Virus record (IMG/VR): IMGVR_UViG_3300030119_000441
Location: 1 to 44,803 of that record
Direction: 5' to 3' (one strand)
Source of the DNA: a virus
Length of the DNA: 44,803 nt
The first letter of the stretch is position 1; each line of letters opens with the position of its first letter. Shown in pieces: positions 1-44,803 of the stretch. Position numbers and translations under genes: made by a program. The notes under the pieces were generated by a model. That model did no database searches, was not told the origin of the DNA, and saw only the letters and a list, made by a program, of their open reading frames with translations.

Positions 1-63
1 ATCTATGTGAGTCAGTAGAGTGTTAAATATTTCCTGAACTGATCTAACTTTGTTAGTGCTCAT
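1..63 (-). CDS. 5' fragment of leftward early gene (duplicate of 44027-44428 start)
   Basis: Only the first 21 codons lie in the window here. They are identical to the start of the complete 133-residue gene at 44027-44428, including the AAGGAT ribosome binding site just upstream. It is truncated by the window edge rather than by mutation. If the genome is circular or terminally redundant, this is the same gene and should not be counted twice. Confidence 0.75.
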   Translation of the reverse strand, partial: MSTNKVRSVQEIFNTLLTHID

Positions 64-438
64 AAGTTTCTATCCTTCTCTGAGTTTCTAATTCTAGCTT
101 GCCAGCGCCTCGGTTTGTCGAATTGTCGAGCGCGACGGCTTGCCAGCCAACCAACCATACCACGCGCGCCCCCATGCGGTCAAGGCCCCCATGCCCTATG
201 CGCCTCGGTTAGTTATTACTGTATATTTACTTACTATCCGCATCTGTATAACTTATGGCAGTCTATGTTACTTAGAGTCCTATCATTAACGGTATATATC
301 TATACCCTGTTAAAAATAATAAAACTAAAACAATATAGGGATAGTTATATAGACTATATAAGATCAGGCAGTGTTAGATAGTAAGCTAGTGTTAGATAGT
401 AATAGATACTAGGGTAATTAAGTAGGCAAGGCGCGTGG
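1..438. repeat. Left copy of imperfect terminal direct repeat
   Basis: This segment aligns without gaps to 44366-44803. I count 26 mismatches in 438 positions, and the first 77 bases are identical. It holds the 5' end of the first leftward early gene plus non-coding, AT-rich sequence. True packaged terminal repeats are identical, so the mismatches suggest either overlap of strain variants at the closing point of a circular assembly or two genuinely diverged copies. Confidence 0.9.
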
Positions 439-567
439 GGGTGCAGGGTGCGGCATGGGGTGCCGGTGTGCTGATTGGTTGGTTGGTTGTCGCGCTGGCT
501 GGCTGGCACATTGTCGCGCTTGCCAAATTGGAAAAGCCACCTGCTACTAGCGCCGATTAGCAGACAT
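64..567. other. Non-coding terminal/control region, AT-rich core between GC-rich inverted repeats
   Basis: No credible gene is seen here. A GC-rich arm at about 120-200 contains GCCAGCCAACCAACCA (142-157). A second GC-rich arm at about 425-535 contains its rough inverse, repeated GGTTGG units (475-488) followed by TGGCTGGCA units. Between them lies an AT-rich core (about 210-420) with TATATA-type runs and a twice-repeated AGTGTTAGATAGTAA near 370-405. The short ORF at 115-381 is not convincing. The region lies upstream of the leftward early operon once the ends are joined, so it should carry its promoters. It could also hold an origin or packaging end. That role is inference. Confidence 0.55.
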
Positions 568-594
568 AAAAAAGCCCCACTAATTAGCAGGGCT
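568..594 (-). terminator. Rho-independent terminator of left leftward operon
   Basis: Read on the - strand, AGCCC (594-590) pairs with GGGCT (577-573) around a loop containing CTAATTAG, followed directly by a run of T. It lies 26 bases past the stop of the 620-1270 gene and has no T tract on the + side. Confidence 0.8.
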
Positions 595-619
595 GGAAAG
601 GTTAGCGCAGTGTTACTGA

Positions 620-1270
620 TTAAAGCGCGTCTGCACTTATTTCAGTTTTAGCTGCAATTGCAGCGGTAAAGTAGTCCAATAGCGCGCCGTGGACACTGGC
701 CAGAGTTTCATCAGCCATATAGGCTTGCATTGCTGCTGAGTCCTCTGGCGCCTGCTCCAGTGCTTCCATAACCTGAGTTAAACGCAACACCATAGCTTCC
801 ATAATTTCAGTGCCTTGTTTATTCCAATTAGCCAGCACTGTCTCAGCCATAAGTGCGGCTTTTGCGCTAATAGTTTCTACCAGAGTAGGCGCGTAAGTTT
901 TATACCATTGTCCGAATACCGCCACCTTCTCCTTGGTCAGTGCACGTTCCCGCGTAGTGGTCTCATTGTATGCGATCCACGCCTGTTCAAAGCTACAATG
1001 CAATTCATTCGGCTGGAATTGCCAGTTGTCGCCATTTTCAGTAATTACCGCTTTAATATGTGCTTCAGTAAAAGCACGCGCCAACATCTCATATTGTTCC
1101 TGAGTTAGCTGGCTAGCAGTTGCCGGGATATAGTAGTCAAAACTAATAGATTCGCGCTTTTTACCTACTTTACTAGCCAGTGCTGGGTTAGTCTCGGCTT
1201 GCTTTGCTGTTACCTTTTTAAAATCCATCTTACCAGTGAAGCGAGTGTTACCAGTGTTTACAGTTTCCAT
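620..1270 (-). CDS. Unknown protein, paralogue of the 38572-39177 protein
   Basis: A 216-residue soluble protein with no recognised domain. It is acidic, Ala/Glu-rich and predicted mostly helical in its second half. It resembles the 201-residue protein at 38572-39177: both open with a TG...F(K/R)K stretch, then KR followed by a beta-like segment ending in P, later ER-x-LTK and APED, and both end in (I/V)-(S/T)-ADAL. This suggests an old gene duplication. It is the last gene of a four-gene leftward group and sits just ahead of a terminator. The start has AAGG 9-10 bases upstream. Function is unknown; high expression of its paralogue suggests an abundant early protein. Confidence 0.7.
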   Translation of the reverse strand: METVNTGNTRFTGKMDFKKVTAKQAETNPALASKVGKKRESISFDYYIPATASQLTQEQYEMLARAFTEAHIKAVITENGDNWQFQPNELHCSFEQAWIAYNETTTRERALTKEKVAVFGQWYKTYAPTLVETISAKAALMAETVLANWNKQGTEIMEAMVLRLTQVMEALEQAPEDSAAMQAYMADETLASVHGALLDYFTAAIAAKTEISADAL

Positions 1271-1375
1271 AGCTATTTACCTTTCAGTATCAAGTAGGGC
1301 AATGTTGCCCGCATAGGGTACTAGCCAATAAAGCCAGCCAATACCCTATAGGTGCAGCACAACCTAGAGTGCCTA

Positions 1376-1663
1376 CTATATCAAACATCCATCAGGCAAT
1401 TCAACCCCCATTGCCAGCGCCAGATGGAAAAAAGCTACTCTTTCCTGTCTCCAAGCTGCCAGCCAAAGCGCCAGATCAATATGTTTACCAGCTATCCGGC
1501 AATCATTAGCCTGCGCAGCCAGTTCTACTTGCTTGCCTAGGCTTCTAAGCGCCAGCTGCTGTAATACTGGCCAATCCAGCCCGTGCAGTACCAACATTAA
1601 GCTAGCACTATATCGGCCAGTCACCCGCGCGCCATTTGTAACCTTGAATCTAATCGCCGCCAT
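1376..1663 (-). CDS. Hypothetical protein (95 aa)
   Basis: A small, Ala/Leu-rich, probably helical protein with no motif I recognise. I place the start at the ATG at 1663 (MAAIRFK) because GGAGG lies 7 bases upstream. An upstream GTG at 1672 would overlap that site. It is the third gene of the four-gene leftward group, and the gap of about 105 bases to the next gene shows nothing obvious. There is no signal peptide or clear membrane segment, although the middle is fairly hydrophobic. Confidence 0.6.
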   Translation of the reverse strand: MAAIRFKVTNGARVTGRYSASLMLVLHGLDWPVLQQLALRSLGKQVELAAQANDCRIAGKHIDLALWLAAWRQERVAFFHLALAMGVELPDGCLI

Positions 1664-1677
1664 TGTCCTCACCTCCG

Positions 1678-1911
1678 TCAGTCTCTGGAAATATCCGCGC
1701 CACCTAAAGCGCGAACCTTATCAAAAAATTCAAAGCTGGCATGCTCTCTAATAACTCGCCCGCCCTGAGTTACATGTGCTGAGTAGCCATCACGCGCCCA
1801 TAATACACTATAAGTCAGCCCTGACTCGTAATCCGCTACCAGTGTATTCACCACACAATTGGAGCGATCAGTGATACCCGCAACTGCGACACAATTCAGT
1901 CCATCAAACAT
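1678..1911 (-). CDS. Hypothetical protein (77 aa)
   Basis: A small protein starting MFDGLNCVAV. The ATG at 1911 is chosen because GAGGTG lies about 6 bases upstream; the longer frame to 1971 lacks such a site. The predicted sequence alternates hydrophobic and polar residues like a small beta sheet protein. No family is recognised. It lies between two other small leftward genes, 14 bases upstream of the next start. Confidence 0.6.
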   Translation of the reverse strand: MFDGLNCVAVAGITDRSNCVVNTLVADYESGLTYSVLWARDGYSAHVTQGGRVIREHASFEFFDKVRALGGADISRD

Positions 1912-2024
1912 AATGCACACCTCAATTATTAACTCAGATTCAGCTTGCGCTGCGTGGATTGATAACGACAAGGGGAGAATGATTCAGGCACAAACCCCCT
2001 TGCAATTATCACCAGATCAGAAAC

Positions 2025-2336
2025 TCAGAACTCTGCTACTAGCTCAGTCTCGGTTACTATCCAGTCATGGAGCACTTTCCAGTCGCCAGATTCCAGATCA
2101 AACACAGTAGCATTGCCAAAATCCAATTGCTGCACCAGGTCATAAGTGCAAAGCACATGCTTTTCGATCCAGCCGAAAGTCACACAATAGAGTCTAGTAG
2201 CGCCTGACTTGTATGCGGCCACAATTGCCGGGGTCACAGGGTAGCCTAGCTGGTCTAATGTGCCGTAAAGGCTAGCAGTGCCGAAAGTCTCAGTATTGGT
2301 GCTAGTGCTCAGGGTAATGCTGTTAGCGTCAGTCAT
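2025..2336 (-). CDS. Hypothetical protein (103 aa)
   Basis: The first gene of the left leftward group. The N-terminus (about residues 1-20) is Thr/Ser-rich and likely flexible, and the rest looks like a small alpha/beta domain with several aromatic residues. GAGGT lies 9 bases upstream of the ATG. No function can be assigned. Its position next to the divergent control region suggests early or accessory host-takeover genes, which is inference. Confidence 0.6.
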   Translation of the reverse strand: MTDANSITLSTSTNTETFGTASLYGTLDQLGYPVTPAIVAAYKSGATRLYCVTFGWIEKHVLCTYDLVQQLDFGNATVFDLESGDWKVLHDWIVTETELVAEF

Positions 2337-2779
2337 TTCAGTTACCTCAGTATCAAAGTGCCGGGACTCAGCCCGTTTGCCGAAGTGGCCCGCTCAACAT
2401 AGTCCAGCCCTGCCGAAAGTCAAGCAAACCAGGGTAATCACCTGACAGACGGTAGCAGTCTCAGCCACCAGGGTAGCGATAGGCACTAAAATGTTATGTT
2501 ATAACATGACTAAGGGGGGTGGGGGAACCTTTTTTGGCTGCGCGTAGTTTTATATCCTATAGGAACTCTCCAAATTTTCCTAAATTTTTTCAAATCAGGT
2601 TAGTTAGGCAGTCGGAGTTACCAGCGTAGATCACAATAATAACGGCAGAAATATCCACACAGGAGAGCAGAATCAGTGCTATAATACGCGCACGCGGTCC
2701 TTTTATATAGGGCACGGCAGCAGCAAGAGTCACAGGGCATTAGCAGTCCCGCCCGGCCCATCTAGCACGGAGAAGTACC
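2337..2779. promoter_or_regulatory. Divergent control region between left cluster and late genes
   Basis: This gap of about 440 bases holds no gene. It contains a perfect 12-base palindrome ATGTTATAACAT (2496-2507), a G-rich run (2514-2526), a 10-base palindrome TCCTATAGGA near 2556, A/T-rich runs, and the rightward extended -10 promoter at 2677-2685. Transcription must leave it in both directions: leftward into 2336-620 and rightward into the terminase genes. The palindromes could be operators, which is untested. Confidence 0.6.
2677..2685 (+). promoter_or_regulatory. Extended -10 sigma70-type promoter for late genes
   Basis: TGCTATAAT is a perfect TATAAT (2680-2685) with the TGn extension. 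No good -35 box lies 17 bases upstream, as is common for extended -10 promoters. The start site would be near 2692, leaving a leader of about 85 bases before the small terminase gene. The same GTGCTATAAT string occurs on the - strand upstream of the 38572-39177 gene. Confidence 0.6.
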
Positions 2780-3400
2780 ATGAGTCAAGAAGAAAAAGCA
2801 CTTAAGTTATTGGGGTCTAATGTACCCAATCACATTGTGGCCAGTACTCTTGGCGTGTCAGAGTCCAGAGTTTCCCAGTGGTTAGCAGATGCGGACTTTG
2901 CTGCTAAAGTTGCGGAAGCACGCTATGAGTCTCTGGCTCAGTACAATGGGCTGGATGACAAGTACAATAAGATTGAAGACAAGCTACTGACAAAGCTTGA
3001 GAAAGTTTTGCCGTTGATGATGAAACCCCAAGACGTGCTTAAGGGGATTTCAGTTATTAACGCGGCTAAAAGACGGGGAGCACAGAGCCCAGATCAGTCT
3101 GCGGTTACTGGCCAAATTATTAATCTTACAGTCCCTGTCGCACTTGTTAACGCTTACAAAGCAGACGCTCATAACCAAATAGTGGAGGTGACAGATGGCG
3201 GCCGCAAACAAGCCCTTGTCACAGCAACCTCAGGAAGTATCGACAAGCTCGCAAGAAACATTGTCGGTGAAAATAGTGCCGATGCCGCACCCAGGGCGCT
3301 CGAACAACTCTCAGATGCAGAAGCTACACCAGAGAGACGAAGCGAGAGCCGCGAAGTTAAAAGAGCAAATTCTTGCGGGATTACTGTCGAGGACCTCTAA
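2780..3400 (+). CDS. terS: Terminase small subunit (probable)
   Basis: It would recognise the packaging site and recruit the large terminase. Residues about 1-50 form a helix-turn-helix of the small-terminase type (ending in SRVSQWLADADF), followed by a helical region and a short beta segment (IINLTVPVAL) near residues 113-122. It lies immediately upstream of terL, the usual order. The last 70 or so codons are low in recognisable structure and are overlapped in the +1 frame by a second ORF (3195-3407) with a much better start signal, so the C-terminus may be flexible. The assignment rests on the HTH, size and position, not on a family match. Confidence 0.7.
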   Translation: MSQEEKALKLLGSNVPNHIVASTLGVSESRVSQWLADADFAAKVAEARYESLAQYNGLDDKYNKIEDKLLTKLEKVLPLMMKPQDVLKGISVINAAKRRGAQSPDQSAVTGQIINLTVPVALVNAYKADAHNQIVEVTDGGRKQALVTATSGSIDKLARNIVGENSADAAPRALEQLSDAEATPERRSESREVKRANSCGITVEDL

Positions 3401-3407
3401 GTTATGA
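3195..3407 (+). CDS. Overprinted small protein inside terS, coupled to terL
   Basis: A 70-residue ORF in the +1 frame over the 3' end of terS. GGAGGTGA sits 5-6 bases before its ATG, one of the strongest ribosome binding sites in the window. Its TGA overlaps the terL ATG as ATGA, the coupling seen throughout this genome. The product is polar, Gln/Ser-rich first, then a basic helix (residues about 40-65). It could be a separate packaging accessory protein, or the natural C-terminus of TerS reached by frameshifting. Which frame is translated cannot be settled here. Confidence 0.5.
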   Translation: MAAANKPLSQQPQEVSTSSQETLSVKIVPMPHPGRSNNSQMQKLHQRDEARAAKLKEQILAGLLSRTSKL

Positions 3408-4891
3408 GCGAGTTAATGGAAGCTGGCTTTGACGCAGCGGAGGTTAGGAAACTAGCGGAACAGGATCCTAACTTTCTCGCTGGTCTAGCTATGCCAGAAG
3501 TTTACGAGTTTGCTTGGCCCCCGCTATTTATAGTGCTGTGGGCTTGGCTCATGGAGTGTAGCCACAAAGTCAGAAGTTTTGACAGACTGGCGCTAGGCTT
3601 GCCCCGCGGCTTTGGTAAGACCACAATCATTAAGTTGTGGATTCTCGCTCTAATCCTGTTCACTGAGCGCAAGTTCATCTTGGTACTGGCAGAGACTGCA
3701 ACTAAGGCAGAGAACATTATTGCTGACGTTATAGATATGCTGGACGAGCCCAATATTCGGGCAGTGTTCGGTGACTGGCGAGTTGGTGTAGAGAAAGACA
3801 CTAACGCAGTTAAGAAGTTCGGTTTCCGTGGGCGCAACATTATTATCGCAGGTCTCGGGGCTGAAGGTTCGGTTCGTGGTCTGAACTTGAAGAACGCTCG
3901 TCCGGATGCAATTATTTTCGACGACGTACAGAGTCGCGAGAATGCAGATAGCCAGCTGGTGGCAGAGAAACTCTACCAGTGGATGCTGGGTACAGCTATG
4001 AAATCCAAGTCACCGAAAGGTTGCTTGACTGTTTTCATTGGCAACATGTACCCAACTCCGCACGCTATTCTGAAGAAACTGAAAGCTAACAAGTTCTGGA
4101 CCAAGTTCATTGTCGGCGGTATCCTTGCTGACGGAACCTCACTGTGGGAAGACCTTCAGCCAGTTCGCCAGCTTGCAGAAGAGTACCTGTCGGACTTGGA
4201 ATCTGGGCATCCGGAAATTTTCCATGCTGAAGTACTTAATGACGAAGACGCCAGTATCAACAATTTGGTGGACTTTGCTAACCTGCCTGAGTTCCCTTAC
4301 TCACCTGGGGACATTCCCGCCGGCCAGTTCATTGTTATCGACCCTGCCACAAATAAAGAAAACTCCGATGCTGTAGCAATGGGCTACTTTGAAGTTCACG
4401 AAGGTAAGCCGATTGCGCTAGAAGTTCGGAGCGAGAATCTCTCCCCTAAGCAGACTATCGTCGAAGCCATTAAAATCTGTATGCAACGGCAGTGCAGTGT
4501 AGTGGCAGTTGAGTCAGTTGCTTACCAGTCCACTCTGCTATTTTGGGCAACTGAGGTAATGGCAGAGTACGGCATCAGCGGTATTAACTTTGTCGAAATC
4601 TACCCAGGCCGCCGTAATAAGAATGCCCGAATTATGGACATGTTCAAGAGTTACAGCGAAGGCGAGATAGGATGTGTAGCGGACCAGCAACCTCTTTTGC
4701 ACAACCAAATCCGTGGATTCAACCCACTGAAAACAACTAACATTGACGACGTACTAGACTTGTTCACTTATGCTCCCAGGGTCATTCAAGAGTTCGGTGA
4801 CCTTATCAGAGTACGCACACTTCTTGGCGAACTTGAAGCTACCCAAGAAGAAGCCCATGTTTATGAAGAATGGGAAAACTCCTCGTTCTGA
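3404..4891 (+). CDS. terL: Terminase large subunit (packaging ATPase/nuclease)
   Basis: The motor that pumps DNA into the prohead through the portal and cuts the concatemer. The N-terminal ATPase domain has Walker A LPRGFGKTT (residues 66-74) and Walker B AIIFDDVQ (169-176). The C-terminal RNase H-like nuclease has the expected acidic residues: D313 in VIDPAT, E370 in VAVES and D448/D449 in NIDDVLD. At 495 residues it is a normal length, and the pattern is closest to the T7-like terminase group. The ATG at 3404 overlaps the stop of the overprinted ORF. After it comes a 198-base gap filled by a structured RNA. Confidence 0.95.
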   Translation: MSELMEAGFDAAEVRKLAEQDPNFLAGLAMPEVYEFAWPPLFIVLWAWLMECSHKVRSFDRLALGLPRGFGKTTIIKLWILALILFTERKFILVLAETATKAENIIADVIDMLDEPNIRAVFGDWRVGVEKDTNAVKKFGFRGRNIIIAGLGAEGSVRGLNLKNARPDAIIFDDVQSRENADSQLVAEKLYQWMLGTAMKSKSPKGCLTVFIGNMYPTPHAILKKLKANKFWTKFIVGGILADGTSLWEDLQPVRQLAEEYLSDLESGHPEIFHAEVLNDEDASINNLVDFANLPEFPYSPGDIPAGQFIVIDPATNKENSDAVAMGYFEVHEGKPIALEVRSENLSPKQTIVEAIKICMQRQCSVVAVESVAYQSTLLFWATEVMAEYGISGINFVEIYPGRRNKNARIMDMFKSYSEGEIGCVADQQPLLHNQIRGFNPLKTTNIDDVLDLFTYAPRVIQEFGDLIRVRTLLGELEATQEEAHVYEEWENSSF

Positions 4892-4898
4892 TTAGATA

Positions 4899-5060
4899 GC
4901 GCTCCGTACCTTTTGGCAGCGGCGACAAGCGCGTAAACCAGACTCCGTAGGGCCCACAAGTCAATAGCGCCGAAGGCGGCGAGCGAAGCGAGCGTACTAT
5001 TGATCTTGGGGATGCGGAGGATGGTAAGCTAGCTTGGCGGTCGCGCCAAATGAGGAGCGC
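4899..5060 (+). ncRNA. Structured RNA element A (unknown family), leader of the portal gene
   Basis: The terL-portal gap folds into nested helices. Outer helices: GCGCTCC 4899-4905 with 5054-5060; TTTGGC 4912-4917 with 5045-5050; GCGAC 4922-4926 with 5040-5044; AAGC 4927-4930 with 5032-5035. P2: CCA-GA-CTCCG 4938-4947 with CGGAG-GA-TGG 5015-5024, including a possible tandem G-A pair. P3: 4953-4967 with 4997-5011 (TCAATAG/CTATTGA core). P4: CGCC-GAA-GGCG 4968-4978. Single-stranded motifs are CGAGCGAAGCGAG (4980-4992), GGGATGC (5009-5015) and TGGTAAGCTA (5022-5031). The same motifs, order and helix positions recur on the - strand at 27505-27651 with different base pairs. It ends 29 bases before the portal ATG. 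No Rfam family can be assigned by eye. Confidence 0.8.
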
Positions 5061-5089
5061 GAAAATTACCTTCAATACCGGAGATAACT

Positions 5090-7186
5090 ATGAAGGAAAG
5101 CAAGATTAGTTTTCAGCCAACTCCGAAAACGCAAGAGGCTTTGCTAGCGTTCTCTCGGCAGTGCTTCCAGACACTGAATCAATCTTGGAATATTCGGCAG
5201 CAACTCCTGCAAGCTGATCTGGCTTACTCTCGTTCGGAGGATCTCAGTACTGAGAACGCGAAAGCTAAGGCAGCCAATCGTCGCGGCGATCCTACAAAGT
5301 TCCAGAACATCACAATGCCTGTAGTGCAGCCACAAGTAGAAGCTGCTGTAACCTATCAGCAATCCGTATTCCTGCAGGGCTATCCTATCTTCGGCGCAGT
5401 AAGTTATCCGGAGTTTGCTGATGCTGCAATCCAACTTGACTCCATCATGGGCGAGCATCAAGTTCAGTTTGACTGGATTACCAATCTGCTGAACTGTCTG
5501 CGTAATGGTTTCAAGTACAACATTGGTTGTGTGGAAGTTGATTGGCAGCGCCGCACTTCTTACAACTTTGTCAACGATCCTACCAAGCCTTCAGAGATTA
5601 TCTATTCTGGCAACAAGATCAAGAACCTAGATATGTACAATACATTCTGGGATACTCGTTGCTTGCCGCAAGATGTACCGGAGCACGGTGAGTACGCTGG
5701 CTACACTGAACTGTTTTCCCGTATCCGACTGAAGCAATTTATCCAGGACTTGCCTACTAAGATCAATGTACGCGAAGCTCTGGAATCTGAGGCTTCTGCT
5801 CCTGTAACTGCTGGCAGTGCGGGAGTTGAAAGTTATTACATGCCTCAAATTAACGAGGATGCGTTGCTGGATTTCAACACTCAGCTTGCCACAACTGACT
5901 GGCTTGCGTGGGCTGGGATGTCTGGCGGAAACCGCAAAATTGACTACAAAAATTTGTACCAAGTCACGACTCTTTATGGTAGAATCATGCCATCGGATTT
6001 TGGCATGACCGGCGTACCAGCTCCGAACACTCCGCAAGTTTGGAAGATGGTGATAGTTAACAACCAAGTAGTTGTTCACTTCGAACGCCTTACCAACGTG
6101 CATGGTATGATCCCTATGTTCTTCTGCCAACCTCTGGTAGATGGCCTGGGTTATCAGACCAAAAGTTTTGCAACAAACCTGACTCCGATTCAGTCTATTA
6201 CTACAGCGCTGGCTAACTCTAGTATTTCTATTCGCCGCCGCGCTCTGGCAGATCGCATGTTGTACGATCCCAGCCGAGTTTCAGCAGCAGCTTTGAACAA
6301 CCCGTCGCCAACTGCAAAGATCGCAGTTCGCCCGTCTGCTTATCAGGATGATCTGTCTAAGGCAATCTATCCTATTCCTTATCAAGACGGTTTGTTCCAA
6401 AGCAACACTATGGAGATTCAGCAGTATCTAAGTCTGGCAGATCGAATCTCTGGTATGAACCAAGCCCGCCAAGGGCAGTTTGTTAAAGGTAACAAAACTC
6501 GGACTGAGTACGCAGATATTATGAGTTACGCCAACGGGCGTGATGAAACTATCGCAATCAGTCTGGAATCGAATTTCTTCTCTCCAATCAAAGAAATTCT
6601 GAAGATCAACATTCTGCAGTACCAGATTCCAACTACTGTGTATAACCCGGAGTTGGAAGATTCTGTCAGAGTTGATCCGATCGCACTTCGCAAAGCCGCA
6701 CTTACCATGAAGGTTTCTGATGGTAAACTGCCTAGCGATAAGTTGATCGACGGGGAGTCAATGAGCTTGGCTTTCCAAACAATGGCATCAGTACCGCAGT
6801 TATCCAGTGGTTACAACATGGTGCCAATGTTCAGTTATCTGATGAAGTCTCGTGGAGCTAAACTCCAGCCGTTCGAGAAGAGCCAAGCACAACTGGCTTA
6901 CGAACAAGCGCTGGCAACTTGGCAACAGGCTGCCCAACAGATTGCGGCAATGCTGCAACAGAATCAGGATCCAGAGAATCCAATGCAGCCGGAGGATTTG
7001 CAGAAGTTGCTTGAAGCTAATCCGATGCCTACTCCTGAGCAGTTTGGCTACGAGCCTAACAAACCTAAACTTAGCCAAGGTAATCCACTTGGTGATAACA
7101 ATCCTAGCATTATGGAGCAGATTAGTGGCACAGTTGCTAATGCTGCCCAGAATAGCCAAGGTATAAAAGGAATGGGTCAACAATGA
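5090..7186 (+). CDS. Portal protein (head-tail connector)
   Basis: It forms the dodecameric ring at one capsid vertex that terminase docks on and DNA passes through. At 698 residues it fits the large podovirus portal class. It follows terL and precedes scaffold and capsid genes, the canonical order. The N-terminal 130 or so residues are helical, a long mixed middle region follows, and the C-terminal tail (from about residue 600) is rich in Gln/Pro/Asn, as expected of a flexible barrel or tail. CGGAG lies upstream of the ATG, which sits just after structured RNA element A. The call rests on position, size and general character. Confidence 0.85.
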   Translation: MKESKISFQPTPKTQEALLAFSRQCFQTLNQSWNIRQQLLQADLAYSRSEDLSTENAKAKAANRRGDPTKFQNITMPVVQPQVEAAVTYQQSVFLQGYPIFGAVSYPEFADAAIQLDSIMGEHQVQFDWITNLLNCLRNGFKYNIGCVEVDWQRRTSYNFVNDPTKPSEIIYSGNKIKNLDMYNTFWDTRCLPQDVPEHGEYAGYTELFSRIRLKQFIQDLPTKINVREALESEASAPVTAGSAGVESYYMPQINEDALLDFNTQLATTDWLAWAGMSGGNRKIDYKNLYQVTTLYGRIMPSDFGMTGVPAPNTPQVWKMVIVNNQVVVHFERLTNVHGMIPMFFCQPLVDGLGYQTKSFATNLTPIQSITTALANSSISIRRRALADRMLYDPSRVSAAALNNPSPTAKIAVRPSAYQDDLSKAIYPIPYQDGLFQSNTMEIQQYLSLADRISGMNQARQGQFVKGNKTRTEYADIMSYANGRDETIAISLESNFFSPIKEILKINILQYQIPTTVYNPELEDSVRVDPIALRKAALTMKVSDGKLPSDKLIDGESMSLAFQTMASVPQLSSGYNMVPMFSYLMKSRGAKLQPFEKSQAQLAYEQALATWQQAAQQIAAMLQQNQDPENPMQPEDLQKLLEANPMPTPEQFGYEPNKPKLSQGNPLGDNNPSIMEQISGTVANAAQNSQGIKGMGQQ

Positions 7187-7470
7187 TTATCAACACAAAC
7201 GCTCGGTTTCAGACTTACTTGCTAACTGATGCAGAGCTAAAAGCTGCCGTCACTTTCAATGACTTGCAGCGTGCAAATATCCAGAACCTCGTTGCAGACT
7301 ATGCGAACGAACTTGTAATGGGGGCTGGATTTGACGAGGATGATACTACTGTCCCCGCCATGAAAAAACGTGCCTTTACCCAAGGTGCAATTGCAGCACT
7401 TGAGGGGTTGCTAGCCTCTCTGGAAATCATTCAAAACGAAGACCCTTCCCAAACTGAACAAGGTGATTAA
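7183..7470 (+). CDS. Hypothetical head-region protein (95 aa)
   Basis: A small, acidic, helical protein encoded between portal and scaffold. Its ATG overlaps the portal TGA (ATGA), so it is probably translated by coupling at a similar level. It has no membrane segment or signal. Small genes in this slot in podoviruses often encode head assembly accessories, but no family is recognised. Confidence 0.7.
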   Translation: MIINTNARFQTYLLTDAELKAAVTFNDLQRANIQNLVADYANELVMGAGFDEDDTTVPAMKKRAFTQGAIAALEGLLASLEIIQNEDPSQTEQGD

Positions 7471-7472
7471 CT

Positions 7473-8228
7473 ATGTCTATCATGGATATGTTCCGCGGCG
7501 CTCGCCAACAAGAACCGGCTCCGCAACCAGCTCCGACTGCGCAAGGTCAACAACAGCAAGCTGCTGATCCTAAACTGTCTCAGCAACCTGCTCCTATCCA
7601 GCCGGAAGGTGGCGCTGGTCCGAGTGCCGAAGAAGATCCGATGGATGCTTTTAAGGACATCTTTGCCGCTCCCAAGGAAGGCGATGAAGTTGAGCAGGAC
7701 TTCAATCCTGCCGACATGTTCCAACTGGATCCCCAAAAGATTCAGCAAGCTGTAAGTCAGATGAATTTCACCAGTGCTGTTAGCCAAGATCAGCTGGCAA
7801 AAATCAGTGCTGGCGGCGAAGAAGCTGTTGCAGCTCTTGGCCAAGTAATGAACACTGTTGCCCAAACTGCTTTTCAGCAGTCTATGATGGGCAGCGCAAA
7901 GTTGGTGGAAGGGGCACTTACCAAAGCCAATCAGCATCTGGGCGCGAAGATGCAAAAGGAAATCAAGCGCAGTAGTGTGAGCAGCTCGCTCAGAGAAAAG
8001 CACGCAATCCTCAATCACCCGGCAACTGCGCCGATGATTGCAGCACTGGAACAGCAGTTTATCACGAAGTATCCAACTTCCAGTGCTGAACAAATCACCA
8101 AAATGGCTGAAGATTATCTGGTTAACTTCAGTCAGGGTTTTGCGAAATCGTCAAGTCCTGCACCTGCGCCGGACCCGAAAACTTCCCAAGAACCCGATTG
8201 GAATGAGTTCTTCAACATTAACAACTGA
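7473..8228 (+). CDS. Scaffolding protein (probable)
   Basis: It would guide capsid assembly and then leave the prohead. At 251 residues it is acidic overall with a Pro/Gln/Ala-rich, low-complexity N-terminus (residues about 10-55), a helical middle, and a Pro/Ser linker before a short C-terminal helix ending in EFFNINN. This layout and its position directly upstream of the major capsid gene are typical of podovirus scaffolds, where the C-terminal helix binds capsid protein. AGGTGA precedes the ATG. There is no enzymatic motif, and no protease motif to suggest a fused maturation protease. Confidence 0.75.
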   Translation: MSIMDMFRGARQQEPAPQPAPTAQGQQQQAADPKLSQQPAPIQPEGGAGPSAEEDPMDAFKDIFAAPKEGDEVEQDFNPADMFQLDPQKIQQAVSQMNFTSAVSQDQLAKISAGGEEAVAALGQVMNTVAQTAFQQSMMGSAKLVEGALTKANQHLGAKMQKEIKRSSVSSSLREKHAILNHPATAPMIAALEQQFITKYPTSSAEQITKMAEDYLVNFSQGFAKSSSPAPAPDPKTSQEPDWNEFFNINN

Positions 8229-8236
8229 GGTGACTT

Positions 8237-8431
8237 ATGTCTCTGACTGTGACTGCTCGTCGTGCATATGAAAATGCCGACGGCCAAAAAACTACTGGTG
8301 TCCCGGAAGAAATGGACATCCAGATGCCGAACCAAGCCCCTGCTGCTGCGGCCGACGTTGCTGCACTGAAGGTCCAATTTGACGCACTTCTGACCAAGCT
8401 GGTTGATGCTGGTCTGATGGCAGCCGAGTAA
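8237..8431 (+). CDS. Small head-region protein (64 aa)
   Basis: It sits between scaffold and major capsid gene with GAGGTGAC before the ATG and codon use like the highly expressed capsid gene, so it is likely abundant in infection. The C-terminal half (from about residue 36) is an Ala-rich amphipathic helix, and the N-terminal half is polar. It could be a minor capsid, decoration or assembly helper protein. No family is recognised. Confidence 0.7.
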   Translation: MSLTVTARRAYENADGQKTTGVPEEMDIQMPNQAPAAAADVAALKVQFDALLTKLVDAGLMAAE

Positions 8432-8442
8432 GGAGAACTACT

Positions 8443-9672
8443 ATGTCTGTTAACCAAGGGATTTTCAACTCCGGGCAATTTGCTCAGGATCACGCGAAAC
8501 TCAGTTTCGCAGCAATGATCACTCGCCTGATGCCGAACGGTTCTGCGCCGTTGTTTGGTCTGACTTCCATGCTGGCTGCCGCAACTGCGGTAAATACCCA
8601 GCACGGTTTCTTCACCAAAACCATGGTGTTTCCGAGCTTCGATCTGGCTGCGAACATCTCTGATTCCGACACCATCTTCACTGTTTCCAGCACTGAAGCT
8701 CTGCTGCCGGGCCAGATTCACCGCCTGCAAGAAACTGGCGAAAACGTCATTGTTGACCAGGTCATCAGCCCGACTCAGGTCAAGGTAACTCGCGCAGTGG
8801 GTACAGTTGCTGCGGCTGCTGTTACTATCGCCACTGACACTGTTGTTGCCTACCAAGTTGGTAACGCGTACGAAGAAGCATCTCTCCGTCCGCAAGCCAT
8901 GTCGATCAAGCCGGTTCAAGTGACCAACCTGACTCAGATCTTCCGCAATACCTGGGCAATTTCTGGTACTGCTGAAGCTGTACAGGTTATCGCTGGTGAC
9001 ACTACTGTTGCCGAGAACCGTCAAGATTGCGCGGCTTTCCACGCTGCCGACATCGAAAAAGCTCTGTTCTTCGGCCAGAAGTCCAGCGGTGTTCGTAACG
9101 GCCAACCGTTCCGTACTATGGACGGCCTGGTGAATATCGTAGGTAACATTGCCTACTATCCGCCGAGCTACTCCGCGCCGAACATCTACCCGGCTGGTGC
9201 CACTACTACCTACGAAGAGCTGGAAGGTATGCTCGATCCCTGCTTCGATCAGGCAACTGATCCGAAAGTGGCGAACGAACGTCTGCTCTTCACTGGCGGT
9301 ACTGGCCTCCGTGTTATCAACAACATCGGCCGTATTACTGGCCAGTACCAGTTGATCGACGGTCAAACTTCCTGGGGTCTCCAGTTCCGTACACTGAAGA
9401 CAACTCGTGGTACTTTCCGTCTGATCGAACACCCGCTGTTCAACAGCAACCCGCACTGGGCCGCGATGGCAGTAGCAGTGGACCTGACTACTTTCAACAT
9501 TGCCTACCTGGGCAATCGCAAAACCCAGAACCGCGAGTTCAACATGGACGGCAAGCCTGTTGACCAAGGTATCGACGCTGTGGGCGGCACTCTTACTACT
9601 GAGTGTACCTGCGAAGTCAAGAACCCGCCGGCTAACGCCATTATCACTGGCCTGACCGCACCGGCTCTGTAA
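8443..9672 (+). CDS. Major capsid protein
   Basis: The main shell subunit, with a length (409 aa) suited to a HK97-fold capsid protein of a podovirus. Position after the scaffold, an AAGGAG site 7 bases before the ATG, strong codon bias (C-ending codons, few rare ones) and a strong terminator directly downstream all fit the most abundant virion protein. The N-terminus is helical. Residues about 55-150 are beta-rich, with hydrophobic/threonine repeats like an inserted beta domain. No cleavage site is evident and no protease gene is nearby, so it is probably not proteolytically matured. Confidence 0.88.
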   Translation: MSVNQGIFNSGQFAQDHAKLSFAAMITRLMPNGSAPLFGLTSMLAAATAVNTQHGFFTKTMVFPSFDLAANISDSDTIFTVSSTEALLPGQIHRLQETGENVIVDQVISPTQVKVTRAVGTVAAAAVTIATDTVVAYQVGNAYEEASLRPQAMSIKPVQVTNLTQIFRNTWAISGTAEAVQVIAGDTTVAENRQDCAAFHAADIEKALFFGQKSSGVRNGQPFRTMDGLVNIVGNIAYYPPSYSAPNIYPAGATTTYEELEGMLDPCFDQATDPKVANERLLFTGGTGLRVINNIGRITGQYQLIDGQTSWGLQFRTLKTTRGTFRLIEHPLFNSNPHWAAMAVAVDLTTFNIAYLGNRKTQNREFNMDGKPVDQGIDAVGGTLTTECTCEVKNPPANAIITGLTAPAL

Positions 9673-9693
9673 AGCTACTAATCGTAGCACTTG

Positions 9694-9732
9694 CCCCGGA
9701 CTAACTTGAGCGGGTTAGTTCGGGGACTTTTT
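9694..9732 (+). terminator. Rho-independent terminator after major capsid gene
   Basis: CCCCGG-ACTAAC (9694-9705) pairs with GTTAGT-TCGGGG (9714-9725), a 12-pair stem with one G-T wobble, followed by TTTTT. A small hairpin GCTAC/GTAGC precedes it (9674-9688). It would trim or partly stop transcription after the capsid gene, so downstream tail genes need read-through or their own promoter. Confidence 0.88.
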
Positions 9733-9754
9733 ACTCAAATAAGGAGTTCCCACC

Positions 9755-10225
9755 ATGGCTGAAGTACCTCTTTTCAAGAACAAACATGGCAACTGCAAAG
9801 TTGTCCATCGCGGTAAACTGTTCCAGTTTGCGAACGGTCGCTACTGGACAGAAGATGCTGAGCAGATTAAAGCTCTGCAAGCTCTGGCAGATGCCAAAGA
9901 TAAAGGGGTTTATATTGATCCCCAAGAACCCAAAATCGACACGGATGCTACAACTCCGCTGGAGATCATGCGCAAGAAGATTCGCGCTGAGCATCTAGCA
10001 GAGCTGGAAGCTGAAGGAAAGCTGCGTGATTTCGGCACTTCCAAGGTAACTGAAGAGCAGACCCAGTCCAAGATCGTGGGTACCCTGGACTCTTCTACTA
10101 CCGGGGTTAAAAGTGCCGGCCTGCTGAAGCAAGCTGAAGCGCTGAAAGCAAGCCAAACCGGAGGAGCTAAGGTTGGTGGCACTACCGCACCGACCACTGG
10201 CAAGGGCGATGCCAATACTCCTTAA
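9755..10225 (+). CDS. Hypothetical virion-region protein (156 aa)
   Basis: The first gene after the capsid terminator, with AAGGAG 8 bases upstream of the ATG. The N-terminal 45 residues look like a small beta domain (FKNKHGN, GKLFQFANGRYW), followed by a charged helical section (about 70-95) and a Thr/Gly/Ala-rich flexible tail. In related phages this slot often carries a head-completion or decoration protein; here that is only positional inference. Confidence 0.65.
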   Translation: MAEVPLFKNKHGNCKVVHRGKLFQFANGRYWTEDAEQIKALQALADAKDKGVYIDPQEPKIDTDATTPLEIMRKKIRAEHLAELEAEGKLRDFGTSKVTEEQTQSKIVGTLDSSTTGVKSAGLLKQAEALKASQTGGAKVGGTTAPTTGKGDANTP

Positions 10226-10269
10226 GGACAGGGGGAGCCAAGGATGGCACTTACTTAGGGGTATCTACC

Positions 10270-10872
10270 ATGAACTTTGATGAACTTTGCAGTGAAGTAG
10301 CAACACTTACCCGCCGTCCGGATCTTATCAATACCCGGATTACAGCAGCAGTTAAAGCTGCTATCTTGAAAGCGCACCAGTCCGATTTCTTTTACCGGGA
10401 TCTCAGAGAAGTATCTATTGAGTTCACTACTCCCGCGTACATTCAAAACTTTGACCCTGCCGCTCTGATTCCCAAGTACCGTAAAGCTAAATACATTCGC
10501 CAGTGGAATGGCGATGCAGATGGAGCCGGTGGCTTGGTTTACGAAGCTGTACAAATTGAGCATCTGTTCGATGGGTACGGCGATGAGCGAGTCAATGTTT
10601 TCTACCAAGCAGGTAAAGTGTTGCAGATTAAGTCTGCTACTCCAGTAGACAAAATCCTGTTTGGTTGCTATATCCTTCCTTCCCTTGACTCTGACGATGC
10701 AGACTTCTCTTGGATCGCAACTGCGTTTCCGTATGCTATTGTGTATGATGCTGCCAGAGTAGTTTTCCGTGGTATCGGTCTTGCGCAGGAAGCTAACGAC
10801 TTTGATAGACTGACAGCCGAGCAGTATATCAACCTTAAAATGTCCAATGTGGACGATTTACCAAATACGTGA
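10270..10872 (+). CDS. Head-tail adaptor / tail tubular protein A-like
   Basis: It would sit under the portal and join it to the tail nozzle. Length (200 aa), position between capsid and tail genes, and content match the gp11-type tail tubular protein A and gp4-type adaptor group: an N-terminal helical segment (residues about 1-45), a beta-rich core, and a C-terminal helix pair ending with a conserved-looking AEQYINLKMSNVD region. Coordinates with AGGGG before the ATG are clear. A family-level search would confirm it. Confidence 0.68.
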   Translation: MNFDELCSEVATLTRRPDLINTRITAAVKAAILKAHQSDFFYRDLREVSIEFTTPAYIQNFDPAALIPKYRKAKYIRQWNGDADGAGGLVYEAVQIEHLFDGYGDERVNVFYQAGKVLQIKSATPVDKILFGCYILPSLDSDDADFSWIATAFPYAIVYDAARVVFRGIGLAQEANDFDRLTAEQYINLKMSNVDDLPNT

Positions 10873-10880
10873 GGTGAGTT

Positions 10881-11171
10881 ATGATTACTGGCTACACTAT
10901 CGAAGGGGCTACTCAACGCATTGTGCTGTCTGATATGCGCCACAACGAAGATCACACAGAAGAAGTTACCACATCTGGCGGTACTCACTTTCTCATTCAG
11001 AACTTGGGGCCCGGTGTAGTTTACGTTGATACTTCTGCTGTCGCCACTCGTACAGGATTCCCTGTTACTTGCAAGGACCCTGCAGTTTTGGTAGCTGCGG
11101 ATGTAACACACATCCACTGTCCGGACGCAAACGCAACTGTTCTGGTAACCCCCGTTTCTGTTGAGGTATAA
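10881..11171 (+). CDS. Small beta-rich virion protein (96 aa)
   Basis: Short alternating hydrophobic/polar strands (FLIQNLGPGVVYVDTS, then VLVTPVSVEV at the end) suggest a single beta-sandwich domain. It resembles in length and character the 96-residue protein at 12732-13022, the two flanking the collagen-like fibre. It could be a fibre base or decoration subunit. GAGGTGAG lies just before the ATG, and the gene ends 4 bases before the fibre start codon. Confidence 0.6.
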   Translation: MITGYTIEGATQRIVLSDMRHNEDHTEEVTTSGGTHFLIQNLGPGVVYVDTSAVATRTGFPVTCKDPAVLVAADVTHIHCPDANATVLVTPVSVEV

Positions 11172-11175
11172 GAAA

Positions 11176-12735
11176 ATGGCTGATTCCAGTTTTTGGACAC
11201 CTGAGTCAGGTTCTGTAGGCCCGCAAGGTCCTGCTGGTCCTGCTGGTCCGGAAGGTCCATCTATTGAACTACAAGTTACTGGTACCCATATTCAGTGGCG
11301 AGTAGAGGGTGACACTGACTGGATCAACTTAATTTCTTTGGACCTTCTGGTGGGCCCAGCTGGCCCGTTAGGTAACCCAGGTCCGCGTGGTTTGCAAGGC
11401 ACTCCTGGCGCCAAAGGGGACAAAGGTGACCAAGGCGATCCTGGCCTGAATGGAGCTACTTGGCACAGTGTTGTAAGTACCCCGGAAACTGGATTAGGTG
11501 TTGCTGGGGATTATGCTCTCAACACTACTAATGGGGATGTCTGGGAAAAAGATGATGCTACAACTTGGACACTGGTAATGAACATTACCGGCCCGCAAGG
11601 TCCACAAGGCCCAGCTGGCCCAGCCAGTGTTCCGCAGTTCCGCTACGGCAACGGAGCCCCTGACGGTATTTTGGGTATCATTGGTGATTTCTATCTGGAC
11701 ATTGATACCTACGATTTGTACGGACCGAAAACTTCCGAGGGTTGGCCAGCTCCTGTAAATTTGGCAGTGGATCTGGAAGTTGTAGAAGTTGATACAACTT
11801 CACTGAAGATTCAAGCTCCGTACGGTACTCCTGCACTTCTGGTGGCTGCTACTGAAACTCTAGCAGGCTTAATGGCTGCGGCAGATAAGCTAAAGCTAAA
11901 CGGTATTGCCGCGGGAGCCACAGCTAACCAGACTGATGCTTACTTGCTGGCCCGAGCTAATCATACTGGCACACAAATTATCAGCACCATTGTAGGCTTG
12001 CAAGATGCGCTTGATACGCTCAATGCAATTAAAGTCAACATCGCTGATATCATTGACACTGCGACCAGTTCGGCTACAGACCAACCAGTATCCGCCAGAG
12101 TTGCAAAAGATCTGCAAGACCAGATCGCAGCGATTAATACTTTGCTGCTGTCTGACGACACTGACCTGGATACTATTCAGGAAATTGTTGATTACATCAA
12201 TGTTAATCGAGATACGTTGGAGAACCTAGACATCTCTTCTATTGCAGGCCTGCAAGCTGCATTGGATGACAAGGTTAACATTGCGGATATTGTTAATACC
12301 CTTGTGTCTACAGCTACAGACAAACCATTGTCAGCGGCACAAGGTAAGACACTGAAAGATTTAGTAGACAACCGGGTAGTTATTGTTCCCGGTAAGCAGC
12401 TGTCTACCGAAGACTTTACAACGGCAGAGAAAACCAAGCTAGGAGACCTGCCCACTAATTTGGCTCTACAAGCTTCGTTAGACAGTAAAGTTGATAAGGT
12501 TACTGGTCAAGGACTCAGCGACGAGAATTACACAGCACTGGAAAAAACAAAGTTATCTGGTATCGAAGACGGCGCTACTGCTAACGCCGCAGATACTTAC
12601 CTGCTAGCTCGGGATAACCATACTGGAACTCAAGATATCTCTACTGTAGATGGACTACAATCTGCGCTAGATAACCTGAACACAGCAGCTAGTGACCTGG
12701 AACGTCGCATCACTTATGGAGTTTACACAAAATGA
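11176..12735 (+). CDS. Tail fibre with collagen-like repeats
   Basis: A 519-residue fibre. Collagen-like Gly-X-Y blocks occur near residues 9-26 (GPQGPAGPAGPEGP), 57-93 and 137-148, separated by small beta domains, which would form trimeric rods. The C-terminal half has repeated fibre modules, including two copies of a motif YLLAR-x-NHTGTQ (about residues 255-270 and 474-489), each followed by a GLQ-x-ALD segment. That repeat is common in phage tail fibres. I start at the ATG at 11176 (MADSSFW), with GAGGT upstream, rather than at the earlier TTG. The end overlaps the next gene as ATGA. Confidence 0.85.
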   Translation: MADSSFWTPESGSVGPQGPAGPAGPEGPSIELQVTGTHIQWRVEGDTDWINLISLDLLVGPAGPLGNPGPRGLQGTPGAKGDKGDQGDPGLNGATWHSVVSTPETGLGVAGDYALNTTNGDVWEKDDATTWTLVMNITGPQGPQGPAGPASVPQFRYGNGAPDGILGIIGDFYLDIDTYDLYGPKTSEGWPAPVNLAVDLEVVEVDTTSLKIQAPYGTPALLVAATETLAGLMAAADKLKLNGIAAGATANQTDAYLLARANHTGTQIISTIVGLQDALDTLNAIKVNIADIIDTATSSATDQPVSARVAKDLQDQIAAINTLLLSDDTDLDTIQEIVDYINVNRDTLENLDISSIAGLQAALDDKVNIADIVNTLVSTATDKPLSAAQGKTLKDLVDNRVVIVPGKQLSTEDFTTAEKTKLGDLPTNLALQASLDSKVDKVTGQGLSDENYTALEKTKLSGIEDGATANAADTYLLARDNHTGTQDISTVDGLQSALDNLNTAASDLERRITYGVYTK

Positions 12736-13022
12736 CACCTAAAGTTTGGAAACTCTCTGCGTACACTGTAGATACTTTCACTGATCTGGTTGCCGAAGAC
12801 GCTGATGTTTCTGGTGTCATTGTGTCTAATACCGATCTGCTGAATGATGCAGTAGTAGTTATCCGTCACGGAACTGGAGACATTAGCGGATCTAAGCTTA
12901 TTCCGGCCGGCGATGCACTGCGTCTGAATGCTCCAACCCTACGCACCTCTGCTGCTAGCCCGCTTCAAGCTAAAGCGGACAGAGCTGGAGTTGTGTTCAC
13001 TGCTAGCGGGCTGACTCCATGA
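12732..13022 (+). CDS. Small beta-rich virion protein (96 aa)
   Basis: It encodes a compact domain with repeated strand-like segments (SGVIVSNTD, DAVVVIRHG) and a closing segment RAGVVFTASG. The ATG overlaps the fibre stop, and its own TGA overlaps the next ATG, so three genes are translationally coupled. It likely works with the fibre or the receptor-binding-type protein that follows, for example as an adaptor. Its size and strand pattern recall the 10881-11171 protein, but identity between them looks low. Confidence 0.6.
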   Translation: MTPKVWKLSAYTVDTFTDLVAEDADVSGVIVSNTDLLNDAVVVIRHGTGDISGSKLIPAGDALRLNAPTLRTSAASPLQAKADRAGVVFTASGLTP

Positions 13023-14359
13023 GTATCTGGACTCCCATGTGGGACAAGGTACTTGAATCTAATCCAATTTCAGATGCTATCGCGTTGGACTTGGACTACC
13101 GCAATGACCGTTACCGCGCACTGGATAGTGGGGTTCTGGTTGAAAAGCCGTGGGCGGACATTGTTAATAATTACAGTGCACCAGCAGGCCGGACCTACTT
13201 TGACAGTGCAGGCGTGCTGCAAACCGCTGCTGCTAATACACCCATTCGTGCGTATGATCCGGCTACTGGGGAGTTTCTGGGGAATCAGATTTGGGGTAGT
13301 TACAGCAATCTCCACGAAGATTCGCAGACTTATAGTCGCAACATAACATTTGAACAGGGAGTAATATCCACGGTACTGCCAACCGGGGGTATTAACGGCA
13401 CGCCGTGTCTGGAACTTAAAACGGACACTACGTCGTCTAACCACAGGAAAGCGTCTGGTAATATCTCGGTGGTTGCTGGCTCTTATGTTTTCAGCTTTGC
13501 GTTAAAAGAGGGGCTAAGCAGGTATGCCCAATTTCTAGTCAGTAATACCGGAAACTGGGGCGGTCTACCGGGATGTACTGCAAAGATAGATTGTCGCACT
13601 GGCGCTGTGCTTCTCGGGACTAGTTTGTCTTTGGTTGTTCCTGTGATAGACCTGGGTGATGGGTGGTTTGAGTACCACCTGCGTGCTACATCTGCGGGTA
13701 GCACGGTAAGTGGGGTGTCCTTTGGGCCAACCCCGTCTCCATCTTTTGTGAACAACGTAGAGTCATACACTGGCACAGGTAATGAGTCTCTATTAGTAAC
13801 CAATGTGTCCATGCACGCAGGGGATTCTTGGCAGCCGCATGTTGTGACAGACACCACTCCAGTAACCGTCGCGGCAGAAAACCAGATCATCGACGGTAGT
13901 GTTTTCTCAGATATTTGGAATGAGTCCGGCGTGTCCATATTTGCCAAAGTTAGATCGAACTACAACTCCGACGCCTCCATGATACTATCCGCAGGGACAG
14001 CTTTCGATAACTGGGTAGCACTACGCAGGCTTCGCGGTAGCAGCCCACTGAACTACCCAGATGCAGTAGTCACCCCTGTAGGTGGCGGGTCCCCCGCAGC
14101 ATTTTCTGCGTCTACAGCCGTGGCCGCGTCGTTGGAGAATATAGCGTTCTCTATAAAAGATTCGGAGTTTGCGTACTTTGCGAGAAACGGAAGCGTATCT
14201 ACTACGCCGCCATTTATACCTGGAATGCCGACAGTCACGCAGATGGAATTAGGTTTTCGTGCTTTTGGCACACCTTATCACTTGAATGGATACATTGAGC
14301 GCTTGGTCATCTTCAATCGCGCCCTGCCACCCTCACTTCTCCAGAGGCCGACAGCATGA
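13019..14359 (+). CDS. Tail fibre / receptor-binding-type protein
   Basis: A 446-residue protein with two parts. Residues about 25-100 carry a pattern I know from phage fibre and tailspike heads: a short strand with ALD, then AGRTYFDSAGVLQTAAAN, then a YDPATGEFLG turn. The remainder has two beta-sandwich-like regions: residues 120-270 resemble a carbohydrate-binding module and residues 290-440 a concanavalin/LamG-like fold with a terminal IERLVIFNRAL strand. This suggests host surface glycan binding. No hydrolase motif is evident. GC-richer, C/G-ending codons differ from its neighbours, consistent with module exchange. Confidence 0.72.
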   Translation: MSIWTPMWDKVLESNPISDAIALDLDYRNDRYRALDSGVLVEKPWADIVNNYSAPAGRTYFDSAGVLQTAAANTPIRAYDPATGEFLGNQIWGSYSNLHEDSQTYSRNITFEQGVISTVLPTGGINGTPCLELKTDTTSSNHRKASGNISVVAGSYVFSFALKEGLSRYAQFLVSNTGNWGGLPGCTAKIDCRTGAVLLGTSLSLVVPVIDLGDGWFEYHLRATSAGSTVSGVSFGPTPSPSFVNNVESYTGTGNESLLVTNVSMHAGDSWQPHVVTDTTPVTVAAENQIIDGSVFSDIWNESGVSIFAKVRSNYNSDASMILSAGTAFDNWVALRRLRGSSPLNYPDAVVTPVGGGSPAAFSASTAVAASLENIAFSIKDSEFAYFARNGSVSTTPPFIPGMPTVTQMELGFRAFGTPYHLNGYIERLVIFNRALPPSLLQRPTA

Positions 14360-14850
14360 AAATTCTAATAGCGATGTTGGTAACTCCAAGCACTGATAAA
14401 AAGTTACTCTCAGAAGCTATTAAGAGCATCTTGCCTTTCAAGCCCCTTGTAGAGATTCATCTTTACAAAGGGGCTAAGGCAATGTGGGAAGTTCCGCGGC
14501 GGAGGGCGGAAATAACTCTGCAGATTAAAGACACTTTTATAACTCATCTCATGTTCATGGACCCAGATGATTTATTGGAGCCGGCTGGATTCGCGCTAGC
14601 TCTGGATGAAATGAATGATGAGGGAATCTACTTAAAGGAAAAGGAATTCGGAGGGTTGTCAGCAAGAACCAAGTATTGCTGCCGGCTTATTTTACGCATG
14701 GATTTAGCTAGGGAGCTTGCACTAAATCACAGAGCACTAGGAGATTCAGATCGACTGAGTGCAGAACAAGCGTACAGAAAATACAAACTGCCGAAGTCTT
14801 CACAGGTTGCGTACTTATGGAGGCATCATCATGAGACTGGGAGAGAGTGA
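14356..14850 (+). CDS. Glycosyltransferase-like protein (GT-A fold candidate)
   Basis: A 164-residue protein with features of the GT2-type nucleotide-sugar binding half: an N-terminal strand MKILIAML, a helix with LLSEAIKSIL, then after RRRAEI a strand ending FMDPDDLLEP (residues about 72-81) containing a DxD-like DPDD that could bind metal and nucleotide sugar. At half the usual length it may lack a full acceptor domain. The ATG overlaps the stop of the receptor-binding-type gene, so it could modify that protein or be a fibre chaperone. Catalysis is unproven. Confidence 0.5.
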   Translation: MKILIAMLVTPSTDKKLLSEAIKSILPFKPLVEIHLYKGAKAMWEVPRRRAEITLQIKDTFITHLMFMDPDDLLEPAGFALALDEMNDEGIYLKEKEFGGLSARTKYCCRLILRMDLARELALNHRALGDSDRLSAEQAYRKYKLPKSSQVAYLWRHHHETGRE

Positions 14851-14851
14851 C

Positions 14852-15229
14852 ATGAGCACAAAACTGGACACGGTCACGGGAGTTGTGACTATCTCAATTG
14901 CTGGCATCACTGCTGCACTTACGCCAGAGGATGCCAGACAGTGGGGAGACATTCTTCTCACGTATTCACCACTTATGCTTATTGGCGTACTACTGTTGCG
15001 CTTGCGAGCGCAGGATGCTCGAATCAAACAGCAGGACGCAAAGATGGCAGAGTGCGAAAGTAAGCACAGTGAATTGCAGAACAAGTTGCTGCTGACTTAC
15101 GCTGCCTTGGTTCGTGGCGCCAATGTGCAAAAGTTGCCGAGCACTGCTGAATTTGAAGCTGGTCAGTTCAATGTAGATGAATGTATTGGAGGTACTTGCG
15201 ATGCCGTCCCCAGCAACTCTGATCGGTAA
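14852..15229 (+). CDS. Holin candidate (membrane protein)
   Basis: A 125-residue protein with two hydrophobic stretches, near residues 8-24 and 39-54 (SPLMLIGVLLLRL), followed by a polar helical region (55-85) and a tail with a CIGGTC pair. This topology fits a two-helix holin that opens the inner membrane for the endolysin. The start is the ATG at 14852, one base after the preceding stop, with GAGAG upstream; the upstream in-frame ATG at 14831 is less likely. It lies 3.5 kb ahead of the endolysin, which weakens the holin call. Confidence 0.5.
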   Translation: MSTKLDTVTGVVTISIAGITAALTPEDARQWGDILLTYSPLMLIGVLLLRLRAQDARIKQQDAKMAECESKHSELQNKLLLTYAALVRGANVQKLPSTAEFEAGQFNVDECIGGTCDAVPSNSDR

Positions 15230-16439
15230 CACTAATGTATCTCATTGGGGTTTGGGAGAGTTGGATGGTGATACTCCTTTGCCAGAATACGATCCTATGT
15301 GGCTGGCCTTGATAGAGGACGACAATCTATTTGGTGCCCGCAGTGCTCTGTACTCTGATCCTAGTTTAGAGAACCTTGGCGGAGCTTGCCCTGTTACCAT
15401 GTACGCAGGTAACGGAGCTGTAGTCAGTCTCACTATCAATGAGTTTCCCTATATACATATTGCTGGTATTGCAGGCGATGCTGCAACTGCTGCACCGCTT
15501 AAGCTGGCAACCCAGGAGTACTCTTATTTTGATGTAATGTACGATGAGGAGCAAGAGCAGTGGGCAATATTTATGGCTCTGGGGACAGCGGAGTCCAATA
15601 CTCTTGAAACTAGAGCTGTGCACGTTCAACTGATAGATGGAGAGTTCTCAATTGTTTTTGAGGTAGAGTTGACTCTTAATATTGGCCACTATGTGGATCC
15701 GCTCCTTGATGTAATAAAGTTGTCTCCCTCAGGTAGATTAGCTATTATACAGTTTTACGAAGAAGATGATGTCTCTACCGTACAGTACCACTCTATGGCG
15801 GTGGTTGATGTTTTTAACGGAGTCTATACGAGTTCTCGTCTACGTGAATATGTTGGTATCTACCTACCAGCTTGCGCCTGGCTGTCTAAGAGAACCAGCA
15901 ATGGCCGAGAAATTTACGCCCTGTTGGATGGTATAGGGGGAAACGCAGCGTCCTGGGAACTCACCTGCGTTGCTCCAAATTACTTTAATGGAGCGATTTA
16001 CCTAGATACTTACTATACTTCTGCTCCAATTTCGGGGCCATTAGTGAGAGCTAAAGATGTGGAATGGGTTGAGGGCGGTATTGACAAAGTTGCTTTCACC
16101 TTTGACGCAGCTTGCGAGGGCTCTAGAATTCAAGTTTACGATTTTAGTAACGCCACATTTGAGAACTATGAAGTTACTGGCACTGTGGATATATCTTCCT
16201 ACACCTCTGGCGAACTTAATGTTTACGCATCCGGTTGCTGGTCGGCGGACAAAGAAACTATCCACGTTCCGGGCTACACAAACGGCTTGGTTATCTTTGA
16301 CGTAGCCAACCAGTCTGAGCAGTTTATTAATCTTCCGGAGGTTATAATCCCCTCTAACGACACCCTGTGCCACTTTGTTCCGCCAGGTCCAATTGAAATT
16401 AACTTTGTGTGCAGTCTACCTGACGCAGGGGTTAACTAA
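15201..16439 (+). CDS. Tail-region structural protein (412 aa)
   Basis: I start at the ATG at 15201 (MPSPATLIG) because GGAGGT lies 8 bases upstream; it overlaps the end of the holin candidate. The protein is acidic and beta-rich throughout, with repeated blade-like segments (for example LAIIQFYEEDD, IYALLDG, LVIFDVANQ) that suggest a beta-propeller-like domain. Its stop overlaps the next ATG (TAATG), pairing it with the 575-residue tail protein. It is probably a tail nozzle or side component. No enzymatic motif or close family was recognised. Confidence 0.6.
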   Translation: MPSPATLIGNTNVSHWGLGELDGDTPLPEYDPMWLALIEDDNLFGARSALYSDPSLENLGGACPVTMYAGNGAVVSLTINEFPYIHIAGIAGDAATAAPLKLATQEYSYFDVMYDEEQEQWAIFMALGTAESNTLETRAVHVQLIDGEFSIVFEVELTLNIGHYVDPLLDVIKLSPSGRLAIIQFYEEDDVSTVQYHSMAVVDVFNGVYTSSRLREYVGIYLPACAWLSKRTSNGREIYALLDGIGGNAASWELTCVAPNYFNGAIYLDTYYTSAPISGPLVRAKDVEWVEGGIDKVAFTFDAACEGSRIQVYDFSNATFENYEVTGTVDISSYTSGELNVYASGCWSADKETIHVPGYTNGLVIFDVANQSEQFINLPEVIIPSNDTLCHFVPPGPIEINFVCSLPDAGVN

Positions 16440-18166
16440 TGGCTCAAACAGAATATAGAGGGAATGTACAGCAGATGGCATTTCCCTTGCTAAGTACCTT
16501 GGGGTCCAGAACAGTAATTGACGCTGGACCTGACCAGACTTATGTACCCAGTGTTTCCCCGGATAGCTCAGTTCCCATCGACCGTGGGGTTCCGGGTGCT
16601 TACTATGCCCACAATGTTATGCCGAGTACATACGGCTGGCAGACTGTGGGCTACTGGCAGTTTACAACTGACATAATCAACATGGGTAACTCGGCTATTG
16701 TGCAGACTCCCAAGAAAGTTTTGGCCTGCACAATTGATGTAGTTACCACGGAGCCGGAAGAAGGGGAAGAGCCAATTGAGGAAGAGATTCTTGCTTATGC
16801 AGGAAGAACTACTCAAGTGGCTATCTACGATTCTGGCGATGGTCACGGTTTGCTGCTGTTGGATGAGAATCCTGGATCGGTTTATTTCTGGGACAACATC
16901 ATGAACGTCAAGCTACTGGGAATTTATGATGAGGAGGGCGTGGAAATTGTCCCACCCTATCAAGTCTCAAGTTTTGAGCTCGGCATTGATGCTACCACCA
17001 AACTCACTGTGGCCCACGTCAACGGTATTACTTACTTGTACCTGTCTCACATTGGTTGCTTTGTTCTGACCTATGATGAGAATGATGACTGGGAACTGGT
17101 GGAACGGGACTTGGTAGGGCTGGACAAGGAAGTAATTGAAGGCATTGTAGCTAGCCAAGGTTACTTGCTAGCGTGGCAGGAGTCTTCTATCAGCTGGTCC
17201 AGTACTGTAGATGTGGAGGATTTCTCCCCAAGCGAAATCACTGGCTCAGGCGGCGGCGCAATTCAGGAAGCCAAAGGTCCGATTGTAATTGCGCGGGAAA
17301 CCTATCTAGGTTTCATTCTCTACACAACTGACAATGCTGTTTCTGTAACCTACTCCGGTAACGAAGACTATCCTTGGACATTCAAAGCTATCTCTAGCTC
17401 TGGCGGAGTTAGTGTAGCAGACGAGGTTAGTCTGGAAGAGACTGGCGGTTATCAGCACGCATATACTACCAACGGGGTGCAGCAAGTTAGTCACCAGCGA
17501 GCTAACACAGTTATGCCCCACATCACAGACTTCATTTCTGGCAAAATATTTGAAGACTTTGATGTGACCACAAACAAGTTCACTCAAGTTAAGATCCCTG
17601 AAAATAGTAAGATGCGCAGGGCTCTGACTGTGATTGCCGACCGATACTTCATTGTATCCTACGGTCTGCACAGCTCAAATCACTACACCCACGCAATTGT
17701 TGTAGACATTGTACAGCAACGTATGGGTAAGTTGCGTATCCCGCATCGGAGTTGCTTTGAGCGGGTATCTGTTATCAACCAGCCGCAAATTGAAGCTAAG
17801 GATTCTATTGGCTTCATTGGGCTGGATGGCCAAATTCAGGTACTTAACTTTGACCCGGATGCTGCCTCCAATGATTCAGTACTGTTGCTGGGTAAATACC
17901 AACTGCGTCGCTCTAGTTTCATTGAGCTGCAGGAGTTGATTCTGGAGAATCCAACTCTTGGAGGTAACTTCTCTTGCCGCGCTTTGCCGAGTCTGGATGG
18001 TAAGAACGCGTCTAGCCAGGTTGTTCCATACGAACTGTACAAGAGTACCAACATTGTTAAGTACTTGTTCGATGGAGCTGTGGGGGAGAATGTATCAGTG
18101 GTGTTGAAAGGTGCATTTAACCTTGTTACTTTCGTTGTTACAGCTAGTCTTAACGGGAGATACTAA
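16439..18166 (+). CDS. Tail nozzle/hub protein candidate (575 aa)
   Basis: The N-terminus has a conserved-looking stretch (MAFPLLSTLGSR, then AHNVMPSTYGWQTVGYWQF), followed by beta-rich repeats to the end. Size, beta-propeller-like composition and position after the adaptor and fibre genes fit the nozzle proteins of podovirus tails (functional counterparts of T7 gp12 or P22 gp10). The call is inferential: I do not see a diagnostic motif. Starts and stops overlap neighbours by TAATG on both sides. Confidence 0.55.
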   Translation: MAQTEYRGNVQQMAFPLLSTLGSRTVIDAGPDQTYVPSVSPDSSVPIDRGVPGAYYAHNVMPSTYGWQTVGYWQFTTDIINMGNSAIVQTPKKVLACTIDVVTTEPEEGEEPIEEEILAYAGRTTQVAIYDSGDGHGLLLLDENPGSVYFWDNIMNVKLLGIYDEEGVEIVPPYQVSSFELGIDATTKLTVAHVNGITYLYLSHIGCFVLTYDENDDWELVERDLVGLDKEVIEGIVASQGYLLAWQESSISWSSTVDVEDFSPSEITGSGGGAIQEAKGPIVIARETYLGFILYTTDNAVSVTYSGNEDYPWTFKAISSSGGVSVADEVSLEETGGYQHAYTTNGVQQVSHQRANTVMPHITDFISGKIFEDFDVTTNKFTQVKIPENSKMRRALTVIADRYFIVSYGLHSSNHYTHAIVVDIVQQRMGKLRIPHRSCFERVSVINQPQIEAKDSIGFIGLDGQIQVLNFDPDAASNDSVLLLGKYQLRRSSFIELQELILENPTLGGNFSCRALPSLDGKNASSQVVPYELYKSTNIVKYLFDGAVGENVSVVLKGAFNLVTFVVTASLNGRY

Positions 18167-18741
18167 TGGCTGAGAAAAGTGCTGGCAAAGGCTATAAGTC
18201 TCCCATTAACTTGGGACTGGGCCAGATGCCCAAAACTGATAACTCGGATATATTTCCAGAGATGGTGGAAGTGTACAATGCTATCCACCTACTGAACGCT
18301 TATCTGGATAATCTTCGGGATCAGTTTGACATCGGTAAGAAAGGCTCACCTCCTGATGAGCAGTTACCTTTTAAGCATGGTCTATGGGGTAGAGCTAGAA
18401 CGGACATTAAAGCTGGTGAAGTTGTTACTTACGACGGAGCCGCTGATGATATCCATCTTGGTGTAATTCTCACCATGAAGCGAACTGCTGTACCTCCGTA
18501 CGGTCTTGCACTTACGGACGCTAAGGAAGGCGAGCAAGTTCAAATGGGCATTGGCCCTGCAATCATCAAAGTTGGAGACATTAAAAGACACGAGGCTCTA
18601 TGGGCTGGTGATCCTGAAAGTGGTTATGCCGGTAAACTTATCCGAGGCAGTATGCCTAAGTATGACGGGGCTATGATCGGTATGGGTATCGGTGGCGGAT
18701 ATGCGTTTATTTACGAAGACAGACCTCTCTGGGAGGATTGA
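18166..18741 (+). CDS. Hypothetical virion protein (191 aa)
   Basis: It has a helical N-terminal region (residues about 25-60) and a beta-rich, Gly-rich C-terminal domain with segments KAGEVVTYDGA and GVILTMKRTA that look like a small barrel. Its ATG overlaps the stop of the preceding tail gene, and its TGA at 18739-18741 lies just before the endolysin ATG. It may be a tail or internal structural protein. No family is recognised. Confidence 0.65.
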   Translation: MAEKSAGKGYKSPINLGLGQMPKTDNSDIFPEMVEVYNAIHLLNAYLDNLRDQFDIGKKGSPPDEQLPFKHGLWGRARTDIKAGEVVTYDGAADDIHLGVILTMKRTAVPPYGLALTDAKEGEQVQMGIGPAIIKVGDIKRHEALWAGDPESGYAGKLIRGSMPKYDGAMIGMGIGGGYAFIYEDRPLWED

Positions 18742-18742
18742 T

Positions 18743-19189
18743 ATGGACACCCGAATTTCTGCAAATTTCCGGCTCTCCGAAGTTGGCCGCTCAGCTAAGG
18801 CTGTGCAGCTTGGTATTGATAACACTCCTACTGGCGCTGCGCTAGATGCTGCTATTGATGCGGCCACTGGTATGGAGTTGGTCAGAGCTTTGCTCGGTCA
18901 CTACAGTATCTCACCTAACAGTTGGTATCGCAGCCCGGAACTCAATGCTGCCATTGGCGGCAGTAAAACTTCTGATCACCTAACCGGCTACGCTGTTGAC
19001 TTCTCTTGTCCCAGTTTTGGACTTCTCAAAGAGCAGTACAAAAAACTGGTTGACAGCAAGCAGTTGCTGCGGTATGATCAGATTATTCTGGAAGAAGTGC
19101 ATATCCACATTAGTTTCCACAAACGCCGCCGGATGCAAGACCTGGTTAAGGTAGGTCCGGGTAAGTACATTCCTTGGAACGGCAAATGA
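18743..19189 (+). CDS. Endolysin, M15-type D-Ala-D-Ala / L-Ala-D-Glu peptidase
   Basis: It cuts peptidoglycan cross-bridges or stem peptides at lysis. In 148 residues the M15A pattern is complete: YRSPELNAAIGGSKTSDH with zinc ligand H79, then D86 in YAVDF, catalytic E118 and final ligand H122 in HIHISF. I choose the ATG at 18743 since GGGAGGA lies 6 bases upstream; a longer frame from 18692 would run through the previous gene. No signal peptide is seen, so a holin is needed. The spanin genes follow at once, forming a lysis group. Confidence 0.9.
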   Translation: MDTRISANFRLSEVGRSAKAVQLGIDNTPTGAALDAAIDAATGMELVRALLGHYSISPNSWYRSPELNAAIGGSKTSDHLTGYAVDFSCPSFGLLKEQYKKLVDSKQLLRYDQIILEEVHIHISFHKRRRMQDLVKVGPGKYIPWNGK

Positions 19190-19509
19190 AACCAACCCTG
19201 TATCTTATAGTAGCTCTAGCTATAGCTTGCGCCTTGCTCTTTGGAGTAGGGCAGCTTGCTTGGAGCCTCTATGGTAAAGTACGAGATTTGCGAGTTGAGC
19301 TGGATGCACTTAACCAGTCAATAGAACAGAGCACCGAAAGTCTCTTAAAGCTGGATTCAACTATAGGTGCGGCACATGCAGAACTCAGAAAAGTCAAAAC
19401 CACAATCTCGGAGTTGGAAACATCTAATCCGGAACTTTCTGATCATCTTGATACTCCTGTGCCTGTTGATATCCAGCGGGTGCTCAACGAACAACGTTCG
19501 TCCGAATGA
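19186..19509 (+). CDS. Inner membrane spanin (Rz-like)
   Basis: A 107-residue type II membrane protein: one N-terminal transmembrane helix (residues about 4-28), then a long charged coiled-coil-like periplasmic region. The start ATG at 19186 overlaps the endolysin stop (ATGA); an upstream TTG is unlikely. It would pair across the periplasm with the lipoprotein encoded in the overlapping frame at 19376-19654, fusing inner and outer membranes in the last step of lysis of a Gram-negative host. Confidence 0.85.
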   Translation: MKPTLYLIVALAIACALLFGVGQLAWSLYGKVRDLRVELDALNQSIEQSTESLLKLDSTIGAAHAELRKVKTTISELETSNPELSDHLDTPVPVDIQRVLNEQRSSE

Positions 19510-19654
19510 TGCTTTGCTGATTAGATGCAAGCCTTTGACGCAAGCAGATTTGGGTAAGTTGCGTAAAGTTTACGATTCTTATGCTGAGCTGATAGCTGAC
19601 TATAAGATTTGTAAAGCAAGGATGGACGCTATTGTCGATTACTTTGAGGAATAG
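19376..19654 (+). CDS. Outer membrane spanin lipoprotein (Rz1-like)
   Basis: It begins inside the Rz gene in another reading frame, the classical overlapping Rz/Rz1 arrangement. A basic N-terminus is followed by a hydrophobic segment (FLIILILLCLLISSGC) ending in a lipobox-like SSGC, so the mature protein would start at Cys (residue about 36) and be lipid-anchored to the outer membrane. At about 57 mature residues it is normal for an o-spanin, although helical rather than Pro-rich. AGGTG lies 6 bases before the ATG at 19376. It ends 3 bases before the next gene. Confidence 0.82.
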   Translation: MQNSEKSKPQSRSWKHLIRNFLIILILLCLLISSGCSTNNVRPNDALLIRCKPLTQADLGKLRKVYDSYAELIADYKICKARMDAIVDYFEE

Positions 19655-19657
19655 AAA

Positions 19658-20797
19658 ATGGCAGAGCTCGATCAATTGAGTAACCTGGTCAACATCATTG
19701 GTGGCATCCAGGGAACTGAAAGTAAAACCAAAACCAGCGGTACCAAAACTACTCAGACCAATATCTCTGATCAGGGTATTCAAGAACTGATTCGAGGCAT
19801 CCTGGCTGGCGAAGGCGGTGTTGCTGATGTGGGTGGCGCAGCTCGCCGCTCCGGTCTGTATAACTCCACCACTCAAGATACTCAGATGGGTAACTTGTAT
19901 GCACGCGCTGCTAACCAAGCTGAGCTGGCACGGTCTCCTACTGTTGAGACCGGCACTACAATTCAGGAAATGGAAGCTCCCGGCGTGGGTCTCGGTACTG
20001 TGGCCGGTGCAATTGGCGGTATGCAAGCTGGTAAACAGGTTCTGGATATGTTCGGTCTCGGTGCCGGAGCTGGTGCAGGCGCTTTGGGCGGGGCAGGTGT
20101 TGATGCTGCTGCAACTTTGCTGGGTCCGGAAGTGGCCAAGTTTGGCTCTGTTGCCAGTAACGCAGCCAATGCAACTGGTGCAGCTGGCGTGAATACTGCG
20201 GCTACCGGCAGTGCTGGCGGTCTGTTTGGTACCAGCATTGGTGCTGGTCCGGCTGGTGGCGTTGGTTTCAATCTGGGCACAGCAGTGCCACTGGGCGGTA
20301 GCTTCCTCACTGGTATTCTTGGCGGTAAAGATGCTGCCAAAGACCCAATGAGTTTGGCCCTGAACGCAGCTACCGGCTTTGCGGCTCTGGGTCCGGTCGG
20401 TTTGCTGGCTGCTCCGCTGGCTTCCATCGCTGGTAGTATCTTCGGTGACAAGTCTATCATCTGCACCGCACTTATGGAAAAGGGGCTGCTTGATGAGAAG
20501 CTTTATGAGAAAGGTCAGCGTTACCTACAAGCTCTGCCTAATCGCACTCGTGTTGGTTATCTTGTATGGGCTACCGGCATTGCGGAAAAGATTCGCCAGG
20601 GCTCTAAGTTCTGGACACGACTCTGCCTTCCGTTTGCTCAGCAGCGAACCGCTCTTCTCGCAACTGAGGGTACTCTGCGAGATCATGTTCGTAACCCTCT
20701 GGGCACTGTTACTCGCTTTATCGGTGAGCCGCTGTGCTGGATGATTGGCGCAGTTATGCTGGCCGGTCAAACTCAAAAATTCTCTGAGGTAAAGTAA
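19658..20797 (+). CDS. Internal virion (ejection) protein A candidate, 379 aa
   Basis: The first of three consecutive large proteins placed like the T7 internal core genes. Residues about 95-260 are extremely Gly/Ala-rich with several hydrophobic stretches (for example GLGAGAGAGALGGAG) that could insert into membranes. The C-terminal 110 residues form a distinct domain with Cys and aromatic residues (SIICTALMEKGLL). It is expected to be carried in the capsid and ejected to help build the DNA channel across the envelope. The call rests on order, composition and size. Confidence 0.6.
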   Translation: MAELDQLSNLVNIIGGIQGTESKTKTSGTKTTQTNISDQGIQELIRGILAGEGGVADVGGAARRSGLYNSTTQDTQMGNLYARAANQAELARSPTVETGTTIQEMEAPGVGLGTVAGAIGGMQAGKQVLDMFGLGAGAGAGALGGAGVDAAATLLGPEVAKFGSVASNAANATGAAGVNTAATGSAGGLFGTSIGAGPAGGVGFNLGTAVPLGGSFLTGILGGKDAAKDPMSLALNAATGFAALGPVGLLAAPLASIAGSIFGDKSIICTALMEKGLLDEKLYEKGQRYLQALPNRTRVGYLVWATGIAEKIRQGSKFWTRLCLPFAQQRTALLATEGTLRDHVRNPLGTVTRFIGEPLCWMIGAVMLAGQTQKFSEVK

Positions 20798-20798
20798 C

Positions 20799-22535
20799 AT
20801 GACTGAGTTCAGCTTAGACGGAATCATTCAGCAACTGGCTGGGCTGAACGCTAACAGCCAGCAACGTGCCGGACAACTTACCGGCGCTTACGGTGCAGCT
20901 GAAGGTGAGATGCAGCAACAAGCATCCCATCTTCAGCGCATCGGCCAACTCGCTTCAGACGCAGAGCGCTCTCGACTCCAGATGCAATTGGAAACTGAGA
21001 ATGCTCGCATTGATGCAGCTAATGCTGCGGGCATGAATGTCAACGATGTTGGCAATATTATCTTGGGTCTGCACCAGCAGATGAAGCAGGCTGGTACTGA
21101 GATGATCAGAACTCAGCAAGACCTGGCCAAGTTGAATGCAGAGTCTGACCTTATCGGTAACCCGATGGGTTGGGTTCGTGGCCTACTGTATCGGAGTGAA
21201 ATTGAAGGAGCTGCTAACCAAGCTTCATCCAACTTTGACACAGTTAAGAAAGTTATTTCGGACAGCAATGCTGCGGTTCAGTCTACTGCGGTGACTCAGA
21301 ATGCTATCCAGCGCACTCTCAACTCCCAGACCATTGATCAGTTAGCTGAAGCTAAGAAACTGCAATCCGAAGTTGCTGCAAGTCAGGCTAGAGTTGAGGC
21401 GCAGAAGTTCTCTATTGGTGCGCTGGAAATGCTCCAGAGTATGGAAGCTAACCAATTCAATCGTAACATGCAGATGACCAATGCTATGATTGACGATCAG
21501 CGCTGGAGAGAAGGCTTTGAGTTGCGTAAGGCTCAGTTTGAAGAGGCCCAAGCTAACCGCAAAGCTCGCCAGCAGGATGAGGAATTTTACGCTGAGCAAA
21601 CTGCTTGGGGTAATGCCGCTGCTGAACGTCTCGGTCTGCGTCCGCGTAGTGTAGCTGAGTACAAACGTTTCCTTGGCACCAACAGTCCTGAAGGCCAGCG
21701 ACTGCAAATGCTGGTAGAACAAGGTTACAACTTGGAAGCTAATGGTTCACTTGCGCCGCTTGGTGCAACTCCGGCAGAAGCATTCCTCAATGTACAAGCT
21801 GTTGGCATTGACCCACCGCCAGCTCACCGTCCGGTGCGTAACTTGGTTGAGGCAGCTAAGCAGACTACTGCATTTGCTGAGGCTACCAACAATCCTCGGG
21901 CCACACCAGAAAGTGTGACTCATGTATTTAATGAAGAGATCCAAAAAGCGGCCACGGCTCAATCCAAAAACGTTACTCAAGCTGGCAACAACGCTAACGC
22001 AGTTCCAGAGATTGCTACAGTTCTGGCTGCAGGTACTCCCGGTGCTCAGCGACTGGCGCAGAGTAAGTTTGGTACAGAAGTTCTGGCTGCTATGGTCTCC
22101 ACTGATAATGGTAATCCTGAAGCTGAAGTGCTCATGGCTACAGGACTTGCCGCGGTTAATGAAGGTAAAATTACTTTCCAAGAACTGCAGCAAGGTGTGG
22201 CTGCTTTTTACCAGGAAGGTGTTAACCTTACCGCGGCTACTGGTGGGTTCCAGCTGTACAGCATTAAAGCTCCAACTACTTATGAGATCAGTATTGATCG
22301 TATCCGCCCGGATAATAAGTGGTACCAGTTTGGTGGGCAAGGTGTCGGTGCTACTAACCAAGCCTTACTCAACATTGCTGCGCGAGCTACTGGCCTGCCG
22401 GCAGACTCTGTACAGTTGCCTACTCGTCTGGATATGACCAAGCCAGAGGCAGTGGCTAAGGCTTTGACCCTGATGCAAGCTGGCAACATTGCAGCTAAGA
22501 TCCAAGAGCAATCTAAGAGCGGCCAACAACAGTAA
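20799..22535 (+). CDS. Internal virion (ejection) protein B candidate, 578 aa
   Basis: Largely helical with long Gln/Ala/Glu-rich coiled-coil-like regions (residues about 15-330), then a more globular C-terminal part with Thr/Gly-rich linkers. It lies between the Gly/Ala-rich protein and the 1626-residue protein, the position of the middle T7 core protein (gp15-like). No peptidase or transglycosylase motif is visible. GAGGT precedes the ATG one base after the previous stop. Confidence 0.6.
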   Translation: MTEFSLDGIIQQLAGLNANSQQRAGQLTGAYGAAEGEMQQQASHLQRIGQLASDAERSRLQMQLETENARIDAANAAGMNVNDVGNIILGLHQQMKQAGTEMIRTQQDLAKLNAESDLIGNPMGWVRGLLYRSEIEGAANQASSNFDTVKKVISDSNAAVQSTAVTQNAIQRTLNSQTIDQLAEAKKLQSEVAASQARVEAQKFSIGALEMLQSMEANQFNRNMQMTNAMIDDQRWREGFELRKAQFEEAQANRKARQQDEEFYAEQTAWGNAAAERLGLRPRSVAEYKRFLGTNSPEGQRLQMLVEQGYNLEANGSLAPLGATPAEAFLNVQAVGIDPPPAHRPVRNLVEAAKQTTAFAEATNNPRATPESVTHVFNEEIQKAATAQSKNVTQAGNNANAVPEIATVLAAGTPGAQRLAQSKFGTEVLAAMVSTDNGNPEAEVLMATGLAAVNEGKITFQELQQGVAAFYQEGVNLTAATGGFQLYSIKAPTTYEISIDRIRPDNKWYQFGGQGVGATNQALLNIAARATGLPADSVQLPTRLDMTKPEAVAKALTLMQAGNIAAKIQEQSKSGQQQ

Positions 22536-22544
22536 GGTACGCGT

Positions 22545-25500
22545 ATGAACTACGAAGACTCTCCCAACTACCTATCCGCAGCAGACAATCACAGCATTGC
22601 TGCCGCCGGCCTTTCCTTTTTCGAGGACATTGGTAATGCAGCAGCAAATACTCCGGACTTTCTGTTTGTATCAGCTATGTCTGCAGCAAACAGTTTCTAC
22701 AATACTGGCAACGCTGTGGGCAATATTTTCCGGGATCGCGATAACGAAGTTAGTATGCGCGACACTGGGGAGTGGATTACCAGCATGGACGATGATCTTG
22801 GCAGCTATTACAAAGATGTAAAAGGTGCCGCTGATCTGACAGGCTTTGTAGTTAGCTCATTCATTCCGGGTGGAGCGGCTATTAAAGGTTTGCGCGCTGC
22901 CCAAGGTGCGCTCACTGCTGCTAAAGCCGGTGAAGTTGGTTACAATATGTCGGTAGCTACCCGCTTGCTGGCTCCTTCTATGGAGACCTATGTTAAGCGT
23001 GAGGCTGCTATGCTGGCTGGCCGTCAGCAGGCATTTAGCTTTATGCACCAGAACTCACTGAAAGCTCTGGCCTCTGGTACTCACCAAGCTGTGCTGGAGT
23101 CAGTAGCTTTTGAAACTGCTGTGGCCGCCACTATGTTCCAGTCCCCGATTCTGGAGGACATGGATGTTTGGGACATCATGAAAACTGGCCTGATTGGTGT
23201 TGGTTTCGGTAGTGCGCTGGGTGCGGTAGGTTCGGCAGCTGGCACATACTTTGGAGTTAAGCGGCTGGTGCAGAATGCTAATGCCCGCGCTAATCCATTT
23301 TATGCTGGAGCTGAGGCTACCACTGTTGGGGCTGAGCGCACTGGTAACTACGCATCTGACCAGATTGTCCTAGATGCCATGCAACTTACTAGACTGGAGC
23401 AGACTCCGGCAACTCTGGACGGTATCCGTAATACCAAGATTGCCCAAGGCGAGACTGGGGAAAGTTTGCATCCAGATGCTATTTTCTCTGAGCTTACCAG
23501 AGTCCAAGAGATCACTGACAACGCCAAGCAGGTTCTGCAAAATCGTATCCGTACTGGCCTGCAACAGATGACTAAGCAGACCGGTATGGGTAACTACGCA
23601 TTCGAACTGTTCAGCAAAATGGGCCCACGGGAAACTGTGGAAACTATGCTGAACATGAAAGAGATGCGCAGAGCTGGAGTTAAAACTGATTTCGAACTTG
23701 AGATCAAGGCTTACCGTGACATGATTAAGAAACGTGACGGCAAGTCTATTACTCGCGCTCAGGCGCTTAAGCGTTTGAATCGAGAAGATCCGCAGTTCTA
23801 TATCCAACTACACTCCGGTAGCATTGGCCAGAAAACTCAGGGCCGTGCTGGTACTTTGCGCATGGCTGACCGCTTCTCTGAGCAACAACTAGCTAACCGC
23901 TTTAGCGGTAACTTCCGTTTCAGAGAGACTGTGGACTTCCGACTCAAAGGTGATCCTACTGACTTTGAATTGCGCTGGGCACTGTCGCGTAAGCCGGGTT
24001 CTCCGGTGCCTGCTAAGCTGCCTCCGATCCACTCCCATGACTTGCCAGCTCTGGACATGCTGCGCCGGGCTGGGGTCAGCGAAGTTACCTTGACTAATGG
24101 CCAGAAAGTGAATCCAGCTGAGTGGTTGCCGACTGCCCAGATGGAAGTCATTCAGGCACAGAAAGCTAACAAAGCTAACAGTGCCACACTGGAAATCATT
24201 GCGGATGTTCGTAAGGATTTTCTGGAAGGTAACATTGATCCGAAACTTGTAGATGATCCTAAGTGGTTCCGGGCACAGGAATCATATGCAAAAGAGCTGG
24301 ACGAGTTCCTTGGCGGTGAAGGTAAAGTAACTGCCTGGGATTTGCATTCCCGTCCGTCCAAAGCCAAAGTAATCTACGATACCTCACTCCTGAAAGAGGG
24401 AGATGGTATGGTGATGAAAGGTATGGTGATGCTCAAGCACCGTAACAAACTTTCGCAGATGGACACGGATCGTATAGTTTCCAGATATCTCGGTACTCAG
24501 TTCGATCTGTTGGCTCCTCGGTTAGATAACCCAGATGATGGACTGTACAGTACTGAGTATGGCTCTACATTCCTGACCAATGCTGGTGGGGAGTACGGCA
24601 GTCGTGCGCAGCGTGCAGCTTATATTGGTGATGCTATCTCTGAGGTCACCAAGACTAAGATCACTGCCCTGACTGAGGAAGTGCAGAGCAAGTTCAGCAA
24701 CATTCTGCTGGCTAAGCCTGATGAAGCTATCCGCTTTGAAGGTATTAACAGTCTGGTTACTCGCACACCTGACCACTATGTTTTGCATCCAGAAGGTAAG
24801 CAAGCTCTGGTTCCTGAGCAACTGGCTGATTACTGGAAAGCTATGGCTAGGGGGGATGAAAACATCACTCCTCCGCAGCTGCATCCTAACACAGTGGAAG
24901 AAATTCCTCTGGACAGTGAGGACTTGTATCAAGCGGTTAAGTATTGGATTGATGCTAACGACGCTCAGCTGCTCTCTCGGCAAGAGTTCTCCAGTTTGGA
25001 AGGCCGGGCAGGCACTAAACGTATGGGTATCTTTGCCCCTGTACGTCCTGACCCCCGCAATGTTAAACATGTTGCCTTTGTTCGTGACTCCACTATTACT
25101 GGCGGCGGCATGACTCAGATGGTATATGCTGACAGTGCGGCTAAACTGCAAGACATGATGCGGCAGATTCGGGAGCTGGGTACTTACCAGATTATCCAGA
25201 AGCCAACTCAAGGTCTGAAGATTTACACTCGGGGACAAGCAGAGGACTGGCACAAAGCATATGGAGACTGGCAGTACGACAAGACTCTGTATGAGAACCA
25301 CATTAACTCTGACTTGTTGCGTAAGGGTATTGCGACTGAGTACCTGCCGCTGACTGATCCGGACTTGATTGTTAACCGTGCTTACCAGCAACTGGTGCGT
25401 AACGAGAACACCAATATCCGCACAGCGTTCAACCTGACATACAAGGAAGAACTCAACGCAATTGCTCAGCGGGCCAATGAATGGAACTTGGCTAAGGACT

Positions 25501-27425
25501 CCACCAAAGGCAGACTGACTCCACAGGAACTGTTGCTGCAAGACAGTAAGAATCCCTACACTGGGATGATGAAGTCTATGCTCAACATTACCAAGACTGA
25601 AGAGTACGGACTGGTAAATACAATGCAACAGGCATTGGATGCCGGAGTCTCTAAGGTCTGGGACAGTGCGCAGCGCTTATTTACTGACTCATTCCGCGGC
25701 GCAGGTAAGATCACGGATGAGCGGGTGGATGAGATTAACCAGATCTTTGAAGACCTGGGTGTCAAGTCTGCTTACCAAGATGCAGCGACTATGATGATGG
25801 TTAACAGTCAGGTGCCCCGTGGTACTCTGACCCGTTTTGTGCGTACTGCTAACGCGCTACTCACTACCACTATTCTGCGTCTGGACGCATTCAACGCTTT
25901 CAACAACTTGGTAGGTAACACAATTCTGTATAGTACTGAAGTGCAGAGCTTGCTGAAGTCTATCAAGACTGGAGATAGCGCGGCGGCTGGTGAGCTTGCC
26001 AAACTGGCCAGAACTAAAGTTCCGGGCACTGGCGGGGATGACATTTTCAGCCCACTCAAACTTATGGAGAACTCCATTAAGAGACTCCACGGGGAAGGTA
26101 AGGATGCACTGATTGCTGAGTACCGTCGCCGAGGTTTGCTGCCTGATCTCAGTGACCAGTACTATCGGAGCCTAGACACACTGACTCTTACTGGCACTGA
26201 AACTGTAGCCAACATGAACTCCAAAACTGCGCAACTAAAGGAGCGCATGAAGGAGTGGGCTAACACTGGTGAGAAGTGGACTGGTAACAAATGGGCTGAG
26301 CAGTTTAACCGGCTCATTGCTATTGACACCATGAAGCAGATCACAGAGTACGGTGTTAAGGCCGGCGTGATTGATGAGCGTACAGCTTGGCAGTATGTGT
26401 CCACTTTTAACAAACGAGTCAACGGTGTTATCCGCGCTGCTGAAAGACCCGGCATGTTCCAAGGTCCAGTTGGTCAGGCTATCGGACTGTTCCAAAGTTA
26501 TCAAATGAACTTGATGGCTCAGGTGTTCAGGCATGTTGGGGCTGGCCGTGGTAAGACTCTGGCTATGATGGGAGGTCTGCAAACTACTATCTACGGCGCG
26601 AGTTCCATGCCCGGATTTGCTCTTATCAATCATCAGATTGGTATGGCCCCAGAGAACCGGGAGCACTATGACTTGTACAGTGCGGCTTACCAAGTGTTCG
26701 GTCAGGAAGGAGCTGATTGGTTAATGTATGGTGCGCCAAGTAATGTGCTGGACGCATCACTCTATACTCGGGGTAACACTAACCCACGTGTATGGCACAT
26801 TGTACCTAACCCAACTAACCCGACTGACTTGCCTTTCCTTGCTGCTGGTATCAAAGCATTCGGTGCTATTAAAGGTATGGCTACTCAGGCAGCTGATGGA
26901 GTTCCGGTCTGGGAAAGTGTACTGTCTGGACTGGAGCACTCTGGACTTAGCAGACCACTTGCAGGCTTTGCGGCAGTTGCTCGCTCTGCTTACAATGACG
27001 GCACTGTTATTAGCACTCAGCGTAATGGCTCTATTGCTGGCTCCAATGATCTGATGTCAATGGCAACACTGGCTAGGATCGCAGGTGCTAAGCCAATGGA
27101 TGAAGCGGTAGTTACTAATAGTTACTTCCGTATCAATGCGTACGCTGAAGCTGACCGGCAAGCAAGGGAAGAGCTAGGAATTGATTTGAAACAGCAGATA
27201 CGTGGTGGAGGTGAGATTTCTAACGAGGCTGTAGCTAACTTTGCTGAACAGTATGTTGGCAGGGGCGGGAGCCAGCGTGGATTCAACCAGTGGTTTATGA
27301 ACCAATATGAGAATGCCAATAAGTCTCAGGCTACCCAGTTGGCAGAACGACTGGATTCACCTTACGCTAGACGGATGCAGGAAGTGATGGGTGGGAGGGA
27401 AAGCAACTTCGATCTTAGTTATTGA
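22545..27425 (+). CDS. Large internal virion (ejection) protein C candidate, 1626 aa
   Basis: The largest gene and the last of the late block, placed like T7 gene 16. The N-terminal 250 residues contain hydrophobic, small-residue stretches (LTGFVVSSFIPGGAAIKGL; LIGVGFGSALGAVGSAAG) that may insert in the host envelope. The rest is mixed helical, with hydrophobic segments around residues 1350-1400. I looked for a lytic transglycosylase signature and did not find one, so wall hydrolysis may depend on another protein. It probably forms part of the DNA translocation channel. A bidirectional terminator follows 12 bases after the stop. Confidence 0.65.
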   Translation: MNYEDSPNYLSAADNHSIAAAGLSFFEDIGNAAANTPDFLFVSAMSAANSFYNTGNAVGNIFRDRDNEVSMRDTGEWITSMDDDLGSYYKDVKGAADLTGFVVSSFIPGGAAIKGLRAAQGALTAAKAGEVGYNMSVATRLLAPSMETYVKREAAMLAGRQQAFSFMHQNSLKALASGTHQAVLESVAFETAVAATMFQSPILEDMDVWDIMKTGLIGVGFGSALGAVGSAAGTYFGVKRLVQNANARANPFYAGAEATTVGAERTGNYASDQIVLDAMQLTRLEQTPATLDGIRNTKIAQGETGESLHPDAIFSELTRVQEITDNAKQVLQNRIRTGLQQMTKQTGMGNYAFELFSKMGPRETVETMLNMKEMRRAGVKTDFELEIKAYRDMIKKRDGKSITRAQALKRLNREDPQFYIQLHSGSIGQKTQGRAGTLRMADRFSEQQLANRFSGNFRFRETVDFRLKGDPTDFELRWALSRKPGSPVPAKLPPIHSHDLPALDMLRRAGVSEVTLTNGQKVNPAEWLPTAQMEVIQAQKANKANSATLEIIADVRKDFLEGNIDPKLVDDPKWFRAQESYAKELDEFLGGEGKVTAWDLHSRPSKAKVIYDTSLLKEGDGMVMKGMVMLKHRNKLSQMDTDRIVSRYLGTQFDLLAPRLDNPDDGLYSTEYGSTFLTNAGGEYGSRAQRAAYIGDAISEVTKTKITALTEEVQSKFSNILLAKPDEAIRFEGINSLVTRTPDHYVLHPEGKQALVPEQLADYWKAMARGDENITPPQLHPNTVEEIPLDSEDLYQAVKYWIDANDAQLLSRQEFSSLEGRAGTKRMGIFAPVRPDPRNVKHVAFVRDSTITGGGMTQMVYADSAAKLQDMMRQIRELGTYQIIQKPTQGLKIYTRGQAEDWHKAYGDWQYDKTLYENHINSDLLRKGIATEYLPLTDPDLIVNRAYQQLVRNENTNIRTAFNLTYKEELNAIAQRANEWNLAKDSTKGRLTPQELLLQDSKNPYTGMMKSMLNITKTEEYGLVNTMQQALDAGVSKVWDSAQRLFTDSFRGAGKITDERVDEINQIFEDLGVKSAYQDAATMMMVNSQVPRGTLTRFVRTANALLTTTILRLDAFNAFNNLVGNTILYSTEVQSLLKSIKTGDSAAAGELAKLARTKVPGTGGDDIFSPLKLMENSIKRLHGEGKDALIAEYRRRGLLPDLSDQYYRSLDTLTLTGTETVANMNSKTAQLKERMKEWANTGEKWTGNKWAEQFNRLIAIDTMKQITEYGVKAGVIDERTAWQYVSTFNKRVNGVIRAAERPGMFQGPVGQAIGLFQSYQMNLMAQVFRHVGAGRGKTLAMMGGLQTTIYGASSMPGFALINHQIGMAPENREHYDLYSAAYQVFGQEGADWLMYGAPSNVLDASLYTRGNTNPRVWHIVPNPTNPTDLPFLAAGIKAFGAIKGMATQAADGVPVWESVLSGLEHSGLSRPLAGFAAVARSAYNDGTVISTQRNGSIAGSNDLMSMATLARIAGAKPMDEAVVTNSYFRINAYAEADRQAREELGIDLKQQIRGGGEISNEAVANFAEQYVGRGGSQRGFNQWFMNQYENANKSQATQLAERLDSPYARRMQEVMGGRESNFDLSY

Positions 27426-27436
27426 GATCATAAAAA

Positions 27437-27475
27437 ACCCCGGCAGGACTTGACTGTTCCTCCGGGGTATTTTTT
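27437..27475. terminator. Bidirectional Rho-independent terminator between convergent operons
   Basis: ACCCCGG (27437-27443) pairs with CCGGGGT (27462-27468), with AGGA/TCCT extending the stem inside. A T run follows on the + side (27470-27475), and an A run precedes it (T run for the - strand, 27432-27437). It can end both the late rightward and the early leftward transcripts. For the leftward RNA it comes after structured element B. Confidence 0.9.
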
Positions 27476-27504
27476 CGCCTGTGATTTAATCAATCTGCTT
27501 ACTC

Positions 27505-27651
27505 GGCCTTGTCGCTTGCCAGCTCCACTTAGCTTACCACGGGGGCATCCCAGTCAATACTCCCCTCGCTGCGCTCGGCAACTCCGTTGGTATTGACAGT
27601 GAGCCTGGCTTCCCGTGGCTGCATCGCTACGCCGGTCAAGGGACAGCGGCC
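27505..27651 (-). ncRNA. Structured RNA element B (same unknown family as element A), 3' end of leftward operon
   Basis: On the - strand this starts 3 bases after the stop codon of the last leftward gene. Outer helices: GGCC 27651-27648 with 27508-27505, TGTC with GACA, and CTTG with CAAG with a 1x1 C/C loop. P2: CCACGGG 27618-27612 with CCCGTGG 27543-27537. P3: GTCAATAC 27597-27590 with GTATTGAC 27560-27553. P4: CAAC-GGA-GTTG 27589-27579. Shared single-stranded motifs are CGAGCGCAGCGAG (27577-27565), GGGATGC (27551-27545) and TGGTAAGCTA (27539-27530). Order and spacing match element A (67 against 70 nt from P3 start to the last motif), but P2 and P4 pairs differ, i.e. they covary. Confidence 0.8.
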
Positions 27652-27654
27652 TCG

Positions 27655-27921
27655 TTAATGGATACCAATGATGATACTGCGCTTGTCTTGGAGTTTGCGG
27701 ACAAGAACTCCGAAGAGAATACGCATGTCATTGACACTGTACTCCCCATCCATAGCTACGTCACAGTGGGCTGCAATAATAGCAATCCCGTCTGCGAAAG
27801 TCTTGCAACTACTGGGATTCAGTTGGGCAAGCAAGTCTGGGTGGTTTTGGAGTTCCTGCTGAAGCTCTTCGAGTTCTGGCGGAACCATTACTATCAGACT
27901 GTCAGAGGTGACATTGCTCAT
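27655..27921 (-). CDS. Hypothetical protein (88 aa), last gene of leftward operon
   Basis: A small acidic protein with a helical, Leu/Glu-rich middle (PPELEELQQELQNH) and a short hydrophobic segment (GIAIIAAHCD). I start at the ATG at 27921 (MSNVTSD) because AGAGGA lies 8-9 bases upstream within a 16-base string that also precedes the neighbouring small gene. It overlaps the end of that gene. No function is recognised. Structured RNA B follows immediately. Confidence 0.6.
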   Translation of the reverse strand: MSNVTSDSLIVMVPPELEELQQELQNHPDLLAQLNPSSCKTFADGIAIIAAHCDVAMDGEYSVNDMRILFGVLVRKLQDKRSIIIGIH

Positions 27922-28135
27922 CAGATTGGTCCTCTTGCTTGTAGTGGATGTCAATACTTTCACCAGTGGCGGTATCGTGCCAAGCCACGTTTACATTGCG
28001 GGCTATGGGAGTACCGTCGCTGTAAGTTGCATTCTTAGGTGGGGGCCCTTTTGTAGATATGACCAGGCGACCCAGTCTACTACGAGCGCGAAGCCACTCG
28101 TCTACCTCTTTAGCATTGAGCATTTCCAGCTTCAT
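27902..28135 (-). CDS. Hypothetical protein (77 aa)
   Basis: A short polar protein with an N-terminal helix (EVDEWLRARSRLGRLV) and a beta-like C-terminal part ending in Gln/Asp/Glu-rich residues. Its ATG overlaps the exonuclease TGA (TGATG), and GGAGGA lies upstream. It sits between the RNase T-like exonuclease and the last gene. No family is recognised. Confidence 0.6.
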   Translation of the reverse strand: MKLEMLNAKEVDEWLRARSRLGRLVISTKGPPPKNATYSDGTPIARNVNVAWHDTATGESIDIHYKQEDQSDEQCHL

Positions 28136-28707
28136 CAGATTGGTCCTCCGTATACAAAGTCTTTGACTCGGGGAACTTCGGTAGCCAACTTGTCCAGGTT
28201 AGCCGCAGTAGCTTTAGCATCTGCCAGTGCGGTGTGGTCGCCACGGTGGGGTGTGCGAACTTCCGGATACTGCTGGAACAGGTCGCGTGTGCAGTGTGCA
28301 TTGCGATAGTGCCAAGGCAGACTCAGACCAGAATAGGCAGCCAAGTTACCAATCCACGGAATGTCCGCATCTTTACCTTGGCACCAGATGTGGAGCTCAG
28401 TGCCGGGAATGTGCTGCTCTTTACACCAGTCAAGAAACTTCTCAACAACTCGACGACCGTCGCCACCTTCAGAGTTCAGGCGAGCAAGATAGTCAGGATT
28501 GTTTTTCTGGTGGAATGCAATAGCCGCAGGTGACACATGGAAAAGACTCGGCCTGTCTTTACGAGCATACCACTCAGGGCAAATAGATGCACTGAAAGTA
28601 GCACCGGTACGCATATTGATTGCACCGATCTCGATAACTGCTGCGGTACTTTTCAGTCCGAGAGTTTCAAGATCCAGTACAATCGGAGTTTTAGCTTTGA
28701 GCTGCAT
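28135..28707 (-). CDS. 3'-5' exonuclease of the RNase T/DnaQ fold (Rv2179c-like)
   Basis: It would remove nucleotides from 3' ends of RNA or DNA. All DEDDh residues are visible in 190 aa: D12 and E14 in VLDLETLG, D115 in WCQGKDADIPWI, H158 and D162 in HTALADA. The arrangement, including ALEIGAI-like and YRN motifs, matches the Rv2179c-like exoribonuclease family seen in many phages rather than a polymerase proofreading subunit. The ATG at 28707 (MQLKAKT) is chosen because the longer frame runs through the upstream gene; GGAAAA precedes it. It overlaps the DUF6378 gene by 17 bases. Confidence 0.82.
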   Translation of the reverse strand: MQLKAKTPIVLDLETLGLKSTAAVIEIGAINMRTGATFSASICPEWYARKDRPSLFHVSPAAIAFHQKNNPDYLARLNSEGGDGRRVVEKFLDWCKEQHIPGTELHIWCQGKDADIPWIGNLAAYSGLSLPWHYRNAHCTRDLFQQYPEVRTPHRGDHTALADAKATAANLDKLATEVPRVKDFVYGGPI

Positions 28708-29212
28708 CAGTATTTTCCTTTGGTGTCTCACGTGGGAGGATTCGGTCTTGCACCAGCTTGGCGTAACCTTGAATGTCGATCCAGTTGTCATCGTAGTCAG
28801 GGTCGCCTGACAGGATACGGGCGATCTTGTCAGCAATAACAGTGAGTGCTTGTTTCTGCACTGCTGACAAGTAGCGCCAGTTTTCCTGCTCTCGCATAGT
28901 GTCTTGGAGTTTCTGCGCGATGCGAGCATGGACAGAGAAGTCCCCGTAACGGGAACCACGTTGCGCCAGAATGTCTGCGATAGTTTGAGACGGTTCAGCC
29001 CCGGCAGGTTGGATAGCATTCTCTGCCTCCAGAGCTACTGTCGGGTTTCGATACAACGCAATGGTATTCTGAGTAATAGCCAGCCCTCTGCCGCACTTAC
29101 ATTTAATAGTCATAGCCGCCGGTACTGCATGAATCCGGTCGCAGTTTCTGCATTGGATAACAAGGCCGTCGCGGGGATTGTAGGACAACGCTTCATAATT
29201 GGAGTTACTCAT
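28691..29212 (-). CDS. DUF6378-type protein with N-terminal zinc-ribbon-like segment
   Basis: A 173-residue protein. Residues about 20-45 hold CRNC and CKCG pairs that could bind one zinc ion. The C-terminal half (from about residue 85) has the pattern RYGDFSVHARIAQKL ... QKQALTVIADKIARIL ... GDPDYDDNWIDIQGYAKL, which I know from phage proteins annotated DUF6378 of unknown function. Such genes accompany replication and nucleotide-metabolism genes. AGGAG lies before the ATG at 29212. Confidence 0.75.
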   Translation of the reverse strand: MSNSNYEALSYNPRDGLVIQCRNCDRIHAVPAAMTIKCKCGRGLAITQNTIALYRNPTVALEAENAIQPAGAEPSQTIADILAQRGSRYGDFSVHARIAQKLQDTMREQENWRYLSAVQKQALTVIADKIARILSGDPDYDDNWIDIQGYAKLVQDRILPRETPKENTDAAQS

Positions 29213-29213
29213 T

Positions 29214-30434
29214 TTACTCTCCTTCAATCAAGTAGTTATAGTCCACCATGTCATTGTATTTCTCTTTGACAGCGCGGCGAACTGGGTATAACTTGTGCTC
29301 GTGAGTTTTGACTTTGCCGGCGTGAATCATGCCAGCCACAGTCTGGTGGAATGTATCAAGTTTATCAAAGTCGCTCTGCACTTTAGCCCACAAGTCTTGC
29401 ATGTCCATACCGTCAGACGCTTCCAGAATCTGAGATACTTTGTGCACCAATGTGGAAGTGCGGGAGAAACCAAAGTCACCAAAGGCATCAGGCATGAACT
29501 GCTCAGCATGATACATCACAGTATTGGCATGTCTTACATCTACAGCCTCGATGATGTTTGACATCCGGGCAGCTGCGTGCAGCATAGAGACTTTTAGCAA
29601 GTGAGTCAGTCTCCGGTTACTGTAGGCAGCGAACCGTACATCATCCACTGGTTGCCAAGTTTTGTATATCTTGTCAATCAGAACTTTGGCTTCAGGGCTG
29701 TACTCTAGCTCGCCTACTACTTTGGCTTTAATTTCGTGCAGCCTGCTAACCATCCGTTCTGTCCATTCCTCATCTTCTAATGGCGGCCAAGTTATTTTTT
29801 CACCAGTAGGTCTGGCATAGATAACAAGTACACGACTGAAGAAACCCTGACCGACAGCAGATGGCGGGAAAGTCTCAGCGAATTGAGTCTGGGTAGTACC
29901 GCCAAGCAAACTGATGATAGGGTTAGGAATGGTTACTGACTTACCGTTCTTAACTTTGTTCTCATACGGGCCGTCCCAATCCCACAGTGCGCCCAACATG
30001 GAAACAAACTCCAGAACATTGTTACCGAAGAAGTCATTGAACTCATCGGCAGCAATCCAACAGGGTCTTGAATCAAAGGAATCACTTCCGAACAGGTCTT
30101 GCTCTAGGAAACTTTCACCGTCGCCGATGTCAACTCCGTCGCCCAAGTCTGCAAGGAACTTTTCCTTACTTGTCTTTTCAGCACTAAAGGTTTTGTAACC
30201 AGCGTTTCTCAAGAGATTCTTAGCAGCTTTAATTGCAGTAGATTTCTTAGTACCTGCTGCGCCCATTAGCAATGTGTACATATTAGGGTAAAGTTTTGAT
30301 CTGCCGAATTTGCAATAAATGTCTCTTTCTAACCAAGCGCCGAGCATACTTATGGCACACCACCTGTCAAAAAACCGCGGGACTTCTGACCCCGCAGTGT
30401 AGTCCAGGTATTCTAGAAAGAAATCATCCTGCAT
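29214..30434 (-). CDS. DUF3987-type replication ATPase/helicase candidate
   Basis: A 406-residue P-loop NTPase. Walker A GAAGTKKST spans residues 58-66, and Walker B ends in ADEF (residues 129-132). Helical linker regions follow, and a C-terminal winged-helix-like region lies near 345-400. The arrangement, with an N-terminal VPRFFDRWCAISMLGAWLER stretch before the P-loop, fits DUF3987-like or primase-associated helicase-like phage proteins. It directly follows the DNA polymerase gene (TAATG overlap) and is likely a replication ATPase. No primase catalytic motif is seen. Confidence 0.65.
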   Translation of the reverse strand: MQDDFFLEYLDYTAGSEVPRFFDRWCAISMLGAWLERDIYCKFGRSKLYPNMYTLLMGAAGTKKSTAIKAAKNLLRNAGYKTFSAEKTSKEKFLADLGDGVDIGDGESFLEQDLFGSDSFDSRPCWIAADEFNDFFGNNVLEFVSMLGALWDWDGPYENKVKNGKSVTIPNPIISLLGGTTQTQFAETFPPSAVGQGFFSRVLVIYARPTGEKITWPPLEDEEWTERMVSRLHEIKAKVVGELEYSPEAKVLIDKIYKTWQPVDDVRFAAYSNRRLTHLLKVSMLHAAARMSNIIEAVDVRHANTVMYHAEQFMPDAFGDFGFSRTSTLVHKVSQILEASDGMDMQDLWAKVQSDFDKLDTFHQTVAGMIHAGKVKTHEHKLYPVRRAVKEKYNDMVDYNYLIEGE

Positions 30435-32701
30435 TATTTATCTCCCTTCCAGGTCAACCCCTTACGTTCCAAGTCTACAGGGATTACCATGTTTCTTGTG
30501 ACACCTTTACAATCAGTAACCGGCACTCCGAAAGTCATCAGCTGTTTGACTCTCTCTGCTAGGTCAGTGCGTCCGAGCCTGATTTGGAAAAGGATACTGT
30601 CGTGGATTTGTGCCAGTAACTTAAAGTCTGGGTGGAAGCCCAGTTCTCTAAACACAGCCTTGAATGCGCGGTTCAGGATCATTGCATTTAGACTCTGAGT
30701 TACATGGGCAACATAAGCATTCAGCATAGGCTTGCTAGCATTGGGGTCACCAAAGCAGTAGCGAGTCCAGCCGGTATCGCCAATGAGTCTACTGGTTTTT
30801 CTCACCTCCAGTTTAATAGATTGATAATACTCTTTCTTCACAGTTGGGAATGCTTTCTCATAAGCCAGCAACAGGAAAGTTGCCACACCTTTGAGTTCCC
30901 AATGAGCTGGCAGTCCAAGCATTGCCTGAGCTGCGCGAATCTTTTTAGGTCCCATAGTCTGGACCAGTACCTCAGCGCCCATGTTATAGTTAGCGCCGTG
31001 GTTAATACGTTTACCCAACTGGCGCAAGTCGCCGCGCTTAACCTTGTTCTCAACAATGTCCCAAATGTCTTCATAGTCCATGCCGAAGAACATAGCAGCT
31101 TTGTATGAGTGGCTGTCTTTACCGGACTCAAAGATATCGAGAAGGCTAGGGTCACCTGACTTGTGTGCCACTCCTCGGTCTTCAGCTTGGGAGTAGTCAG
31201 CTTCCCAGATTTCAAAACCGTCATCAGCTACTAGAGTGTAGCGAGTGGCTCCTTCTTTCTCCATGTTCTGAATCTGGAGACCGCACCAGAAATGGTGCTC
31301 TTTACTAGCTAGTCTGCCTGAGTCAGTAGCGTGAGGGGACAGAGAGTACAGGATTCTGCCACGGAACTCTTTGGCCTTATCACCTGTGGTCAGGTAAGTT
31401 GTTGCCAGTTTACGAACTCCCCGGTAATCGAGGATAGCTTCCAGAATGCGTTCATTCAATGGATGCTTAAACATCACCGCTTGCATGACTGACTCAGCTG
31501 AGGAAGTTGCTTGCTTTTCACCCAGTATTCTCAGGAGAGCTGTGCATTGCTTAGGACTACTGGGATTGAAATTGGGGATACCGACCATCTTGCGAATGCT
31601 TTCGAGTTTCTTCTCCAGATACTCTTCGGCTTCCTGCGCAACTTGCTCCAGTCTGTCTTGGTCCCGCTTAATACCAGTCATCTCACACATATGACAAGCG
31701 GGAACTACAGTGAACTCCATTGCATAGTTACGGCGTGCCCACTCAGGAGCTGCCAGTAACCAAGCCATGCAGGCTTCGCCAGTTGCCCAAGTATCCAGAC
31801 CGCAGTACAGGTACTCGTCTTCTTCAGTACCGATCTTGGACAAGTCTTTCCAATACATGGAGTTACGAATAAACAGTGCTGCCACTGAGCCTAGGTCTTT
31901 CGGCAGCTCACAGTACCAACTGTGCAACAAGTTAGCAGTATCCCACATCCAGTTGTAGAGTGGGGCACCGTACATAAAGAAGTACGCAGAGTCATACTTA
32001 CCATTCTGCATTACCTTAGACGGTTTAGTCTCATTAAACTTGCGCATCCACATAACATCGCCCATTGATTTAATAGGCAACACAAAGGTGAATGACTGAC
32101 TGGAGCCAAACTTGAAGCAAGAGTAACCTACCATAGTAATGCCAGGCACTGGGTCTTTGACAGTCTCAATGTCCACTGCTACCAGATCAGACATTTCCAT
32201 AACCTGTAGAGCGTACTCACGCAGGTCAGGAGACTTGAGCACTTCCACTTTAGCTTTAGTGGTGGCTCTCCAGTTCTGGGGTTTGGTTACTTTGGAGACA
32301 TAAGTTTCGAAAAGGAACTCGCCATAAGACAGAGTGACAAGTTGCTTGAGAGGGTTCACAACCAAGAACTCAAGGGTAAAGTCTTTGACTGTGAAGGGGA
32401 GAATAGACCCGGCATAGTTACTGATCTTAGCCAACTTGCGCAGTTCTTCAGGCAGCAGCTTTTGAAGTATGTCGAGTCTTGTAGTTACAACGTGGGAGAA
32501 TCCATTCTTCTTTGCAGCAAGCACCAGCTCTGTGATAGTTGTGATCGGCACATCTAGCACACGCACACGAGTACCGTGAAAGGTTTTCTTCGTGCGGTTT
32601 ACATAGGGCTGGTCGTCCCGTTCCACAAGCAAAATCACCCCAGTGCATTCGGGGTGACTTGTCTCTTTCTTGGAAGTTTTGGGGAGCAGGTGTGTAGCCA
32701 T
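30434..32701 (-). CDS. DNA polymerase, family A, with 3'-5' proofreading domain
   Basis: It replicates the phage genome. Exonuclease motifs: D177 and E179 in VAVDIETV, D237 in KYDSAYFF, D303 in GLDTW. Polymerase motif A is EADYSQAEDRG with D502, motif B is QLGKRINHGANYNMG with K564 and Y572, and motif C is QIHDSILF with H700 and D701. All key residues are present. At 755 aa it has a 150-residue N-terminal extension without a recognised domain. Motif A has Q-A-E-D-R, the usual family A form. It is followed by an ATPase and preceded by a C39-like peptidase gene. Confidence 0.95.
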   Translation of the reverse strand: MATHLLPKTSKKETSHPECTGVILLVERDDQPYVNRTKKTFHGTRVRVLDVPITTITELVLAAKKNGFSHVVTTRLDILQKLLPEELRKLAKISNYAGSILPFTVKDFTLEFLVVNPLKQLVTLSYGEFLFETYVSKVTKPQNWRATTKAKVEVLKSPDLREYALQVMEMSDLVAVDIETVKDPVPGITMVGYSCFKFGSSQSFTFVLPIKSMGDVMWMRKFNETKPSKVMQNGKYDSAYFFMYGAPLYNWMWDTANLLHSWYCELPKDLGSVAALFIRNSMYWKDLSKIGTEEDEYLYCGLDTWATGEACMAWLLAAPEWARRNYAMEFTVVPACHMCEMTGIKRDQDRLEQVAQEAEEYLEKKLESIRKMVGIPNFNPSSPKQCTALLRILGEKQATSSAESVMQAVMFKHPLNERILEAILDYRGVRKLATTYLTTGDKAKEFRGRILYSLSPHATDSGRLASKEHHFWCGLQIQNMEKEGATRYTLVADDGFEIWEADYSQAEDRGVAHKSGDPSLLDIFESGKDSHSYKAAMFFGMDYEDIWDIVENKVKRGDLRQLGKRINHGANYNMGAEVLVQTMGPKKIRAAQAMLGLPAHWELKGVATFLLLAYEKAFPTVKKEYYQSIKLEVRKTSRLIGDTGWTRYCFGDPNASKPMLNAYVAHVTQSLNAMILNRAFKAVFRELGFHPDFKLLAQIHDSILFQIRLGRTDLAERVKQLMTFGVPVTDCKGVTRNMVIPVDLERKGLTWKGDK

Positions 32702-32713
32702 AATGAGCGACTC

Positions 32714-33133
32714 TTAGTGGAAGGCAGGACAGTCTAGTATGCGCGCATCAATATTAAAACTGCACATCATCTGAAAGTCCTTGTAGTGATAGCAACCGGG
32801 ATTACCTTCTTGTGGATCGTAAATAGACTTAAGTGCCTCGGCCCCAAAGCGCAAGTCTACAATGATCTGATGAGTTCCACCGGAGTCATTCAGACTTGGT
32901 ACAGATACTAGATAGCATTGTCCCCAGTACATAGTGCTACCGTAGCTACTACTAGGCACAGCTTCTATGCCGTACTTAGCCAACATCTTATACATAGTCA
33001 GCTCTGGCGCCATGTGGTAATCCTCATTAAACTCAGAGGAAACCACTTGCTCATCCACATCTGCAAGCATAGCGATGCAGGCAGATACACAACTGTTTTG
33101 CAGAGTCTGGGTACGAAGAGTAAGTGGTCTCAT
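32714..33133 (-). CDS. C39/papain-like cysteine peptidase candidate
   Basis: A 139-residue protein with the layout of a minimal papain-fold peptidase: QNSCVSACIAML with catalytic Cys15 (Gln12 as possible oxyanion helper), GGTHQIIVDL with His88, and IYDPQEG with Asp106. This order and spacing match C39-like domains, which usually process leader peptides or occur in phage proteins of unknown role. It has no transporter partner. It sits between a small unknown gene and DNA polymerase, so it is likely early and cytoplasmic. Substrate is unknown. Confidence 0.65.
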   Translation of the reverse strand: MRPLTLRTQTLQNSCVSACIAMLADVDEQVVSSEFNEDYHMAPELTMYKMLAKYGIEAVPSSSYGSTMYWGQCYLVSVPSLNDSGGTHQIIVDLRFGAEALKSIYDPQEGNPGCYHYKDFQMMCSFNIDARILDCPAFH

Positions 33134-33134
33134 G

Positions 33135-33392
33135 TCAATTTTTTCCCGGTGGTTTCCAGCCTAACTTAACCAGAATCTTATGAACAGCACTGAACTCATC
33201 AATCTTAATTTCTTGCACTGAGTCCTGCTTGGTCACATGATTGCGATGAGTGATTGTGATTTTGTTCTGAGTTGCATCAACAAGAATCACACGGTGCTGG
33301 CCACCCGGCATGATAGTTAAGTGCGCAGAGTCTGGAATCTCTTTACGCTTCGGATGGTTTGGAGTCTCTTCGATAACAAGTTGGTCAGTCAT
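33135..33392 (-). CDS. Hypothetical protein (85 aa)
   Basis: A small basic protein with a beta-rich middle (HRVILVDATQNKITITHRNHV) and a C-terminal helix ending in GWKPPGKN. AAGGAG lies 8 bases upstream of the ATG. It lies between the tRNA and the C39-like gene. No family is recognised; the size and strand pattern could suit a small nucleic-acid-binding or inhibitor protein. Confidence 0.65.
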   Translation of the reverse strand: MTDQLVIEETPNHPKRKEIPDSAHLTIMPGGQHRVILVDATQNKITITHRNHVTKQDSVQEIKIDEFSAVHKILVKLGWKPPGKN

Positions 33393-33420
33393 AGCGGTTA
33401 CTCCTTATAAAGTAACGATG

Positions 33421-33497
33421 TGGTATGCCAGACAGGATTCGAACCTGCGACCAAGAACTTAGAAGGTTCCTGCTCTATCCAGCTGAGCTACTGGCAC
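33421..33497 (-). tRNA. tRNA-Arg (anticodon UCU)
   Basis: A full cloverleaf on the - strand: acceptor GTGCCAG/CTGGCAT (first pair G-U), D arm GCTCAGCTGGATAGAGC, anticodon stem GGAAC/GTTCT around loop CTTCTAA with anticodon TCT, and a T arm with TTCGAAT. The 3' CCA is encoded. It reads AGA (and AGG by wobble), codons rare in many Gram-negative hosts but common in the leftward genes here. Confidence 0.93.
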
Positions 33498-33522
33498 ATA
33501 AACTTCAGCAAACTATAACAAG

Positions 33523-33588
33523 ATAAGGCACGAAAACTTCTCATGCCTTATTTGTGTTACAGCTTTAGGACTGGCACATCCTTGTGCC
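33523..33588 (-). other. Two hairpins upstream of the tRNA
   Basis: ATAAGGCA (33523-33530) pairs with TGCCTTAT (33544-33551), and GGCACA (33573-33578) pairs with TGTGCC (33583-33588). Both lie between the stop of the 33597-34085 gene and the tRNA. Neither has a clear T tract for the - strand, so tRNA processing or 3'-end protection is as likely as termination. Confidence 0.5.
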
Positions 33589-33596
33589 TACCAAAA

Positions 33597-34085
33597 TCAG
33601 GCCAGTTGGACAGACTTGATCTGGTTGAACTTCATGTCCGGGTCATCCTTGTCAGCCTTGACTGCCACAGTCATTGCAACTTCTGCACCGTCAGAGGCAT
33701 TCATGATTTCGGAAGGGGAGGAACCACCGAAAGTTTCACGAAGTACTGCGAGTACCTCTTTCAGCTGACCTTGGCCAAACAGCATCGGCTTGCCTGCGTT
33801 CGGTCCTTTCTGAGTAATGATGGGAGTACCATCACGCATCTCGATCGGGAAGCGGAAGTTGACTTTCTTACCCGGCTCCGGCGCAGTGTCCTTGGTGGGA
33901 TTGGAAAGTTCCAGAACTTCTTTGTACTCGAAGCTCATGACAACGATGACTTTCTCTTCGTCGTCAGCCATGCCCCAACCGATAGTACCGAGGTGGCTAC
34001 CTTTGGGCAGGGGTTCAAACTTTTCCAGATCCGCCAGATCGTCGATAGAGGAGTCCAGCAAACCGCCAATGTTGTCGATAGACAT
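33597..34085 (-). CDS. Probable ssDNA-binding/recombination accessory protein
   Basis: A 162-residue acidic protein. The N-terminus (SIDDLADLEKFEPLPKGSH) followed by a beta-rich core (residues about 30-100) and a second strand set near the end resembles small phage single-stranded DNA-binding proteins with an OB-like fold. It is encoded directly downstream of a Sak4-like ATPase, a pairing often seen in phages where the ATPase anneals strands with an SSB partner. Codons look well adapted, consistent with abundance. There is no diagnostic motif, so this is a context-based call. Confidence 0.5.
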   Translation of the reverse strand: MSIDNIGGLLDSSIDDLADLEKFEPLPKGSHLGTIGWGMADDEEKVIVVMSFEYKEVLELSNPTKDTAPEPGKKVNFRFPIEMRDGTPIITQKGPNAGKPMLFGQGQLKEVLAVLRETFGGSSPSEIMNASDGAEVAMTVAVKADKDDPDMKFNQIKSVQLA

Positions 34086-34140
34086 AGTCTTATTCCTTCT
34101 TCATTACAGTGTGATATGAGGTTGTGTATTACAGTACTTC

Positions 34141-34938
34141 TTACTGCGGAGTCTCCCAGAGATCCAGGAGTTTGGCATTCGGGTTGTTGTCCAGATTAGC
34201 TGAACTACGCCCCCCTGTGAGAATGCCGTTGGCGTATGTGGTACTGGAAGCAAAACGATGTTGCTTGTTTTTGATCTCACAGTACACTACTTCGTCGAAA
34301 TACTTTGCAGAGTTTCGAGAGAAGTTCCGAGTCCCAGCAGTCGGGACCAATTTGTCTTTACCTTCTTTAGACCCATCGGGAACTTTAACTTCGTTCTCGT
34401 GAGTGATCCAGACAACATTGTACGGAGCTGCCTGAATGTAGGAAAGAATTGTGTCCATCAGCTTACCCAAGTTACCCCAGTCGTCATGCTGGAGTTTGTA
34501 CAACTCATCCTTATCACGGGTAATGTGCGCGATAGCAGAGTTGGTGAGCTGAGTACCGCTGTCAATAACTACACAGTCGTTTGGCCCCAAGTCATTCAAA
34601 CTGACTCGCTCAGATACCGCACCTTCTTTGCGGCAGATTGGGCAACTGACCTTACCGTGCTTGATACAGATTTCAACTGGCAAGCCCTTCATAACTTTGA
34701 GCACAGTGTCAATAGCTTGCGGGTTCACACGAGTGTCAGGAATCTGAATCACATTGATTCGCTGCTTCCACTCAGCAGGTAACTTGTGCAAAGTGGCGGA
34801 GCCTTTTTCCAAGTCAAACCAAACAAGGTTAAACTTCTCAGACAGCTTACCGGCCAACTCAGTTTTGCCAGACTTAGGCGCACCGTATACACAGATGTGC
34901 TTGACTGGACTTTGTGCGAGTTCAGTGAGTTGTACCAT
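34141..34938 (-). CDS. Sak4-like RecA-fold ATPase
   Basis: A 265-residue P-loop ATPase of the compact RecA-like type that phages use for single-strand annealing and recombination. Walker A is GAPKSGKT (residues 19-26), and Walker B is CVVIDSGTQ (122-130). A Cys cluster C91, C99, C102 (CPIC) between them could bind zinc. NVVWITHENE (near 170) looks like the sensor strand. It is followed by the SSB-like gene and preceded by small genes and a Cas4-type nuclease, which together make a recombination/repair set. Confidence 0.78.
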   Translation of the reverse strand: MVQLTELAQSPVKHICVYGAPKSGKTELAGKLSEKFNLVWFDLEKGSATLHKLPAEWKQRINVIQIPDTRVNPQAIDTVLKVMKGLPVEICIKHGKVSCPICRKEGAVSERVSLNDLGPNDCVVIDSGTQLTNSAIAHITRDKDELYKLQHDDWGNLGKLMDTILSYIQAAPYNVVWITHENEVKVPDGSKEGKDKLVPTAGTRNFSRNSAKYFDEVVYCEIKNKQHRFASSTTYANGILTGGRSSANLDNNPNAKLLDLWETPQ

Positions 34939-35251
34939 TGGCGGGTGCTCCTTGATCGGCGAACTTTTTGATAATGGTGGCGGCAGCTTCTTGCATTACT
35001 TCCAAGTCTGCGGGACTCAGCTCTGCAAGGGCTTTGAAGTGTGCGCCAATTTGCTGGTCTTTCATTTGAGTATCAAGCGCGTTACCAAGTGAGGCGCAAG
35101 TTACGTCCTCAAGCAGAGCGCGGCGTTGCTCCTCAGTTAGATCACCTGCCAGAACTGCACCCATCGCAACTCCTACAGCTTTGTCTGCTTGGTTACGGTT
35201 GTACAAGTCAGCGACAAAGTCAGAGACTTTCTGAAACTTATCTGCGTCCAT
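34922..35251 (-). CDS. Hypothetical helical protein (109 aa)
   Basis: An all-helical, Ala/Glu-rich protein without a recognised motif. It overlaps the Sak4-like gene by 17 bases, so the two are probably co-translated. AGAGGA lies 8 bases before the ATG. A role in recombination is suggested by position only. Confidence 0.65.
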   Translation of the reverse strand: MDADKFQKVSDFVADLYNRNQADKAVGVAMGAVLAGDLTEEQRRALLEDVTCASLGNALDTQMKDQQIGAHFKALAELSPADLEVMQEAAATIIKKFADQGAPANGTTH

Positions 35252-35255
35252 CTTT

Positions 35256-35471
35256 TTAGTCCTCTTTTTCAGAGTTGTGAGCTTTTATCTTACCATTGTC
35301 CAGATTGATTGTCCAGAACTTTCTGCTGCAATCTACAATGTCTCCATCACTGTCCATAGGCGAACCTACTACAACAGTGTTGGGCATGTAACGAGACGCT
35401 ACTGCTATAGCTTCCGGTCCTGACTCAGCGTGTAGCTTGAGTATGACATCAGTTAACTCTAATAATCTCAT
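35256..35471 (-). CDS. Hypothetical protein (71 aa)
   Basis: A small protein with an N-terminal helix (MRLLELTDVILKLH) and a beta-like C-terminus (DCSRKFWTINLDNGKIKAH). Its ATG overlaps the TGA of the upstream nuclease gene (ATGA). It may be a small partner of the nuclease. No family is recognised. Confidence 0.6.
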   Translation of the reverse strand: MRLLELTDVILKLHAESGPEAIAVASRYMPNTVVVGSPMDSDGDIVDCSRKFWTINLDNGKIKAHNSEKED

Positions 35472-36457
35472 GCCAGTAACTCCTCGAAGTCAATGTAGAA
35501 ATCATACTTAGCTTCTTCCCATTCACCAGCCAGATTCTTACGCAAGTCTTTGTAATGTTTCTCACGCAACAGAGACATAAGAGACTCAGTAGGCTGGTGA
35601 CAGAAGTCCATGTACGGACAGACTCGGCCAAAGTTAGTGCAGCTCTCACCGTGAGTAGGCCAGTTGCCGTAGTTGCCAAACCTCTCTAGCATACGCTCAA
35701 GAGTTTCTTCATCCCACAGTCTGTCCTGCAACCACAGTGCCCGCTGAGTCATGGACTTAGGAAAGTCAAACGGCTCAAAGCGATTGAGCTTAGTCATCCA
35801 CACAAGGTACTGAACATTGTAGCTAGTGCAGCCAGGCTCAATCTTATCCAGAATTACTGAGTACCCAATGGCTTGCGCACTGTTCTTGTAATTGTAGTGG
35901 TTGACATAGTTAGCACTGGAGGTTTTCAACTCCAATACCAACAACTCACCTGTGATAATGTGGCGCAATACCAAGTCCACATAACCCCGGTACTGAACTC
36001 TGGGGAACTGGATACAGAATGACAACTCAGCTGCTGGCTTACCGTTAATGTACGCGACTTCGTAGTCATCAAACATACCTGCATCCACTAAGTCCACAAA
36101 CTGCATCAGGCAACCGATGGCACTGAGTAAGCTCTTCTTCTGCTTCTCATTCTCTGCCCAAGTTTCTGTGTGCCAAGTAGTGAACATGGCCCAGACAGTC
36201 TTGTTCCAGTCGCGAGTGATAAGGTACTGCTGGATACCTTCACCAATCACATGACCATAAGAGAAAGTGATCTCAGTATTGTAGTCATGAATAGAGTCAG
36301 CTTGTAACTTACCCAACTGGAATCGGCGGGGACACTCATGTAGTCCCAACTCAGATGAGTAAGACATACGCAGGAAGCGTGGGTCAATCTCACCGGGTTC
36401 CAGTATTCTAACTGGTGAAGTATCTTCTTCCGACAGGGCTGTATCTAAGAAACTCAT
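35468..36457 (-). CDS. PD-(D/E)XK nuclease of Cas4/RecB type with probable Fe-S cluster
   Basis: A 329-residue exonuclease-type protein. Active-site residues: H69, D161 in YRGYVDLVL, E176 and K178 in LVLELKTSS, and Q195/Y199 in AQAIGYS (RecB motif). Four cysteines are placed as in Cas4/AddB 4Fe-4S proteins: C42 in HECPRRF near the N-terminus, and C273, C280, C286 near the C-terminus. It likely degrades or resects DNA ends during replication or recombination with the Sak4-like ATPase and SSB-like protein encoded downstream. No cas genes are present, so a CRISPR role is not suggested. Confidence 0.85.
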   Translation of the reverse strand: MSFLDTALSEEDTSPVRILEPGEIDPRFLRMSYSSELGLHECPRRFQLGKLQADSIHDYNTEITFSYGHVIGEGIQQYLITRDWNKTVWAMFTTWHTETWAENEKQKKSLLSAIGCLMQFVDLVDAGMFDDYEVAYINGKPAAELSFCIQFPRVQYRGYVDLVLRHIITGELLVLELKTSSANYVNHYNYKNSAQAIGYSVILDKIEPGCTSYNVQYLVWMTKLNRFEPFDFPKSMTQRALWLQDRLWDEETLERMLERFGNYGNWPTHGESCTNFGRVCPYMDFCHQPTESLMSLLREKHYKDLRKNLAGEWEEAKYDFYIDFEELLA

Positions 36458-36987
36458 TTGCCTAGTCTCCGTTCATGTGGTGATTTACAACAGGAGTCAA
36501 ACTTACCTGCTGTGTAAAAGTTCTGCATTGCTACATTGAATGCCCACTCTACCCAAGTCCAGTGGATACCAGTGTGCATAGCAATGCGTTGTATCTCATA
36601 CGCTGGTGACCAGTTAAGTCCCCGGCAGTTACGGCAGGCATTTACTAATGCCGGATAGTCAGAGTCTGCTACCTTAGTACCGCAGCCGCACACGATAAGG
36701 AAACTATCGGACGGGAACTGCTTAGCACTAAACTTATCTCGCAGATCATGGCCGGGTCTCACAAGTATCTCAAAGAGCATAAGACCTGTAGCCATATAGT
36801 CTTTGTAATTCTCGTGGCGTTGGGACAGATAAAGATGTACTGCAAGTAACAGATCGTCTTTATCTGCGCCAGCTAGTTCAGTAATATCAGTCACAGTTCT
36901 TGAGTTAGTAGCCAAGCGCACACCGTCAAATGGTATACGCTCAGCTCCTAAATCCTCCGCACTTTCCAGTTGAGAGAGTATGTCCAT
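36454..36987 (-). CDS. Hypothetical protein with zinc-ribbon-like cysteines (177 aa)
   Basis: An N-terminal acidic helical half (residues about 1-85) is followed by a VCGCG (near residue 100) and CRNC (near 118) pair, spaced as in a zinc ribbon, then a helical WTWVEWAF segment and a CC pair near the end. It lies between the dispersed coiled-coil-type protein and the Cas4-type nuclease, with ATGA/TAATG overlaps on both sides. It may be a DNA- or protein-binding partner of the nuclease. No family is recognised. Confidence 0.65.
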   Translation of the reverse strand: MDILSQLESAEDLGAERIPFDGVRLATNSRTVTDITELAGADKDDLLLAVHLYLSQRHENYKDYMATGLMLFEILVRPGHDLRDKFSAKQFPSDSFLIVCGCGTKVADSDYPALVNACRNCRGLNWSPAYEIQRIAMHTGIHWTWVEWAFNVAMQNFYTAGKFDSCCKSPHERRLGK

Positions 36988-37544
36988 TACAAATCGTCAG
37001 CACTGATTTGCAGATTCTTAACAGACTTCTTAGCTGCCTTGACTTTAGCTGGCTTAACAATCTCAACATTAGCCATCTTAGTCAGTGCCTGCACAACTAA
37101 GCCAATGCCTTCATCAGTAAAGGCGGTTACAATAGCAGGATCTTTGCGCAACTTAACGTGAATGTCACGGAGTACCACACGCATCTCAGGCAGCTCTTCA
37201 AGCATAGCTTGCTCAAGTTCTGCCATTTTCATTCTCAGTTGCTCTGCTTCTTCGTGGTCGTCCGTGATCCACTCATCTGCTGATAAGGACTCAGTGACTG
37301 GAGCATCTGGACTCGGTCGGGATTGTTGAGTTGCGACTGCAGTAACTTGTTCTGTCCCTGAGTCCAGCGCAGTTCCCGCTTGGTCTGCTGAAGTTTCCGG
37401 CTGCTCAGGTTCACTAACATTGCTGCTACCAGATTCAGTGCCAGCGATGCCAGTGCTAGGACTTGCCAAGTTTCCAGATTCATTTTCAGTCTCCGCTCCC
37501 TTACGCTTGGCCATTAACTCAGCCAGTCTGTTCTTTGCACTCAT
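36987..37544 (-). CDS. Disordered early protein with shared N-terminal leader and C-terminal tail (185 aa)
   Basis: Three zones: an N-terminal basic helix MSAKNRLAELMAKRKGAE nearly identical to the start of the helicase at 39523-41343; a long Ser/Glu/Thr/Pro-rich linker (residues about 17-90) that looks disordered; and a helical C-terminal domain (95-170) ending in QISADDL, similar to the last residues of the paralogues at 620-1270 and 38572-39177. The linker is overlapped by another ORF with its own ribosome binding site (37235-37483). It may be an interaction scaffold in the replication machinery. That is inference. Confidence 0.65.
   Translation of the reverse strand: MSAKNRLAELMAKRKGAETENESGNLASPSTGIAGTESGSSNVSEPEQPETSADQAGTALDSGTEQVTAVATQQSRPSPDAPVTESLSADEWITDDHEEAEQLRMKMAELEQAMLEELPEMRVVLRDIHVKLRKDPAIVTAFTDEGIGLVVQALTKMANVEIVKPAKVKAAKKSVKNLQISADDL
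37235..37483 (-). CDS. Nested small membrane protein candidate (82 aa)
   Basis: An ORF in a different frame inside the disordered linker of the 36987-37544 gene. It encodes a single N-terminal transmembrane helix (WQVLALASLALNLVAAMLV), then a basic, Gln-rich, coiled-coil-like tail, the topology of an i-spanin or a small holin-like protein. GGAG lies 7 bases before its ATG. The outer frame is low-complexity, a place where overprinting is tolerated. It could be chance, since Ser/Glu-rich codons can give hydrophobic frames. Confidence 0.4.
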   Translation of the reverse strand: MNLETWQVLALASLALNLVAAMLVNLSSRKLQQTKRELRWTQGQNKLLQSQLNNPDRVQMLQSLSPYQQMSGSRTTTKKQSN

Positions 37545-37545
37545 G

Positions 37546-38253
37546 TTACACTCTCCGCTTGTAGATACTCCCCAACTCAGAGAGCATGAAAGTTTTGTAC
37601 TCTTCCCAGGTTTCAGGAGTAGCTGCTTTACTGCGCTGCATCAGGACTTCCAAGAACATATTATCTTCAGCAGCCAGGCTCTCAAACCAGCCCGGAACTT
37701 TCCAGTGCTTGTCGTACTCACCGCTCTTGTAACCGTTGGCTTGGCGGAACTCATTGAGACAGCACTTGGCAGCATAGATGTGGACAACATCTTCACCAGT
37801 CATACCTAGAGTATGCAGAAGACTCTGCAAAGAGTCCCACTTAATGCCAGTTGCCAGGTACTCACAAGCGATTACTTTCAAATTGTACGCAATAGTATCT
37901 GTCTGAAGGTGAGAAAGATACTCTTTGCTTGCAGGTTCAGGAACTTGATTGACCATCCAGAACTTGCTCAGAACAAAGTGAAGCATGTCAATCAGCTCCA
38001 ACTTGAACTGCTCCCGATTCTCAGGCGGGAGATAGTAAGCACCACTGGTATCTTTCCACCACTTCCAGTTGACCAGACTCAGTGCTTCAGCAACTTCGTC
38101 AATAAGAGCCAGTTGGAAATCCCAGTTCTGGGTCAGCCAGTTAGGATGGATCAACTTGTTCAGCTCATTCTGGCGTTCCATAAGCCAAGCAATTTGGCTA
38201 CGGGTAAATACCGGGCCAGTAACTGCTCTTACTACTGTACGTTCTTCGTTCAT
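37546..38253 (-). CDS. Dimeric dUTPase (all-alpha NTP pyrophosphatase)
   Basis: It hydrolyses dUTP (and possibly dUDP) to dUMP, keeping uracil out of phage DNA and feeding dTMP synthesis. It matches the dimeric dUTPase/MazG-like fold: LIDEVAEALSLVNWKWWK gives the first metal-binding pair (E..E, with the WKWW substrate segment), KLELIDMLHFVLS gives the second pair (E..D), and EYDKHW occurs near the end. The 236-aa length is normal. I place the start at 38253 (MNEERTV), as GGAGG lies 8 bases upstream; a start at 38268 would use that site as coding sequence. Confidence 0.85.
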   Translation of the reverse strand: MNEERTVVRAVTGPVFTRSQIAWLMERQNELNKLIHPNWLTQNWDFQLALIDEVAEALSLVNWKWWKDTSGAYYLPPENREQFKLELIDMLHFVLSKFWMVNQVPEPASKEYLSHLQTDTIAYNLKVIACEYLATGIKWDSLQSLLHTLGMTGEDVVHIYAAKCCLNEFRQANGYKSGEYDKHWKVPGWFESLAAEDNMFLEVLMQRSKAATPETWEEYKTFMLSELGSIYKRRV

Positions 38254-38471
38254 TGCATTGCCTCCCAACCTGAAGTTGACTTCTCAGACCGCGCTAACTC
38301 CCAGACATCGCCAGAGTCATCCTTAATATGCCCACCAATGTATACAAACTTAACACGGCGATAGTCGTCAGGCGCTCCCTTGTACTTAACTTTGCCTGTC
38401 TGATCTGTCTCAGTACGAGTACGGCAAAGAAAGGGAGTACCAACTTCTAGGAGTTTATATTTCTCGGACAT
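38250..38471 (-). CDS. Hypothetical protein (73 aa)
   Basis: A small basic/beta-type protein with segments YKLLEVGTPFLCRT and RRVKFVYIGGHI that suggest a small barrel. GAGGTTAC lies upstream of the ATG. It overlaps the dUTPase start by 4 bases, indicating coupling. No family is recognised. Confidence 0.65.
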   Translation of the reverse strand: MSEKYKLLEVGTPFLCRTRTETDQTGKVKYKGAPDDYRRVKFVYIGGHIKDDSGDVWELARSEKSTSGWEAMQ

Positions 38472-38503
38472 TGAAAGTAACCTCAGTGATTTTATTTAGG
38501 GCG

Positions 38504-38546
38504 CAAGAAAGCCCGAACAGACTCTGCTCAGGCTTTCTTGTTTTTT
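38504..38546 (+). terminator. Strong hairpin with T tract, oriented against the surrounding operon
   Basis: CAAGAAAGCC (38504-38513) pairs perfectly with GGCTTTCTTG (38531-38540), with inner GA/TC and CAG/CTG pairs. TTTTTT follows on the + strand only. Surrounding genes all read leftward. It could block antisense transcription, or act in the - strand RNA as a 3'-end or processing hairpin between the 38572-39177 gene and the next. Confidence 0.75.
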
Positions 38547-38571
38547 CACCGAATTGTAACCGGCCAGGTAC

Positions 38572-39177
38572 TTACAGAGCGTCAGCAGTCACGACTTCGG
38601 ACTTCTCAGTCAGCTCAGCAACCTTGTCCATCAGGTACTTAACCACACGTTCGTGAGTTTCCAGCACGTCTTCAGGCGCATTGGTAACGAAAGTTTCCAG
38701 ATAGCCGACCAGTTTCTGAAGTACCGCAGTATCGCCGGCAACTTGCTTGAAACGGTCGATGAAAAGACCAGCAGCCATCTGGAGTTGCTTCTCGGTACGA
38801 TCGGACGCAGTTGCCATAACTGTGATGAAGTCTTTGGCGAACGCTTCCAGATCGACTTTGGTAAGTACCGAACGCTCGGACTTCGGCAAGTTTGCCAGAG
38901 CTTCCAGAGTCAGCTTACCTTCGGCAGCCAGTGCATCCAGAGTATCTTGATTGAACTCAGGATTTTCGTCAACAAAGCTACGGATGTAGCTGTTCAGAGG
39001 AGCGTAAGCCGCTTCGACAATGAAGTCTTTTACTTTCTCACTGCCGTTAGTCAGCAGTTCGATCAGACCAGCAGCACTGGGTACAGCGAACACGACTTCA
39101 ACAGTCGGGCGCTTGTAGCCAGTTTCTTTGTCTTTGCGGAAGTTGTAAGTACCAGTAACTTGCTGTTCAAGGCTCAT
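38572..39177 (-). CDS. Abundant early protein of unknown function (201 aa)
   Basis: A soluble, helical, acidic protein with strongly biased codons (C/G-ending), unlike most leftward neighbours, with AAGGAA before the ATG, its own extended -10 promoter, a leader hairpin and a 3' hairpin. These suggest very high expression. It is a distant paralogue of the 620-1270 protein (shared ER-x-LTK, APED and C-terminal ADAL). No domain is recognised. Abundant early proteins in phages include ssDNA-binding, nucleoid-like or host-takeover proteins; which applies is unknown. Confidence 0.72.
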   Translation of the reverse strand: MSLEQQVTGTYNFRKDKETGYKRPTVEVVFAVPSAAGLIELLTNGSEKVKDFIVEAAYAPLNSYIRSFVDENPEFNQDTLDALAAEGKLTLEALANLPKSERSVLTKVDLEAFAKDFITVMATASDRTEKQLQMAAGLFIDRFKQVAGDTAVLQKLVGYLETFVTNAPEDVLETHERVVKYLMDKVAELTEKSEVVTADAL

Positions 39178-39214
39178 TTTGAGTTTCCTTATTACAGATA
39201 GTGAGGGGGAAAAA

Positions 39215-39237
39215 GCGCTTGGCGTTTTGCCTTGCGC
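39215..39237 (-). promoter_or_regulatory. 5' leader hairpin of the 38572-39177 mRNA
   Basis: On the - strand, GCGC-AA-GGC (39237-39229) pairs with GCC-AA-GCGC (39224-39215) around AAAAC, followed by TTTTT. Given the -10 box at 39246-39251, transcription should start near 39239, so the RNA begins with this hairpin. It could stabilise the mRNA 5' end or act as an attenuator. Confidence 0.6.
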
Positions 39238-39245
39238 GGGTGGCC

Positions 39246-39254
39246 ATTATAGCA
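39246..39254 (-). promoter_or_regulatory. Extended -10 promoter for the 38572-39177 gene
   Basis: The reverse strand reads TGCTATAAT: a perfect TATAAT (39251-39246) with the TGn extension. The preceding GT makes GTGCTATAAT identical to the late promoter at 2677-2685. The -35 region is GC-rich and poor. Confidence 0.65.
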
Positions 39255-39293
39255 CATGCCCGCGCCGGTATGGGTGAAAAAATTCAGCTCATT

Positions 39294-39539
39294 CTAGCGA
39301 AGACTATCCTTAGTTTCTCGCTCTTGCAAAGTTAAGCGTCTGTCCTCCTCTTGCATAGCTTTAACTGTGGCTTCCAGCTCGTCAAAAATTTCTGTAACAG
39401 TTTCCATACGCGCTGAGTTACTTCCAGTGTACTTAGCTACCATAGGTAGTACGCAAGCTCGAAGTCCTTTTATTCTGAACAACTCCCAGTTCCTTTCACG
39501 AGTGCGTTGAGCAAATGGCTTGTTAGTGTTTCGCAGCAT
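39294..39539 (-). CDS. Hypothetical protein (81 aa)
   Basis: A basic N-terminal region (residues 1-45; NKPFAQRTRERNWELFRIKG) is followed by an acidic helix (46-81). AAGGAT lies 7 bases before the ATG. It overlaps the helicase end by 17 bases. No family is recognised; the charged, helical make-up could suit a small regulator. Confidence 0.65.
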   Translation of the reverse strand: MLRNTNKPFAQRTRERNWELFRIKGLRACVLPMVAKYTGSNSARMETVTEIFDELEATVKAMQEEDRRLTLQERETKDSLR

Positions 39540-41343
39540 TTTGGAATCCTTTATCTTCAGCTAGTCTCCACAGTCCAGTAGGCTCTTGCATTTCTGCACC
39601 TTTGTACTGGTTGATTTCAATGTAGCGACTAAAGTTAGCAAGTTTTAATTCCAGAGTCTGGCCCGGAATCTTCTGAGTTGTGATACCTTTGACAAACAAG
39701 TTAGGTTCACCAATTACCCAAAGCTCTCTCTTAGCCCGTGTTACTGCTGTGTACAGCAACTCCCGGAAAAGCATATTACCTTGGGACTTATGAGTAATGA
39801 ACAGGACTCGCTCGTATTCAGAACCCTGGGACTTGTGGACTGTGATTGCATAACCTAAGTCCAGTACTGACAACTCACCAGCACTCTCAATAGTTGTGAC
39901 TGGCGCAGGTCCGTATTCATCCTCATTCCAACCTATCGGAGTTACTTGGATTTGAGAACTGATCGCTCTCGATGTTGCTTTCTCTTCGTCACCTAACCTC
40001 CCAGCAATCTGGTCAAGGAAATTATCTACCGCACTCGCGTGCTCTGCTGACATAGCATCTTCATCATAGTCATCCATAAGAATACTAGCCATTGCACTTG
40101 TGCGAGTTTTGTCATGCTCAATACCCCAGTAGTCCAGAGTCCTACTAGGTGTGGCAGGTTCTGGCCCGATGTACTTAGCATTGTGGCGAATGTCAGTAAT
40201 AATGTGCTCAGTTTTGTCCCACAGAACTTTATCACCAATTCGGAAATACTTTTTACTTATACCTCCAAGTATCTCATGCACTTCAGCATCGGCATCCATA
40301 GCAAGTTTAGTTGCCACAATCTTATTCATCTCAATTGTGCCAAATGACTTGTTGTACGGAGTGAGAATAGTGTCTTTCATTGGCTCATAACTGCCTTGGT
40401 CAATCAAGTTAGGCAGAAATGTGGTGAGTGCCTCAAGTGCTTTCTCTGGCCCAAGTGCTTTCTTCCACGGATGCACAATGAGTCTGTCACCTTTCTCACT
40501 GGTGATATTCCAGTCAGGTAGCTCAGGTGCGGGAATAACTTTACCGCTCAGAATCCTGTGGGCTAGTGCCAGAATTGGAGACTCCAGAGCTTGCCGGTGA
40601 ACATGAGTTAGTTCAACTGTCTCAATACCAGCTTGCATAGAGTGAATGAAAATGGACTTACCAAACACTGGAGGTAACTGCTGAATGTCACCAAACAGAA
40701 TTATTTGGACTTCGTGGTCTACCGCAATAGCGTCCATTAACTCATTCCACAAAGGAATGCCAGTCATAGTAGCCTCATCCATACAGATAACTTTAATATC
40801 TTTAGGGAGAGGATTCATTGCATTGCGACTAGGCAAGAACTCTCGCTTAGTCACATTCTTCATTTTAACTGGATCCCATTCCTCAGTGAATACAGGTTTG
40901 AACTCCAGCAGTTTGTGGATAGTCATAGCATTGTGCCGCAGATTACTGGGCAACTTACTTCGAGTATTCTCTACAGCTTTGTTAGTGAAAGAAACAAATA
41001 ACATACCGGGAGCGCCAGTAGTTATGTACTTATGTCCATCATTGTGATTGATTGCAGGTAGGCTAAGTGACAGTTGTCTGGCAATTTCCACTTCCACTGT
41101 AGTTTTACCAGAACCAGCAGGCCCAGTGATAGCGACAGGTTTGCCAGATACAGCAGTCTGAATGGCTCGTAACTGATCCTCATGCCAGTTCCAAGAGCTG
41201 CTACTGAGCGCGCCTGCTAACTCCGAGTCCTCGACGGCTACTGCTAACTCAGTCTTACTCAGGTTAGGATTAGTTTCTGCAATCTGTTCTCTGGCTTTTC
41301 TTTTAGCTGCTAGTAGCTCAGCTAGTCTAGTTTTAGCACTCAT
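39523..41343 (-). CDS. SF1 DNA helicase, RecD/Dda type
   Basis: It unwinds DNA 5'-3' in replication or recombination. In 606 residues: Walker A GPAGSGKT (74-81), motif Ia region FVSFTNKAVENT, motif II CMDEAT with D189/E190, motif III GDIQQLPPV, motif V ITVHKSQGSEY (about 500-510) and motif VI YTAVTRAK (531-538). All helicase motifs are present. An N-terminal extension (1-50) begins MSAKTRLAELLAAKRKARE, shared with the 36987-37544 protein. AAGGAG precedes the ATG, which overlaps the previous TGA. Confidence 0.92.
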   Translation of the reverse strand: MSAKTRLAELLAAKRKAREQIAETNPNLSKTELAVAVEDSELAGALSSSSWNWHEDQLRAIQTAVSGKPVAITGPAGSGKTTVEVEIARQLSLSLPAINHNDGHKYITTGAPGMLFVSFTNKAVENTRSKLPSNLRHNAMTIHKLLEFKPVFTEEWDPVKMKNVTKREFLPSRNAMNPLPKDIKVICMDEATMTGIPLWNELMDAIAVDHEVQIILFGDIQQLPPVFGKSIFIHSMQAGIETVELTHVHRQALESPILALAHRILSGKVIPAPELPDWNITSEKGDRLIVHPWKKALGPEKALEALTTFLPNLIDQGSYEPMKDTILTPYNKSFGTIEMNKIVATKLAMDADAEVHEILGGISKKYFRIGDKVLWDKTEHIITDIRHNAKYIGPEPATPSRTLDYWGIEHDKTRTSAMASILMDDYDEDAMSAEHASAVDNFLDQIAGRLGDEEKATSRAISSQIQVTPIGWNEDEYGPAPVTTIESAGELSVLDLGYAITVHKSQGSEYERVLFITHKSQGNMLFRELLYTAVTRAKRELWVIGEPNLFVKGITTQKIPGQTLELKLANFSRYIEINQYKGAEMQEPTGLWRLAEDKGFQNAAKH

Positions 41344-41690
41344 ACATGCAACTCCTTAACTTGTTTAGGCCAGACTGGCGCTATAACTGCGATAGCTTTA
41401 CCATTCCGGCGGCGGAAACTGACCCAGACTTCAGCACTCAGTGACAGTATCTTATCCGCACCGTTAATGTAACAGCACTCATAAGTAATGTGACCGCCAT
41501 CTACTCTGTCAGGGTAAATCATCTCATTGTCATAACTGCCAGGCACTGTGCGATTCATAAACTCTTGCCAAGTCATACGGCGCAGAAAGTATCTGTCACA
41601 TTGGGCAATTGTGTCACTTGGGAGTCTGAAAGATCCTCGGAGTTGTGCGATTACCCGATGTTCTGCTTGGTGGTTAGTATTATCACTCAT
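41340..41690 (-). CDS. Hypothetical protein (116 aa)
   Basis: Mixed alpha/beta with a cluster of Cys and aromatic residues (ITYECCYINGADK) and a C-terminal beta part (EVWVSFRRRNGKAIAVIAPVW). ATGA links it to the helicase gene, and TAATG links it to the gene before. It could be a helicase partner. No family is recognised. Confidence 0.65.
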   Translation of the reverse strand: MSDNTNHQAEHRVIAQLRGSFRLPSDTIAQCDRYFLRRMTWQEFMNRTVPGSYDNEMIYPDRVDGGHITYECCYINGADKILSLSAEVWVSFRRRNGKAIAVIAPVWPKQVKELHV

Positions 41691-42745
41691 TACTTAGCTC
41701 CCCTAATCTTAGCCATACGCTCTTGGAGTTTAGCCATTGCTGACTTAGCCGCTTCCGCAGTTTCTCGGATTTCTTCTGGAGTTGGTTGGCCAGGCTTAGT
41801 AGGGTCTGCAAGTAACTCGGCTGGTGAAAGTTCCGGGGTCTGCAAGGGTCCGCTAGGGTCTGCAAGTACCTCATTCACCTTATTAGCTTTCCGGACTGGA
41901 GATGCAAAGTCTTTAAGTACCTCAGCAGTCTCATTCAGATTCCGTATAACTTCCATTGCCTGCACACTTCCCATGTCCAGATAGTCTACACAGTGCATGG
42001 AAAGTAACTCAATGTCATGAGCTTTGATTCCAGTACCTAACAGAGTGTAAGCACCTTGGGAAGAGAAAGTCAGGGTGAGTATCTTACGCCACAGTTTGGC
42101 AAGAGTTGTGCGGTTACCTTTACCGTCAGTAACTGTGGTAGTTGGGAATGGAGCAGCTTTCTCAAGCCAGTTACATATAGCTTGAGCAAACTTTTCGTGT
42201 TCTTTAGGTCGCATAGGTGAGCCACGCAGACCACGCAAGATAATTTCCTGCACTGAGTGATCATTCTCAAATGACTCAGCCTCTCGTGCAGCTTTATTCA
42301 GTTTGCGAACTGCATCACTATCAATAGATACTGTTCGGGAAAAGTAAGCAATGCGCAAGTCTTTAAGATAGTCATGCAAGTTGCTCAGGTTCTCCTCACT
42401 CAGCCGGAACTTCGGGAGTCTGTCTGCAAAAGTAACTCCGCTAATTTTAGTAGCTAGTTCCGCAAACAACTCCATGTGCTTGACAAAGTAAGGCAGGTAT
42501 TTAGGGAAGTGCTTAGATTTAAGTGCTGGCAGTTCAACACAGGGTAGCTTAGTTATATAAGCCAGAGCGAGCAAGTAAGTCTCAGTATCTGTCAGTTTAC
42601 CTGCTGCAAAACTCTCCAGATATGTCTCATTCAGTTGGTGAGGATACATTGCCGGTGACAACATTGGATGGATATGCACAGTTTCTCCAGCAGCGGGAGT
42701 TGATACTGTCCAAGATAGTCCAGATATAGGGCAAGTAAGTTTCAT
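41690..42745 (-). CDS. Hypothetical protein (351 aa) with repeated C-terminal motif
   Basis: The N-terminus begins with CPISGLSW, a short Cys-containing turn like a small zinc knuckle half. The main body (residues about 30-280) is helical and globular. The tail (about 295-335) has a repeated LADP(S/T) plus Pro-rich motif, encoded by DNA that repeats GTCTGCAA on the + strand three times (41804, 41838 and 41858 areas). The end is a helical coiled region. AAGGAC precedes the ATG. It lies upstream of the helicase, so a replication role such as loader or origin factor is possible but unproven. Confidence 0.6.
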   Translation of the reverse strand: MKLTCPISGLSWTVSTPAAGETVHIHPMLSPAMYPHQLNETYLESFAAGKLTDTETYLLALAYITKLPCVELPALKSKHFPKYLPYFVKHMELFAELATKISGVTFADRLPKFRLSEENLSNLHDYLKDLRIAYFSRTVSIDSDAVRKLNKAAREAESFENDHSVQEIILRGLRGSPMRPKEHEKFAQAICNWLEKAAPFPTTTVTDGKGNRTTLAKLWRKILTLTFSSQGAYTLLGTGIKAHDIELLSMHCVDYLDMGSVQAMEVIRNLNETAEVLKDFASPVRKANKVNEVLADPSGPLQTPELSPAELLADPTKPGQPTPEEIRETAEAAKSAMAKLQERMAKIRGAK

Positions 42746-42823
42746 ATATTAAGTCCTTAAAAGGATAGTTTCTAAAGGTTGAGTGGGCGAGGCTGCTAAC
42801 TGACTGAGTATCTAACTGCTAGC

Positions 42824-42886
42824 GAACTCTAACTCTAACTCCAACTCTAACCTGTCTGCAATGCAAGGGTCTGCAAAGTCTGCAAA
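42824..42886. repeat. Hexamer tandem repeat plus three GTCTGCAA repeats (possible iterons)
   Basis: Within a 142-base intergenic gap, AACTCT-type hexamers run four times (42825-42851), followed by GTCTGCAA at 42854-42861, 42869-42876 and 42879-42886. Three more GTCTGCAA copies lie about 1 kb away inside the 351-residue gene. No gene is supported in the gap. The repeats could be binding sites for a replication or regulatory protein. Confidence 0.55.
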
Positions 42887-42887
42887 G

Positions 42888-43328
42888 TTATGCCCGGATA
42901 TTAACTTGTGGCATTTCATAACCATGAAATTCAGCATACTCTTTTGCTGCATTGTAGTCAGCTTGGCTAACTGCCATACCAGAGACTGCTGCAAGTTCCA
43001 CAATTTGCCAAGAACTGTACTGAACTTCTGGGCTAGAGTAGTCTAAGTCTTGGCCAGTTATAGCCTTTGCCTGACTCGCACTAGCTTCAGGACCAAGTAA
43101 CTCTTGGCGAATAAGATCAGTCTGAGTTGCTCGGGGTCCAGTATTTACATAAGCTGGTTTAACTGCGCCCATATTGATCTTAACCAATTGCATCTGTACA
43201 ACTTTGTATGCTGAGTTAGCAGTTTCATTAGTTGCACAGTATGGTTCAAGAGCCTGACTGATAACTTTCAGCTCATCAGCAGTCAGAGAGGGACGGTACT
43301 TAGCGGATTTAGTTAGATCATTAGTCAT
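42888..43328 (-). CDS. Hypothetical protein (146 aa)
   Basis: Helical, with an N-terminal KSAKYRPSLTADELKVI stretch and a C-terminal helix with AKEYAEFHGYEMP. AAGGTAAC lies upstream of the ATG, which follows the stop of the interrupted 96-codon gene by one base. No domain is recognised. Confidence 0.65.
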   Translation of the reverse strand: MTNDLTKSAKYRPSLTADELKVISQALEPYCATNETANSAYKVVQMQLVKINMGAVKPAYVNTGPRATQTDLIRQELLGPEASASQAKAITGQDLDYSSPEVQYSSWQIVELAAVSGMAVSQADYNAAKEYAEFHGYEMPQVNIRA

Positions 43329-43329
43329 T

Positions 43330-43620
43330 TTAGTTACCTTGTTTATGTTGGTTATTCATATAGTTAATGTTAGCAAAAAACATTTTGTGTTGAATTGAGG
43401 CATCCAGCAACTTAAAGTTTCTTTGCAGTCTTTTAACTATAGCTACTCGTTGTGATTCAGGCAGTTTTCACCAAGCAGTTCTGTAAACTTTTAAGTCATC
43501 GTTTCTTTTAAGCTCGATCATGAAAAAAGTTAATCGGTTAAGAGACTGCTCTGGTGTCATTTCCTCTGGCGCAGCAGTAAACTGGTGAGGATAAGTTTCG
43601 CGCTCTTGTTTATCAGCCAT
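43330..43620 (-). pseudogene. 96-codon gene interrupted by one in-frame TGA
   Basis: From ATG 43620 (GGAG site upstream) the frame runs 50 codons to TGG-TGA (TGA at 43470-43468), then continues open for 45 more codons to TAA (43332-43330), one base before the next ATG. The protein reads MADKQERETYPHQF ... VYRTAW-stop-KLPESQRVAIVK ... NNQHKQGN. The part after the stop is helical and gene-like, and its end has the tight spacing of this operon. The stop may be a point mutation (TGG, CGA or GGA to TGA), a read-through site, or a sequencing error. Confidence 0.7.
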
Positions 43621-43626
43621 TGTCAG

Positions 43627-44022
43627 TTACTCCATTCCAATTGAGGCCAGTTGTTTACGCCACTCAGTATAGACAGTACCAGTCAGGCAGTCTGCATCAG
43701 TTAGCTCAATGCGATACTCTTCCCATACTTTGTCTTTCAGTCCATTAGGAACTGCTACTGATCCGCAAAGTCTTAGCTCAGAGAGTTTCACAACTTGCAT
43801 CATATAGTGACCGTGATCTTTACTCTTACCCCAGCAAACTACACTCAGAGTGGACATTAAATCAGAGTGCTGAGTTGGATAGTGTGAGTCAACCCAGACT
43901 AATGAGTTAGGCTTAAGATAGTGGTTTAAAGGTGCGCAACCTTTAGTAACTACCAGAACTTTACCTTTAATAACAGGCAAGTCATCTTTAGTCAGTTCCA
44001 CATGCTGGTAACCGTGAGTCAT
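43627..44022 (-). CDS. Hypothetical protein (131 aa)
   Basis: I start at the ATG at 44022 (MTHGYQHVE), with AAGGAC 7 bases upstream; the longer frame to 44181 runs inside the previous gene. The sequence has several beta-like strands (KGKVLVVTKG, SLVWVDSHYP, LSVVCWG) and a C-terminal helix, suggesting a small alpha/beta domain. No family is recognised. It is an early gene near the start of the leftward operon. Confidence 0.65.
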   Translation of the reverse strand: MTHGYQHVELTKDDLPVIKGKVLVVTKGCAPLNHYLKPNSLVWVDSHYPTQHSDLMSTLSVVCWGKSKDHGHYMMQVVKLSELRLCGSVAVPNGLKDKVWEEYRIELTDADCLTGTVYTEWRKQLASIGME

Positions 44023-44026
44023 TGTA

Positions 44027-44428
44027 TTAGTCCTTATAAGTGATAACTGATTTGAGTAGTGCAATTCGAGCTTTCTTTGACTTAGGCCGCTTAGCCCAGT
44101 TTGAAAAGATAGCGAATCGCAGTTTGTGCATAGTTGATTGATAGCAGAACTTCGGGTTATTCCAGACTCCCCAGTATTCATCAGTTTCTTGGAATGCCTG
44201 AATGTAAGGTACTACAATTGAGTTACTGCGGCCATTTGGTAGACTCAGGTAAGTGTGGATACTTTTGGCTACTTTCACATATTCTTTAAATGATATGAGT
44301 TTATGAGTTACCGCTAGACCTACCTCATTACACATATACCAACCATCAGTAGGTTGATATTTACTATCTATGTGAGTCAGTAGAGTGTTAAATATTTCCT
44401 GAACTGATCTAACTTTGTTAGTGCTCAT
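44027..44428 (-). CDS. Hypothetical protein (133 aa), first gene of the leftward operon
   Basis: Helical N-terminus (SVQEIFNTLLTHI), aromatic-rich middle (DGWYMCNEVGL), and a basic C-terminus (WAKRPKSKKARIALLKS) that could bind nucleic acid. AAGGAT lies 8 bases before the ATG. Upstream is the AT-rich repeat region that should hold the operon promoter. Its 5' end is duplicated at 1-63. Position suggests an immediate-early protein, for example a host-takeover factor. Confidence 0.65.
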   Translation of the reverse strand: MSTNKVRSVQEIFNTLLTHIDSKYQPTDGWYMCNEVGLAVTHKLISFKEYVKVAKSIHTYLSLPNGRSNSIVVPYIQAFQETDEYWGVWNNPKFCYQSTMHKLRFAIFSNWAKRPKSKKARIALLKSVITYKD

Positions 44429-44803
44429 AAGTTTCTATCCTTTTCTGAGTTTCTAATTCTAGCTTGCCAGCGCCTCGGTTTGCCGAATTGTCGCGCGCGA
44501 CGGCTTGCCAGCCAACCAACCATAACACGCGGGCGCCCATGCGGTCAAGCCCCCTATGCCCTGTGCGCCTCGGTTAGTTATTACTGTATATTTACTTACT
44601 ATCCTCATCTGTATAACTTATCTCAGTCTATGTTATTTATGGTCCTATCATTAACGGTATATATCTATACCCTATTAAAAATTATAAAACTAAAACAATA
44701 TAGGGTAAGTTATATAGACTATATAAGATGGGATATTGTGGGATAGTAAGCTAGTGTTAGATAGTAATAGATACTAGGGTAATTAAGTAGGCAAGGCGCG
44801 TGG
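44366..44803. repeat. Right copy of imperfect terminal direct repeat
   Basis: Aligned to 1-438 without gaps, with 26 mismatches. The mismatches avoid the coding part (44366-44428) and cluster at about 44494-44643 and 44730-44741. It contains the early gene start, GC-rich arm and AT-rich core. The - strand promoter for the early operon should lie here. Confidence 0.9.

Follow-up and report, generated by a model that had tools for sequence, protein, structure and literature searches.

What is the folded element that fills the gap between the terminase and portal genes of a phage, and why does the same genome hold a second one at the end of its replication operon? The phage is known from a 44.8-kb IMG/VR record, analyzed here over its whole length and referred to as ‘the window’; its kin at the level of the terminase include Polaromonas phage Tiera, Aeromonas phage P5 and Pseudomonas phage PaP2. 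A sequence-only reading had taken the two elements, A and B, for a homologous pair of structured RNAs with compensatory base pairs, and had offered a ribozyme, a regulator of portal translation, a packaging RNA and a mobile RNA as possible roles.

Anatomy of the two rods

Element A occupies the gap between terL (3404–4891) and the portal gene (5090–7186). Element B lies downstream of the gene that closes the replication operon (27655–27963, minus strand), and beyond the terminator-like hairpin that comes next is a convergent structural operon (Table 1). The sequences and coordinates first reported for A and B are correct, and both elements are indeed non-coding, A between terL and portal and B past the stop of a 102-aa gene. 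Each folds as one long rod composed of numerous short helices with small internal loops between them, including, in A, the tandem G.A loop ACCA-GA-CUCCG/CGGAG-GA-UGGU. Compared with dinucleotide shuffles, the folding of A has a z-score of −6.2 and that of B −3.6, and in neither case did any of 200 shuffles fold as well. The two also share GAGCGNAGCGAG, a string with exactly two occurrences in the window where 0.01 would be expected. With the homologues described below, these properties bear out the view that A and B are a homologous, structured pair. The window also carries a tRNA-Arg gene (anticodon TCT; 33421–33497, minus strand) inside the replication module.

Table 1. Positions of the two elements, their parts and the neighboring hairpin in the window
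Feature	Position	Strand	Remarks
Element A, whole rod	4899–5060	+	~8 nt past the terL stop; ~30 nt short of the portal ATG (5090)
A closing stem, 5′ strand, TCAATAG	4961–4967	+	Pairs with CTATTGA at 4997–5003
A apical hairpin 1, CGCC-GAA-GGCG	4968–4978	+	Covaries with CAAC-GGA-GTTG of B
A apical hairpin 2, GC-GA-GC-GAA-GC-GA-GC	4979–4993	+	Tandem G.A pairs, C(GAA)G triloop; the CGAGCGNAGCGAG of the sequence-only reading
A three-way-junction joint, GTA, 3 nt	4994–4996	+	Same joint length in B and C
A rod 3′ strand, GGGATGC...GGTAAGCT	5009–5030	+	Related 3′ strand in homologues C to G2
Element B, whole rod	27505–27651	−	Directly past the stop of the 102-aa gene (27655–27963, −); terminator-like hairpin next
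B closing stem GTCAATAC/GTATTGAC and whole apex	27553–27597	−	From folding
B apical hairpin 1, CAAC-GGA-GTTG	27579–27589	−	From apex comparison with A
B apical hairpin 2, CC-GA-GC-GCA-GC-GA-GG	27564–27578	−	Outer pair C-G, against G-C in A
Terminator-like hairpin, CCCCGG..CCGGGG-TTTTTT	27430–27482	−	Separates B from the end of the convergent structural operon (27425); seen in the sequence

The apex of the rod, in A, in B and in the homologue C from another phage, is a three-way junction made up of a closing stem with UCAA/UUGA, two hairpins and a 3-nt joint. Hairpin 1 has the general form CNNC-GNA-GNNG, and hairpin 2 the form S-C-GA-GC-GNA-GC-GA-G-S, in which each ‘GA’ takes part in tandem G.A pairs. 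The two hairpins and the joint together measure exactly 29 nt in all three elements. Hairpin 1 of A can also fold with a G(AAGG)C tetraloop, and C offers a tetraloop alternative as well; the triloop form is the one backed by B. Three motifs had been read as unpaired. One, CGAGCGNAGCGAG, turns out to be the 15-nt hairpin 2 itself. The others, GGGATGC and GGTAAGCTA, belong to the 3′ strand of the rod, where some of their bases are paired and others fall in internal loops.

Homologues in other phages

Twelve further distinct homologues, together with near-identical duplicates, occur in other phages: in two other phage groups, where copies are again found by terminase genes; in a relative of the window phage at the genus level (G006); and in the cultured Aeromonas phage P5. 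The number of copies per phage ranges from two to eight, with two in the window, three in G006 and about eight in P5. Scanned over the window, the family models match A and B only. C was found by its apex pattern and is identical in four contigs; its phage is distant, with a terL 24% identical to that of the window. D, in which hairpin 1 is shortened, comes from a relative of C’s phage, and both elements sit in the same gap, between terL and portal; two other relatives have no such gap at all. A further sequence pattern brought in F, and also E and E2, which lie directly upstream of terL. The phage that carries F, G006, has two more copies, G1, upstream of terL, and G2. In C to G2, G1 excepted, the 3′ strand reads by eye as GAAGUAAGCU followed a few bases on by AGCGG.

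Covariance models were built stepwise, R1 from A–D, R2 from nine sequences and R3 from 12. R1 recovered E, E2, F and G1, and weakly G2, none of which belonged to its building set; R2 recovered copies in P5, a phage from outside its set; and R3 matched three gap copies in P5 on which it had not been built (12129–12221, 29977–30063 and 25243–25327). Such a search had been proposed as the route to new members, and it did lead to homologues with the fold in other phages. One P5 copy, P5-6 (33987–34129), was recognized through the folding of its gap, and this and P5-8 are the weakest members of the family.

Two features of the C–D region deserve mention in their own right. A GIY-YIG-like homing-endonuclease ORF (L136:6450–7000) occupies the terL–portal gap at the place where the related phage L135 has D, which makes the gap a possible hotspot of insertion. 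Small ORFs traverse both C (L108:6226–6513) and D (L135:6307–6771), and their shared cysteine-rich tail (CDACPCGLPIWNCNHECY / CDCCACGYPIWHCNFDCFRM) overlaps the portal start.

Other searches were negative. No copy tested, A and B among them, matched an Rfam 15 family: scans at the gathering cut-off returned tRNAs only, and permissive E-values gave no meaningful match. Searches of GenBank phages by blastn with A, B, C, E, F and G2 found no homologue, and model scans found no family match in PaP2, Tiera, EBPR podovirus 3, Alcaligenes phage QDWS535, L092/G003 or G011. Model R2 and the pattern GAAGTAAGCTN{5,8}AGCGG found nothing in a single bacterial class, sampled with 369 genomes, which is weak evidence as R2 scored only 11 candidates per genome; the carriers found are phages only, with bacterial sampling limited to that class. 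In viral contigs the pattern GGGATGC..GGTAAGCTA matched 79 loci, all by chance except L003, a near-identical contig carrying B. Plasmids searched with C gave chance matches only. The 12 matches to AGCGNAGCGAG..GGGATGC..GTAAGC in bacterial genomes were likewise due to chance; three of them, from Corynebacterium (L101:7264–7349, L094 and L102), are the same ribosomal-operon leader, apparently upstream of rpsJ, in which a CGAGCGAAGCGAG-capped hairpin is followed by GGGGATGC and GGTAAGC, and its likeness to the family is probably convergent. A literature search, with most subscription journals outside its scope, found no description of the element family.

Several other regions attracted attention in the course of these searches. 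In an ssDNA microvirus (L165, Microvirus mar46 4142–4785), a rod of ~150 nt with the apex GCAAGGC-CGAGCGAAGCGAG, as in E, lies within an annotated hypothetical CDS and scores only 16.6 bits with R2. PaP2 (L169) has two strongly folded intergenic rods, at 7115–7289 and 42747–42909 (z −5.4 and −7.2), that the family models do not match; these are possibly diverged members, or members of another family. In P5 (L168), the gap at 32861–33154 folds strongly (z −8.4) into several AT-rich and palindromic hairpins unlike those of the family. A gap in EBPR podovirus 3 (L170, 9386–9550) contains an almost perfect inverted repeat of ~55 nt (z −9.5), possibly an assembly palindrome and possibly a biological one. 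And in Tiera (L167), a block beginning GTTCGTTATATCCCCGCGATCCCCCCACACCCC is tandemly duplicated within a 780-bp non-coding gap (43392–44171).

Evidence for the fold and for its strand

The number of pairs in which both sides have changed rises as members are added, from 15 of 34 with four sequences to 22 with nine and 28 with 12, counts that lean towards the model because the alignments were made by hand or by model and fitted to the structure. None of 500 shuffles did as well, and slid pairings fail. The covariation claimed for A and B therefore holds, and extends to the new members. The closing-stem pairs that join UCAA to UUGA are nearly invariant among the 12 sequences, and the remainder covaries.

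Since these alignments were fitted to the structure, we also ran a strand-symmetric test independent of them, in which the arms of 16 elements, with apex boundaries set by hand, were aligned to one another with an equal score for every mismatch. G.A mismatches outnumber T.C mismatches by 64 to 5 (p = 5e-9, corrected for composition), a ratio that is only 1.5 in sense windows drawn at random from the window phage; G.U exceeds A.C by 27 to 14 (p = 0.01, likewise corrected). From the first of these biases it follows that folding takes place in single-stranded form and on one particular strand. Neither a palindrome maintained for a double-stranded role nor one regenerated by template switching would be expected to show it. 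We regard the fold as almost certainly real, selected and strand-specific. As comparison shows, the structure is a rod of ~100–170 nt with G.A internal loops and a three-way-junction cap, in which the sequence of the arms changes and their pairing is kept.

Genomic position and possible function

In 15 of the 16 copies, the folding strand coincides with the coding strand of the genes on either side (p = 3e-4). The exception, F in G006, has a bidirectional terminator-like hairpin on one side and the convergent structural operon on the other, and may be read mainly antisense. The rods sit between the stop codon of the upstream gene and the ribosome site of the next; in several gaps they begin ~0–10 nt past the stop and take up most of the gap. 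Seven of the eight P5 copies fall in annotated gaps, though only 7% of P5 is non-coding, and the eighth (37988–38083) overlaps an annotated coding end. Sites differ among related phages, as between the window and G006: the G1 and G2 sites are empty in the window. None of eight terL relatives (terL 54–65% identical to that of the window) has the element in its terL–portal gap. We found no protein limited to carriers; terL, DNA polymerase and primase/helicase are common to them but occur in non-carriers too.

Each genome has several diverged copies, which lie beside stop codons at unrelated pairs of genes, fold on the coding strand and are accompanied by no carrier-restricted protein; this pattern suggests an element that acts in cis and is read by factors of the host. 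Because the fold is kept on the coding strand while its sequence changes, it most likely acts in phage mRNA. Our preferred prediction, which we put at an even chance, is that A and B are intercistronic mRNA elements for processing or stability. The rod, we infer, would form in polycistronic phage mRNA, from the stop codon of one gene to the ribosome site of the next, and would offer host RNases or binding proteins a double-stranded landmark. Cleavage of the RNase III type, a block to 3′–5′ decay, or both, would then separate and stabilize the individual cistrons, apparently with no need for a dedicated phage protein. An intercistronic rod of the kind found at the RNase III sites of T7 would be the most economical mechanism; transcription, cutting and stabilization are proposed by analogy, and we judge them as likely to prove right as wrong. 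Some observations fit the mRNA reading less well: F is possibly antisense for the most part, one P5 copy lies in a coding end, and both C and D are crossed by small ORFs. The conserved apex also exceeds what RNase III requires.

The apical loops raise the main rival, that the functional form is folded single-stranded DNA, serving for instance as a site of priming, of replication or of attC-like recombination, and that the direction of transcription is merely correlated. By hand count, 22 of 23 apical hairpins have a triloop closed by a C-G pair, in 17 cases C(GNA)G, compared with 197 triloops among 1087 hairpins taken as background from these genomes (Fisher p = 2e-15). Of the P5 loops, five depart from GNA, and three of these (TCC, TAC and TAC) read GNA on the opposite strand. 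C(GNA)G minihairpins are exceptionally stable as DNA, as in N4 promoters and phage origins, and a preference for C-G-closed triloops is better known from DNA hairpins. It is for these loops that we retain the DNA alternative. Sheared G.A pairs are stable in DNA too, related phages differ in their sites, and F has no clear sense transcript to fit; but the coding-strand orientation and the excess of G.U over A.C speak for RNA, no integrase, HUH or other protein is limited to carriers, and attC boxes were not noticed, though without a formal scan. On this evidence RNA, as the sequence-only reading had supposed, is likely, and a DNA role is possible, if the less probable. In its fuller form, sites at the gene boundaries of lytic phages would follow attC-like logic without an integrase; a host or replication protein would read the single-stranded form and prime synthesis or shuffle modules, and the mRNA orientation would be a by-product. 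This we think somewhat less likely again.

A dispersed, non-autonomous hairpin of the MITE, REP or ERIC kind, moved by a host enzyme and of no benefit to the phage, would account for two to eight copies per genome, for the turnover of sites and for copies in coding ends. We doubt it. The copies are deeply diverged rather than near-identical, C and D keep the same gap, and covarying arms with strand-specific mismatches mean that the fold is under selection. The turnover of sites yielded no empty-site alignment clean enough to show target sites. The suggested mobile RNA is supported in part: sites do differ between relatives, but the copies are old and diverged, and we found no carrier-only protein and no target-site evidence. 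The other suggestions, a packaging RNA, a ribozyme or a regulator of portal translation, amount to a trans-acting phage RNA, and here the attraction is position, with A, C and D between terL and portal, and E and G1 upstream of terL. A packaging RNA, however, should be a single copy tied to packaging genes and kept in relatives. The element is found in several diverged copies per genome at many gene boundaries, and in none of the eight relatives does it stand before portal, which argues against both a packaging RNA and a portal-specific switch; nor is there positive evidence of a ribozyme, or an Rfam match to one or to pRNA. We consider a trans-acting role very unlikely. Template-switch rewriting of quasi-palindromes during replication, finally, could make arms complementary with no selection on the folded strand, and in P5 the arms differ entirely among copies yet are nearly perfect palindromes. 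The mechanism is symmetric in mismatch types between strands, contrary to the G.A excess, and internal loops, junction and UCAA/UUGA are kept across phage groups. Contradicted for the A–G2 group and possible for part of the P5 arms, it is the least probable explanation overall.

These rods add a structurally defined family of elements to the gaps between the structural genes of phages, a part of the genome that seldom receives attention, and P5 provides a cultured carrier. On the mRNA reading, an intercistronic RNA module that cuts or stabilizes polycistronic messages would be shared by some lytic phages. On the DNA reading, the borders of phage genes would bear dedicated folding sites, which could help to explain mosaic exchange or replication starts.

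Among known systems, the pRNA of phi29 is likewise structured, ~170 nt long, built on a three-way junction and located near packaging genes; the rods differ in being multiple, diverged, at unrelated loci, not conserved at terL and without an Rfam match. The promoter hairpins of the N4 virion RNA polymerase share the C(GNA)G triloop on a short hairpin, but are only ~20 nt long; a promoter for such a polymerase was considered, and no gene for one was recognized in the window (Pfam, PHROGs). Integron attC sites are imperfect folded rods of diverged sequence and conserved structure that lie beside stop codons and fold from one strand; they have R/L boxes (RYYYAAC/GTTRRRY) at the base and a tyrosine integrase to act on them. 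For the rods no integrase was found and, without a formal scan, no such boxes were noticed, and their conserved part is the apex and mid-rod. Bacterial ERIC/IRU, REP/BIME and Correia-type hairpins are also dispersed imperfect palindromes, of ~100–170 bp, in transcribed gaps, but they are found on bacterial chromosomes and the copies within one genome keep their sequence, whereas the rods keep mainly their fold and apex. The RNase III R-sites of T7 are long imperfect hairpins with internal loops, intercistronic, on the coding strand, several per phage and divergent in sequence. Fifteen of the 16 rods match this placement on the coding strand, with F ambiguous and one P5 copy inside an annotated CDS; R-sites are shorter and lack the conserved three-way-junction apex, the UCAA/UUGA stem and the GUAAGC internal-loop motif, and for the rods cleavage by RNase III is only predicted. 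The family is new by the architecture of its apex and by its conservation of fold over sequence; in its working it resembles intergenic elements already known, the T7 R-sites and ERIC/REP.
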